This document shows, one piece after another, positions 1-49,948 of a DNA stretch of 49,948 bases. Where the stretch lies: contig CAJWYM010000017.1 in NCBI GenBank assembly GCA_913049555.1, positions 1 through 49,948 on the forward strand. The letters run 5' to 3'. Position numbers and translations under genes: made by a program. Each line of letters begins with the position of its first letter. The first letter of the stretch is position 1. This DNA comes from an uncultured Opitutia bacterium. Its GTDB lineage: Bacteria > Verrucomicrobiota > Verrucomicrobiia > Opitutales > CAJWYM01. The notes beneath the pieces were generated by a model. It searched no databases. It saw nothing but the letters and a program-made list of their open reading frames with translations, and was not told where the DNA came from.

Positions 1-59
1 AAATCTTACAATCTAAATTCAGTCAAAAGTGTCGACGTCAATTTGGACTTTAACACACG

Positions 60-230
60 ATTACTGCAAGGTCCCGCCTCATGCGGGATAGACAAACTAG
101 CTTCAGCTAGTGCAGGCTATAGAGCGGTTAAGCGGCCTGAAGCCAGCAAGAACTGTGACATACGGATCTGAAGTATGAAGAACGGCTTGGCACTGCTCTT
201 GCGACCATACGCAGCAGAAAGGGTCATATT
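60..230. ncRNA. Structured non-coding block, possible IS-associated RNA
   Basis: This block looks richer in G+C than its AT-rich surroundings and folds well on paper. TCCCGC (72-77) pairs with GCGGGA (83-88). ACTAGC (96-101) pairs with GCTAGT (106-111) over a TTCA loop. CTGC (64-67) pairs with GCAG (112-115) and closes both into a three-way junction. Next comes a nested arm: AGAGC 121-125 with GCTCT 195-199, AAGCC 140-144 with GGCTT 184-188, and CATAC 159-163 with GTATG 173-177. GACC 203-206 may pair with GGTC 222-225. A 5' hairpin followed by helices with large internal loops recalls the bridge RNA of IS110/IS1111 elements, but no recombinase gene lies in the window, so that link is a guess. 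A frame open from base 1 to the TGA at 169-171 has no recognisable product. I see nothing else in 1-403. Confidence 0.35.
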
Positions 231-403
231 TTAAGAACGGTTAATTTCCAATTTGATGCCAACTAGTTTGTCACTGTCCCTTTAAAATCTCTCATGGCCT
301 GCAGTCCTGAGAAGCAGCATAAAGTGAATAATAACGCTATAATAGCGTAGGTTCGATAGGATTTTTGTAGGTTCATCTTCTAATTTATTGGTTCCGTCCA
401 AAA

Positions 404-712
404 TTATTTTTTTATACTAAACAAATATTCAACATCTTCAAAATATTGCTCTCCATTATAGTGATCAAAACTGACCAAAACATATGGAATAAAATAAAAC
501 CAGATGGTATATAATTCTTTAAAGGAAGATGGTAAATCTGGAAAACCTTCTACCATCATTTCTTCCATTTTCAAAATATCAAAATTATCCTTGTGCAAGA
601 CAAATACTTCACGAGTATTTTCAACATTAAAGACATAAAGATACAATGAATACAAAGGTAAAATAATTAAAATAAAAATCGAACATAATGTAATCACTGC
701 TTTATTTAACAT
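404..712 (-). CDS. Small membrane protein, possible Rhs immunity protein
   Basis: This is a 102-residue protein of no family I recognise. The N-terminus (about residues 5-28) is one strongly hydrophobic segment rich in I, L and Y, probably a membrane anchor. A second aromatic stretch (about 70-82, WFYFIPYVLVSF) may touch the membrane. The rest is acidic. The gene lies 46 bases downstream of the broken rhs tip on the same strand, which is where immunity genes of polymorphic Rhs toxins usually sit. That position is the only reason to suspect an immunity role. It could equally be an unrelated inner-membrane protein. The start codon is the ATG at 710-712; AATTAGGAGATTTAAG just upstream contains AGGAG, a good ribosome binding site. 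Confidence 0.5.
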   Translation of the reverse strand: MLNKAVITLCSIFILIILPLYSLYLYVFNVENTREVFVLHKDNFDILKMEEMMVEGFPDLPSSFKELYTIWFYFIPYVLVSFDHYNGEQYFEDVEYLFSIKK

Positions 713-758
713 TCTTAAATCTCCTAATTAGAAATAGCCTAATCTATAATGCTAATGA

Positions 759-1529
759 CTATTTCTTCTTACATTTCCCCCCACAAGGAACTGACTTAGC
801 AGATAAACCACATCCAACAGCTTTATGACTGGGCACAAATGTCTCACACTTAGGATCACATTCTGATTGAGCATTACTTGTCTCATTTGCACACTCTGCC
901 TCTTCTTCAGCAGCTTTTTGTGCACAATACATTGCCGTCAATCCCGCAATAGTTGAAGCAGCAATAGCAACAGCGGCCCAAACAATTTCACCTTTAATGT
1001 CTACATTGTGTATCGCATTATTGTGAACAAAACCATAAATATTAATTCCGCCACGTTCCATAATCGGATCTCTATTCAACCATCTACCATTAACTGAATC
1101 ATAATATCTATAGCCGTAGTAATAATAACCAGTTTCAGTGTCTTGTGGTTTGGTGGAAAACTTGTAGGTATTTTCGCTTACGTAGGAGCCACTTTCGGAG
1201 ACTAGTTCACCGAATGGGCCGTATTCGTAACTTGCCGTTAAATCGCCGTTAGCATCTATAGTATCGGTAACATTACCATTAGCATCATAATGGTAATAAT
1301 GAGTCTCTGTTCCTGCAGTTGCGGGACTACTTTTGGTAGCGATAGTAGCCAACAAACCACCTACTCCTCCAGTACTCTGAGTAGAACCAGAGAGGTCTAA
1401 GCCCCAATATCTCTTTGAGAGGGTTGTATTCCCTGCGGTGGCAGGACTGCCTTCGGTAGCATATTCTTTCTCAAGTATCACGTTCCAACCATCAAATATA
1501 TATTCAATGCGTTTTTCAAACTCGAATTC
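759..1529 (-). pseudogene. Truncated rhs gene, C-terminal tip only
   Basis: The reading frame carries the conserved end of an RHS/YD-repeat protein: YIFDGWNVILEKEY, RYWGLDLSGS, a GGVGGLL stretch, HYYHYDANGNVTD, YEYGPFGEL, then the core-ending motif GYRYYDSVNGRWLNRDPI followed by NIYGF. After the core, the variable tip (about the last 75 residues of the frame) has a hydrophobic alanine-rich helix, IVWAAVAIAASTIAGLTAMY, and a cysteine-rich lysine tail. Full Rhs proteins are usually well over 1000 residues. Here an in-frame TGA at 1530-1532 stops the homology a few residues upstream, and nothing Rhs-like lies between it and galK. A GTG at 1479-1481 would give 240 residues, but YIFDGWN lies upstream of it in the same frame, so GTG is probably not the ancestral start. 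I infer a displaced orphan tip or a decayed gene. The toxin activity of the tip is unknown. Confidence 0.8.
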
Positions 1530-1648
1530 TCAATCAATCGATGGACCTTTTTCATAAAATCGGGCTGAAAAGTTTCATAATTACAAACAGCCGATTTCGT
1601 TTAAGCTTGAAAACGGTCAAGATGGATTTTCATGAAATTTAAATCTTA

Positions 1649-2851
1649 TCAACTAAGCGCTTCAATCAAACAGCATGCATCTGTGCTCACTTGCAAAGCG
1701 GAGCTCTCTTTACTGAAATTTTTCTTAAATGCTTCTAGGATCCCATCCGCATCGCTGGGCTCAAAATATAAATTTGTCATAGCAATTACAGCACCTCCAA
1801 AACCACCACCTGTCAACCTAGCTCCATAGACATTGGAATCTAGAGCGAGTCTCTGAACCAAAAAATCTAACTCTAAGCAACTATTCTCAAACTGATACTG
1901 GGAACTCTTATGAGATTCAAACAATCGTTGACCAAAGCGTTTCATATCAGAGTTGTGTAAATCAAAATTGGCTTGATACACTCGATCATTCTCCTCAATT
2001 ACATGGCTCGCTCTTTTAAAAATATTAGGCGAAAACTTGGACCGAATTGTTGAAAGGTCGTCTTTAGTATATTTGGCAAGCAAGCGACCTCGTCTTAAAT
2101 TTTGATCCAAAAGCTTGGAAGCATCCTGACATTCAAGGAACCTTTCTGAATATAAGGAATCCACAAGATAGTGCTCCTTTGAAGAATCAAAAATCCAAAA
2201 AACAACCTTTTCACTGAAAGCATTTCGTGTCACTTCTTCGTTTTCACAATCAATCAATATTACATGATTTTCTTTGCTACATGCAGAAGTTGCCTGATCT
2301 AAAACACCACATGGAACCCCCACGAAATTATTTTCAGCTCTTTTGCATAATTTAAAGATTTCTGAATCTTCTAAAGCGATCCCATAAAGAGAGAGGATCG
2401 CATGAGCAACACTTACCTCTAAAGCTGCACTACTACTCAATCCCTTTCCCGAGGGAACCTTTGAAGAAATATACATTTTAAATCCGTGAGAGGGAGAAAT
2501 GCCCAGTTTGATAATTTCATCCAATACACCCAGGATATAATTGCCCCAAGTTTTATCTCCCTGTTGCCTTTCGATTTTATGAATGGAGGAAGAAATCCGA
2601 CTGTCGGCAAATTCACTAAAAATCTGGATGCTTTCATCTGAAGTGGCTCCAATTCCCGTTGTCACATATCGATTGATTCCAATTCCCATTACGGATCCAC
2701 CATTATAATCTACATGATTTCCTAATAATTCAATTCGTCCGGGTGCCGAGCAAATAAAATCGGGAGACTTCTCATAGGTAGATAAAAATCCTTTTTTGTT
2801 TTCAGTATGTTCCAGCCTTGTGGACCGCTTAGTTTTCAGTGAATTGCTCAT
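1649..2851 (-). CDS. galK: Galactokinase
   Basis: This GHMP-family kinase (400 aa) phosphorylates galactose at C1 with ATP, the first committed step of the Leloir pathway, in the cytoplasm. The galactokinase signature is APGRIELLGNHVDYNGG (about residues 36-52). The GHMP glycine-serine ATP loop is KVPSGKGLSSSAALEV (131-146). The catalytic-base segment GVLDQ is at 182-186 with Asp185. The C-terminal glycine motif RLTGGGFGG completes the set. Length fits the family (about 380-400). GRIELLGNH in place of the enterobacterial GRVNLIGEH is a common variant. The gene is transcribed divergently from galT across a 230-base control region with TGTCAA repeats, so the two are probably co-regulated. No mutarotase or UDP-glucose epimerase gene is seen nearby. 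Confidence 0.95.
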   Translation of the reverse strand: MSNSLKTKRSTRLEHTENKKGFLSTYEKSPDFICSAPGRIELLGNHVDYNGGSVMGIGINRYVTTGIGATSDESIQIFSEFADSRISSSIHKIERQQGDKTWGNYILGVLDEIIKLGISPSHGFKMYISSKVPSGKGLSSSAALEVSVAHAILSLYGIALEDSEIFKLCKRAENNFVGVPCGVLDQATSACSKENHVILIDCENEEVTRNAFSEKVVFWIFDSSKEHYLVDSLYSERFLECQDASKLLDQNLRRGRLLAKYTKDDLSTIRSKFSPNIFKRASHVIEENDRVYQANFDLHNSDMKRFGQRLFESHKSSQYQFENSCLELDFLVQRLALDSNVYGARLTGGGFGGAVIAMTNLYFEPSDADGILEAFKKNFSKESSALQVSTDACCLIEALS

Positions 2852-2888
2852 AACTCTGATTCAAAATCAGACTTTATAAGTATCAATA

Positions 2889-3051
2889 GTCAATTATTTG
2901 TCAATTTCATTTATAAAATTTAATACTTCCTATAAGATTATTTGCTATTAGTAGTACAATATTAAGATTAAAGAAAATATTGTTTTTATTTTTAAATCTT
3001 AAACCGCATTTGATTTAATATTTGTCAACTATATGTCAATAAATAGTTGAC
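2889..3051. promoter_or_regulatory. galK-galT divergent operator candidate
   Basis: Two clusters of the same hexamer occur in the gap between galK and galT. GTCAAT at 2889-2894 and 2900-2905 lie 11 bp apart on the galK side. On the galT side are GTCAAC at 3024-3029, GTCAAT at 3035-3040 and the inverted GTTGAC at 3046-3051, again at 11-bp steps. GTCAACTA (3024-3031) and TAGTTGAC (3044-3051) form a perfect 8-bp inverted repeat that overlaps the likely -35 of galT. One-helical-turn phasing and promoter overlap suggest a repressor site. The regulator is not encoded in this window. Confidence 0.45.
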
Positions 3052-3074
3052 GTTTTTGCCCTGTATCTCATATT
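3047..3074 (+). promoter_or_regulatory. galT promoter, possibly leaderless
   Basis: TTGACG (3047-3052) makes a good -35 box, and CATATT (3069-3074) a weaker -10 with 16 bp between them. The predicted transcription start falls at about 3081-3082, which is the galT ATG, and no ribosome binding site precedes that ATG. The message would then be leaderless. The -35 overlaps the inverted repeat ending at 3051. Confidence 0.4.
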
Positions 3075-3081
3075 TAACGGT

Positions 3082-4131
3082 ATGAGTTCATTCAATATCA
3101 CCCAGCATTCGCATCGCAGGTTCAATCCACTCAATGAAAGTTGGGTCTTAGTGTCTCCTCACAGATCCAAACGCCCTTGGCAAGGTCAAGTAGAGAAAAA
3201 AACGGACGAATCTCGACCTCGATACGACAAAGACTGTTATCTATGCCCAGGCAATAAGAGAGCCAATGGAGAATTCAACCCTGACTACAAAGAGCCCTAC
3301 GCTTTTACGAACGATTTTTCAGCTCTTCTATCGGAAGTTCCTGAATATAAAGATACCGATGATGACCTTTTTAAGATAGAGAGCCAAAAAGGGATTTGCC
3401 GTGTTCTCTGCTTTTCGCCTCGCCACGATCTTACAATTCCAGAGATGGAAACCGATGAAATTACCAAAGTTGTAGATTTGTGGGCTCATGAATTTAAGGA
3501 TCTAGGCTCGAATGAAGATATCCATTATGTCCAAATCTTTGAAAACAAAGGTTCTGTCATGGGATGTAGCAATCCCCACCCTCATGGACAGGTATGGTCT
3601 CAAAGCTTTATCCCACAGGAGATTACTAAGAAAACTGAAAGTCAAAAAAAATACTATAAGAAGCACAACTCCAGCTTATTGTCCGATTACTTATCAAAAG
3701 AATTGGATCGCAAAGAAAGAATCCTTATTGAAAACGACCACTTTGTATCTCTCGTTCCATTTTGGGCAGTTTGGCCTTTTGAAACGATGATCATAAGCAA
3801 ACGCCACGTTCAAGATATCACTCAGTTAAGCAAAGAGGAAAGGAGATCTCTGGCAGATATGTATAAAAGGCTCACAATAAAGTATGACAATCTTTTTGAA
3901 ACCTCTTTTCCCTATTCTGCTGGTATTCATCAAAGGCCCACGGATGGGAAAGAGCATCCTTATTGGCACTTTCATATCCCTTTTTATCCGCCTCTTCTTC
4001 GTTCAGCTACTGTTAAAAAATTTATGGTTGGCTATGAGATGCTTGCAGAGCCACAAAGAGACATAACAGCAGAAAGCAGTGCCCATCGTCTTAGAGAATT
4101 ATCGGATCTTCATTACAAAAAGAAAGACTAA
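3082..4131 (+). CDS. galT: Galactose-1-phosphate uridylyltransferase
   Basis: The enzyme (349 aa) exchanges UMP between UDP-glucose and galactose-1-phosphate in the Leloir pathway. The active-site motif NPHPHGQ is at residues 164-170; by comparison with the E. coli enzyme the nucleophilic histidine is His168. Cys52 and Cys55 in DCYLCPG match the metal-binding pair, and the N-terminal [18 protein letters not shown] segment is typical. [12 protein letters not shown] and [11 protein letters not shown] mark the C-terminal half. Length is normal. The ATG at 3082 is preferred because the family motif begins within ten residues of it. It is divergent from galK and followed by about 425 bases without a gene. 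Confidence 0.96.
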
Positions 4132-4191
4132 AAATGATTTTTTGAAAAAATTTCAATCTCCCTCTTGATTTATCAATCAATGTGATGTATC

Positions 4192-4287
4192 TATAATTTT
4201 CCAGTTGAGAATTAGGGGTAGTTCTCAACTTTATATGGAGTAGAAAATGACAGCGGAAAGCTTAGGGGTAGGCTTTCCGCTTTTTTG
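4192..4287 (+). ncRNA. Twin-hairpin small RNA candidate
   Basis: A perfect -10 box TATAAT (4192-4197) is followed about 6 nt later by hairpin 1: AGTTGAGAA (4203-4211), loop TTAGGGGTAG (4212-4221), TTCTCAACT (4222-4230). Hairpin 2 is AGCGGAAAGC (4252-4261), the identical loop TTAGGGGTAG (4262-4271), and GCTTTCCGCT (4272-4281), running into a T-run. The two stems differ but the ten-base loops are the same, which suggests the loop is the conserved part. A transcript of about 80 nt would begin with hairpin 1 and end at the terminator. The -35 is poor (TTGATT 4165-4170 is 21 bp away). A GGAG (4237-4240) and an ATG (4247-4249) between the hairpins open a 36-codon frame through hairpin 2, so a leader peptide is an alternative. 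I see nothing else in 4132-4556. Confidence 0.5.
4252..4287 (+). terminator. Rho-independent terminator
   Basis: A perfect 10-bp stem, AGCGGAAAGC with GCTTTCCGCT, over a 10-base loop is followed by TTTTTTG. It is the 3' hairpin of the small-RNA candidate and could also stop read-through from galT. Confidence 0.7.
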
Positions 4288-4556
4288 TGTCCTTTTTTAT
4301 GTCTCAACACAATCTTTTTTAGTCTACGAGTGTCTGCTAGCAGATCCACTGAAGTAAATTTTTAAGTTGTTTTAAAATAAGTCACCAAAAAAAGAATGGG
4401 AATGGATTTCTAAAAAAAGTTCGAAACCCCAAACCTTTTAGTTCCAAAAAACCAAAATTTTTCATAAAAATTTTATAATCGAAATTAAATTTACTCACAT
4501 CTAGATTTATTTCAGACTGTGTTTACTCCTCCGATTATTTAATATTTATTTCTTGT

Positions 4557-7500
4557 ATGAGCTTGCAATTGTATTACTCAAACCGAATGGAGCTTTTACT
4601 CCAACAATTACTCCTAAAACTAGAGGAACAAAAAGCTCCAAACCCATTCAACGCCAAGACAGTCATCGTGCAGGGTAAAGGGATGGAACGATGGATCAGC
4701 CAAAAAATTGCCGATCAGTGTGGGGTCTGTATGAATATGCAATTCCCATTTCCGCAGAAAACATTTAAAAACATCCTGCAATCTTTTCTTCAAAAAAATG
4801 GCTTTCAAGATACAGTCATTCCTTCCAACAGTGAAGTAGCCTGGGTATTGTTTGAAAATCTAACAGACTGGATCCAGAAAGGAGATTCTTATACGGTCGT
4901 CCGAGATTATCTTCAGAATGATTCCGATGGCTTGAAACGTTTTCAACTCAGTTCGCGGGTTGCCAATTTGTTTGACCAATACAGTGCTTTTCGACCTCAA
5001 ATGATCTTTGAATGGGCCCAGGGAAAACCGGGTCTAATAGAAAAAGATTTGTTTTGGCAGTTCTTACTTTGGCGGAAAGTATTCAATAATAAAAGAGCTT
5101 GGATGTCCCCCGCTCAAAGTTTTGAAATAGTTCAGAATCAAAAATTCTACCACTCCGATTATCCAGATTTGAGCGCTTATAAGATAAATATCTTTGGGAT
5201 TTCATTTTTACCGGTTCTCTATCAAGAACTTTTGACCTATTTGGGAACTGGCAATTCTGACGATTCTCTTGAAATATGCTTATATATTCCATACCCAGCA
5301 GGCTCTCCCAGTTTTGAAGGAGATATCAGCCAGAAGAAAATGAATTATTTTCGACTTCGAGATTGTATGCAAAACAGTGATCCATCTACAGAAACTGATT
5401 TCTTATCCATTGGAAATTCTCTTATTATGGATCTAGGATGCCAGGCAGATATATTTCTGAATCAACTCATCGATAAAAGTTGGAACACCGAAGCCATTTT
5501 TTGTGAAAGAAACGAACCCATTCATGAGAAAAGCTTACTGCATGCGCTCCAAATGCAAATGGAACTTTTTGTAGAACCTACAGAAGTCGAAGAAATTCAA
5601 CTAGAAAAAGACCCTTCCATTCTTTTAAATAATTGTTTTAGCCCTGCCAGAGAGGTGGAGTCTGTAAAAGAATTTATTACACACCAGATAGGAGAACTTG
5701 AGGTGGATCCAGCAGACATCCTCGTCATGGTAACGGATATGGAGAAATACGGCTCGATCTTAAGAGCCCGTTTTACAGATACAGATCCGCTTTATATTCC
5801 TCATTCCATAGCAGACCAAAGTGTTCAAAATGAGAATGAGTATGCCCATTTATTGTTGAGTTTATTTTCCTTAAAAGCTGGTAGATTTACCGCTGAAGAA
5901 GTTCTAACCCTTTTAGAATCCAGTTCCTTAATTGAGTCTCAAGAAATCAGCGAAGAACAAATCCCATGGATTCGGACAATTATGCGAGACAGTTTATTCC
6001 GATGGGGACGGAACGCTGAGCACTGCAAAACATTTTGCGAAAATGATTTATCCATATATTCTTGGGAATCGGCACGCGACCGTATTGTCTATGGTTGCTT
6101 GATGCTTCAAAGAGATCAGGAAAAGTTGTATGAGCATTCTTTGCCATTGATGACAGAAGCAGAGACAAGCGAAGTAGCCCTTAAAATTGTCTGCGTAATG
6201 GATCAGATCACGGAGCTCTTTGATGCCATGGATCAAGCCAGTTCATTGAATGATTGGGACACTTTTCTAGATTCCTTTATAAAAAACTTATTGCCTGCAA
6301 AAAATATAGACTCCGACAAACTCGCTTCTATAAAACAGGTGGGCTATGAAATTCAGCAGATGCATAAAAAGGACAAATCCATGCATCTTTCTGAAAGAGT
6401 ATTCAATGAATATTTAAAAGGAGCACTCGATGAAGTTCATGTTGGAAAAGGTTTTTTAAACGGCAAAGTAACTATTTGTGAAATGAGACCTATGCGTTCC
6501 ATTCCAGCCAAAGTAGTTTGTATATTAGGAATGAACGATGGAGACTTCCCTAGAAGTGAGAGTATTCTTAGTTTCGATCAGATTTCCAGAAAAAGAGAAC
6601 CTGCCGATCGCAGTCAATCTAAAGAAGACCGCAATCTATTCTTGGAAGCTCTTTTATCCGCACGAGAAAAACTCTATCTATCTTGGACAGGCAGATCTAT
6701 TAGAGATAATTCTGAGCAAGCTCCCTCAGTATTGATCCATGATTTACAAGATCATCTTAATAAGACCTTTCGATTCCGTGGCAAAGATACGCGCACGATC
6801 GTTGAACAGATCACTTTAAAGCATAAATTGCACGCTTTTGACCCTGATTATTTCAGAGAATCTGATTCAAGACTCCCTCCCTCAAAATCAAACAAAGATT
6901 TTGAAACTGCGATGGAATGGATTCAACCCCAACAAAGCAGTGAAAATTTAGAAAATCCACCTGCTCCTCTCGAACCTTTAGAAAAAGAAATCGATATTGA
7001 AGATTTAGTCAGATTTTTCGCGAATCCAGCCCTCTATTTTTACAAAAATCGAATTCACTCTTGCCGAGTAGAGCCCCAAGAGGTTGTGATCGAATCAGAG
7101 ATGATTTTCATGAACTCACTAGAGGCTTATCTGATCAAAGATCTCCTTTTAAAAGACAATTCTGTTCAAGCGGAGCTTTATCAACAAAAGGGAAAACTCC
7201 AAGCAGGCTTGGAGGGCCCAATGAATTTAGAATTATTTCAAGTGGAGATCGATAAATTCAATCAGAGACTGGAAAATGAATACAACGAAACTTCATTAAA
7301 AGAATTGCAAATCCATTATTTGGAGCCATTCAGTAAAATTAAGCTCAATGCCAAGGTTTCAATCGAAGGTTCCCAATTATTTGTATCGCGAATGGCTCGC
7401 TTTAAGGAAAAAGACCGATTGAGAATCTGGCTACAACACCTACTTTCCACAATCACATACCCAAAAGAATTCAATGGAAGTGTTGGGATTTACCAGGACC

Positions 7501-7844
7501 ATCGAGTCCAATTGAATTCATTGAGCAGGGATGAAGCAAAACAAATCCTTAAGGAGATTCTGATTCTATACCGCAAAGGTCTAGAAAAACCATTGCTCTT
7601 TTTCCCAAAAGCCTCGTACCAATACATTGAAAAAATTCTCAATGGAAAGGAGGAGAACGATGCTCTTGAATCCATCAAAAAAAGCTTTCTTCAAGATTCA
7701 TGGAATGTTCCGCCAGAGAGCAGTGATTATCCTTACAGTGAAGTCTTTGACTTAGAATCTGTTTTAAACAATCCGGATTTCCACAAACATGCGGACACCA
7801 TTTATCGACCTTTGATACAGCAAATCATTCAAGAAGACGCATGA
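4557..7844 (+). CDS. recC: Exodeoxyribonuclease V gamma subunit RecC
   Basis: RecC is the scaffold subunit of the RecBCD helicase-nuclease, which processes double-strand DNA ends and, in species where this is known, recognises Chi. The N-terminus fits the family: LYYSNRMELLLQQLL, then KTVIVQGKGMERWISQKIA and a MQFPFPQ segment, as in the RecC consensus beginning with YxSNRxExL and VVQSPGMxRWL. IPAKVVCILGMNDGDFPR (about residues 640-660) is the matching inactive-helicase motif. At 1095 aa it is close to the usual 1100. It opens a three-gene operon: its stop overlaps the recB ATG by 4 bases. The Chi-recognition specificity cannot be read from the sequence. No Shine-Dalgarno is visible before the ATG at 4557. 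Confidence 0.93.
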   Translation: MSLQLYYSNRMELLLQQLLLKLEEQKAPNPFNAKTVIVQGKGMERWISQKIADQCGVCMNMQFPFPQKTFKNILQSFLQKNGFQDTVIPSNSEVAWVLFENLTDWIQKGDSYTVVRDYLQNDSDGLKRFQLSSRVANLFDQYSAFRPQMIFEWAQGKPGLIEKDLFWQFLLWRKVFNNKRAWMSPAQSFEIVQNQKFYHSDYPDLSAYKINIFGISFLPVLYQELLTYLGTGNSDDSLEICLYIPYPAGSPSFEGDISQKKMNYFRLRDCMQNSDPSTETDFLSIGNSLIMDLGCQADIFLNQLIDKSWNTEAIFCERNEPIHEKSLLHALQMQMELFVEPTEVEEIQLEKDPSILLNNCFSPAREVESVKEFITHQIGELEVDPADILVMVTDMEKYGSILRARFTDTDPLYIPHSIADQSVQNENEYAHLLLSLFSLKAGRFTAEEVLTLLESSSLIESQEISEEQIPWIRTIMRDSLFRWGRNAEHCKTFCENDLSIYSWESARDRIVYGCLMLQRDQEKLYEHSLPLMTEAETSEVALKIVCVMDQITELFDAMDQASSLNDWDTFLDSFIKNLLPAKNIDSDKLASIKQVGYEIQQMHKKDKSMHLSERVFNEYLKGALDEVHVGKGFLNGKVTICEMRPMRSIPAKVVCILGMNDGDFPRSESILSFDQISRKREPADRSQSKEDRNLFLEALLSAREKLYLSWTGRSIRDNSEQAPSVLIHDLQDHLNKTFRFRGKDTRTIVEQITLKHKLHAFDPDYFRESDSRLPPSKSNKDFETAMEWIQPQQSSENLENPPAPLEPLEKEIDIEDLVRFFANPALYFYKNRIHSCRVEPQEVVIESEMIFMNSLEAYLIKDLLLKDNSVQAELYQQKGKLQAGLEGPMNLELFQVEIDKFNQRLENEYNETSLKELQIHYLEPFSKIKLNAKVSIEGSQLFVSRMARFKEKDRLRIWLQHLLSTITYPKEFNGSVGIYQDHRVQLNSLSRDEAKQILKEILILYRKGLEKPLLFFPKASYQYIEKILNGKEENDALESIKKSFLQDSWNVPPESSDYPYSEVFDLESVLNNPDFHKHADTIYRPLIQQIIQEDA

Positions 7845-10800
7845 TCCAAAAAACAAAGAACATGGAATTTAATTGTCAATCCACTCCCCTTGTTGCGGGT
7901 CTACATATGCTTGAAGCCAGTGCCGGCACTGGAAAAACGTACAGTATTCAGCGCATCGTTCTTAGATATTTAATGCAACAACAGGTTCCTGTAAAAAAAA
8001 TATTGGTTGTTACCTTCACAAAAGCAGCCACTGCTGAACTTAGGGAACGGATCCGTAATATTCTTTTTGAGGCTCTTAAAATCATTCAATCCGACTGCAT
8101 CACTGAAGAATGGAGTCAATATTTAGGACTTTATCAATACAGTAAAAACGCCCAAATTCTACGCCTTAAAATTGCGCTCTCAGAGTTGGATCAGATGCCT
8201 GTTTTTACGATTGACTCCTTCTTTAACAAATTACTAAAAGACACCGCTTTTGAAAGTGGCAATGAATTTGACAATGAAATTCAAATAGATACTCGCGAAT
8301 TGCAACAAGAGGTTTTGGAGGATCTTTTCCGAGAACAGTTGTTGCACAACGAAAATGGAAACTCCGAAAAACTTCTCAATCTATTGATTCGCGAAGAAAA
8401 ATCTGGGATTACCCAACTCTGCAGTAGCATAGAACGCTACCCGGATGACTTCATTCTTCATGACAGTCTCTCTGTTGAGGAACAAGATTATAGGAAGAAT
8501 AGACAAACTTTCACCTCCGAAGCCCAAGAAACAAGCATTTACTCTATATTTATGGCTCTGCATCGAGCGATTCTTCTGGGACAGGAAGACTTACAAGAGT
8601 TTTTCAAAAACAAGCCAAAAGAATTGATGGCTCAAGGGATTCTAAAGAAAGCAGAACGAGAAGAGGCATTGAAAAGACTTGCCTTCTATCCAGAGGAGGG
8701 AAAGTTCATGGAACTGCTAGAAGATTTACAATATTTTTCAAATATGGATTTTAAGGCCCTTATCCTTTCAAAAAAAGCAAGGGCAGCTGAAACTACAATC
8801 GAGAGCGTTTTGAAAAAAAAGGTGCTTCAAGCAATGAAAGCAGCTGACAATGTGAGATCCGCAAAACAAATCTTTCGTGAATCTTTTTATCGTTATTCCA
8901 TCCAATTTTTTCGTGATAAAATGGAATTTTATAAACAGAAAAGAGGACTGATTTTTCTAAAAGATTTACCGAAAACTTTATTGCAAAAGCTGAATTCTGA
9001 TTCAGAGAGTAAATCTTCCTTGTTATCCAAGGTTAAGGAAGACTATCCAGTGGCTATCATAGATGAATTTCAAGACACCAGTCCTCAACAATCGCAAATA
9101 TTTAGACAATTGTTTCACAACGACAAAGATCAACATTTTTATGTAGTTGGAGACCCAAAACAATCGATCTATGCATTTCGAGGAGCGGATGTATTTGCCT
9201 ACAGAACCATTCGAAATCTTCCTGGTATCCACATTCAGGAATTGCGAACAAATTATCGATCTGAACCCAAAATAATCGAAGCAGTGAATCATCTGTTTGA
9301 GGATACGGGAGAATTAATGTGTGGAGATCCGGTGGCGACAACGGTAAATGCCAATGAAAACTATGGGGACAATCATGACAATGTTCTCTTGAATCATCCC
9401 TCCCCTCTTCAATTATTTTTACCAAATAATGACCTACAAAAACAAAAAGTTTCCGATGTAGTTCGTTCAGTTGGAGAAGAGATCGTCCAATTACTGTCCC
9501 CGGAAAATGAAATGCGATTTACTCAAGGAAATAGAGAATCCCGCTCGATTCTACCTGGTGACATTGCGGTTCTAGTCCGATCGAGTGCGAATGCCCTTTC
9601 AATATTATCCGAGTTAGAACGCAGGAACGTTCCCGCTGTTTGCCAAGGGAATAACAGTATTTTGAAATCTCAAGAAGCTCAGGGGCTTTACCATCTGCTT
9701 CAATGCATCCAAAATCCAAAAAATGAAAGCTACATCAAAGCTTTTCTAATGTCACCACTTTGGCGGATCCGTTTTGAGCAGTTCACTCATTCAGAAAATG
9801 AAGACAATTTGGAACCCCTCACGATGGATGTATTTTCCAAATCCAATGAAAATTGGAAAAAATGGGGACTCTTATCTGCCTTGTCTGTTCTACAGAATGC
9901 GGGATTGAACAAACGGATCTTACAACAGGAATTCGGGGAGCGTAAATTGACTAATTTCCTTCACTTGATCGAGGTTTTAAATGAGCAAGCTTGGAAGAAT
10001 AAATTAACTCCAGAAGGACTCATCACTTGGTTTGGTAAAGTTTTGCAAATGCCAGACTCCTCAGATCAAGAAGAAATGAACTTGAGAATGGAGAGAGAGG
10101 GCAAAGCGGTTCGAGTGGTAACCACTCATAAAAGTAAAGGACTTGAATATCCAATTGTATTTTGTCCATTTCATTTCAATGCAGTGAATCAAAGATCCAA
10201 AGGAAAGCCTCCTCATGTTTGGCATACCAAAGTGGACAATCAAGAGTCCTTCAAGCTCCATCTAACAATGGGAGAAACGAATCAACAAGCGACCAAAGAA
10301 AAAATTGCTGATGAACTTCGGTTGCTCTACGTGGCAATGACTCGTGCAAAAAACTTGTGCTATCTCTACGTGCCAAAACTCGAAAAAGACTCTCCCCTAG
10401 AATCTTTATTTTCATTCAAAAAAAAAGATTCCATCGAGTTGCTACGATCTTGGGCTGAGGAATTGGATTCTATAAGCGTTAGAAACTTTGATCTGAAGGA
10501 CACTCTTTATCAAAGACCCATAGATGAATCCGTTGCATTACAAGCTCCTAAAGCTCCATCCAGAAATTACATATCTTTAACAAGGTCAAAAAGCAGCTTC
10601 TCCATGCTTACTAGTGGGATTGACAACTACAAAGACCATGACGCTGGAACTGAAGAGGGAAACAGAACGATTGAAGTCGAAAGTCAGAGAGGCCAAAGAC
10701 CCATAAATAGATTGCTGAACTCTTTTAGTAAAGGCGCGAACACAGGTAGCTTGATCCACGACCTGCTAGAAAAAATCCTTTTGACAGGTTATGAAAAAGA

Positions 10801-11443
10801 GGAGGAAATTTTGATGAATACCATTGGTGAAAAAACAAACTTGGAATTCGAAAGACAAAGACTAGAAATTAGAGAACTCTTAAAGGTATTAAAAGAGCTG
10901 AAGCTAAAAAACCCTGAAGGGAGTGTATGCCTAGGTTCATTAAAGCCCGAAGATTGTTTGCCAGAAGTCGCTTTTGATTTTCGCTTTCAAGGCTCCAATC
11001 ACAGAAAAATTGCCGCTGTTTTTGAAGACAGAGTTGAAGATTTTGCTGACTATGCAAAACGATTCACTCAAATGAAATCAGACCCAGGTTATATGAATGG
11101 AATCATTGACTTGGTTTTTAAACAAGACGGAAAGTACTACCTCTTGGACTGGAAAACCAACTCATTGAATCGATACGAAACCGCTCAGTTATTAGATACG
11201 ATGAAAGACCATAATTACATTCTGCAATATCATATATACCTCTTAGCCCTACACCTACACTTAACTAATATTTTAGGTAGTGAGTACTCCTATGAAAAAC
11301 ATTTTGGAGGCGTTTATTATTTATTCCTAAGAGGATTAGATCCCGAAAGCCAATCTGGAGTCTATTTTGATCGACCCTCTTTAGAGATCATTCACAAAAT
11401 GGAAAGCGAATGGCTGCTGAAAAAGGTTCCTTTCCATGAATAA
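7841..11443 (+). CDS. recB: Exodeoxyribonuclease V beta subunit RecB
   Basis: This is an SF1A (UvrD-like) 3'-5' helicase fused to the RecB nuclease domain, 1200 aa. Helicase motifs in order are Walker A EASAGTGKT (25-33), VVTFTKAATAELRERI, Walker B AIIDEFQDTSPQQS (about 404-417), VVGDPKQSIYAFRGAD, LRTNYRS, VVTTHKSKGLEYPIVF and LRLLYVAMTRAKN. The C-terminal nuclease has GSLIHDLLEKIL (about 970) and the catalytic GIIDLVF...LLDWKTN signature (about 1085-1105). All catalytic positions appear intact. It overlaps recC by 4 bases (ATGA) and recD by 8, which implies translational coupling. Another ATG seven codons in (MEFNCQS) could be the start; 7841 is chosen for the coupling. Confidence 0.95.
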   Translation: MIQKTKNMEFNCQSTPLVAGLHMLEASAGTGKTYSIQRIVLRYLMQQQVPVKKILVVTFTKAATAELRERIRNILFEALKIIQSDCITEEWSQYLGLYQYSKNAQILRLKIALSELDQMPVFTIDSFFNKLLKDTAFESGNEFDNEIQIDTRELQQEVLEDLFREQLLHNENGNSEKLLNLLIREEKSGITQLCSSIERYPDDFILHDSLSVEEQDYRKNRQTFTSEAQETSIYSIFMALHRAILLGQEDLQEFFKNKPKELMAQGILKKAEREEALKRLAFYPEEGKFMELLEDLQYFSNMDFKALILSKKARAAETTIESVLKKKVLQAMKAADNVRSAKQIFRESFYRYSIQFFRDKMEFYKQKRGLIFLKDLPKTLLQKLNSDSESKSSLLSKVKEDYPVAIIDEFQDTSPQQSQIFRQLFHNDKDQHFYVVGDPKQSIYAFRGADVFAYRTIRNLPGIHIQELRTNYRSEPKIIEAVNHLFEDTGELMCGDPVATTVNANENYGDNHDNVLLNHPSPLQLFLPNNDLQKQKVSDVVRSVGEEIVQLLSPENEMRFTQGNRESRSILPGDIAVLVRSSANALSILSELERRNVPAVCQGNNSILKSQEAQGLYHLLQCIQNPKNESYIKAFLMSPLWRIRFEQFTHSENEDNLEPLTMDVFSKSNENWKKWGLLSALSVLQNAGLNKRILQQEFGERKLTNFLHLIEVLNEQAWKNKLTPEGLITWFGKVLQMPDSSDQEEMNLRMEREGKAVRVVTTHKSKGLEYPIVFCPFHFNAVNQRSKGKPPHVWHTKVDNQESFKLHLTMGETNQQATKEKIADELRLLYVAMTRAKNLCYLYVPKLEKDSPLESLFSFKKKDSIELLRSWAEELDSISVRNFDLKDTLYQRPIDESVALQAPKAPSRNYISLTRSKSSFSMLTSGIDNYKDHDAGTEEGNRTIEVESQRGQRPINRLLNSFSKGANTGSLIHDLLEKILLTGYEKEEEILMNTIGEKTNLEFERQRLEIRELLKVLKELKLKNPEGSVCLGSLKPEDCLPEVAFDFRFQGSNHRKIAAVFEDRVEDFADYAKRFTQMKSDPGYMNGIIDLVFKQDGKYYLLDWKTNSLNRYETAQLLDTMKDHNYILQYHIYLLALHLHLTNILGSEYSYEKHFGGVYYLFLRGLDPESQSGVYFDRPSLEIIHKMESEWLLKKVPFHE

Positions 11444-13262
11444 AAAAAACCTCAAACCTCTAATATCCAAACCAGTCCAAGCCCTTGAAAAATTTTGGTT
11501 GGAAAAGGGAGCCAATGACGCTCTCTTAAAAATCCTTCCCATTTTGCACCAAAAACTAAATCAAGGCAGTCTGTGTATCGATCTTTCCGAAAGTGTCTTT
11601 TTTATGAGTATTGAGGGGGACATTACACACCACTCTTTCGATCAAGAATGGATTGAAGAACTCAAGAAAAACAAAGCGGTCGGAAATGAAAGAGATTTTA
11701 AACCCTTTATTTTGAGCGATCAGAACAAGCTCTATTTTCAAAAATACTGGGCCTACGAAGAAGAACTGATCCAAAAACACTTGAATCCAAGAATGACTAC
11801 CCCAAGTCTCGAGGAAAGCATTGAAATTTACTCCAGCAAACAAGATACAACAACTGAGGAACAATTTTTGGGAGTCTACGCAGGCCTAAAAAATCCATTG
11901 AGTTTTATAACGGGTGGGCCTGGCACAGGAAAAACAACTATTGTAGCTCGTATTTTAGTTTCCTACCTCTTGTCAGCGGGAAGAGAGGCAAAGAGAATTG
12001 CTCTCGCTGCACCCACTGGAAAAGCAGCAGCCAGAATGTTAGAATCCTTACAAAAAGAAATTTCAACTCTTAGAGATCAAGATCGTTCCAATCCCATTTG
12101 GAAAAAAGTTCAAAATTCTATAAGCGAGGATTCCTTTACCTTGCATCGCTTGTTGCATTTTCAGCCCAAGAAAAACTTATACCTCAAGAATTGCGAGAAC
12201 CCTTTGGACTATGACCTCATTATTATAGATGAAGCGACTATGATTGATTTGCCGATGATGGTGCATTTATTTAGAGCTCTTCCTTTGGATTCAAAAGTAG
12301 TCCTACTTGGGGATCAGAACCAACTGACATCGGTCGGTGTTGGATCTATTTTTTCTGATCTGATCCAAAAATTGAAAAAAGGCAGCTATCCACAAATAGC
12401 CCAAAAAAATTATGAGAAAGGAATCCAGAAAAAGTTTCCCAAAAGCAATCAAGGGGTGGGAGAAGAATCTGAGCTAAAAACCAAAATTACTGAATTGGTC
12501 AAAAGTTTTCGTTTCAAGGAAAATTCAGGAATCTTTGCCATCTGCAATGCTGTCCAAAGTGGGGATTACAAACAAGTAGATTCTCTTCTAAGTCCGAGCG
12601 ATCCATACTCAGATTTTCAATACTATAACAACCCTAAAAAATTCAAACATTTAGAACAAGTCTGCTTGGACTCAGTGATTGAAGAATGCTTCCTACCACT
12701 TAAAAATTTCAACGCATACGAGGAAAAAAATATATTGGCAGCTCTGAATCAAATCAAAGAATGTTGTTTGCTCAGCCCTACTAAAAAAGGCCTCTTAGGC
12801 ACAGAGCGATTGAATAAGATGATTGTAGAGAAAATGGGTTTTCAGGCAATGACAGCCAATAAAAAGATCGAGGCTTTTCATGGTTTGCCAATTATGATCC
12901 AAAGCAATGACTATCAGAACAATCTATTTAATGGAGACGTGGGCATTGTTTTAAAAGATCCTCAAGCTCCATCTTCAAAAAAACTCCGTGCTTACTTTCC
13001 AAAATCTCAATGTGATTATCAATCCTTTCCTGTAAACCACTTGCCTCTTTTTGAGCCTGCCTACGCAATGACTATTCACAAAAGTCAAGGATCTGAATAC
13101 AACCAAGTGGTTGTCCTGCTCCCTGACAACGTGAGTCATCTGTGCAAAGAAATTCTCTACACGGGTCTCAGTCGAGGAAAAAAGAAGGTCTTTCTGGTTA
13201 GTTCTCCCAAAACTTTAAAATCAACTGTGGAAAATACCTCTCTAAGAGCATCGGGCATCTGA
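11436..13262 (+). CDS. recD: Exodeoxyribonuclease V alpha subunit RecD
   Basis: This is an SF1B 5'-3' helicase of RecBCD, 608 aa. It shows FITGGPGTGKTTIVARI (Walker A, about 157-173), IALAAPTGKAAARM (motif Ia), DLIIIDEATMIDL (Walker B), VVLLGDQNQLTSVGVGS (motif III), then MTIHKSQGSEYNQVVVLLP and YTGLSRGKKKVFLV at the end. Length matches RecD (about 600), not the longer stand-alone RecD2. Its start overlaps recB by 8 bases, so recC, recB and recD form one compact transcription unit with all three subunits complete. After the stop at 13262 follow about 350 bases without a gene. Confidence 0.94.
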   Translation: MNKKNLKPLISKPVQALEKFWLEKGANDALLKILPILHQKLNQGSLCIDLSESVFFMSIEGDITHHSFDQEWIEELKKNKAVGNERDFKPFILSDQNKLYFQKYWAYEEELIQKHLNPRMTTPSLEESIEIYSSKQDTTTEEQFLGVYAGLKNPLSFITGGPGTGKTTIVARILVSYLLSAGREAKRIALAAPTGKAAARMLESLQKEISTLRDQDRSNPIWKKVQNSISEDSFTLHRLLHFQPKKNLYLKNCENPLDYDLIIIDEATMIDLPMMVHLFRALPLDSKVVLLGDQNQLTSVGVGSIFSDLIQKLKKGSYPQIAQKNYEKGIQKKFPKSNQGVGEESELKTKITELVKSFRFKENSGIFAICNAVQSGDYKQVDSLLSPSDPYSDFQYYNNPKKFKHLEQVCLDSVIEECFLPLKNFNAYEEKNILAALNQIKECCLLSPTKKGLLGTERLNKMIVEKMGFQAMTANKKIEAFHGLPIMIQSNDYQNNLFNGDVGIVLKDPQAPSSKKLRAYFPKSQCDYQSFPVNHLPLFEPAYAMTIHKSQGSEYNQVVVLLPDNVSHLCKEILYTGLSRGKKKVFLVSSPKTLKSTVENTSLRASGI

Positions 13263-13611
13263 TTGAAAAACCGCTTATAAAACAGTTTATTAGAGGCCCA
13301 AAAACTTAAAAATAGAGAAGATGGATCTTGGATTGTTTTTAACTCATAAGATGCAATCGAAAATGTGATTCTAACAAAAGAGATTAGAGCGAAAAGAGTC
13401 AGCCAATGAACAAATAGAACCTTTTTGAACCCGTAAAGGTTATATATAAATCATTGCCGCCGGGACTTTTAGCTTGAAATCAACACTCTAATTCTGGCGT
13501 CGAGTTAGAATCATCTCGAATACGAGTGAGACTGGAGAGAAGAATTAGAAATCAAGGAATCAAAATTTGCTTTAAAAAACCTACATAAAATTAGGAACAA
13601 TTCAGCAAAAC
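13263..13611. other. Intergenic stretch without a recognised gene
   Basis: This lies between recD and the convergent desaturase gene. I find no convincing ORF. The inverted segments CTAATTCT (about 13487) and AGAATTAG (about 13540) flank a region rich in small repeats of CGAGT and TTAGAAT. No T-run follows, so I do not call a terminator. Confidence 0.5.
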
Positions 13612-14646
13612 TTAGGCAGCACCTGCATTAGAAAGACTTTTTTTCTTGAGGGATCTAAAACTAATCAATCGATGCTCTTCATCATCCCACAAGCTGAGAA
13701 ATGTGCTTTTAAAACTGGTTTTGATTGTAAGAACAACGGTGTTCCAAAACATTGGATTCTCTCTATGGCACTGCTCCAGTCTATAATTTGGAATCCTAGA
13801 ACTCAGATGATGGATGTGGTGAAAGCCTATATTGCCGGTGAACCATTGAAGTATCTTAGGTAATTTATAATAACTACTACCGTCTAGGGCAGCTTTCGTG
13901 TAGTCCCAATCCTTTTTCTCAGCCCAGTAAGTATCTTCAAACTGATGTTGGATAAAAAACAACCAAGTCCCAGCAGCAGAAGAGACCATTAAAGCGGGAA
14001 TATGGACAAGTATAAAAGCTTTCCATCCAATCACTGCCATGATTCCACCAACTAAAACTGCAAGTGCAAGATTCGTCCAGTAAATACTCGACTCGTATTT
14101 TTTCATGGACTTAGCTCGGGTGGTTGGAAAACGATAAAAGACCGTAAATAAGAAGGTCGGTATAATTATAAACAGGTTGATTGGATTGCGATACAATCGA
14201 TACTTAAGTTGAGCAAATTTTGAAAGTTGTTTGTACTCACTGACTGTCATTGTGTGAATATCTCCGATTCCTCGCTTTTCTAAGTTTCCAGTATGAGCGT
14301 GGTGAATGGCATGCCCACGCTGCCAATAATAGTAAGGAGTCCATGTAAATAGACTACAAATAAGCCCTACCGAGTTGTTGACTTTTTTTGTTTTGAAGAA
14401 AGAACCGTGGCCACAATCATGTTGAATAATGAAAATCCGAACTAAAAATCCGCCACAAGGAATAGACAATAAGAAGGTGATCCAGTAACTGTACTCAAGA
14501 CTGAAATACATCAGTACCCACAGAGTTAGGAAAGGAATAAAAGTATTGGCAATCTGCCAAGAACTTTTCCAGAAAGAGGACTCTTGATATTTGTTTACGA
14601 GACTCTTCCATTCTGGCTGTTTGTTGTTTGTTGATTCAGCAGACAT
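13612..14646 (-). CDS. Membrane fatty-acid desaturase
   Basis: This 344-aa protein belongs to the membrane di-iron fatty-acid desaturase family, which inserts a double bond in acyl chains using O2 and an electron donor in the inner membrane. All three histidine boxes are present: HDCGH (76-80), HAIHH (112-116) and HHIHH (276-280). Between them lie hydrophobic segments at about 35-75, 155-175 and 190-235, giving the usual four-helix arrangement. The box spacing and GFHHIHHLSSRIPNYRLEQC resemble delta-12/omega-3 type enzymes, but the regioselectivity cannot be decided by eye. The gene stands alone, convergent with recD and divergent from the zinc peptidase. It probably adjusts membrane fluidity, as expected for a cold or marine bacterium (inference). 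Confidence 0.9.
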   Translation of the reverse strand: MSAESTNNKQPEWKSLVNKYQESSFWKSSWQIANTFIPFLTLWVLMYFSLEYSYWITFLLSIPCGGFLVRIFIIQHDCGHGSFFKTKKVNNSVGLICSLFTWTPYYYWQRGHAIHHAHTGNLEKRGIGDIHTMTVSEYKQLSKFAQLKYRLYRNPINLFIIIPTFLFTVFYRFPTTRAKSMKKYESSIYWTNLALAVLVGGIMAVIGWKAFILVHIPALMVSSAAGTWLFFIQHQFEDTYWAEKKDWDYTKAALDGSSYYKLPKILQWFTGNIGFHHIHHLSSRIPNYRLEQCHRENPMFWNTVVLTIKTSFKSTFLSLWDDEEHRLISFRSLKKKSLSNAGAA

Positions 14647-14827
14647 ATTTAAAATCAGTAAGAACCAAAATCAAGGAAGTAGCAAGGAACTATTTGGGTA
14701 ACAATAATATACAATTATTAGATAATGACTTAAAGAATTTTTAAATTTTTAAATTTATCCAAACTAACGAAATGAATAAACAAACCTTCTTATGAAACCA
14801 AAATAAAGGAATAAATCAAGAACTTTA

Positions 14828-15538
14828 ATGATCCAATACCTGTTCAATCGTTCAATTCACCCAAGGATTTCCATGTTATTTATCAGTTTAATTGCAATAC
14901 CTATGATCATCGGTATTTGGGCTCAGTGCAAAGTTAGCAGCACCTACAAAAAATACAGTCAGACCCAATCTAGGAGTCGAATCTCAGGAAAAGAGACTGC
15001 TGAAATCATGTTAAGACAAAGCGGAGTCTATGGAATTGAAATTGTTCCACAGAAAGGCACCCTATGCGATCATTATGATCCTACCCAGAAAAGACTTGTT
15101 CTGAGCGATTCTAACTTTTATGGAAGCAGTTTAGCTGCAATTGGGATAGCCGCGCATGAGGCGGGTCATGCGATTCAAGATAAAGTGGGTTATTCAGCAT
15201 TGAATCTTAGGATGTCTTTAATTCCAATCACAAATTCAGCTTGCAAGATCCTTCCATTTGTTATTTTCGGAGGTTTCTTGTTTCATATGACAGGATTGAT
15301 CTACTTAGGGATTCTTATCTATCTGATTTTGACTGTGTTTCAGCTTGTAACGCTCCCGGTTGAATTTGATGCGAGTGCCCGAGCCAAGAACAGTATTATG
15401 GAGCTAGGGATCATCGATCGTTCTGAATACTCGGGGGTTAAGAAAACCTTAGACGCTGCTGCACTCACTTACGTAGCAGCCTTCATAGCAGCTTTAGGGA
15501 ACTTACTCTATTTAGTTGGAATCGCAAGAGACCGATAA
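14828..15538 (+). CDS. Membrane zinc metallopeptidase, YugP type
   Basis: This 236-aa integral membrane protein belongs to the Zn_peptidase_2 (YugP-like) family. The zinc site HEAGH is at residues 110-114, preceded by SSLAAIGIAA. The third ligand probably lies in LPVEFDASARAK (about 175-186), the conserved second motif of the family. Hydrophobic helices occur at about 15-33, 130-150, 152-172 and near the C-terminus. Length is typical (about 220-235). Substrate and biological role are unknown for the family. It is divergent from the desaturase and is followed, after about 130 bases, by the subtilisin-like gene on the same strand. Confidence 0.88.
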   Translation: MIQYLFNRSIHPRISMLFISLIAIPMIIGIWAQCKVSSTYKKYSQTQSRSRISGKETAEIMLRQSGVYGIEIVPQKGTLCDHYDPTQKRLVLSDSNFYGSSLAAIGIAAHEAGHAIQDKVGYSALNLRMSLIPITNSACKILPFVIFGGFLFHMTGLIYLGILIYLILTVFQLVTLPVEFDASARAKNSIMELGIIDRSEYSGVKKTLDAAALTYVAAFIAALGNLLYLVGIARDR

Positions 15539-15665
15539 ATGAACCTTAGGGTTTTACAAAACCAAAAATTTTACATTTTTTTAGCAGAATTTTTTAGGTT
15601 CCAAAAGAGGTTTATTAGAGCTATTCTAACATTATAGGATTGATTCATAGAATTAGTTTCTTTCA

Positions 15666-17315
15666 TTGTTAGGTTTGCCTGTGAAAAATCTAGATACTCG
15701 ATTCTTTTATCTATCCATGGTTGGGTTGTGTTCGCTCCTCCTATTTTTATATTTTAAAAATAAAACCTTGGACAATCCAACGACCCGGCTTCAAGAGTCG
15801 CCCATTTCAAAACCGAGTAAGAAGCCCAAAAAAATACAAAAGATTTTAGTTGAAAAACAACAAACTAAAGGACCCACCTTCTCCTCCCCTATCACTCCTG
15901 AGAATGCAATTCCTGGGGAGAAAATTCTATCCTTCAAAAACAAAAAATCTTTCCGTAAATTTTTAGAATTTTCTAAAATCCATAATATTCCAATTTTGGA
16001 CAACATTTCCAATCTCAGTTCTGTCCTGATTCGATCCAATCCTGAAATTGAAAAACTTCTTAGCAATATGGATTCGGAATTTTTGAATGAAAACCACAAT
16101 TTAATTGTTGCCATTCCACCCAATCCAATAGATCCGAATAAATCAAAAGGATCTTATGTTCCTTTTTTGGAGGAGGCACCTGAATGGCTTGGGCTTCCTA
16201 ATGACAACTCTCTTTGGGGACAAGGCGTTTTGATTGCTGTTTTGGACTCAGGTATTAAGGCGCATAAATCACTCGATAATGACAACATAGAATTTATAGA
16301 TTTAATTAGAGAGGATTTGCCTTCTAATATCCATGGCACCGCAGTTTCCTCGATCCTATTAGGAGAGGAAACCGTTCGAGGAATCGCACCTGCCGCGTCT
16401 CTTTTAAACATTAAAGTACTGGGTGCTGAGGGCTCTGGAGATGTTTTTACTCTTTCAAAAGGAATTATAGAGGCAACCAATAAAGGAGCCAAGCTCATCA
16501 ATTTAAGCCTTGGAAGTTCCTCCGATAGTCCCATTTTACAAGAAGCGATCCAATACGCTCAAGACGCTGGAATCCTAATTGTTGCAGCCGCGGGTAATGA
16601 TGGATCTTCGAACAACTATTATCCAGCCCAATACGAGGGAGTGATTGGAGTCTCAGCCATCGACAAAATGGAGCAACGCCCCCAATTTTCTAATTATGGA
16701 GATTATGTTGACATCGCCGCTCCAGGAGTTGGGATTCAAGCCGCCTATGAGGGAGATCAAATTGCTTATTATGACGGCACCTCTTTTGCGACCCCTTATG
16801 TAACTGGGGTGTTAGCAAGTATTCTTTCTTCGGATAAAAGCTTAAGTCCTTCTGAGGCCGGTGAAATCATTATGCAACAACTCAACGAAGCTGGGAACGC
16901 TGGTAAAGATCCTTACTATGGAAATGGTATTCTAGATATAAGTAGAATTGTAAGAAGAAATGAACGAGGGAATGTAGATGTTGCAATCACCAACTATTTG
17001 TACGAAGAGAATGAAGGAGAACACTCGAAAACCCTAAACATCAACGTTCAAAATCAAGGAACCGAATGGTTGCAGTCTTTAAAACTAGAAATTGATATCA
17101 ATGGTAGAAAATGGTCCGTTCAATTGGGTTCCCTGAATAAAAACAAAACCGCCAGTCATTCCTTGAAAATTCCATCGGAACTCATAGATTCAGAAAAAAA
17201 GTTCAACATTTCTTCCTCCATCCGATCCTTAGGTCAAAAAGACTCAAACCCATCAAACAATCGACTATTAGAGATTATAAGCTTTGAAGAAAAAAATCTT
17301 AGTTCAGGATTTTAG
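15666..17315 (+). CDS. Membrane-anchored or secreted subtilisin-like protease
   Basis: This is a peptidase family S8 serine protease, 549 aa. The catalytic Asp is in IAVLDSGI (about 191), the His in HGTAVSSIL (about 223), the oxyanion Asn region in AAAGNDGSS, and the Ser in DGTSFATPYVTG (about 371). An N-terminal hydrophobic segment (FYLSMVGLCSLLLFLYF, about 14-30) acts as signal or anchor. A basic linker and a possible propeptide precede the catalytic domain, which starts near 170. The C-terminal part (about 435-549) looks like a CARDB/FN3-type beta domain: ITNYLYEENEGE, then NINVQNQGTEWLQSLKL. The start is uncertain: 15666 is TTG, and a GTG at 15681 would serve as well. No adjacent inhibitor or target is evident. 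Confidence 0.88.
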   Translation: MLGLPVKNLDTRFFYLSMVGLCSLLLFLYFKNKTLDNPTTRLQESPISKPSKKPKKIQKILVEKQQTKGPTFSSPITPENAIPGEKILSFKNKKSFRKFLEFSKIHNIPILDNISNLSSVLIRSNPEIEKLLSNMDSEFLNENHNLIVAIPPNPIDPNKSKGSYVPFLEEAPEWLGLPNDNSLWGQGVLIAVLDSGIKAHKSLDNDNIEFIDLIREDLPSNIHGTAVSSILLGEETVRGIAPAASLLNIKVLGAEGSGDVFTLSKGIIEATNKGAKLINLSLGSSSDSPILQEAIQYAQDAGILIVAAAGNDGSSNNYYPAQYEGVIGVSAIDKMEQRPQFSNYGDYVDIAAPGVGIQAAYEGDQIAYYDGTSFATPYVTGVLASILSSDKSLSPSEAGEIIMQQLNEAGNAGKDPYYGNGILDISRIVRRNERGNVDVAITNYLYEENEGEHSKTLNINVQNQGTEWLQSLKLEIDINGRKWSVQLGSLNKNKTASHSLKIPSELIDSEKKFNISSSIRSLGQKDSNPSNNRLLEIISFEEKNLSSGF

Positions 17316-17334
17316 AATTTGAGATTCCTTTAGA

Positions 17335-17349
17335 AGGAAACAAGGCAAA
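17335..17349 (+). terminator. Weak hairpin after the protease gene
   Basis: TTCCTT (17335-17340) and AAGGAA (17344-17349) pair over a TAG loop just after the protease stop. No T-run follows, so this is only a possible transcription stop or stabilising hairpin. Confidence 0.25.
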
Positions 17350-17396
17350 GCTGTTTTAAATAATTTTTTAAACGATCGTATCCTTATCTGAAAGAC

Positions 17397-17422
17397 GAAA
17401 GTTGTTTTCTGAAAGTTGTTTT
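17397..17422. repeat. Short tandem repeat
   Basis: The 12-mer GAAAGTTGTTTT occurs twice, at 17397-17408 and 17411-17422, separated by CT. The function is unknown. It lies in the 237-base gap between the protease gene and the next gene. Confidence 0.6.
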
Positions 17423-17552
17423 TAAATTGGAAATTAGATTCATGCTTTTAGCTCTTTGAAGAATCCAACTTGTAAATGCTCAAATCCCCAAAATCCACCA
17501 TTGATTCTAGGGAATTTTACATCATAATTATCCATTTTACTAAAATAATTCC

Positions 17553-19052
17553 ATGCATAAGATCTTTATACTCGTTGCAATGTTTCATTGTTGGTTCCTC
17601 CAAGCATCTATTTTCTCGGAACAAGCATTCCCTAAAACTCGCTTCATGAATACCGAGACAACCCTATTAGCTCCTGAGGTTCTCTATTCAACAAATATCA
17701 CTGATATAGAAACTTTAAATTCTTGGACAGCGATTGTCTCAGAGCTTGTGATGGAAATCGGAGAAATTCGAATCCCTCAGAATATTGCTATTTTTCAGAT
17801 CCTTTTATCGAATGACAGCACACCCAAAATCGAGATCATTACAGAAACTCCAATTTCTGAAGAATTATACAATGAATTTGAATCGACCCTAATGGCAATC
17901 ACACCTCCAGAGGTCAAAATCGGAAAGATGGCTTTCCGAATTTCTATTTGGCCTAGGTCTCTCTCCAAAAAAAGAGTGGATGCTCTTCATGATTCCATCA
18001 TTCCTCATCTACAATTCTCCATTGATCGCTTCCAAGAACTTTCTCTAAATGAGAAAATGCTCTATCTTGAAGAATGGTCAAAGATGGAAGCAATTCCTAT
18101 CTTGACAGAATATGCGAAAGTTCAGTTCCCAAAAAGTGAAGGAATCAAAAAGCTGGTCGCTTTTATAGAAAAACACAAAAAAAATTCAATCATTCCTTTT
18201 CTAGAATATGCCCAAACAAATCCTCTCTATTGGAGATCTGTTTTTGAGATGCCGGCAGACTCACCCCTTGCTCCTACCCTTGAGCTTTTATCTTATGCGA
18301 GCAATGGATCTTTGGATATTACTAAAAGACTTCTAAACATCACTTTGCCTTTTTCCTCGATCCAGAAACCCAGCGGATATTATCTAGATCAACTAGCCAC
18401 TTATCTCCAATTAATCCAGCAGGATCTCGCTTATGAGATCCATGAAATTCGAGGATTGAAAGAAGCTAAAAAGTTGGAGGAAGCCATTGAAAATGCAGAA
18501 TCTTTACTGACCTCCATTCCTGGCCAACCGATGCTTCTTCATGAGTATATTCAACTCAATATCTTAAAAAGACAAAGCAGTGGAGAAGACGTAAGCCTCC
18601 AGAACATTTTAAGCCCAGAACTCGAGAGACAATTGTATCAGAAAGACCCCTTTTTTATTGGATCTACTGTGATCCGAAATGCTCGCGATGCTTACAATCA
18701 TATTAAAAGAAATGAAATCAATTCCCTCTTCAAGACTCCGGAAAAGTATCGTGAAAATCTTTTAGATCTTTCCATACTCTGTCTAGACTTAAAAAGTTGG
18801 CACTTTGCGGCCCATTTATTTCATCGTTCTCTCTATTATACGGAAAGCAACCCTGAACAAATGCAAGCGATTGTTGCCTATTTCCTTTACAGCTTGGAAC
18901 AAATGAATATCACTGATTTCAAATCCAACTTCCCTGGAGACCATTTGGAGTCTTTTGCAAATATTCATCAAGAACTCACCGAAAAATTTGAATCCTCAGA
19001 GGTTTATCGAGGATTTCAAGGAGTCCATGAACTTCGCCCGGATCAAAAATAG
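17553..19052 (+). CDS. Exported protein of unknown function
   Basis: I do not recognise a family for this 499-aa protein. Residues 1-20 (MHKIFILVAMFHCWFLQASI) look like a signal peptide cleaved near QAS-IFS. The rest is soluble, rich in E, L, I and K, and largely helical. The C-terminal third (about 300-470) has spaced Leu/Ala/Tyr patterns such as EEAIENAESLLTSIPGQP and DLKSWHFAAHLFHRSLYY, reminiscent of TPR-like helical repeats. The ATG at 17553 follows TAAAAT (17541-17546) by six bases with no Shine-Dalgarno, so the transcript may be leaderless. It is followed by the SIS gene 66 bases on, same strand. Confidence 0.7.
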   Translation: MHKIFILVAMFHCWFLQASIFSEQAFPKTRFMNTETTLLAPEVLYSTNITDIETLNSWTAIVSELVMEIGEIRIPQNIAIFQILLSNDSTPKIEIITETPISEELYNEFESTLMAITPPEVKIGKMAFRISIWPRSLSKKRVDALHDSIIPHLQFSIDRFQELSLNEKMLYLEEWSKMEAIPILTEYAKVQFPKSEGIKKLVAFIEKHKKNSIIPFLEYAQTNPLYWRSVFEMPADSPLAPTLELLSYASNGSLDITKRLLNITLPFSSIQKPSGYYLDQLATYLQLIQQDLAYEIHEIRGLKEAKKLEEAIENAESLLTSIPGQPMLLHEYIQLNILKRQSSGEDVSLQNILSPELERQLYQKDPFFIGSTVIRNARDAYNHIKRNEINSLFKTPEKYRENLLDLSILCLDLKSWHFAAHLFHRSLYYTESNPEQMQAIVAYFLYSLEQMNITDFKSNFPGDHLESFANIHQELTEKFESSEVYRGFQGVHELRPDQK

Positions 19053-19118
19053 TTGCTTTGTATTTTTGACGACCCTCGTTCTCCATTTAAAACTCTATCC
19101 TTTTTGTGATTCAATCCC

Positions 19119-20828
19119 ATGACTCCAAGAGAAAAAGCAGAACAGTTTATTGAAGAAGATAAAAAATTTAGATTGGGAGGACTGATTACGGAGCAATCTC
19201 ACCCAATCACTCGGAATTTATCCGATGCTCTTAAAAAATCGATTCCTTCAGGTCTTAAAAAACTCTTAGACGTTGATTTAGAAACCCTCCCAATCCTAAA
19301 AGAAATATTTGAGAGTTCCAAATTTACCGAACTCATTCAAGATCTGCATAGCACCTTAAAGTCAGGGGGCCGAGTCTTTTTTACGGGTTGTGGAGCTACG
19401 GGCCGTTTGAGTATTCTTCTAGAATCTTCGTGGCGAGAGGCTTGCAAAGAAAATACGTTGCTTACTCGTTATGAAAACCAACTCTTCAGTATCATGGCAG
19501 GAGGAGATTATGCTCTCATCAAGTCTGTCGAGGGCTTTGAAGATTTTACTAATTTTGGGAAAGAGCAGATCCGATCTTTTTCTTTGACCTCTAAGGATAT
19601 GGTTGTGTCGATTACGGAAGGAGGGGAAACTTCTTTTGTGATTGGAACTGCTTGGGCAGGGGTAGAAGCTTCAGCAAAGACTTGGTTTGTTTATAACAAT
19701 CCAACAGAGTTGCTTTGCCAAACCGTTGAACGATCCTGCAAAATAATCCAAAATCCCTCTGTAAAATCTTTAGATTTAACAACGGGACCGATGGCAATCG
19801 CTGGTTCTACAAGAATGCAAGCGACCACTGTAGAGCTTTTAATTATTGGTTCTGCCCTAGAATGCTGTCTTCATAAATTACTCCAAAAAAGTTTCTATGC
19901 TCCTGCAACATTCTATAAAATTTACAAAGACTTATTGCTCTCTATTCAAGAGAGTGACAACTTATTAAAACTTGCCAAGATTACAGAAAATGAGGCTTGT
20001 GTTTTCAGTCAAGGGGGGACGGTTACTTATTTGGCGAACTATGGTTCATTGGATTTATTAACAGACACCACTGAAAGAGCCCCCACTTTTAGTATTCCTT
20101 CCTTCCGCAAAAAAAGAGATCGAACAGCGCCCCTTCCATTTTGTATTTTAAAAGATCCATGCCGCAACAACGAAGAGACATGGGAGCATCTATTACAAAG
20201 ACCCATTCGAGGAATTGACTGGGTTCAATCGGATTATCAAAGAATGAAAGCCCCTAACTTCATGATTGAAAACCCACCCTTTTTAAGCCGAGAAAGCTTA
20301 TTAGAGTATCCAATGGACTCTGAAGAAGACAAGACTCGCAATCAGAAAAATAGAATTTCTCTACTCACGCATTTCTTAGTGGAGTCTGATTTCTCTCAAA
20401 ACGCAAAAATTCTTCAAACCGATAAATCTTGGTTTCAACACTTCTCCAATAAGAATTCCATGATCGTTCGGTCTAAAATCCTGAACAATGATTTACAATC
20501 TGGAGATCATAGCTTACAAATCTCTTATCCTGGAAGCTCGCTCCGACTCTGGGAACATTTAAGTGCCAAGTTAATCTTGAATACCCACTCTACAGCTTGC
20601 ATGGGACTTGCTGATAGAATTCAAGGGAATTGGATGATCCATGTTCAAGCAACCAATAAAAAACTGATAGATCGTGCCAGTCGACTCATTGCAGATCTAG
20701 GAAAGATCTCATACTCAGAGGCTTGTATTCGACTTCACGAATCCATAGAACTCATAAGTCACTTCCCACCCGAAAAAGCAAAACCCTCCCCAGCATGGTT
20801 TGCACTCCAGCAACTCCATTCAGCGTAA
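19119..20828 (+). CDS. SIS-domain protein, MurQ/GCKR-like
   Basis: This 569-aa protein has the motifs of the N-acetylmuramic-acid-6-phosphate etherase family (MurQ) and its relative, glucokinase regulatory protein. FFTGCGATGRLSILLESSW (about 87-105) is the SIS sugar-phosphate loop. MAGGDYALIKSVEGFEDF (about 127-144) and VSITEGGETSFV correspond to the etherase region. TTGPMAIAGSTRMQATT (about 222-238) matches the conserved GSTR motif. MurQ is only about 300 aa. The extra C-terminal 250 residues contain a second, degenerate SIS-like half, so the layout is closer to GCKR. Bacterial members of this long form are not well characterised. It may bind or cleave a phosphorylated amino sugar in peptidoglycan recycling (inference). 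Its 3' end overlaps the convergent glycine-zipper gene by 9 bases. Confidence 0.75.
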   Translation: MTPREKAEQFIEEDKKFRLGGLITEQSHPITRNLSDALKKSIPSGLKKLLDVDLETLPILKEIFESSKFTELIQDLHSTLKSGGRVFFTGCGATGRLSILLESSWREACKENTLLTRYENQLFSIMAGGDYALIKSVEGFEDFTNFGKEQIRSFSLTSKDMVVSITEGGETSFVIGTAWAGVEASAKTWFVYNNPTELLCQTVERSCKIIQNPSVKSLDLTTGPMAIAGSTRMQATTVELLIIGSALECCLHKLLQKSFYAPATFYKIYKDLLLSIQESDNLLKLAKITENEACVFSQGGTVTYLANYGSLDLLTDTTERAPTFSIPSFRKKRDRTAPLPFCILKDPCRNNEETWEHLLQRPIRGIDWVQSDYQRMKAPNFMIENPPFLSRESLLEYPMDSEEDKTRNQKNRISLLTHFLVESDFSQNAKILQTDKSWFQHFSNKNSMIVRSKILNNDLQSGDHSLQISYPGSSLRLWEHLSAKLILNTHSTACMGLADRIQGNWMIHVQATNKKLIDRASRLIADLGKISYSEACIRLHESIELISHFPPEKAKPSPAWFALQQLHSA

Positions 20829-21359
20829 ACCCTGTTGAGATTCCAATTCCTCGATTCTGGCTTTTGCCTGAGAAAGTCTCAATTGGGCAGCCCTCAAATC
20901 TCTAGATCTTTGCAAGGAGATTTCTCTTTCCTTTTGTTTCGCAGCTATTGTTGCCTCTGCAATTGCTAAGTCCGTTTGTATCAACCCTAAATCCTCTTCA
21001 CTGACTACCTGAGACAACCTAGCATCCAAACGCTCCTGTTGCTTTCTAGCCTCACTTTCTTCCAATCGAGCTAAGTCCGCCAACTCTTTTTGATAAGCCA
21101 TAGAAGCAGCCAATTGCTCTTCTTCCAGCTCAATCCTCGCTCTCTCAGCAGCATATCCACCTGAGTATCCCGCCAATCCACCAATCGTAGCACCCAATTG
21201 AGCTCCAGCATTGGACTCTCCACTCTGGTGTCCGATCATAGAGCCTATCAACGCGCCTCCGAGAGCTCCCCAAACAGCAGATTCCTCTTTTGTTATATTG
21301 GTGCAGGATACACAGCCTAAACTAAAGGGGACAAGGAGGAGGGCAATCATGAGTTTCAT
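20820..21359 (-). CDS. Glycine-zipper envelope protein
   Basis: This 179-aa protein has an N-terminal signal (MKLMIALLLVPFSLGC), with cysteines at about 16 and 19, suggesting a lipoprotein signal though the lipobox is not classical. Residues 28-70 form a glycine-zipper: ALGGALIGSMIGH, then AGAQLGATIGGLAGYSGGYA. From about 72 on it is a long charged alpha-helical coiled coil rich in E, A, L, R and Q. Similar proteins sit in the outer membrane or periplasm, but their function is poorly defined. It is convergent with the SIS gene and divergent from the channel operon that follows. Confidence 0.7.
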   Translation of the reverse strand: MKLMIALLLVPFSLGCVSCTNITKEESAVWGALGGALIGSMIGHQSGESNAGAQLGATIGGLAGYSGGYAAERARIELEEEQLAASMAYQKELADLARLEESEARKQQERLDARLSQVVSEEDLGLIQTDLAIAEATIAAKQKEREISLQRSRDLRAAQLRLSQAKARIEELESQQGLR

Positions 21360-21570
21360 TCATTAACAATACTTTTATTGACAAAAAGTGCAAGAGAATG
21401 ATCAGATTCAATCCTAAGATAACTATAAAAAGCAAGCGTAAGAAAAAAGATGGATGCGAATTGATTTTAAAATCCAGTTCTTTACTCCATCTTGATTGGA
21501 GTTTCATCCAGTTCTTTAAAATGCATTTTTTCTTCAGAGCATTCGAAATCTGTGATAAACTAGGAGTTCC

Positions 21571-22431
21571 ATGAGTTTAAAAGATAAAGAAGAGGGCTTT
21601 TTTACCCCATTTACAATGGTCCGATTACTCGGACTTTTATTTTCAATTTTGATCATCGCATTCTTTTACAGTGCTTTGATAAGACCCTCTGCCGAACAAT
21701 TTGAAATAGCATCCAAATACGGGGTTGAAGAAGATGCAGGTTCCTTTGGCAAATTAGCGGTAATTCTTAAAGACTACGAACAGCAAGCTTGTTTCACACT
21801 AATGCTTTGGGTTTTTTTAATTTTGGGTTACAAATATCTATTAGCTCATTTAGAAGAAAGGGCTTTGAAAAGGATTCTGACAAAAACAGATTCTGAAAAT
21901 GTATTTCATTACACAAAAACGGGAAGAATTGTAAAACAACAAGCTCCCGAATTGTTGACACAAATACAATCTGAAATTCAAAGCAATCCAACCATGCACA
22001 ATAAGCTGCTCCCCCATTTAATTGTGAAAGGTCTCCAACGTTTTATCAGCACCCATTCCGTTCAAGAATCCTCTGACATGATCAAAGGTAGAATTGATGT
22101 AACAGCAGAAAGGTTGGAATCAGAACTTTCAATCGTTCGCTACATTGCGTGGGCGATCCCCTCCATTGGATTTATTGGAACCGTTCGGGGAATTGGGGCT
22201 GCTTTGTCAAAAGCCGAGATGGCCCTAGAAGGAGATATTAGTGGGGTCACAAACTCTCTCGGTCTCGCTTTCAATTCAACCCTCGTGGCCCTTTTTATAA
22301 GTATCTTCCTGATGTATTTTATTCACCTTGTTCAATCCAAACAAGACGGTCTAATATTGACTATTGAGACCTTTTGCAGAGAGCAACTGATTGATCGCCT
22401 GGAGATCTTCAGCGCCCCTTCAAAGCAATAA
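21571..22431 (+). CDS. MotA/TolQ/ExbB-family proton channel subunit
   Basis: This 286-aa protein has the MotA/TolQ/ExbB signature in its C-terminal half: IAWAIPSIGFIGTVRGIGAA (about 191-210), then VTNSLGLAFNSTLVALFISI (about 228-247), the two channel-lining helices. Earlier helices lie at about 17-38 and 72-90 and flank a cytoplasmic helical region. Family members form pentameric inner-membrane channels that use the proton or sodium gradient together with a partner that supplies a membrane aspartate. No tolR/exbD gene follows. Instead the next two genes encode VWA proteins whose N-terminal helix carries such an aspartate. The start ATG at 21571 has a good ribosome binding site (AGGAG), one of the few in the window. 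Confidence 0.88.
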   Translation: MSLKDKEEGFFTPFTMVRLLGLLFSILIIAFFYSALIRPSAEQFEIASKYGVEEDAGSFGKLAVILKDYEQQACFTLMLWVFLILGYKYLLAHLEERALKRILTKTDSENVFHYTKTGRIVKQQAPELLTQIQSEIQSNPTMHNKLLPHLIVKGLQRFISTHSVQESSDMIKGRIDVTAERLESELSIVRYIAWAIPSIGFIGTVRGIGAALSKAEMALEGDISGVTNSLGLAFNSTLVALFISIFLMYFIHLVQSKQDGLILTIETFCREQLIDRLEIFSAPSKQ

Positions 22432-22461
22432 GCGTATATAAAAATTAGAACCTCTCCATAA

Positions 22462-23505
22462 ATGGCTCGAAAGAAAAAGACCCCTCTTGAGATATTCAGT
22501 CTTTCATTTTTGGATTGTATCTGTTGTGGCTTCGGAGCTGTCATCTTGATTTTTGTTCTAACTACCGGTCAGGCTCTGGAAATAAAGGAATTTTTTTTAG
22601 AACATTCAAGCGAACAGGTAAACAAGCTTGAAAAGCAATTGGTTGAAAGGCAAGGGGAGCAATCACAGATTCTTCAGGAATTGGAAAAACAGATCCAAAA
22701 TCAAGATCGCCAAATCTCCCAAGAAAAAAAACTCGACGGATTATTAGTCCAAAAAAAAGAAGCAGAAAAAAAACTCGACGGATTAAAAACTTTAGATCGC
22801 TTGAAAAGTAAAGAAATGCAAAGTCGGGAAAGAATTCTGGATGAATTCAGCACTACAGATCAAGTCCTCCCAACTTACCTAACCCATTTCAGCACCCAAG
22901 GGGATCGCATCATTTTACTATTTGAATGCTCAGGAGGGATGCTTGGCGAAACGATTTATGAGGCCTTGGACAATCTTAAAAAAACTCCTGTGGAGCGACT
23001 GGAGTCTAAAAAATGGAAGAGAACAAAAAAAGCCGTTGCAACGCTCCTCACTTTCTTGCCCAAAGAGAGTTCATTTCAACTGATTGGATGGAATCAGTCG
23101 CTGACTCACTTTCCAATTTCGGACGAATCTCCATCATGGAATGAAGTCAAAAGTAAAAAAATAAGAGACCAGATCGCCTCGGATCTAAAAGATTTTCAGG
23201 CTCAAGGAGGGGCAAATCTTGAACAAGCCTTGCACTATGCGAACCAGCAAAACCCGGACAACATAATCCTCATTACTGATGGTCTACCCACCCTTGCCAA
23301 CCGCTACAAGCCAAACCGAGAGGTCCATGAAAAGGACCGATTACGAATGCTGGCACTTGCAAAGGAAAGAATCTCCAAGAATATACCCATAAACATACTA
23401 CTTTTACCTATGGCTGGAGATCCAGGAGCTGCTGCTCATCTTTGGCAACTCTCAAAGAGTCATAGAGGTTCACTGATTACTCCCTCACAAGATTGGCCTG
23501 AATGA
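22462..23505 (+). CDS. Membrane-anchored coiled-coil VWA protein, degenerate MIDAS
   Basis: This is a 347-aa protein. A basic N-terminus is followed by one membrane helix with the motif SFLDCICCGFGAVILIFVL (about 15-33). Asp18 stands at the start of the helix, like the essential aspartate of ExbD, TolR and MotB. Residues about 45-125 form a Gln/Glu/Lys-rich coiled coil. The VWA-like domain runs from about 147 to the end. Its metal site is eroded: the usual DxSxS reads ECSGG, though IILITDGLPTL is kept. The gene follows the channel gene by 30 bases and overlaps its paralogue by 4. I infer that it is a stator-like partner of the channel with a periplasmic VWA head; no family name is known to me. 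Confidence 0.78.
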   Translation: MARKKKTPLEIFSLSFLDCICCGFGAVILIFVLTTGQALEIKEFFLEHSSEQVNKLEKQLVERQGEQSQILQELEKQIQNQDRQISQEKKLDGLLVQKKEAEKKLDGLKTLDRLKSKEMQSRERILDEFSTTDQVLPTYLTHFSTQGDRIILLFECSGGMLGETIYEALDNLKKTPVERLESKKWKRTKKAVATLLTFLPKESSFQLIGWNQSLTHFPISDESPSWNEVKSKKIRDQIASDLKDFQAQGGANLEQALHYANQQNPDNIILITDGLPTLANRYKPNREVHEKDRLRMLALAKERISKNIPINILLLPMAGDPGAAAHLWQLSKSHRGSLITPSQDWPE

Positions 23506-24488
23506 AAAGAAAAAAAACATTGGATGGATTCAACCTCTCATTCATGGATTGTATCTGTTGTGGATTTGGGGCCATCATCCTTCTTTTTGTACTGACTGTA
23601 GGACCGATTAAGAAGACGCTAGAAACAAAAAAAACCGGTGTTCAAGATTATCTAGACCAAATAACAAAAGCATTGGGGATTCTAGAATCTCAATTAGAAG
23701 GGGACAAAGCCAAAATAAAGAAAATAGAATCAGCGAATACGAACCTCTACTCAAAAGAAATCATTCAAACATTCGAGGATTTAAGTGAGCTTGAGGCCCA
23801 AATCTCAAGCATTGAAAAAAAACTGGAGGATAAACAAAATCGAATTGATGAAATCGCCTTGAAAATGAGTCTACAAACCATTCCCTCTTCAAAATTAAAA
23901 GATACTTCCCCGGTTGGAGTTACCACAGAAAGTGATCACGTTGCATTCTTGATAGATACTTCTGGAAGTATGAGAACCCCTCTTGGGCCAATCCAAAGAT
24001 CCGTATTGAATCAAATAGAGAAAATCTTAAATGCCTACCCGAAAGTAAAGGGTTTTCAGATCTTGGATACCTATGGGAACTATATACTTTCTGGAACAAA
24101 AAAAAATTGGATTCCAGACTCCCAACAAAATAGAATGAGGATTGTCCGAGCATTGCAAAATTATCCACTGGCCAGTATCAGTGACCCGAGCCCAGGATTA
24201 TTAAGATTCTTTAAAGATTACAAACAAGACCTTTTATCCGATAAAAAAATCGGACTTTATATTTTTGGGGATGAATTCCCGAATGTGACCTCAAAAGTTC
24301 TTAAAAGAGTTCAACAATGGAACCCGAAAGATCCGACAACAGGGAAGCATAAAGTGACAATCAATGCCGTTGGATTTCCATTCCGTCTAGAAAACCCTCT
24401 TCAGGCAAACCAGACCGGTTATAAATTCGCTCACTTGATGAGACAGCTCACTCATCAAAACGGTGGAGCATTTATGACTATAAATTAA
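23502..24488 (+). CDS. Membrane-anchored coiled-coil VWA protein, intact MIDAS
   Basis: This 328-aa paralogue of the preceding gene has the same layout. The helix motif SFMDCICCGFGAIILLFVL (about 13-31) carries Asp16. A coiled coil runs over about 40-125, followed by a VWA domain. Here the metal-ion-dependent adhesion motif is complete: FLIDTSGSM (about 147-155), and IGLYIFGDEF is the later acidic strand. The Lys/Arg-rich first six residues put the N-terminus in the cytoplasm, so the VWA head should be periplasmic. It overlaps the upstream VWA gene by 4 bases (ATGA), suggesting coupled translation and a heteromeric pair. The ligand is unknown. Confidence 0.8.
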   Translation: MKRKKTLDGFNLSFMDCICCGFGAIILLFVLTVGPIKKTLETKKTGVQDYLDQITKALGILESQLEGDKAKIKKIESANTNLYSKEIIQTFEDLSELEAQISSIEKKLEDKQNRIDEIALKMSLQTIPSSKLKDTSPVGVTTESDHVAFLIDTSGSMRTPLGPIQRSVLNQIEKILNAYPKVKGFQILDTYGNYILSGTKKNWIPDSQQNRMRIVRALQNYPLASISDPSPGLLRFFKDYKQDLLSDKKIGLYIFGDEFPNVTSKVLKRVQQWNPKDPTTGKHKVTINAVGFPFRLENPLQANQTGYKFAHLMRQLTHQNGGAFMTIN

Positions 24489-24494
24489 AATAGA

Positions 24495-25154
24495 ATGTTT
24501 TTTAAAAAAGAAATTTCACTGCTATGTTTTGTATTCTCAATTGTTACAGGCACTGCATCTGAAAAGCTAGCCTCCTTCAAAATTCATACCTATGAACCTT
24601 TAGAAGCGCTTTATTATTTTCCAGGTTCTGATGTAGAAAAAACTGAAGCGACCCAGATCAATCTTTCTGCCGCCTCCTTTTCTAAATCGTTCTTTTATCC
24701 AATCCAAAAGGATCTAATTTTTTACAGAAAGGGAAATACAAAATGGATCCCATATTCTAAATGCAAACTTAAACAGGAATCTCTTTCCCATTTTGTAGTT
24801 ATTTTCAATAAAAAAAATTCTAGTGAAAAGTGGAAACAAGCCAGTGTGATTGTTCATGAATCCAGAAAAACAGATTCCTGCTTATCCATCCTTAATTTTT
24901 CGAATATCCAACTTCAGGGATCTGCAAATCGACTAAAATTCTCATTGAATCTGGATGAGATTCTTTACATACCCCTCCAAAAAGTCACTGACTTATCTTT
25001 GGGTTTAAAAACAAAGAAAAAACAAAAATGGATCATTGCACACAAAAAAATGTATCATCCTGTAGCGAATAAAAATTCTGTCCTTTTACTGTTTCCTCCA
25101 TTACTCAAAGGTTCTGGAGCTCTATACAGTCGGCTGTTGCCGATTGACAATTAA
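24495..25154 (+). CDS. Secreted protein of the channel-VWA operon
   Basis: This is a 219-aa protein without a family I recognise. The N-terminus (about 1-22, KKEISLLCFVFSIVTGTAS) is a signal peptide. The mature part is basic and predicted mostly beta, with lysine-rich turns. It begins 6 bases after the second VWA gene and is the last gene of the operon. It is convergent with the Nudix gene, 3 bases away. By position it is probably a periplasmic partner or substrate of the VWA proteins, but nothing in the sequence proves this. Confidence 0.6.
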   Translation: MFFKKEISLLCFVFSIVTGTASEKLASFKIHTYEPLEALYYFPGSDVEKTEATQINLSAASFSKSFFYPIQKDLIFYRKGNTKWIPYSKCKLKQESLSHFVVIFNKKNSSEKWKQASVIVHESRKTDSCLSILNFSNIQLQGSANRLKFSLNLDEILYIPLQKVTDLSLGLKTKKKQKWIIAHKKMYHPVANKNSVLLLFPPLLKGSGALYSRLLPIDN

Positions 25155-25157
25155 ATC

Positions 25158-25589
25158 TCAATCGAAGAAAAGTCCTTCTTCTTTATTAATTTTCTCCAAC
25201 AAAGGATCGATTGTTTCCAATTGAACCGCATGAGGAGGATTCCAAGAGAACCACTTATAAGAAAGATGTTCCGTTGGCTGGATTTCGACCTCCTCCAACA
25301 ATCGAGCCACGTAAATATACAAAGTTTTCTCGATTTCTCCCGGCTTTGTATCTGAATAGGTTGGAGCATAGGTCGCTTTGTATAAAAAATGCGGATTCCA
25401 TTGAATATTCTGCTTTTGGATTCCAGTTTCTTCCTCAAGTTCTCTATATGCAGTTTCAAGAAGACTCTCCGTATTTTCAACCTGACCTTTTGGCAAATCC
25501 CAACGATCTGAATGCTTCATAAGTAAAAACTCAATCTGAGAAGCAAATCGACGAAAAATCAGAAACCCGGAAGCTTGGACTCTTTTCAT
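25158..25589 (-). CDS. Nudix hydrolase, Ap4A-hydrolase-like
   Basis: This 143-aa protein carries a complete Nudix box, GQVENTESLLETAYRELEEE followed by TGI (about 37-59), which fits GX5EX7REUXEEXGU. WDLPKGQVE just before it and the small size resemble bis(5'-nucleosyl)-tetraphosphatases, which cleave Ap4A to ATP and AMP. LYIYVARLLEEVEIQPTEH and YKWFSW in the C-terminal half also fit that subgroup. The exact substrate is not decided by the motif. It stands alone on the minus strand, convergent with the VWA operon and divergent from fpg. Confidence 0.85.
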   Translation of the reverse strand: MKRVQASGFLIFRRFASQIEFLLMKHSDRWDLPKGQVENTESLLETAYRELEEETGIQKQNIQWNPHFLYKATYAPTYSDTKPGEIEKTLYIYVARLLEEVEIQPTEHLSYKWFSWNPPHAVQLETIDPLLEKINKEEGLFFD

Positions 25590-25731
25590 AAAATTTACTT
25601 TAATAGAGATCCAGACAAATTCAACCCTACCTGTAAAATCTCTCGCCTTTTAGTTGAAATGACCTTTGATTCAAGGATTAAAAGTCTTAGGATTTGCTTC
25701 GCACAAAGGAATCCTCATATTAGAAAGATTG

Positions 25732-26553
25732 ATGCCAGAATTAGCTGAAGTTGAATTTTATAAATCTAAATGGGCGGACTATTGGCCCAAACAAGAATGG
25801 ATCCAAAAACTCCATCTAAATCCCCAATCTAGAAATTTCCGAGATCCAAATTCATTGTCCTTCGAGCCCTTGATTGGACTTTCCTTAGATTCTGCAAGGT
25901 GTCATGGAAAACGGATTTTGTTCCAATTTAAAGATCATTGGTTGTCCGTCCATTTAGGAATGACCGGTCGCTTGAGAAGAGACTCCATCGAACAAACGAT
26001 CCGAAAAGCAGATCACTTTATTTTGTATACTCAAAATTTCAGCTTTATCTTCAATGATAGTAGACAATTTGGAAAAGTATCTCTCGAAAAGTCTTTCTCT
26101 ATTCCAACTTGGTTTTCAAATTTACCCATTCCTATACTGAGCTCAGATTTTGATCAAAAATACCTAGATTCCATTCTTAAAAAAAAGTCAAAATCCCTCA
26201 TCAAAAGTGCCCTTCTAGACCAGCAGTATTTTCCTGGAATTGGAAATTATATGGCAGATGAAATTCTCTTTGCCGCCAAAATTCACCCGAAGACTAAAGC
26301 CTCTGATTGCGCTTTCAACTCACATCTCCTAAATTGTATCAAGTTTATTTGTAAAGAAGCGATCCATATTGTAGCAAAAATTGGAGGAGCTAGAGATGAA
26401 ATGTCGAGTGAATTCCCAAATGATTGGTTGTTCAACCAGCGATGGCACAAGGGGGGGATTTGTCCCATCAGCAAAGAAATCCTACAAAGAGAGAAAATTT
26501 CTGGCAGAACAACAGTTTGGAGTGCAAAAATTCAAAAATTCTGTAACCCTTAA
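25732..26553 (+). CDS. Formamidopyrimidine-DNA glycosylase family protein
   Basis: This is an Fpg/Nei-family base-excision-repair glycosylase/AP lyase, 273 aa. The start is placed at 25732 because the family begins MPELAEVE, with Pro2 as the nucleophile and Glu3 essential. The frame is open to an upstream ATG at 25666, which would bury Pro2. CHGKRILFQF and LSVHLGMTGRL supply the N-terminal domain, and FPGIGNYMADEILF the helix-two-turn-helix. The C-terminal zinc finger is unusual: of the four cysteines expected (CxxC...CxxC) only those in GGICPIS and KFCNP remain, while the DNA-contacting GRTT is kept. It may work with a zincless finger, as known for some eukaryotic relatives, or be altered in specificity. 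The next gene starts 4 bases after the stop. Confidence 0.88.
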   Translation: MPELAEVEFYKSKWADYWPKQEWIQKLHLNPQSRNFRDPNSLSFEPLIGLSLDSARCHGKRILFQFKDHWLSVHLGMTGRLRRDSIEQTIRKADHFILYTQNFSFIFNDSRQFGKVSLEKSFSIPTWFSNLPIPILSSDFDQKYLDSILKKKSKSLIKSALLDQQYFPGIGNYMADEILFAAKIHPKTKASDCAFNSHLLNCIKFICKEAIHIVAKIGGARDEMSSEFPNDWLFNQRWHKGGICPISKEILQREKISGRTTVWSAKIQKFCNP

Positions 26554-26557
26554 TTCT

Positions 26558-27169
26558 ATGTATTTAAATTCATCTCTTTTAAAGCTTGGATCTACTCTCT
26601 TAGCACTTCTATTTCTTAACTCTTGTACCTTTGTTGACACAACTATGCGAACCCTATCTTATACGACGGGTGCAATTGGAAACACCTTTGATGCCGGAAA
26701 ATCAGCAGTGGAATTTACAGCTACTTCTGTCGGCTATGCCGCTAAAGCAGCTAGATCCACAATTAGATTGTTTGAAAAGAAAAAAGCGGTTCGACTCGAA
26801 AGAGTCGGCAATAGCTTTTACATCAGAACCAACTTCAACGGTCAGGCAAATGGTAGACTCATCCTCGATACTGGTGCCAGTACTGTTCAGATTTCTCACA
26901 GAATCGCCAAAAAGCTGAAATTGAATCTGAGAAAGGCTAAAAAAATTCGCTGCATTTTAGCGGACGGTTCAGAGACCCACGCGTTGAAAATAAATATTGA
27001 CAGCATTACACTTGGAAGAGGACTCACTGTTAAAAATACTCCAGTTCTTATTTTGAATCAAGAATTCGAAGGCAGTGACGACGGACTTTTAGGAATGTCT
27101 TACCTAGAAAACTTCTATTTCGAAATAGACAGTCGTAACAACCTCCTAATTATGAAAGGGATCAAGTAA
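26558..27169 (+). CDS. Retropepsin-like aspartic protease lipoprotein
   Basis: This 203-aa protein has the clan AA aspartic-protease motif RLILDTGASTVQIS (about 108-121) with a hydrophobic partner segment GLLGMSYLENFYFEID (about 176-191) typical of single-domain bacterial retropepsin-like proteins. The N-terminus (LLALLFLNSC) is a lipoprotein signal with lipidation at about Cys24. A linker with FDAGKSAVEFTATSVGYAAKAA precedes the domain. The frame is open upstream, into fpg, but the ATG at 26558 gives the signal peptide and lies 4 bases after the fpg stop. It probably dimerises for activity. Substrates are unknown. Confidence 0.8.
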   Translation: MYLNSSLLKLGSTLLALLFLNSCTFVDTTMRTLSYTTGAIGNTFDAGKSAVEFTATSVGYAAKAARSTIRLFEKKKAVRLERVGNSFYIRTNFNGQANGRLILDTGASTVQISHRIAKKLKLNLRKAKKIRCILADGSETHALKINIDSITLGRGLTVKNTPVLILNQEFEGSDDGLLGMSYLENFYFEIDSRNNLLIMKGIK

Positions 27170-27188
27170 TCCTAGATCCATCTCAATC

Positions 27189-30100
27189 CTAAGACGATTC
27201 AGATGGGTCTGTTGCTGATACTAGTTTCATAGAGAGCACCTTGGAGACTCCTTTTTCCTCCATAGTAACCCCATAGATAAAATTGGAGGCAGCGACCGTC
27301 ACGTTGCTGTGAGTAATAATCAAAAATTGGGATTTAACAGTGAATTCTTGAAGCATTTTCACAAATCGAGATATGTTGGCATCATCTAATGGAGCATCGA
27401 GTTCGTCTAGAACACAAAAAGGACTCGGTTTGACCAAATAAATAGCAAAAAGCAAAGCAACCGCGGTGATTGTCTTTTGACCTCCGCTCAAAAGACTTAG
27501 AGATTTCAATCGGGTCCCGGAAGGTCTAGCAATGATTTCAATTCCTGAATTTAGTTTGTCATTCAAATCCTCTAAAATTAAGTTGGCTTCTCCCCCACCG
27601 GAAAGTTTTTTATATGTGTAAATAAAATTGGCTCTAATTTCTTGAAAAGTCTTCTCGAAAAGTTCCAATGACTTTAGATTCATTTTTTCCAATCCCCGCT
27701 CTAAAATAGTTTTTGAGTTTATCAAGTCTTCCATTTGTTCCTCGAGAAAACGATGGCGTTTGAATACCTCTATATACTCATCGATGGCTCCTTCATGGAC
27801 CGAACTAAAAGTCAGCAATCTTTTTTTAATTTTCTTTATTTCATTCTGAACAGCCTCCCAATCTAAATGATTCAAATCTAAATCAAGAATTGCATTTTCT
27901 TTCAATGAATTCCACAAGGCATCCACCTGTGGTTTACCCTTTAAGTTGGAATCTAAAGAAGACTTTTCAGAACGGAGGCCCTCTTTATAAGAAGCAATTT
28001 CATCTTTCCAATCTAGAGAGAACAGAGGTTTTTGATATTCATCTAAAGCCCGCTCTGACAATGCTTGGTAACGAGAATTTGTTTCCGCCAATTGTATCCT
28101 GATTTTGGAGCCTTTTGATTGTAATTCTCGATCTTGGTCCCGTAAATTGATTGCAGCCCTCTCCTCATGTTCGATCCGTTTTTGCAATCCAAGGATCGCT
28201 TCTTTTTTTAATTTCAATTCACCAGACAGTCGCTCTAAGATCTCCGTTTCTTTTTGAATCTTTAACCCCATTTCATCGGACTCCGTTGAAAATGTTTTTA
28301 ATTTTTCAAGGGTTCGACTTCTTTCAAGATTGAATTTTTCAACCCGAAGTTTCATTTCCTCTTTTTTTCGCAAGCATTCAAGAATCTCATGTTTTATAGC
28401 TTCTAATTCTTGCCTCCTCTGCAAAAATATCATTTTAGAGTCAGATTCTTCAAGGATTAGAATCCCAACTTGATTCTTTGCACTTTCTAAAAGGATTTCT
28501 TTTTGTTCGATTAATATTTGGGAACTAGAAATCTTTTTCTCAAAAACCTGAACCGCTTTTTCGTTGCCTAGCCAATCCTTTTTCACTTTTTGGATCTTTT
28601 CAATAAGCTCGTTTTTTGTCTTTATTTTTCTAGAAATTTCTTCTTTTTCTTTCAGTGCACGCAAGCTCAAATTTTCTAGATCCAGCTGCATCCTAATTTT
28701 TTTTTGGTTCTGTAAATTCAGATTGGATTCAAGGTCTTTAATCTTAAAATTAAGAGCTCTAATCTTTGATTCTAACTTCAATAGCTGAGATTGAGATTGC
28801 TCCAAAAGAAGATTCCATTCAGAGCTTTTTTGTTTAGACTCCGCAATCCTGCTAGCTCTACTTAGATAACTCTCATTTTTTCCTGGATCCACTCCCCCGA
28901 TCATAATTCCATTTTGAAAAACAATCTCTCCACTCAAAGAAGTCACTTGTAAAAACTTAAAATCACGATTGGACTTCCAAAAATCCAAAAATGGGAGTAT
29001 TTCCTCACAAACAAAACAACCTTGAAGCATTTCAAGGATACTATCTTCAAAATTGTGATTCTTAGGAATTAGAATACATTCATTCGCTTTTTTAAGAAAA
29101 AAGGGTCTTTCGACCTCTTTAAAAGAATCGGAAACTAGATCTAACTTCAGAGCGATCTTTCCTTTTTTTTCATTTTTAAGCAAAGAAAGCAAAGGATGAA
29201 ATTCTTGAAAAGGATTCACTTTCAATGCATCTGCCATCCATTGAAGAGTTGAATCCATCGCCAATTCATACCCATTCTTAATCTTAACTCCTTCTAAAAC
29301 CAAATCGATAGAAAAGGAACGATTCCCATGTTTATGTTGTTCTAAAACAAATTTAAATCCCTCGCCAAATCCTTCAAAACTATTTTGCAATTCCTCTAGA
29401 ATACTGATTTGTGCTAAAATTTCAGTGATTTCTCGAATTTGATTTTGAACTTGTGAAGACCTTTCCCTTTTTTGGGTTTCTAGATTTGATTTTTCATGTT
29501 TGTGAAACTCAAGCTTCTTTTTCCAAGCATCCAAGGACTCATTCGAGGCTTGTAGTGATTCGACTAATGAACGTTCGGAACCCTTCCTCTCTTTTTGTTC
29601 ATCAGAAATTTCACTTAGGGATTTCTCAACACTAGTAAACTGAAACTCCAAAGCTTGAATATCTAATTCTCCTTTATTTTTTCGAAGAAGAGATTGTTTC
29701 AAATCAGATTGAACTTTACCAAAATCTGAGCGGCTCTCTTTTAATTGAAACTCATCCATAGCTAAAGATTTTTGAGCCTTTTGCAAAGACTCTAAATGAC
29801 TTTTGTTGGAAGATTCTATTATTTGTAATTCTTCCAATTTCTGTTTTTCTTCAATCGAAAGTGCATTCATTCTTAGAACCAGATTCTCTTGAACGGGTTC
29901 TAATTGTTGGGTCTCAGAATCCAAATATTGGAATCTTTTGTGAAAATCTTGGAAACGCAGTTTTCCAAATTCCAACTGTTTAACAGCGGAATCCTTGCTT
30001 TTGTAATGGTCATCATGAATCTGAGTCGCATTTTCCAAATCTCGGTTCCATTCTTTTAATTCATCTTTGGCTTTGGAAATGCCTTTTTCGAAAAGGCTGC

Positions 30101-30884
30101 ATTTTTCTCGAGATTCCTTCAATTGCTTCGCAAAATCACTCTCCAGTTTTGCCAGAGAATCTAACTCCTTTTTTAACTGAATGCTCAAATTTGCGTAATT
30201 GGCTAATTCTAAATGAGTAAAACTGTGTTTTAATTGTTTGAACTCAAGTGCTTTCTTTGCGCTCATCTTGAGGGTTTCAGCTTGTTTAGCAAGTTCTGAA
30301 CAAAGATCGTTGATCCTTGTATAATCTCGTGAAACAAGACTCAATTTATTCATTGTTTCATGTCTCTGAACCCTAAACTTTCTGATTCCAGCAGCTTCCT
30401 CGAAAATCCCTCTTCTATCCATTGGACTACTGGAAATGATTTGGTCAATCTGACCCTGCATTAAAAAAGAGTAGGAAACTTGACCAATCCCTGTATTCAT
30501 AAACAAATGCTGAATATCCCGTAATCTGGATATTTTACCGTTTAAGAAATATTTTCCGCCCCCTTCTCGAGTCACTCGACGAATGATTTCAACCTCATGG
30601 AACTCCGTTCCCAATCGTTCTTGACAGTCAGTAAAAATCAAAGAAACCTCGCACATAGAATGAGGTTTTCTATTTTTAGTCCCTTCAAAGATAACATCTT
30701 CCATCTTTCCACCCCTCAAAGACTTCGCGCTCTGCTCCCCTAAAACCCATCGAATGGCTTCTGCTAAGTTGCTTTTACCGCAACCGTTGGGCCCAACAAT
30801 TGCAGTTACTCCCTTTTGAAGATGCAATGAAGTTTTGGAAGCAAAACTCTTGAAACCATTGATTTTTACTTCCCTAAGATACAT
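27189..30884 (-). CDS. smc: Chromosome segregation protein SMC
   Basis: SMC is the ATPase core of bacterial condensin, 1231 aa. The N-terminal head has FKSFASKT and Walker A GPNGCGKSN (31-39), followed by IRWVLGEQ. Long coiled coils run over about 170-500 and 680-1010, with a hinge (about 515-670) beginning near FEGFGEGFKFVLEQ. The C-terminal head has the ABC signature LSLLSGGQKT, Walker B PFCVLDELDAPLDDANI and the D-loop, followed by QFLIITHSN. All ATPase elements are intact. Partners ScpA and ScpB are not in the window. It is the last gene of the long minus-strand array, 75 bases downstream of the basic-tailed SDR gene, and converges on the aspartic protease gene. Confidence 0.95.
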   Translation of the reverse strand: MYLREVKINGFKSFASKTSLHLQKGVTAIVGPNGCGKSNLAEAIRWVLGEQSAKSLRGGKMEDVIFEGTKNRKPHSMCEVSLIFTDCQERLGTEFHEVEIIRRVTREGGGKYFLNGKISRLRDIQHLFMNTGIGQVSYSFLMQGQIDQIISSSPMDRRGIFEEAAGIRKFRVQRHETMNKLSLVSRDYTRINDLCSELAKQAETLKMSAKKALEFKQLKHSFTHLELANYANLSIQLKKELDSLAKLESDFAKQLKESREKCSLFEKGISKAKDELKEWNRDLENATQIHDDHYKSKDSAVKQLEFGKLRFQDFHKRFQYLDSETQQLEPVQENLVLRMNALSIEEKQKLEELQIIESSNKSHLESLQKAQKSLAMDEFQLKESRSDFGKVQSDLKQSLLRKNKGELDIQALEFQFTSVEKSLSEISDEQKERKGSERSLVESLQASNESLDAWKKKLEFHKHEKSNLETQKRERSSQVQNQIREITEILAQISILEELQNSFEGFGEGFKFVLEQHKHGNRSFSIDLVLEGVKIKNGYELAMDSTLQWMADALKVNPFQEFHPLLSLLKNEKKGKIALKLDLVSDSFKEVERPFFLKKANECILIPKNHNFEDSILEMLQGCFVCEEILPFLDFWKSNRDFKFLQVTSLSGEIVFQNGIMIGGVDPGKNESYLSRASRIAESKQKSSEWNLLLEQSQSQLLKLESKIRALNFKIKDLESNLNLQNQKKIRMQLDLENLSLRALKEKEEISRKIKTKNELIEKIQKVKKDWLGNEKAVQVFEKKISSSQILIEQKEILLESAKNQVGILILEESDSKMIFLQRRQELEAIKHEILECLRKKEEMKLRVEKFNLERSRTLEKLKTFSTESDEMGLKIQKETEILERLSGELKLKKEAILGLQKRIEHEERAAINLRDQDRELQSKGSKIRIQLAETNSRYQALSERALDEYQKPLFSLDWKDEIASYKEGLRSEKSSLDSNLKGKPQVDALWNSLKENAILDLDLNHLDWEAVQNEIKKIKKRLLTFSSVHEGAIDEYIEVFKRHRFLEEQMEDLINSKTILERGLEKMNLKSLELFEKTFQEIRANFIYTYKKLSGGGEANLILEDLNDKLNSGIEIIARPSGTRLKSLSLLSGGQKTITAVALLFAIYLVKPSPFCVLDELDAPLDDANISRFVKMLQEFTVKSQFLIITHSNVTVAASNFIYGVTMEEKGVSKVLSMKLVSATDPSESS

Positions 30885-30959
30885 CTTGTCTCAACTTTTA
30901 AAAGACACCGTGGAAGCATCGAAGGATCCATCCTCTTTTTGGAAAGGCAAGTTCTGAAC

Positions 30960-32531
30960 TTACTCTTTCTTAGGCTCTACTTTAGGTTTTTTAACACTCC
31001 GCTTAGCAGCACTTTTCTTTTTGGCGGGAATCTTCTTTTTAGCAACTGTCTTTTTCTTTGCAGCGGTTTTCTTTTTAGCGGGGATGGATTTTTTAACAGA
31101 CTTCTTTTTTTCAAGCTTTTTTGAATCTGCTTGCACATTCGATGGCTTTTTTGAAGTGGAAATTTCGTTTTGATTTAAATTCTTAGAGGCACTAGAAGTA
31201 GAAATTGCTGGATCTTCCAATTTTTTGCCTTCGGAATCCGCAATCTTTTTCGTTTTTTGGACAGGCAATACGACCACATCGGAATCAAAAGAGCCCTGAG
31301 GCACCTTTTGTTTGTCTGGGGAACTAGAGTGTTGCGACTTTTGCTTTCTTTGGTTTTTAAGGTTTTTAGGCCTTTTTTTCTCAGCATTTAGGTCCAAATC
31401 CATTTTCTCTGAATCCGACTTAGGGCTTGATTCAGAATTCTGTTTGAGCTCAGGGTTTGAATCCTGCGAAGCAATCACTTGGGATGGATGTTGGTTTTCA
31501 GGAGAACGGTTTTTATTTCGATTTCGATTTCGATTGCGATTGCGGTTCCTGTTTTTTGAGTTCCGATTCTCATTCTTAATTGGATTCTCATGAGATCTCT
31601 CGGAACCCGACTGAGATTTTTTGGGGAGACTTTGATTGGAAGCTTCCGAAGCCATTTCACTCTCAATAGAACGCTCCAACTCTAGAAACATTTTTTCTTC
31701 CTCGATCATTGCCTTTCTCCATGCCTCTCTCTCATAGCCTGAAGGCCCATTTTCTGGATCCGCAGATGGAGTGTACACAGGTTCTAAAGGTTCTGCCCGC
31801 TTTTCCAATGAAGGCAATAGTATCTCTGGATATCCATCACTCACAGGATTTTCTCGAGGGATTTTAGGTTCCTCTCGAGTGGCTTGAGGACGAATGGTTA
31901 ACTCTGTTAGCAAGTTCCCATCAGGAAAGTTTAAAACCCGTTCGAGGGCATCTGCTACTAACAAAGAATCAATGGATGCTTGAGGTTCTTTAAGTCGATT
32001 TTGAGACTTCAGACCAGGATCTAATTTCATATTACAGATTTTAACACCGGTATCTCGGAGCTCTTCAAATAATCCCTGACTGAAGTGATGTAATGCTAAA
32101 TTGGATGCGGAATAAAGATTCTTTTGACCCTGACAATTTTCATGATGAACAGAGATAAAAGACCCACGCAAACGAATCAATGAAGGTAATAATTCCTTAA
32201 GAATTACGCAGGGCAAATAAAAATTTGGAAGAATTGCATTGTCAATAAAACTCATGGAAGATTCTTCAAAAGAGTCTACTGAAATTGAATCCTTAGCTAC
32301 ATGAACGTAAAGGGAAATATTTTTATTTGCCTCTCGGATCCTAGCCACTGAATCTTTCAATCCATTGTGATCTTCCAGAGAGCATTCAATTTGAGAAAAA
32401 TCTACATGTTTAAAAGAGGTAAGAGAAAAGTCATTACCAAAGCCAAAGACTTTCCAACCCATTTTAGTCAAACGTCGAGACAAACTCTGACCAACCTCAG
32501 ATTGCGCCCCTGTTAATATTGCAACTTCCAT
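30960..32531 (-). CDS. Degenerate SDR protein with basic histone-like tail
   Basis: In this 523-aa protein, residues 1-about 230 resemble a short-chain dehydrogenase: VAILTGAQSEVGQSL (Rossmann loop) and KNLYSASNLALHHFSQGLFE. The catalytic YxxxK reads Tyr140-SAS-Asn144, so the lysine is missing, and the second glycine of TGxxxGxG is Glu. From about 240 the chain becomes disordered: an acidic middle part, an RN-repeat tract (about 325-345), a Ser/Lys-rich region, and a terminal AKKK-type repeat (about 475-523: SIPAKKKTAAKKKTVAKKK and similar). That tail resembles histone H1-like bacterial DNA-binding tails. Redox activity is doubtful. Nucleic-acid or ribosome binding through the tail is an inference. 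It lies upstream of smc on the same strand. Confidence 0.7.
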   Translation of the reverse strand: MEVAILTGAQSEVGQSLSRRLTKMGWKVFGFGNDFSLTSFKHVDFSQIECSLEDHNGLKDSVARIREANKNISLYVHVAKDSISVDSFEESSMSFIDNAILPNFYLPCVILKELLPSLIRLRGSFISVHHENCQGQKNLYSASNLALHHFSQGLFEELRDTGVKICNMKLDPGLKSQNRLKEPQASIDSLLVADALERVLNFPDGNLLTELTIRPQATREEPKIPRENPVSDGYPEILLPSLEKRAEPLEPVYTPSADPENGPSGYEREAWRKAMIEEEKMFLELERSIESEMASEASNQSLPKKSQSGSERSHENPIKNENRNSKNRNRNRNRNRNRNKNRSPENQHPSQVIASQDSNPELKQNSESSPKSDSEKMDLDLNAEKKRPKNLKNQRKQKSQHSSSPDKQKVPQGSFDSDVVVLPVQKTKKIADSEGKKLEDPAISTSSASKNLNQNEISTSKKPSNVQADSKKLEKKKSVKKSIPAKKKTAAKKKTVAKKKIPAKKKSAAKRSVKKPKVEPKKE

Positions 32532-32589
32532 ATTTTAAACTCTCTCTAAAACGGTTTCCCAAAAATTCTTACAAAATGAGGAACGATCC

Positions 32590-32943
32590 TTAGATCTCGC
32601 AATACCGCTCCATAAATAAATGAAGCTGATCCGACAGCTTGGAATTGTCCACTATTAACTCTAATCCCACCATAAACCCTTTGGATAGGGAATCTGATTT
32701 GGACCACTTGGTAACTCCCTCCAAGAGAAGTAATTTTTGACCTTGAATGGGATTTGGCAATTCAATTGAAATTTTAATAGGAACAAAAGCTTCCAATCTC
32801 TCATTAGCCAAAATCAGCATTCCCATGCTTGTCATGTCCAATAAGACTCCTGAAATCAGGCTGCCACTTCTTTGAATTGAAACAGAAATTTCGTCACGAA
32901 GCTTTCTTCTCTTGAGTTGTCTTTTATTTTCAAAATTCATCAA
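32590..32943 (-). CDS. PilZ-domain protein
   Basis: This single-domain protein of 117 aa has the PilZ c-di-GMP-binding layout: a basic KRRKLRDE segment (about 11-18) followed about 20 residues later by LDMTSMGMLIL, close to the (D/N)xSxxG motif with Thr in place of Ser. GFMVGLELI supplies the last strand. It would act as a small cytoplasmic receptor, plausibly for pilus-like or surface functions given the prepilin genes further upstream on the same strand. Binding is not certain because of the variant motif. It starts 6 bases after the hisG stop. Confidence 0.75.
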   Translation of the reverse strand: MMNFENKRQLKRRKLRDEISVSIQRSGSLISGVLLDMTSMGMLILANERLEAFVPIKISIELPNPIQGQKLLLLEGVTKWSKSDSLSKGFMVGLELIVDNSKLSDQLHLFMERYCEI

Positions 32944-32949
32944 AAAAGC

Positions 32950-33834
32950 TTAATAAACCAACTTATTCAGAGGGTACTCGATAATACCTTCCGCGCCAAA
33001 ATCTTTCAAATCTGGGATCAAATCTCTAACAACCGTTTCGTCAATCACGGTCTCAATAGCAACCCAATCCTCATTGGCAAGTGAGGAAATTGTAGGGTTA
33101 CGAAGCGCTGGTAAGGTCTCAAGAAGTCGATCTAACTTTTCTTTAGGCGCATTCAGTTTGAGACCTACTTTGCTTTGAGCTTCTAGTGCAGACTGGAGCA
33201 GCATCGCTATTTTTTCTATCTTTGCTTTTTTGATAGGATCCATCCAACTTGTTTTGTTGGCAATCAGTTTTGTATTGGTATACAGAAGATTGTCGACAAT
33301 ACGAAGCTTGTTCGCCCTGATAGAATTCCCTGTTTCCGTCAAATCAACAATTGCATCCACAAGTTCTGGAACTTTTACTTCAGTAGCTCCCCATGAGAAT
33401 TCAACATTCGCAGAAACCCCTCGCTCTTTCAGGAATTTTTTTGTGATATTTACTACTTCCGTAGCAATCGTTTTGCCTTCTAAATCTTCCACTTTTTGAA
33501 CGGACGAATTCTCAGGAACCGCTAATATCCAACGAGATTGAACATTGGATGCCCTTGAGTATATCAAATCACAAACTTCCACAACGTCCGAGTTGTTTTC
33601 TACCACCCAATCGTGACCCGTTAAGCCGCAATCGAAAAAGCCATTTTCAACATAACGACTGATCTCTTGGGCTCGAACGAAACGACCGTCTAACTCGGGA
33701 TCATCAATAGAAGGTTTGTAAGAGCGAGAACTCTTATTAATTCGATAACCTGCTTTTCCAAACAAGCCAATCGTTACCTCCTCTAGACTGCCCTTGGGGA
33801 ATCCAATATTAACAACTTTTTTATCATTACTCAC
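32950..33834 (-). CDS. hisG: ATP phosphoribosyltransferase, long form
   Basis: HisG joins ATP and PRPP, the first step of histidine synthesis. Motifs: [11 protein letters not shown] at the N-terminus, [10 protein letters not shown], then [18 protein letters not shown], the PRPP loop. The C-terminal about 75 residues ([17 protein letters not shown]..) are the regulatory HisG_C domain, so this is the long, hexameric, histidine-inhibited form. I place the start at the GTG of 33832-33834, which gives seven residues before the first strand as in other HisG and has GGAGGG 13 bases upstream. A TTG at 33880-33882, overlapping the TPR stop, is the alternative (310 aa). No other his gene is present, and its place inside a pilin-PilZ-smc array is unusual. 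Confidence 0.92.
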
Positions 33835-33878
33835 TAGACAATAATGTCCCTCCAATGAAAAATCTTCAATCTCTAATC

Positions 33879-34730
33879 TCAATCTTTTTTAGAATTGTTT
33901 GCTTTGGCCTGCTCAAGAACTTGCTTTTGGTAAGTAGAAAATTGATTGATCACCTCCGAATAATCTTTAAAGAAGGGATCTTGCAAGAGAGCTAGGATTT
34001 CTTGGGAGTTTGATTTTTTAAGAGATTCATTCAAGGCAGTGTAGGCTTGCTTGGTGTCTCCATTGTAGAGTTGAATAGCAGTCGCTAAAATATAGTCAGA
34101 ACCTGTAGCAACCTCAGAATTTATACGCAATTGCAACGCATTGACGATTCTAGATTGACGACCGCCGGCAATAAGAGCCATTTGGTATTTAAATTGCGCC
34201 ATACTATCTTTGGGTCGGACTGCTAGAAATTGCTCAAGGATTTCAGAGGCTTTACTAGCCTGCTCTCTTCCTCTGTATAGATGAGACAAATTCAGGACCG
34301 CATCTCGATTGGTTCCCTCAATTTCAATCGCTTTCTTCAAGTTTTTTTCTGCAGACACCATGTCCTCCTCCATAATCTGAAGAGTTCCTAGTAAAGAGAG
34401 AGTATTAGCACTGTCTGGGTAGATTTCCAACTCCTTCTCAGCAAAAACAGTGGCTGCACTTTTCTCATCATTGGCTACAGAAATAAAAGCCAACTGAAAA
34501 TTTGCATTTTTTAAATTGGGATTGTAATTCAGAGCCTCTTTTAGTTTGTTTTGGGCAAGCTCAAAATCCCTTTGATTGATATCTCTAAGAGCCTGATCAT
34601 ACAATTGCTCCGATCTGAAGGAACGCATATCATCTTGTAGGGACATGTAATTTGAAACCGAAAATGCAGCTGTCAGAATAGAGATAAGCCCTAAAACAAG
34701 AGCAGAAATTGAGAGTATTTTAAGAGACAT
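33879..34730 (-). CDS. TPR-repeat membrane-anchored protein
   Basis: This 283-aa protein has an N-terminal membrane helix ([18 protein letters not shown], about 7-24) followed by TPR repeats. Recognisable units are [40 protein letters not shown] and [18 protein letters not shown], with the A/G-Y-L spacing typical of TPR. It most likely acts as an assembly scaffold in the periplasm or on the inner membrane. It starts 3 bases after the stop of the last prepilin gene, so it probably belongs to the same transcript and may help assemble the pseudopilus (inference). Confidence 0.8.
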
Positions 34731-34733
34731 AAT

Positions 34734-35606
34734 TTAAATTGGTTTATTGTAAAAATAAACACGTTGCTTGAATGTGGCACCGTGATAATCGATAATATCC
34801 ATCAAGTCTTCCTTGCCATCTTCATTCAAGTCAGCCCTCCACTTAGGTGGATTCGATAAGGCTGCATTCAATAATTTAGCACCTTCGTCAGTGACAACAG
34901 TTATGGTTATTTCTACGTATTTGGCGGTTCCATTTTCAGGGAAAACCAAATCCACAGCTTCTGAAATCTTTTTAGGGATTTCCACTTTTTCTCCATCCGA
35001 ATCTGTATAACAGAAAAGAACTGTAAACTCGACCACATTGGCAACAATGAGATTCGCAGTGGGCGGCTTCTCTTTAGTGTAAGGATTGTAAGGCGCAGAA
35101 CTAGAACCCCAATTGGAGCTTAAAATAGAACCATCCCCTAAAAAATCATTAAAAGTGTCTTGAGGAGACACAAGCGTTCGGTACAGTCCAAAGGTCGAAA
35201 TATCACTTCCCTCAAAAAAAGTCTGGGATTCAAGTTCATAACAAACTGCGCTGATGTCTCCGGTGGTCGAACCTGATTCATCCACAACGGGAGTGAAAAA
35301 ATTGACCAAACTGGTATTTCTCACCAAATAGGGATTGGGACCCACATTTTTATTCAACTGAGTTTCCAACCACTCACTTTGATCGTTTCTAAAAATCGCT
35401 GAGGATAAATCTCGAGAAAGATAATCGAGTGCCAATTTAGCATCAGAACTTGTAGACAATTTCCCACTTGTCTGGTTCCAACCCCTCATGAAATTGTTGG
35501 TAATAGACAAGACAACCGTTAAAAGAATGGCCATCATTGCAGTAGCAACCAATATTTCAACCAATGTAAAACCGTAGCTTCTTTTATTTTTAGATGTAGA
35601 TCGCAT
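34734..35606 (-). CDS. Prepilin-like protein, Verru_Chthon protein C-like
   Basis: This 290-aa protein has a type IV prepilin cleavage site, YGFTLVEIL (about 11-19; cleavage after Gly, Glu at +5), and a hydrophobic helix to about 40. The sequence after the helix, FMRGWNQTSGKLSTSSDAKL, then ALDYLSRDLSSAIFRND, resembles Verru_Chthon cassette protein C and the GspJ type of minor pseudopilin. The large C-terminal region is a soluble beta-rich domain. It is the last and longest of five consecutive prepilin genes on the minus strand and precedes the TPR gene by 3 bases. Confidence 0.8.
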   Translation of the reverse strand: MRSTSKNKRSYGFTLVEILVATAMMAILLTVVLSITNNFMRGWNQTSGKLSTSSDAKLALDYLSRDLSSAIFRNDQSEWLETQLNKNVGPNPYLVRNTSLVNFFTPVVDESGSTTGDISAVCYELESQTFFEGSDISTFGLYRTLVSPQDTFNDFLGDGSILSSNWGSSSAPYNPYTKEKPPTANLIVANVVEFTVLFCYTDSDGEKVEIPKKISEAVDLVFPENGTAKYVEITITVVTDEGAKLLNAALSNPPKWRADLNEDGKEDLMDIIDYHGATFKQRVYFYNKPI

Positions 35607-35623
35607 AATTGTCTAGAAATGAT

Positions 35624-36202
35624 TCAACGCAAGAGGGCCATTGTGTAAGAAAATACTTCATTCCAAACGATATTTGTATCTGTAGGGTCCTGCCTAGCGG
35701 GTCCAGAAAGAATTTGAACTTGTATCACCATATGGGCTTCCTCTCCAATATCTGTCACTTCCTGAACGGACTCGTTTTTACCCAAGTGAATCTTAAAAAC
35801 CGTCCCCTCCGCCAATGTTTGAATCGTGCTTTTTATTGGTTTTCCATCTTCTCCAGAAGCTTCATCCAACTCACCAATAAATCTACCGTTGGCAGTGGAA
35901 ACCTCGTAAATGGATTTCCAAATATCTGAAGATGGATTTGTGGGTGAGATCCAGTTGGTATAAAGCTCATCGAAGCCGATCTCCTCTTTTCTCTCTTCTA
36001 GGTAACCTTCAATTTTATCCGTGAGACCCGTAGCTTCAGAAATATCAGTCACCTCATCAGCATTGCTCATCATAGGGCCCATCAATCCAACCAAAGCTAG
36101 AATCGCTAATGAAAATACTCCAATCGCTAAAACCACTTCAATCAGGGAAAAACCACTTTTTTTGTGTTTTTTAATGTTCATACTTATGCCTTTTTGTGTC
36201 AT
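35624..36202 (-). CDS. Prepilin-like protein, Verru_Chthon protein B-like
   Basis: This is a 192-aa protein with cleavage motif SGFSLIEVVLAIGVFSLAIL (about 16-35): Gly then Phe, Glu at +5, and a hydrophobic helix. IEVVLAIGVFSLAILALVGL is the form typical of Verru_Chthon protein B and GspI/PilV-like pseudopilins. The soluble domain is short. Two starts are possible, ATG 36202 and ATG 36181; the second leaves a shorter basic leader (MNIKKHKKSG), which is more usual for prepilins. It sits 17 bases upstream of the C-like gene. Confidence 0.78.
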   Translation of the reverse strand: MTQKGISMNIKKHKKSGFSLIEVVLAIGVFSLAILALVGLMGPMMSNADEVTDISEATGLTDKIEGYLEERKEEIGFDELYTNWISPTNPSSDIWKSIYEVSTANGRFIGELDEASGEDGKPIKSTIQTLAEGTVFKIHLGKNESVQEVTDIGEEAHMVIQVQILSGPARQDPTDTNIVWNEVFSYTMALLR

Positions 36203-36238
36203 TAGAAATTTTCAGAAGGAAACCATCCACTGCGAATA

Positions 36239-36895
36239 TCACTCATCTCCAAAACCTTTGATCAAACTCGGTTCTGGGTATTGTATGGTTCCACCTGTCT
36301 TTAATATTTTAAAACCAGCCAGAGACAATCGGTCCCAATCGATCTTGTCAGATTGGCTGCTTGCAGGATTGTAAATCCCCTCCCCTACAATAAAAGCTGC
36401 CAATGAATTGTAAAAGGTACCAGAACTTGTAAATTCGTAATAATAATATTCTGATCCTGAACCTTCTTTTTGTGGCTTTTTCTGAGGGTAATCAAGTCGC
36501 ATTCCGTCCAACTTCCCCTCGGTCCCGTTGTGAGAAAAGTTGTTTGTTCCATAATTAGGGACAAAGCGTATATTACTGGGTAGCAATTCGCCTCTACCAG
36601 TCGCCAACCAATAATTGGTTTTGCTGCTGTCTTCGTAAATCACACCAAATTGTCGGAGATACTTGTCAGGGTCCGCTTTGTCAGCATTGATAATCAACCG
36701 TCCACGAGTTCCATGCATGATCGCCTGATTTCTAGCATTTTGGAGCATCCCGATTGCAATCCTCTGGGAGGCTTCAATTGCTTTGCCAGTGCCTCCCCTC
36801 ATTGAAAAACCAATACCTCCCACCAACAATCCCATCAATGCAATAACAACCAACAACTCAATTAGGGTAAATCCAGATTTAGGAGCTTTTAACAT
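36239..36895 (-). CDS. Prepilin-like protein, Verru_Chthon D/GspH-like
   Basis: This is a 218-aa protein. The leader MLKAPKSG is cleaved before FTLIELLVVIALMGLLVGG (about 9-27). After the helix, ASQRIAIGMLQNARNQAIMH resembles the GspH or Verru_Chthon D pattern in which a long helix leads to a beta-rich globular part. The globular part reads RGRLIINADKADPDKYLRQF and later strands. It follows the two GspG-like genes on the same strand by 16 bases. It is likely a minor pseudopilin of a type II-like export or pilus machine whose ATPase and secretin genes lie elsewhere. Confidence 0.78.
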   Translation of the reverse strand: MLKAPKSGFTLIELLVVIALMGLLVGGIGFSMRGGTGKAIEASQRIAIGMLQNARNQAIMHGTRGRLIINADKADPDKYLRQFGVIYEDSSKTNYWLATGRGELLPSNIRFVPNYGTNNFSHNGTEGKLDGMRLDYPQKKPQKEGSGSEYYYYEFTSSGTFYNSLAAFIVGEGIYNPASSQSDKIDWDRLSLAGFKILKTGGTIQYPEPSLIKGFGDE

Positions 36896-36911
36896 GAGAA
36901 ATTCTCGATGA

Positions 36912-37508
36912 TTAATAAGAGGAAATGAAAGGAAAACCTTGATTCAAGTCTTCTTTGGAGTATATACCTATATCTGCTCGGGTTCTAATTTTGGAAGAGG
37001 GTTCATCCTCAGTAGGAACATTTATAAAACCATCCAAATCCGTATCGATCACAATAAAAATATCCGTGTTTCCAAACGCATCTGCAATCCGATCATCGTC
37101 TGGGGTTGGGGTATCATTGTCAAAAAAATCATCCGCACCAAATTCATAAAAAGACCGACCCTTAGTGTTGTATTTGCGTAAATTTGTTTTTGTAAGCCGA
37201 TTTCCGTTTAATTCTCGCCCAGTCAGAAAACGATGGAACTCTTTGGTAGCGGCGGAGCTCGTTCCCAAACGAAATTCTCCGCTGTTTCCACCATCAAAAG
37301 CAGGATAATATCCATACTGTTGTTTGTAGAGCTTGATTGCATTGATGTAACCAGAAAACTGAGCTTGGGAAGCCGTTTTCTTGACCTTTTCCATTACAAG
37401 TCCAGTTGTTGGAATGGCAATCCCAGCCAAAATTCCAATAATTGCGATCACAACGAGCAATTCAATCAATGTAAAGCCCCTTTTTTTAGATTTGATATGT
37501 CTGTTCAT
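36912..37508 (-). CDS. Major pseudopilin-like protein, GspG type
   Basis: This 198-aa prepilin has the leader MNRHIKSKKRG and then FTLIELLVVIAIIGILAGIA (residues 12-31), an almost consensus type IV pilin N-terminus. The helix continues to a region with IKLYKQQYGYYPAFDGG, the GspG hallmark in which a Tyr-Pro-rich segment follows the helix. The C-terminal part is acidic with many Asp residues (DDFFDNDTPTPDDD, VIDTDLDGFINVP), a likely calcium-binding loop as in GspG. It starts 2 bases after the stop of its paralogue upstream. Confidence 0.82.
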   Translation of the reverse strand: MNRHIKSKKRGFTLIELLVVIAIIGILAGIAIPTTGLVMEKVKKTASQAQFSGYINAIKLYKQQYGYYPAFDGGNSGEFRLGTSSAATKEFHRFLTGRELNGNRLTKTNLRKYNTKGRSFYEFGADDFFDNDTPTPDDDRIADAFGNTDIFIVIDTDLDGFINVPTEDEPSSKIRTRADIGIYSKEDLNQGFPFISSY

Positions 37509-37510
37509 TC

Positions 37511-38044
37511 TTACTCTTGGTAATAAATATTGTCTAAGTCATTTTCATCCGAACCACTGAGACCATCGGCTCCTTTTGAATACAAATTGTAGGCGATGTC
37601 TTCATTGCGATCGTATTCATACTCATAGGGATTGTCCCACGGATCTAAAATTTTAATAGAGGTAGGAACAGAACTGATATCCTCTTTTTCGACCCAGTTA
37701 TCAGTAAAAACAAGGGTAGAAGTGTCTATAAAAGAGCGTTTCTTTTTTCGTAATTTTTTACCGTTAGGATCTGTAAATCCCATCAATGCGTTCAAAACTT
37801 CGTTGTTGTCTGCTTTGTGAGGGTAATCTGAATTCTTCATTTTATACCTTTCCAATGCTGTGCTTAGAACTGCTAGATCAGCTCTGGCTCTCGCCTCGCT
37901 TGTGCTATCCCCAACATTGGTGGCAATTTTTACTGTAATTGTAGCCAAGATACCTAGGACAACAATTACCACGAGTAATTCAACAAGAGTGAACCCATGT
38001 TTGTGAGATAGGATTCTGGAAGGTCGAAATGAATTTTTTAGCAT
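37511..38044 (-). CDS. Major pseudopilin-like protein, second GspG-type copy
   Basis: This protein has about 177 aa from the ATG at 38042-38044. The leader contains SRILSHKHG, then FTLVELLVVIVVLGILATIT. The GspG pattern continues with LAVLSTALERYKMKNSDYPH and, near the end, DPWDNPYEYEYDRNEDIAYN and SKGADGLSGSDENDLDNIYY, which matches the GspG C-terminal motif of a calcium-binding Asp loop. The frame is open further upstream to 38116, but that would put 24 extra residues before the basic leader. It is the first gene of the pilin array and is divergent from the LRR gene, so the array promoter should lie in 38045-38160. Confidence 0.82.
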   Translation of the reverse strand: MLKNSFRPSRILSHKHGFTLVELLVVIVVLGILATITVKIATNVGDSTSEARARADLAVLSTALERYKMKNSDYPHKADNNEVLNALMGFTDPNGKKLRKKKRSFIDTSTLVFTDNWVEKEDISSVPTSIKILDPWDNPYEYEYDRNEDIAYNLYSKGADGLSGSDENDLDNIYYQE

Positions 38045-38160
38045 TAAGAGGGAATATAAAATGGGAATGGTTAGCTTCTCCAACAACAAAATATTATTTG
38101 CACTTTTTGTCAACAAATATGGCTTGAAAGCAAAATAATGCTACAATACAATTGTCCTTT

Positions 38161-39390
38161 ATGATAAATCCATTCCGATTTGCTAAATCGCTCATGATTA
38201 AGATTCTTTTTCTATGGGTGCTGGTTGCCATAACAACTTCTGGGCTTTTTGCCTCTTTAGTTGAAGATCCTAAATTAGAAAACGTTCTTCGCAGAAAGAC
38301 TCGGACTCCAGAAGGCGAAATTCCACCGAACAAAATTCTTGATATAGAAGAGTTGCATGCAGCTAATAAAGGCATTCAATCCGTAAAAGGAATTCATAAA
38401 CTCCCAAATTTGTTCGAACTCAACTTGAGCAATAATGAGATTTCTGACTTAGAACCCATTGGTTACTTAGAGAACTTATACACATTAGACTTAAGCGGCA
38501 ATCCTATTTCTAACCTAGAGGCGATTGAATATTGCCCCAATCTAAATGAACTCCTTTTGATGGATTGCAAAATTCAGGATTTGTCCCCCATTTTAAATTT
38601 CCCTCAAATTTATAGAGTGAAACTTCAAGGAAATTCTACCCTTGATCTTGGTCCTGAAAGCCATCAAAGAAAAATGTACAACAGAATCACAGCTAAAGGG
38701 GTTTTTTTGGACCTGGATGATCAACAGTATAAATCTCTCGTCAGCGAAGAAGAAACTCCATACGAAGAACCACAATTAGAGGACGAAATTGATTTTGATG
38801 CGGGTCTTGAGTTAAGGACATGGACCTCCAGCGATGGAAAGCAAATCAGAGCCACTTTACTATGGACTGATAAAAAGAAGAACCTTTACCTAGAAATGGA
38901 AAATGAGAAGATTTTTAAAATTCCATCAAGCAGATTGACTGAACGAGATGCAAAAATTTCCAATTACTGGAGCCAGAGAGATTATCTCACCCCAATGGTT
39001 GCCTCCATCAAGGGATTGGTGGTGAGTTATCCTAAAGAATCCAAATTAGAACTTTCTATAAGAGAAATCACACTTCCAGATCTTAAAGTTTGTAAAGTCA
39101 AAGCTCTAGGTTCGAAAGCAGTCATTTGGTTCGGAAACAACATGGGGAATCCTGTATTAAGAGTGGACCTAGGACAAGGGGACATTGATCGCTGGGGATC
39201 TTATAAAAAGAAGTCCACAGATGGGATCCGCTTCAGTGATGAAAATCAATCTTTAGTTTCAAAAATCCAAAGAAAAGGAAATATTATTGAAATTCCTATT
39301 GTAAGAGTTCCAGAATCGATTACATTAAAAGGATATCTTGGTTTGCTTTTGGGAGAACACCTAACTTTCAAACACGCGAGACGAGATTAG
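38161..39390 (+). CDS. Secreted LRR protein with SHD1 domain
   Basis: This is about 409 aa from the ATG at 38161; a TTG at 38152 is less likely. Residues about 10-27 form a signal peptide (MIKILFLWVLVAITTSGLFA region). Then come four or five leucine-rich repeats of the internalin kind: LFELNLSNNEISDLEPIGYL, LYTLDLSGNPISNLEAIEYC and LNELLLMDCKIQDLSPI. After an acidic linker, RTWTSSDGKQIRATLLW, then LEMENEKIFKIPSSRLTERD (about 215-265), is an SHD1-type domain, common in verrucomicrobial and planctomycete exported proteins. The remaining C-terminal domain is unrecognised. The role is unknown; protein binding at the cell surface is likely. It is divergent from the pilin array. Confidence 0.78.
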   Translation: MINPFRFAKSLMIKILFLWVLVAITTSGLFASLVEDPKLENVLRRKTRTPEGEIPPNKILDIEELHAANKGIQSVKGIHKLPNLFELNLSNNEISDLEPIGYLENLYTLDLSGNPISNLEAIEYCPNLNELLLMDCKIQDLSPILNFPQIYRVKLQGNSTLDLGPESHQRKMYNRITAKGVFLDLDDQQYKSLVSEEETPYEEPQLEDEIDFDAGLELRTWTSSDGKQIRATLLWTDKKKNLYLEMENEKIFKIPSSRLTERDAKISNYWSQRDYLTPMVASIKGLVVSYPKESKLELSIREITLPDLKVCKVKALGSKAVIWFGNNMGNPVLRVDLGQGDIDRWGSYKKKSTDGIRFSDENQSLVSKIQRKGNIIEIPIVRVPESITLKGYLGLLLGEHLTFKHARRD

Positions 39391-39419
39391 TTTATTCACA
39401 TTCCATTATATAGCCCCCC

Positions 39420-40199
39420 ATGTTTGAAGAAGTCAGCATAAATCCTGTTTTAGAAGACCTATCCAAATTAGTAAATGACAATGAGGTTTACAACCTCGGG
39501 AAAATACTTATTGGCGCCATTCTTTCAGATGGTGAAGTCCATGAAAATGAAGTGCTCTGGCTTCCTCAATTCTATCATTACTTTAAAGAAGCCCAAAAAT
39601 ATCGAGCGGAATTTGATCAGATCATAGAAGAAAAAAGAGCCCTGTCTTTTCCTTCAAACTTCAATTTTGAATCTAATTCTGCCAAGATTAAAGTACTAGA
39701 ATTGGTAGTTCAAATCTGTTCTTGCGATTTGGATCTGGATATGAACGAAATCTATTTTATCAATCAAAGCGCAGACTCCCTTGAAATCAGAGACCCAACA
39801 TCCAAACAATTGATTTTAGAATCTGGATATCGTGCTAAAATAGAAGCTTTTGATAAATTTTGTTCCCGCTTGGAGAGTTCATATGCTTCAAAACTAATGA
39901 ATGATATCAATCATATTTTGACCGATCATGGGATCCAATCCAAGATTTTTGAAGATGTTTTATTGTCATTGGACTATGCAGTCAATAACAACACCAAGGA
40001 GCCTTACGAAGTTGTAACAGACCCCATACCAGAAACTGTGATCTCCTTTTTAATAGAAGGTTCACATTTAAAAGAAAATTGGGATGAAAAAATAGACAAC
40101 TGTATTTTGGCCCTAGCGATTCGCCAAAAATTAAACGCTTCTCAATACAGTTGGCTCAAACAGAATGTAAAAACAAGTTTTAATTTACTGATCCAATAA
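39420..40199 (+). CDS. TerB-like protein
   Basis: This 259-aa soluble acidic protein has an N-terminal part, NLGKILIGAILSDGEVHENE followed by WLPQFYHYF (about 26-54), that resembles the TerB-like fold. This is an all-alpha acidic domain with DG(E/x)-type metal-binding loops, found in tellurite-resistance and other proteins. A second, weaker copy of the pattern may be in VVQICSCDLDLDMNEIYFIN (about 95-115). No signal or membrane segment is seen. The gene starts 30 bases after the LRR gene on the same strand, so they may share a transcript. TATATA (39407-39412) 7 bases before the ATG could instead be a -10. The assignment is tentative. Confidence 0.45.
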   Translation: MFEEVSINPVLEDLSKLVNDNEVYNLGKILIGAILSDGEVHENEVLWLPQFYHYFKEAQKYRAEFDQIIEEKRALSFPSNFNFESNSAKIKVLELVVQICSCDLDLDMNEIYFINQSADSLEIRDPTSKQLILESGYRAKIEAFDKFCSRLESSYASKLMNDINHILTDHGIQSKIFEDVLLSLDYAVNNNTKEPYEVVTDPIPETVISFLIEGSHLKENWDEKIDNCILALAIRQKLNASQYSWLKQNVKTSFNLLIQ

Positions 40200-40247
40200 A
40201 TAACCCATAAATTGTAAATTATAAATGGATCATACATTTATAGATGT

Positions 40248-40925
40248 TTAACAAGGGTTGATTTTGCCTAAGGTCAACCGCATCGCTTGGTTTGTTCTCT
40301 TAGCAAATTCCTGATTGTGAGTGACCAAGATCAAAGCAGCATTTTCGACTTCACACAGATTCAACAACATATCCATAACGACAAGACCGGTCTCCTCATC
40401 CAAATTTCCAGTAGGTTCATCGGCTAAAATCAATTTAGGCTGATTGATAAGAGCTCTCGCAAGAGCAACACGTTGCCTCTCCCCTCCAGACAATTGATTG
40501 GTTACTTGTTTTTTACGATCTTCTAATCCCACAACTTCCAAGAGATGCAAAGCTCGATCTTTAACAGAAGCATCTTCAGTTCCATTGATTTTAGCAGGAA
40601 TCAAAACATTCTCTAACACGTTGAGTTCCGGAATTAGATAATAATGCTGATAGACAAATCCAATCACAGAAGATCGCTGTTTAGCAATTTCATTAGAGTT
40701 CATGGAAGATACATCTTTTCCGAGCCACTTGACAGAACCTTGATCGGGTGTTTCCAACAACCCAAGGATGTTTAGGAAGGTCGACTTTCCTGAACCAGAA
40801 GATCCTTGTATACTAATACTGTCGCCTGGGATTAATTCTAGATCTACCCCAGAAAGCACTTCAATTTTATTTTCCCCACTATTAAAAACTTTAGAAATAC
40901 CCTTAGACTCAATAACAAATTGCAT
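40248..40925 (-). CDS. lolD: ABC transporter ATP-binding protein, LolD type
   Basis: This 225-aa ATPase belongs to the LolD/MacB family: Walker A GSSGSGKS (41-48), signature LSGGERQRVALARAL (about 144-158), Walker B LILADEPTGNLDEETG and H-loop ILVTHNQEFA. The LNILGLLETPDQG and YQHYYLIPELNVLENVLIPA segments are close to LolD, which powers release of outer-membrane lipoproteins from the inner membrane with LolC/E. No LolC/E permease is adjacent, so other MacB-like roles cannot be excluded. The gene follows acylphosphatase on the same strand, 3 bases apart. Confidence 0.85.
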   Translation of the reverse strand: MQFVIESKGISKVFNSGENKIEVLSGVDLELIPGDSISIQGSSGSGKSTFLNILGLLETPDQGSVKWLGKDVSSMNSNEIAKQRSSVIGFVYQHYYLIPELNVLENVLIPAKINGTEDASVKDRALHLLEVVGLEDRKKQVTNQLSGGERQRVALARALINQPKLILADEPTGNLDEETGLVVMDMLLNLCEVENAALILVTHNQEFAKRTNQAMRLTLGKINPC

Positions 40926-40928
40926 CGT

Positions 40929-41207
40929 TCAACTTAAAATTTTGAAATTGGAAAATTCACCTTTATAGGAGTGATCTTCACAAACATCATTAGTTATATT
41001 TTGGATCATTCTTTGTCTTAGCTCAAATAAAAAACCTTGAACTTCAAACAGGGAACCCTCGACGACTAATTTCACTCGCCCATCCTTTAAGTTTTCAACC
41101 GTACCAGTAATGCAAAATTTACTAGCAATGTCGCAAGATTTATATCGAAACCCTACTCCTTGAACGGAACCACTAAAATAAACTTCTTTTCTTAGAAAAT
41201 TATCCAT
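40929..41207 (-). CDS. acyP: Acylphosphatase
   Basis: This small enzyme (92 aa) hydrolyses the carboxyl-phosphate bond of acyl phosphates. Family motif 1, FSGSVQGVGFRYKS (about 11-24), holds the catalytic Arg21. Motif 2, TGTVENLKDGRVKLVVEG (about 35-52), has the catalytic Asn39. Length and fold order are typical. It lies between tRNA-Thr and lolD on the minus strand. Confidence 0.92.
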   Translation of the reverse strand: MDNFLRKEVYFSGSVQGVGFRYKSCDIASKFCITGTVENLKDGRVKLVVEGSLFEVQGFLFELRQRMIQNITNDVCEDHSYKGEFSNFKILS

Positions 41208-41230
41208 AGCAATGTGTTAAATGTTAGTAA

Positions 41231-41258
41231 CAAAAAAGCCCGCTTTAATAAGCGGGCT
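41231..41258 (-). terminator. Terminator downstream of tRNA-Thr
   Basis: AGCCCGCTT (41237-41245) and AAGCGGGCT (41250-41258) pair over a TAAT loop. Read on the minus strand, the stem is followed by TTTTTTG, a standard Rho-independent terminator about 16 bases after the tRNA 3' end. It separates the tRNA from acyP. Confidence 0.85.
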
Positions 41259-41274
41259 GTCAGAATAAAGTAAA

Positions 41275-41350
<76 letters not shown>

Positions 41351-41713
41351 CCAAAGATTTAAGTAAAGATAATTACAAAAGTTCTGGCAAGAACATTTTT
41401 AATAAAATAGTTCTTTCACAAAAATGCGGTGTTCTGACACTCAATGCCTTGTAACCAAGAGGAAATAGCCAGAACCCCATTTATCACAGATACCATTGAA
41501 ATAAAATAACATAAAGAGTTAAAACAAACACTCAAATCTATTAGAATGAAGAATCTAAGCCATTTAAAGCAATATCCAAAAAGTAGAAACTCATCTCTAA
41601 ATCAGAATTTAAAATCTAAATATTCAAAAACACTGAATCGAAATTTGTTAAATAAAATAAGAACTTTCGGTGATTTTTGTTTTAAATTCAGCCTCTAAGC
41701 TTATGGTACAGAT
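41351..41713. other. Intergenic region before argH
   Basis: No gene is seen in these 363 bases. A short hairpin GTTCT-GGCA-AGAAC (41381-41394) with a following ATTTTT could be a weak plus-strand stop signal. Near the end, TATGGT (41702-41707) is a -10-like box 6 bases before the argH ATG at 41714, and TTGTTT (41677-41682) is a poor -35. If used, argH would be leaderless. Confidence 0.45.
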
Positions 41714-43123
41714 ATGAGTATAGGTAAACAAGTTACATGGGGAGGACGTTTCAATGAATCCCCTTCCGATTTAATGCTTCGCTTCAGTGAATCCGTGTCT
41801 TTCGATTTTCGACTGGCATCCTATGATGTAAAAGTAGGCAAAGCGCACATTAAAATGCTTCACCAAACAAATCTAATGAGTACTGAAGAGCACGAATCGG
41901 TAGATCAGGCCCTTGATAAAATTGCTGACAAAATAAAAAAGAACGAAGTCCATTGGAACCCTGCCCTCGAAGATGTTCACATGAACTTGGAACAATTATT
42001 AACAGAACTCACCCCGCATGCGGCAAAACTACATACGGCCAGAAGCAGAAATGATCTCGTTGCCACAGATATGAGACTTTTTTTCAAAGAGGCTTGTGAC
42101 ATACTGATCCAAAAAGTAAAAAGCACAATGCAAGCGATTCTAAAAATTGCCCGAGCAAATCCAGAAGTTATAATACCCGGTTACACCCATTTACAAAGAG
42201 CTCAACCAGTTTACATAGGCCACCACTTGCTTGCCTACATTGAAATGCTCCATAGAGATTGGAATCGCTTGCTCACAGTAAAAGACAACGCCAACTTCTC
42301 GCCTTTAGGCTCCGGAGCAATTGCAGGTTCCACACTCCCAATAAACAGAGAAATGGTAGCTGTAGAATTAGGTTTTACTGATGAATCAGGGAATCCACAG
42401 ATTACAAGCAATAGCATGGATGCCGTCAGCGACCGTGATTTGTTCATGGATTTTGCCAACGCATGCACCACTTGTGCGATCCATATTTCAAGAATTTCTG
42501 AGGATATTATTATCTGGAACACCACTGAGTTTGGATTTGTAAAACTACCAGATGCATTTACAACGGGTTCCAGCCTCATGCCTCAGAAAAAAAATCCAGA
42601 CTCTTTGGAACTTCTTCGGGGGAAATCCGCCCGAATTCAAGGCAACCAACAATCTCTAATTACTATGGTAAAAGGGCTCCCACTTACCTACAACAGAGAC
42701 CTTCAAGAAGACAAACCAGCAGTGTTTGACTCTTTTGACCAACTCTCCATTTGCCTAGAAGTTCTCAAAGGCACCATGGAAGGGATGGAATTTAATAAAG
42801 AAAAGTGCGCCGATGCCGTCAAAGATCCACTTCTTTTGGCAACCGACCTTGCGGATTATTTAGTCGTTCATAAAGTTCCCTTCAGAGATGCCCATCATAT
42901 CGTTGGAACTCTAGTAAGTATGGCTGAATCTACCGATACCCCACTCGATCAGATCAACAACGAAGAAGCCGCAAAGATACATCCAGCCCTCAAAGAAGGA
43001 ACATGGAAATGTGTTTTTAATCTTGAAAGAGCCATGAAAATGCGAGACAAACCAGGAATGCCGGGCAATAAACCCCTCGCTCTTCAATTGTCCAAATGGG
43101 ATCAAATTTTAAACAATCAATAG
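41714..43123 (+). CDS. argH: Argininosuccinate lyase
   Basis: ArgH cleaves argininosuccinate to arginine and fumarate, the last step of arginine synthesis. At 469 aa it has family-typical length. Motifs: TWGGRFNESP at the start, AKLHTARSRNDLVATDMRL, GYTHLQRAQPV, and the superfamily signature GSSLMPQKKNPDSLELLRGK (about 280-299), which includes the catalytic serine loop. Everything expected is present. There is no Shine-Dalgarno sequence; the ATG at 41714 begins 6 bases after TATGGT. trpS follows 4 bases after its stop, so the two probably form an operon. Confidence 0.95.
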   Translation: MSIGKQVTWGGRFNESPSDLMLRFSESVSFDFRLASYDVKVGKAHIKMLHQTNLMSTEEHESVDQALDKIADKIKKNEVHWNPALEDVHMNLEQLLTELTPHAAKLHTARSRNDLVATDMRLFFKEACDILIQKVKSTMQAILKIARANPEVIIPGYTHLQRAQPVYIGHHLLAYIEMLHRDWNRLLTVKDNANFSPLGSGAIAGSTLPINREMVAVELGFTDESGNPQITSNSMDAVSDRDLFMDFANACTTCAIHISRISEDIIIWNTTEFGFVKLPDAFTTGSSLMPQKKNPDSLELLRGKSARIQGNQQSLITMVKGLPLTYNRDLQEDKPAVFDSFDQLSICLEVLKGTMEGMEFNKEKCADAVKDPLLLATDLADYLVVHKVPFRDAHHIVGTLVSMAESTDTPLDQINNEEAAKIHPALKEGTWKCVFNLERAMKMRDKPGMPGNKPLALQLSKWDQILNNQ

Positions 43124-43127
43124 AAAC

Positions 43128-44198
43128 ATGAGCAAAGATCAAAAACCGGTAGTTTTAACTTGCGCCCAACCGACTGGCCAACTCACCCTTGGCAACTACA
43201 TTGGAGCCGTCCTAAACTGGGAGAAAATGCTTCAGGACTATGAATGTTATTTTGGGATTGTGGACATGCACGCAATCACAGTGGATTACAAACCTTCAGA
43301 ATTAAGGAAAAACACGCTCAGTTGCGTTGCTCAATACATTGCCTGTGGGTTAGATCCAGAAAAATCGCATCAATTTATTCAGTCTCATGTAACCGGACAT
43401 GCTGAATTGGCTTGGATTTTAAGTTGTATATGCCCTATCGGGGAACTACAACGAATGACGCAGTTCAAAGAAAAAGCAGCAAAGCTTGGTTTTCAGATAG
43501 ATAAGGAATCCGAAAATAACCTTAAATTAGAGCACACAGGAGCCCCTTCTCAGGCGAGTATCAACGCAGGCCTCTTGTATTATCCAATTTTAATGGCAGC
43601 TGATATTTTACTGTACAATGCAGACCGAGTTCCCGTTGGAGAAGATCAGAAACAACACCTAGAACTCTGCAGAGACTTAGCAAACAGATTCAACAATAAA
43701 TATTCAGATACCTTCACGATCCCCGAGCCATTTATAGGAACCACTGGGGCCAGAATTATGTCACTGGCGGATCCAACAAAAAAAATGTCCAAATCGGATG
43801 TAAATAGAAATGGAACTCTTTTCTTATTAGACGAACCCTCCATACTCAAAAAGAAGATCATGAGTGCCGTCACAGATTCAGGAAGTGATATTATTGCCTC
43901 TGATGACAAACCCGGAATCCAGAACCTGTTAACGATCCTAGGTTCCCTCACCGGAAAATCCAATCAAGAGCTTGAAGATAAATTCTCCGGCAAAGGCTAC
44001 GGAGAATTTAAGAAATCAGTATCAGAATCCGTGATTGAGAAGCTAGAACCCATCCAAAAAAGATACCACGAACTGATGACCGATAAAATCTATCTGGAAT
44101 CTGTTCTTAAATCTGGAGCGGAAGCAGCACAAAAAAGAGCCTTTAAAATCTTATCCAAAGTATCCCGAAAATCTGGTTACTATGAGCGCATTCGCTGA
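43128..44198 (+). CDS. trpS: Tryptophanyl-tRNA synthetase
   Basis: This class I aminoacyl-tRNA synthetase (356 aa) charges tRNA-Trp. The HIGH-like motif is QPTGQLTLGNYIGAVLNW (about 14-31), and the KMSKS loop is KKMSKSDVNRNG (about 219-230). ILSCICPIGELQRMTQFKEK and YPILMAADILLYNADRVPVG are other family segments. It is slightly longer than the usual 330 aa because of a small insertion around 115-130 (KLGFQIDKESENNLKLEHTG). It lies 4 bases after argH and is followed by the DUF6172 gene. Confidence 0.95.
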   Translation: MSKDQKPVVLTCAQPTGQLTLGNYIGAVLNWEKMLQDYECYFGIVDMHAITVDYKPSELRKNTLSCVAQYIACGLDPEKSHQFIQSHVTGHAELAWILSCICPIGELQRMTQFKEKAAKLGFQIDKESENNLKLEHTGAPSQASINAGLLYYPILMAADILLYNADRVPVGEDQKQHLELCRDLANRFNNKYSDTFTIPEPFIGTTGARIMSLADPTKKMSKSDVNRNGTLFLLDEPSILKKKIMSAVTDSGSDIIASDDKPGIQNLLTILGSLTGKSNQELEDKFSGKGYGEFKKSVSESVIEKLEPIQKRYHELMTDKIYLESVLKSGAEAAQKRAFKILSKVSRKSGYYERIR

Positions 44199-44227
44199 AT
44201 ACTCTAAATGGAAACACTTCTTTAATT

Positions 44228-44602
44228 ATGAAAAAACAATTCCCTCTAACCGACGATAAAATTAAGGCCGAAAGATTGGTCGAAGCCGCCAAAGGCAACA
44301 TCAGGAAATACCTCAAAAGAGAAAGAAACAAGGCCACCCCTGATAATGTAGATTACTGGGACTTTGACTGTGCCTTTGGCAAAAATCCAGAAAGTGCTCA
44401 ACCGATCCATACTGGAGAAATTATCCAAGCGATTGATCTTGCAAAAGAAAAACAATACGACTCTTTTTACATCCAAATATTAGCCAAGCCAGCCCACTGG
44501 ACTGAAGAACAAAAAAGAAAAAGAGGGATTCGCATTGAAAATTCTGAAGAAAATTCACAACCAGTAAATCCTCTTTACAAAGGCTGGAAGAAGGATAATT
44601 AA
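44228..44602 (+). CDS. DUF6172-family protein
   Basis: This is a 124-aa basic protein. MKKQFPLTDDKIKAERLVEA, NIRKYLKRERNKATPDNV, then DYWDFDCAFG and QYDSFYIQILAKPAHWTEEQ match my recollection of the small uncharacterised family DUF6172. No membrane segment or catalytic motif is visible. The gene lies 29 bases after trpS and 41 bases before chrA, all on the plus strand. Function is unknown. Confidence 0.7.
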   Translation: MKKQFPLTDDKIKAERLVEAAKGNIRKYLKRERNKATPDNVDYWDFDCAFGKNPESAQPIHTGEIIQAIDLAKEKQYDSFYIQILAKPAHWTEEQKRKRGIRIENSEENSQPVNPLYKGWKKDN

Positions 44603-44643
44603 GCAAACAGCCCTCAGTAGATACTTTAGACAATCGTAAGACG

Positions 44644-45798
44644 ATGAGATCTAATATTGAAATCTTCACTCGTTTTCTTGTTTTAGGTTGTTGTAGCTTT
44701 GGAGGACCAGCCGCTCATGTGGGTTACTTTTATAAAACCTTTGTTGAGAAGCTTCAATGGATCAATGATCAAAACTTCAGTCAACTCTTAGGGCTTTCAC
44801 AATTCCTCCCTGGCCCCGGATCCAGCCAGTTAGGATTTGCCATCGGGTTAAGGAGAAATGGTCTATCAGGGGGAATTTCTGCTTTTATTGGATTTACGCT
44901 TCCCTCCTTCTTGATCATGTTATTATTGGCCTCATTCTCAAGCCAAGCAGAATTCATTCAAAAATCCAGTGGAGTCATTCATGGCCTCAAGCTTCTTGCA
45001 GTAATCGTAGTTGCCGATGCCATTTGGAAAATGTTTCATCAATTTTGCCAAGATAAGTGGAACCAACAGGTTGCCATTTTCAGTGCATTTTCTTTACTTT
45101 GCTTCTCAGGAATCTTTACCCAAATTATAATTCTTTTAATCGCTGCCACCCTAGGGTTTTTCCTCAAGAAAAAAACAAAGCATGCGACAGAGACCCTCTC
45201 AAAAATACAAATTCAGAAACGATCCATTTTTATATTTTTAGCATTTTTATTCTTACTCCCTACCACTCAATTTTTCAGTCCAAAAATTGCCATTGCCTCC
45301 GAATTTTACTGGAGTGGATCCTATGTATTTGGAGGGGGTCATGTAGTTTTACCCATCCTCAAAGACACCGTCGGAAGCTCCATGAGCTCGAACGAATTTC
45401 TGCTCGGTTACTCGGCGGCTCAAGCAGTTCCCGGTCCAATGTTTACCATGGCTACTTACTTAGGGGCTCTCTGCACCCCAGACTCAAAATGGATTGGAGC
45501 AATTTTAGGAACTTTTTTCATATTTTTACCCGGTTTTCTATTGATGTATGCCTTCCAGGGTGCCTGGATAAACTTAATTTCCAACCCCTTGCTTTCCAGT
45601 ATCTCGGCCAAGATAAATGCAGCAGTCGTGGGCTTACTCATAGCAGCACTTTACCAACCCGTTGCTACCAGTGCCATTTTCACACCCGTTGACATGGCAT
45701 TTGTTCTTGTTGGGATCTTCCTGATTCAATCCAAAAAGATCCCTATCTTTTGGCTGGTCCTATTTTATGGACTCATTGGTTTTCTCCACTTTTCCTAG
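44644..45798 (+). CDS. chrA: Chromate transporter, ChrA family
   Basis: This is a 384-aa inner-membrane protein of the long-chain CHR family, with two homologous halves. The first half has FLVLGCCSFGGPAAHVGYF and FLPGPGSSQLGFAIGL (about 10-28 and 50-65). The second has SYVFGGGHVVLPIL and AAQAVPGPMFTMATYLG (about 226-240 and 258-275), which are the duplicated GGP/PGP motifs. About ten hydrophobic helices span the chain. Characterised members export chromate, though sulfate or other oxyanions are possible. No chrB regulator is nearby. Confidence 0.9.
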   Translation: MRSNIEIFTRFLVLGCCSFGGPAAHVGYFYKTFVEKLQWINDQNFSQLLGLSQFLPGPGSSQLGFAIGLRRNGLSGGISAFIGFTLPSFLIMLLLASFSSQAEFIQKSSGVIHGLKLLAVIVVADAIWKMFHQFCQDKWNQQVAIFSAFSLLCFSGIFTQIIILLIAATLGFFLKKKTKHATETLSKIQIQKRSIFIFLAFLFLLPTTQFFSPKIAIASEFYWSGSYVFGGGHVVLPILKDTVGSSMSSNEFLLGYSAAQAVPGPMFTMATYLGALCTPDSKWIGAILGTFFIFLPGFLLMYAFQGAWINLISNPLLSSISAKINAAVVGLLIAALYQPVATSAIFTPVDMAFVLVGIFLIQSKKIPIFWLVLFYGLIGFLHFS

Positions 45799-46001
45799 CA
45801 TAACCATTCTCTGATTCTGGACCCTTAATCTGTTTGCTATTCGATTTCTAGAAATTATCAACCCGATGAAGCCTGTAGAGAATCGAGAATCTAATACAAG
45901 CTTAGGGTACCACTCGGAAATAAGTTTTTATTTATTTATGCGCTTTAAACTTGAAATAAAAATTACTTGTAGCAACTTGCCATAACCCAGAAAATTAGAT
46001 T

Positions 46002-47012
46002 ATGGAAACAATTGTAAATGCATATGCTGCCCCAGAGGCAGGGGCTAGATTAAAGCCCTTCACCTATGAGCTTGGTCCAATAGGTTCCAATGACGTAGAT
46101 ATAGAGGTTCTGTATTCAGGCTTATGCCACAGCGACATGAGTATGATCAACAATGATTGGGGAATCAGCTCTTATCCTCTTGTGCCTGGACATGAAGTTG
46201 TGGGCAAAATCTCCAAAAAAGGCGACGAAGTCACGAACCTCTCCGTAGGGGAGATCGTTGGATTGGGCTGGCACTCGGGTTACTGTGAATCTTGCAATTC
46301 CTGCGAATCCGGGGATCATAATTTATGTTCCTCTGCAGAATCTACAATTGTCTCCCACCATGGAGGATTTGCCGACAAAGTCCGAGCCAAAGCGTCAAGT
46401 GTGGTCAAGATTCCAGATGGAATGAACTTAAAGACAGTCGGACCTCTTTTCTGCGGAGGGATTACCGTATTCAATCCTTTAGTTCAATTTGACATTCAAG
46501 CAAAAGATAAAGTGGCCGTTGTAGGAATTGGAGGATTGGGTCATATTGCTCTGAAATTTTTAAATGCTTGGGGGTGCGATGTGACCGCATTCACATCCAG
46601 TGAATCCAAAAAACAGGAAGCTTTAGAAATGGGAGCAAAAGATACTTTAAACTCAAACAACGTGGAAGAAATCCAATCGGCTGCAAATCGGTTTGATTTT
46701 ATCATTTCAACTGTAAATGTTAAGTTAGACTGGAATCTCTTTATAAGCACTTTAAAACCAAAAGGACGACTCCACTTTGTTGGTGCAACTCTAGAACCTC
46801 TAGATATTGGAGTCTTTCCATTGATTATGGGCCAAAGATCTGTTTCAGGATCTCCTGTAGGCAGTCCATCTACGATTGCTAAAATGCTTGAATTTGCAAA
46901 ACTACACAAAATAGAACCCATAATTGAAGCGTTTTCTATGGATCAAATCAATGAAGCGATGCATCACTTACAATCAGGCAAAGCAAGATACCGAGTGGTT
47001 CTGTGTAACTAA
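46002..47012 (+). CDS. Zinc-dependent alcohol dehydrogenase
   Basis: This 336-aa medium-chain dehydrogenase resembles the cinnamyl-alcohol/YahK type that reduces aldehydes with NADPH. Catalytic zinc ligands include Cys42 in SGLCHSD and His64 in PGHEVVG, with a cysteine in FCGGITVF as the third. The structural zinc cysteines are at about 95, 98, 101 and 109 in [17 protein letters not shown]. The nucleotide fold is [13 protein letters not shown]. The acidic residue that would favour NAD is absent after this strand (AFTSSESKK), which fits NADP. It is monocistronic, with about 200 bases on the left holding only the palindrome ATTTCTAGAAAT (45844-45855). Confidence 0.88.
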
Positions 47013-47174
47013 TCACTCAAATATATACACCCAGTAATCAAAACTCTTATTTCCAAAAACTGTATTGTACAATGAGCAATTTAAAATAAGATTCAGTATA
47101 AAGACTCATTTGCCTCAATCAATGTTTTGAGCCAACACACCCCACCAACTAGCAGTGATCATAAAGAAAAGCTA

Positions 47175-48445
47175 CTATTTGCAGGGTTTGCCTAGCAAAG
47201 AAATAATTTCCCCGTGAGGGATCTCTACAAACCTTTTACCCACCTTCTCTGCTGCTTTGAGGAGCGATTTGTTTATCTTTCTATCTTCCTTATAATAAAC
47301 ATCCTCATAGAATTTTGATCCTAATTCCCAGATTGCCTGGTCCGCTTCAATCGCAAGCTTCACTTGTTCGCTTTTACTCAGATTATCTGCAATCTTTTTT
47401 GCCCTCAATTGATCTTTTCTATCCACAGGAAATTCGCTCAAAAATTGAGCCAAATAAAAAGCCTCCCAAGGCTCCTCATCCTTTATTTCATCCATATAAG
47501 TAAAAACACAATCAGCATAAGATCGTTTCAATTTTTGATGACTATTGCCCACGTAATCTGCCAAGCCCTCTCCCATCACTCGGATCATTCCTAATTCAAG
47601 GTAGGAAGACCCCGCCCAATCATGATTCCCTGGGAAAAAATGCAATCGATAATCTTTCGGAAATTTTGTATGACAGGTAAAAGCCTCCGTTCGATTGAAG
47701 CAATTGGTTCCTATAAGGCTGTATACATAAGTGGATTTAGGCAATTTTGAAGCTCTAAAATCCGTAGCCTCCACATAGACACCACTTCCAGATCCACAAG
47801 ACAAAACTCCAGATATATTCCTCTCCAATTCAGCCATTAGGAATGCCATTCTAGATCCTCCTGACATCCCGGATGAAAAACCAAGATTTCCCGCAATAGG
47901 CAATCGATCATAAACATCCTCAACCATAGCCATCATAGCCTGATCTGAACCCTTAAATCCATTTTTAGACTCAACAGAAAGAGCCAAAATGCAACCCAAT
48001 CTTTCCGCACCCTTAATATAGCGTTTCAATGCACCACTTTTGGATCCACCGCCAGGAGACATGATAAACCAGACCGGCCACTCTTTATTATCATGGAAAC
48101 TTTCCGGCAAATATAAGTAATAATGCCATTTTTTGTCCTTTACACAGGCTATTTTGGAGCTCACAACTCCCGGCCTCGCATTTATGCCTTCAACACTCGT
48201 ATTTCCTTTTGCAACTTCCAAAGAATCTATAAATTTCTGATCCGCATCACTGAGTTGATGTATTTTTACAGCAATTTCACTTCCATTCTTTTTTCTTAAA
48301 CCACAGAGTCTGTATCTACTCGAATCAATCTAGCCTCCATTTTGGAACCTGTATGACTCGTCCAAATTTTCCATTCTTCCCGCATTCCAAAACAACAAAA
48401 CGAAGGAATGAAACAAACAATCCACAAAAAGAAATAAATTTTCAT
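47175..48445 (-). pseudogene. SHD1-esterase gene with a single frameshift
   Basis: The gene starts at an ATG (48443-48445) with a signal peptide, MKIYFFLWIVCFIPS, and then the first half of an SHD1 domain (EEWKIWTSHTGSKMEARL, IRVDTDSVV). The frame ends at TAA (48296-48298). In the next frame the domain continues (LRKKNGSEIAVKIHQLSDAD) straight into a 348-aa alpha/beta-hydrolase that starts inside the homology. One missing T in the run at about 48297-48301 would restore everything. The esterase part has WFIMSPGGGS (oxyanion region) and nucleophile elbow SSGMSGGSRM, like esterase D or PHB-depolymerase-type hydrolases. Catalytic residues look intact, so the lesion is recent, a sequencing error, or bypassed by frameshifting. 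Confidence 0.75.
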
Positions 48446-48567
48446 AATAAATCTATAAAATTAGTAATTTTCACAATTCCAAATCAATTGGCAGTATGAT
48501 AAAATTGAAAAACTGAACATCCAAACCAGTAATCAACTTAATTTTCAAACAATTTGAACGCAATTCT

Positions 48568-48705
48568 TTACAAGCCTCTTTCAATTAAAAATTCTAAAGA
48601 AACAAATTGCTTAAAAGTTTTATACAGCCCTATGGAACCTGTAGAGATTTCATATTCAATAAGCCTCTGAGCTATTGTACCCGCAACTTCTGTGGGAGAT
48701 GACAT
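48568..48705 (-). CDS. Tiny ORF of 45 residues
   Basis: ATG at 48703-48705 to TAA at 48568-48570. The product begins MSSPTEVAGTIAQRLIEYEI and is predicted helical. It might be a small gene or a remnant. No ribosome binding site is evident. Confidence 0.3.
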   Translation of the reverse strand: MSSPTEVAGTIAQRLIEYEISTGSIGLYKTFKQFVSLEFLIERGL

Positions 48706-48775
48706 TTATCAACAATAATTAACCGGACCAAAAGTTTGGGCTTAGAATGATAGTCAAGGTTTTCATAAGATTTGA

Positions 48776-48883
48776 TTAGTTTTCTTTAGATTTTGAGTCT
48801 GATTGTTTGGAGTGGTTCTCGTCTGAATTCATTATAAATAATATAAATGACAAGGTTAATGCAGTGAAAAGATAAAACTTCAT
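48776..48883 (-). CDS. Tiny membrane ORF of 35 residues
   Basis: ATG at 48881-48883 to TAA at 48776-48778. An N-terminal hydrophobic segment (FYLFTALTLSFILFIM, about 3-18) is followed by a hydrophilic Ser/Lys/Asp tail. A single-pass microprotein is plausible. There is no homology I can recall. Confidence 0.3.
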   Translation of the reverse strand: MKFYLFTALTLSFILFIMNSDENHSKQSDSKSKEN

Positions 48884-48938
48884 AGTGTTTATGTCATAAT
48901 ATAGCAGAACCTCAGTTTCCTCATTGAGACCAGTTCCC

Positions 48939-49073
48939 CTACAAATATCTTTTTCCTGGAACTGGGTGACCCCTTGATTTATCAGAAAACCATGTTAGAT
49001 CAATTCCACACAATAAAAGAATTCCAAACAAAGTTCCTTTTAAAATCATTATTTTATTCATAAACATTAGCAT
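48939..49073 (-). CDS. Tiny membrane ORF of 44 residues
   Basis: Possible starts at ATG 49071-49073 and two further in-frame ATGs; stop TAG 48939-48941. It has a hydrophobic stretch ILKGTLFGILLLCGI and a basic tail SRGHPVPGKRYL. It lies next to the 35-residue membrane ORF and has similar design. Speculative. Confidence 0.3.
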   Translation of the reverse strand: MLMFMNKIMILKGTLFGILLLCGIDLTWFSDKSRGHPVPGKRYL

Positions 49074-49097
49074 ATATTGCCTGTTCCTATAATTAAC

Positions 49098-49277
49098 TTA
49101 ACCCTCTTTCACTAGGCATAAATCCTGAGCTCCATAGAGCACATTTTCGACTCGATTTGACGTCTCTGAAAAATTTACCGTTCTGCACTTTTTTGGAGAA
49201 AAATCTGTTTTCGCTAGGCGTGGGTTATATTCTTCGAGGAGTGCTACCATTACTTTAAAATTAAAACGATTATACAC
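49098..49277 (-). CDS. Short ORF or gene remnant, 59 residues
   Basis: GTG at 49275-49277, or ATG at 49248-49250, to TAA at 49098-49100. The sequence has a normal protein-like composition (MVALLEEYNPRLAKTDFSPK, then TVNFSETSNRVENVLYGAQD). I do not recognise a family. It may be the decayed end of a former gene. Confidence 0.3.
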   Translation of the reverse strand: MYNRFNFKVMVALLEEYNPRLAKTDFSPKKCRTVNFSETSNRVENVLYGAQDLCLVKEG

Positions 49278-49297
49278 CTAACGATTAAGTGGGAAAA

Positions 49298-49328
49298 CTA
49301 CTTTAAATTCCCCTTTTCAGTAAAGTAG
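49298..49328 (-). terminator. Possible terminator after hicA
   Basis: CTACTTTA (49298-49305) and TAAAGTAG (49321-49328) form a perfect 8-bp stem over a 15-base loop. On the minus strand the stem is followed by a short TTTT. It lies 14 bases after the hicA stop. Confidence 0.4.
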
Positions 49329-49342
49329 CTAAAAAGAAAAGA

Positions 49343-49588
49343 TTATTTCAAAGTATCAAGAATATCTTCCCTTGATACATCCTTATGCGCAGAAACCATT
49401 CTTAATATGCTATTGAGTGTTCCAATTCTCAAATTTTTGTGTTCTGGAACTACAATCTGGTGTGTAGAGGGTTCTTTCGTTTCCAAAACAACATGACTTC
49501 CTGTTTGATGAGTTTTTTCATAACCCCAAGACTTGGAAAGTTTCTTTATAAGTTCTTTTCCGCTTAAATCTCTTGGAAGTCTAGGCAC
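49343..49588 (-). CDS. hicA: HicA-type mRNA interferase toxin
   Basis: This 81-aa protein of the HicA/YcfA family has a dsRBD-like fold. It carries LSGKELIKKLSKSWGYE, then TGSHVVLETKE with the catalytic His32, and IVVPEHKNLRIGTLNSIL followed by an ILDTL end. HicA toxins cleave mRNA when released from HicB. The antitoxin gene lies upstream and overlaps by 8 bases, so the order is antitoxin first and translation is coupled. Confidence 0.9.
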   Translation of the reverse strand: MPRLPRDLSGKELIKKLSKSWGYEKTHQTGSHVVLETKEPSTHQIVVPEHKNLRIGTLNSILRMVSAHKDVSREDILDTLK

Positions 49589-49787
49589 AGCTCAAAACCT
49601 CATTATGAACCATATGAAGACGAATCGTTTTGGGCATAGGCTTGTCAAAACAATAAGCTGTCGTTGCTTCTTTTATATTCTCACAAAGCTCTTTCCAGCT
49701 GTCCCCTTCAGTCACAATATCAGCAGATAAACATTCGGCACAATATCCACCGTCATACTCTCTCACTACTTCAAACACATATTCCAT
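49581..49787 (-). CDS. hicB: HicB-type antitoxin, short form
   Basis: This 68-aa protein shows FEVVREYDGGYCAECLSADI, then TEGDSWKELCENIKEATTAY, the partial RNase H-like HicB fold that neutralises HicA. It ends without a C-terminal helix-turn-helix or ribbon-helix-helix DNA-binding domain. Autoregulation by HicB alone is therefore unlikely, or is carried out by another protein. The last codons overlap hicA. The ATG at 49787 is followed, on the plus strand, by about 160 bases that should contain the promoter. Confidence 0.85.
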   Translation of the reverse strand: MEYVFEVVREYDGGYCAECLSADIVTEGDSWKELCENIKEATTAYCFDKPMPKTIRLHMVHNEVLSCA

Positions 49788-49930
49788 AATAACTTCAATT
49801 TATCTGTTCTTTTGCATTTCGCAACTTACTTTTTATCACCTCTCTGAAGTGGCTCGGATATAGTAGACAATAGTTGTATTATCGATATTGTAGATTGATT
49901 AGTTATTTAGCAAGCAATCCTTAACTAGCC

Positions 49931-49946
49931 TTCCCCTTAAGGGGAA
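49931..49946. repeat. 16-bp palindrome at window end
   Basis: TTCCCCTTAAGGGGAA is a perfect inverted repeat without a spacer, lying upstream of hicBA. It could be an operator, but the window ends 2 bases later, so the context is missing. Confidence 0.4.
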
Positions 49947-49948
49947 AT

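Follow-up and report, generated by a model that had tools for sequence, protein, structure and literature searches.

Flagella, gliding, nutrient uptake and the upkeep of the outer membrane draw their power from proton-driven 5:2 motors, and GldL-GldM (the gliding/T9SS motor) and ZorA-ZorB are motors of this type in which the periplasmic partner has become specialised. A recent study (PMC12204202; Mol Biol Evol 2025) predicts a further motor, composed of a TolQ-like channel and a pair of transpore-helix vWA (TPH-vWA) proteins, with no TolR or ExbD. According to the available text of that study, these TPH-vWA/TolQ-like motors, which represent its second vWA family (Idiomarina type), occur mainly in Proteobacteria and Verrucomicrobia, and AF3 models of the complexes put the aspartate of the helix inside a ring of threonines; that text reports no phenotype for them. 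Its first vWA family (Tichowtungia type) consists of TolA/TonB-like transducers, characterised by SHLS/His helices and the presence of a tolR-like gene pair.

The window analysed here, a stretch of 49,948 nucleotides from an uncultured Opitutia bacterium, contains a further example of the paired-VWA motor already in print as a prediction in the available text of PMC12204202. The coordinates (Table 1) confirm the four genes that a sequence-only reading of the window had placed in one operon: a channel gene (Q), two VWA genes (V1 and V2) with reading frames that overlap by 4 bases, and a secreted ORF. The intergenic region upstream of Q probably contains divergent promoters for the operon and for the glycine-zipper gene on the opposite strand. 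Further upstream, a 569-aa protein (19119-20828, + strand) resembles by eye a two-domain SIS protein or N-acetylmuramic acid 6-phosphate etherase.

Table 1. Coordinates of the Q-V1-V2 operon and its neighbours in the window, and of one Hsp70-like gene at a related locus.
Feature	Position	Strand	Remarks
Q, MotA/TolQ/ExbB-like channel	21571..22431	+	286 aa; PF01618 6.1e-16
V1, transpore-helix VWA protein	22462..23505	+	347 aa; Asp18, degenerate MIDAS (ECSGGM)
V2, transpore-helix VWA protein	23502..24488	+	328 aa; Asp16, intact MIDAS (DTSGSM)
Secreted orphan protein	24495..25154	+	219 aa; transcription unit shared with Q-V1-V2 by position
Glycine-zipper, coiled-coil lipoprotein-like gene	20820..21359	-	divergent from Q operon; PF13488, PF05433
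Intergenic region, 211 bp	21360..21570		between divergent glycine-zipper gene and Q operon; from coordinates
Hsp70-ATPase-like protein with FHA-like C terminus, example	L107:4453-5940		between Q and V1

Q belongs to the MotA_ExbB family, scoring 58.8 bits against the PF01618 profile (cut-off 22.9). It possesses an extra N-terminal transmembrane helix, and its hydropathy profile comprises three hydrophobic peaks and a GFIGTV pore helix. The two threonines of the signature GTVRGI...AFNST (Thr204 in GTVRGI and Thr237 in AFNST) are invariant in 36 of 36 Q sequences and line up with the pore threonines in the known structure of TolQ. The window genome (G000, 3.1 Mb) has twelve MotA_ExbB genes, including a MotA-like gene (C35), and nine ExbD genes. 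Where its other MotA_ExbB genes contain a GTV motif, this takes the form GTV[TSLWN]G, without the arginine of GTVRGI, and the combination of GTVRGI and AFNST is found in Q alone. Q also matches the PADLOC profile of ZorA weakly (3e-5), as does the whole channel family; the Zorya defence system ZorAB, in which ZorA has a long cytoplasmic tail, was rejected as an identity for the locus because the 286-aa Q is similar to ZorA at the family level only and V1 and V2 do not match ZorB. The partner proteins of GldL-GldM and ZorA-ZorB have folds that differ from those of V1 and V2.

V1 and V2 are paralogous (phmmer, about 1e-14) and share one architecture: the motif SF(L/M)DCICCGFGA after a basic tip, an N-in helix with one aspartate, and a C-terminal VWA domain. 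The N-terminus of V1 reads SFLDCICCGFGA and that of V2 reads SFMDCICCGFGA, with Asp18 and Asp16, respectively, opening the sole hydrophobic segment of each protein; the basic tip, the shared motif and the position of the aspartates at the start of the helix had been described correctly in the sequence-only reading. The helix aspartate is invariant in 42 of 42 V1 sequences and in 42 of 42 V2 sequences. Chance is far from explaining these features: the genome has no exact site of the motif besides those of V1 and V2, and other phyla possess the same module. AlphaFold models of V1 (mean pLDDT 84.5) and V2 (mean pLDDT 82.3) each comprise a single helix of about 100 residues (16-118 and 13-123, respectively), a disordered linker and a confidently predicted VWA fold (best VIA Z of 17 for V2). 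The Pfam VWA match is weak (2e-5 for V1, 0.12 for V2), and the nearest solved folds to the heads, according to Foldseek/VIA, are the VWA domains of inter-alpha-inhibitor (ITIH1) and of calcium-channel alpha2delta. Within the coiled-coil part of V1 (22727-22785), the 17-base stretch AAAAACTCGACGGATTA is present twice, 42 bases apart, as if 14 codons had recently been duplicated in frame.

Like ExbB-ExbD, TolQ-TolR and MotA-MotB, the locus combines a MotA_ExbB channel having two pore threonines with an N-in partner helix that carries an aspartate near its cytoplasmic end. Unlike ExbD, TolR and MotB, the partner consists of two different proteins, each having a long rod that bears a VWA head but no ExbD domain, and neither V1 nor V2 matches the ExbD/TolR profile (PF02472), which places them outside that family. 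Homology of the transpore helices to those of ExbD is not claimed, since profile comparison performed no better than it did with control transmembrane helices; thus the resemblance to ExbD rests on the position of the aspartate. To judge from these comparisons, the V helix may be at most ExbD-like in function. V1 and V2 are like the TolA/TonB-like vWA transducers, as far as the available text of PMC12204202 describes them, in having a transmembrane helix, a linker and a vWA head and in being encoded beside motor genes, but unlike those transducers they have no SHLS/His helix (inspection of both helices revealed neither a histidine nor an SHLS motif) and no tolR-like gene pair, and are not members of that family. 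With the TPH-vWA/TolQ-like motors of the same text, on the other hand, the locus shares a TolQ-like gene, a heterologous pair of vWA proteins tethered by transmembrane helices, the transpore aspartate, the threonines of the predicted ring and the lack of tolR/exbD; the co-occurrence of the parts, the aspartate in a helix without SHLS and the C-terminal vWA fold likewise identify V1 and V2 as TPH-vWA proteins.

Phylogenetic analysis places all V1 proteins in one clade and all V2 proteins in another, reciprocally monophyletic and with support of 100/100. Each clade contains sequences from Verrucomicrobiota, Kiritimatiellota, Pseudomonadota, Thermodesulfobacteriota and Myxococcota, indicating that the pair arose by an ancient duplication of which both copies have been kept, the pattern expected of an obligate heterologous pair. 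The two heads differ in their metal sites. The D-x-S-x-S of the V2 MIDAS is kept in 42 of 42 sequences, whereas the position of the first MIDAS aspartate in 42 V1 sequences is occupied by arginine (18), glutamate (13), aspartate (10) or threonine (1). The aspartate is retained in V1 of Proteobacteria and Kiritimatiellota and replaced in Opitutales, and V1 of the window has glutamate in its place, plus GGM. V1 and V2 may therefore pair as a heterodimer in which one head grips the ligand and the other supports it.

The sequence-only reading had made its proposal, in which the VWA proteins are stator partners that replace ExbD, depend on the co-occurrence of the VWA helices with the channel gene in other genomes, and this was found consistently. 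Scanning 84,980 species genomes detected at least 549 relatives of V2, and the best 80 of these, which constitute the named loci, belong to Verrucomicrobiota, Kiritimatiellota, Gammaproteobacteria, Thermodesulfobacteriota and Myxococcota. Among these best 80, Q is immediately upstream of V1-V2 in 70 of 70 testable loci, the other 10 beginning less than 200 bases from a contig end and being too short to show Q. Within the phylum, 388 genomes include 23 with V2 and 24 with a member of the Q subfamily (E of 1e-87 or better; the next level of matches, at 1e-38, is clearly apart), and the latter include all 23 V-bearing genomes (hypergeometric P 3e-36, shared descent not corrected for). In the sole Q genome without V (G347), Q lies 263 bases from a contig end. 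Three genomes (G008, G321 and G184) have Q and V1-V2 unlinked or on separate contigs and have retained both. The operon of G008 is split, according to its locus pair, into Q and the Hsp70-like gene on L178 (C10) and V1-V2 on L073 (C13). G183 carries V1 on one contig and V2 on another (L089 and L090), which was counted against the best explanation. An ExbD profile search of about 108 loci detected no ExbD in any of the operons, in agreement with the earlier observation that the operon of the window has no tolR/exbD gene; a single match, at L106, is about 4 kb from the V1-V2 pair.

Many related loci contain an additional component. A gene of 350-510 aa is located between Q and V1 in 56 of the 80 named loci (the best 80 of at least 549 relatives). 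Its family profile matches the ATPase domain of DnaK/Hsp70 (PDB 2v7y, 8.7e-12), an FHA domain is recognisable at the C terminus of some members (7e-13), and the phosphate-binding loops, as read from the alignment, look degenerate. No copy of the gene was detected anywhere in the window genome, from which it has been lost, or in the Coraliomargarita-like genomes tested, whereas positive-control genomes matched at 1e-113 to 1e-171. These absences indicate that the Hsp70-like/FHA protein is a common but dispensable cytoplasmic component. A 499-aa gene of the window (17553-19052) was considered as the missing Hsp70-like gene and rejected, as it has no match to the family.

The gene divergent from the operon lies outside the range that the sequence-only reading covered. 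Its product matches the glycine-zipper families PF13488 (1.4e-5) and PF05433 (1.7e-5), and the lipobox of the window copy is approximate. Of 46 Verrucomicrobiota loci, 43 have a homologue upstream of Q in divergent orientation, with a median gap of 184 bp, as against none of 21 loci outside Verrucomicrobiota. On the basis of this distribution the gene is probably a conserved neighbour of the operon, and its lipoprotein-like product is a candidate outer-membrane partner of the machine. A DUF4136-like lipoprotein follows in 32 loci, and Gammaproteobacteria have two other lipoprotein-like genes after V2 instead; together with the glycine-zipper gene, these neighbours suggest an outer-membrane target. 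Upstream of Q in L158, L132 and other loci outside Verrucomicrobiota, PEGA-like repeats and a C terminus like that of sulfatase-modifying factors were noticed by eye, and TPR/PEGA-like membrane proteins also recur near the module in non-Verrucomicrobiota loci. The secreted protein encoded by the fourth gene of the operon has no Pfam match. The sequence-only reading had assigned it to the machine, which was not supported, as none of the related loci encodes a relative; it is probably a local addition.

The locus quite probably encodes an inner-membrane proton motor in which Q is the channel, V1-V2 take the place of an ExbD/TolR pair, and the VWA heads are driven. A pentamer of Q would form a proton channel of the ExbB/TolQ/MotA kind in the inner membrane, and its pore would be occupied by a heterodimer, formed by the N-terminal helix of one V1 and that of one V2, giving a 5:2 assembly in which the pair of ExbD, TolR or MotB is replaced. 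The single proton-binding aspartate of each helix would face the threonine ring of Q, and proton flow would turn or shift the V1-V2 pair, the coiled-coil rod, which is about 80 residues or roughly 12 nm long, passing the movement to two periplasmic VWA heads and the force being directed, presumably, at the outer membrane. The V2 head would grip a ligand via its metal site, with the V1 head as a largely non-metal partner, and in Verrucomicrobiota the likeliest ligand would be the glycine-zipper lipoprotein. The stator proposal of the sequence-only reading, for which a prior prediction is in print, thus appears correct as far as can be judged from sequence, in view of the co-occurrence, the invariant aspartate and threonines, the lack of exbD in the operon and the published AF3 models in the available text of PMC12204202.

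Other functions of the same genes have to be weighed against this motor. It is quite unlikely that V1 and V2 are TolA/TonB-like transducers bound to the side of a Q-ExbD complex, with ExbD supplied from another locus: side-bound vWA transducers do exist as a separate family in the available text of PMC12204202, and ExbD might act in trans, the genome having nine ExbD genes of which one (C33) has no ExbB nearby, but the histidine and SHLS hallmarks of side binding are missing from the V helices, which have an invariant aspartate instead, and ExbD was never in the operon across about 108 loci. Q might alternatively be a proton or ion channel gated through the VWA proteins, which would act as sensors, such that a ligand bound to the VWA heads opens the pore and the Hsp70-like/FHA protein reads the signal in the cytoplasm. 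This arrangement would account for the Hsp70-NBD-like protein, in some cases with a clear FHA domain, that most relatives encode between Q and V1, and for the MIDAS of the VWA domain, a classical ligand-binding site; it is nevertheless unlikely, given that the Hsp70-like protein is dispensable and that the rod and the paired aspartates are kept, as in force-producing relatives. As many VWA proteins are assembly factors, the pair could also be one that uses Q as a membrane anchor with no energy coupling, but a mere anchor would not need pore threonines and helix aspartates that are invariant over several phyla, which makes this function highly improbable.

An extension of the proton motor to a machine of five parts is possible, although rather doubtful. 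It would consist of the Q pentamer, an obligate heterodimeric V1-V2 rotor with heads of unlike function (a metal-binding grip and a non-metal partner), control by the Hsp70-fold/FHA protein in most lineages, and a dedicated outer-membrane glycine-zipper lipoprotein that is pulled in Verrucomicrobiota; the cytoplasmic regulator would dock on the basic tips of V1/V2 or on Q.

Relative to the available text of PMC12204202, the genome-level co-occurrence, the ancient split of the V1 and V2 paralogues, the asymmetry of their MIDAS sites, the Hsp70-like/FHA gene and the divergent glycine-zipper gene are new. The published prediction is backed here by independent genomic evidence and extended by some likely additional parts, among which the glycine-zipper lipoprotein and the Hsp70-like/FHA protein are concrete candidates for the target and the regulator that the prediction, in that text, lacks. 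If the asymmetric VWA rotor is real, the force-delivering partner of such motors would be exchangeable wholesale. In the possible five-part extension, the energised heterodimer with its cytoplasmic regulator and its target would constitute an undescribed kind of Ton/Tol-like system.
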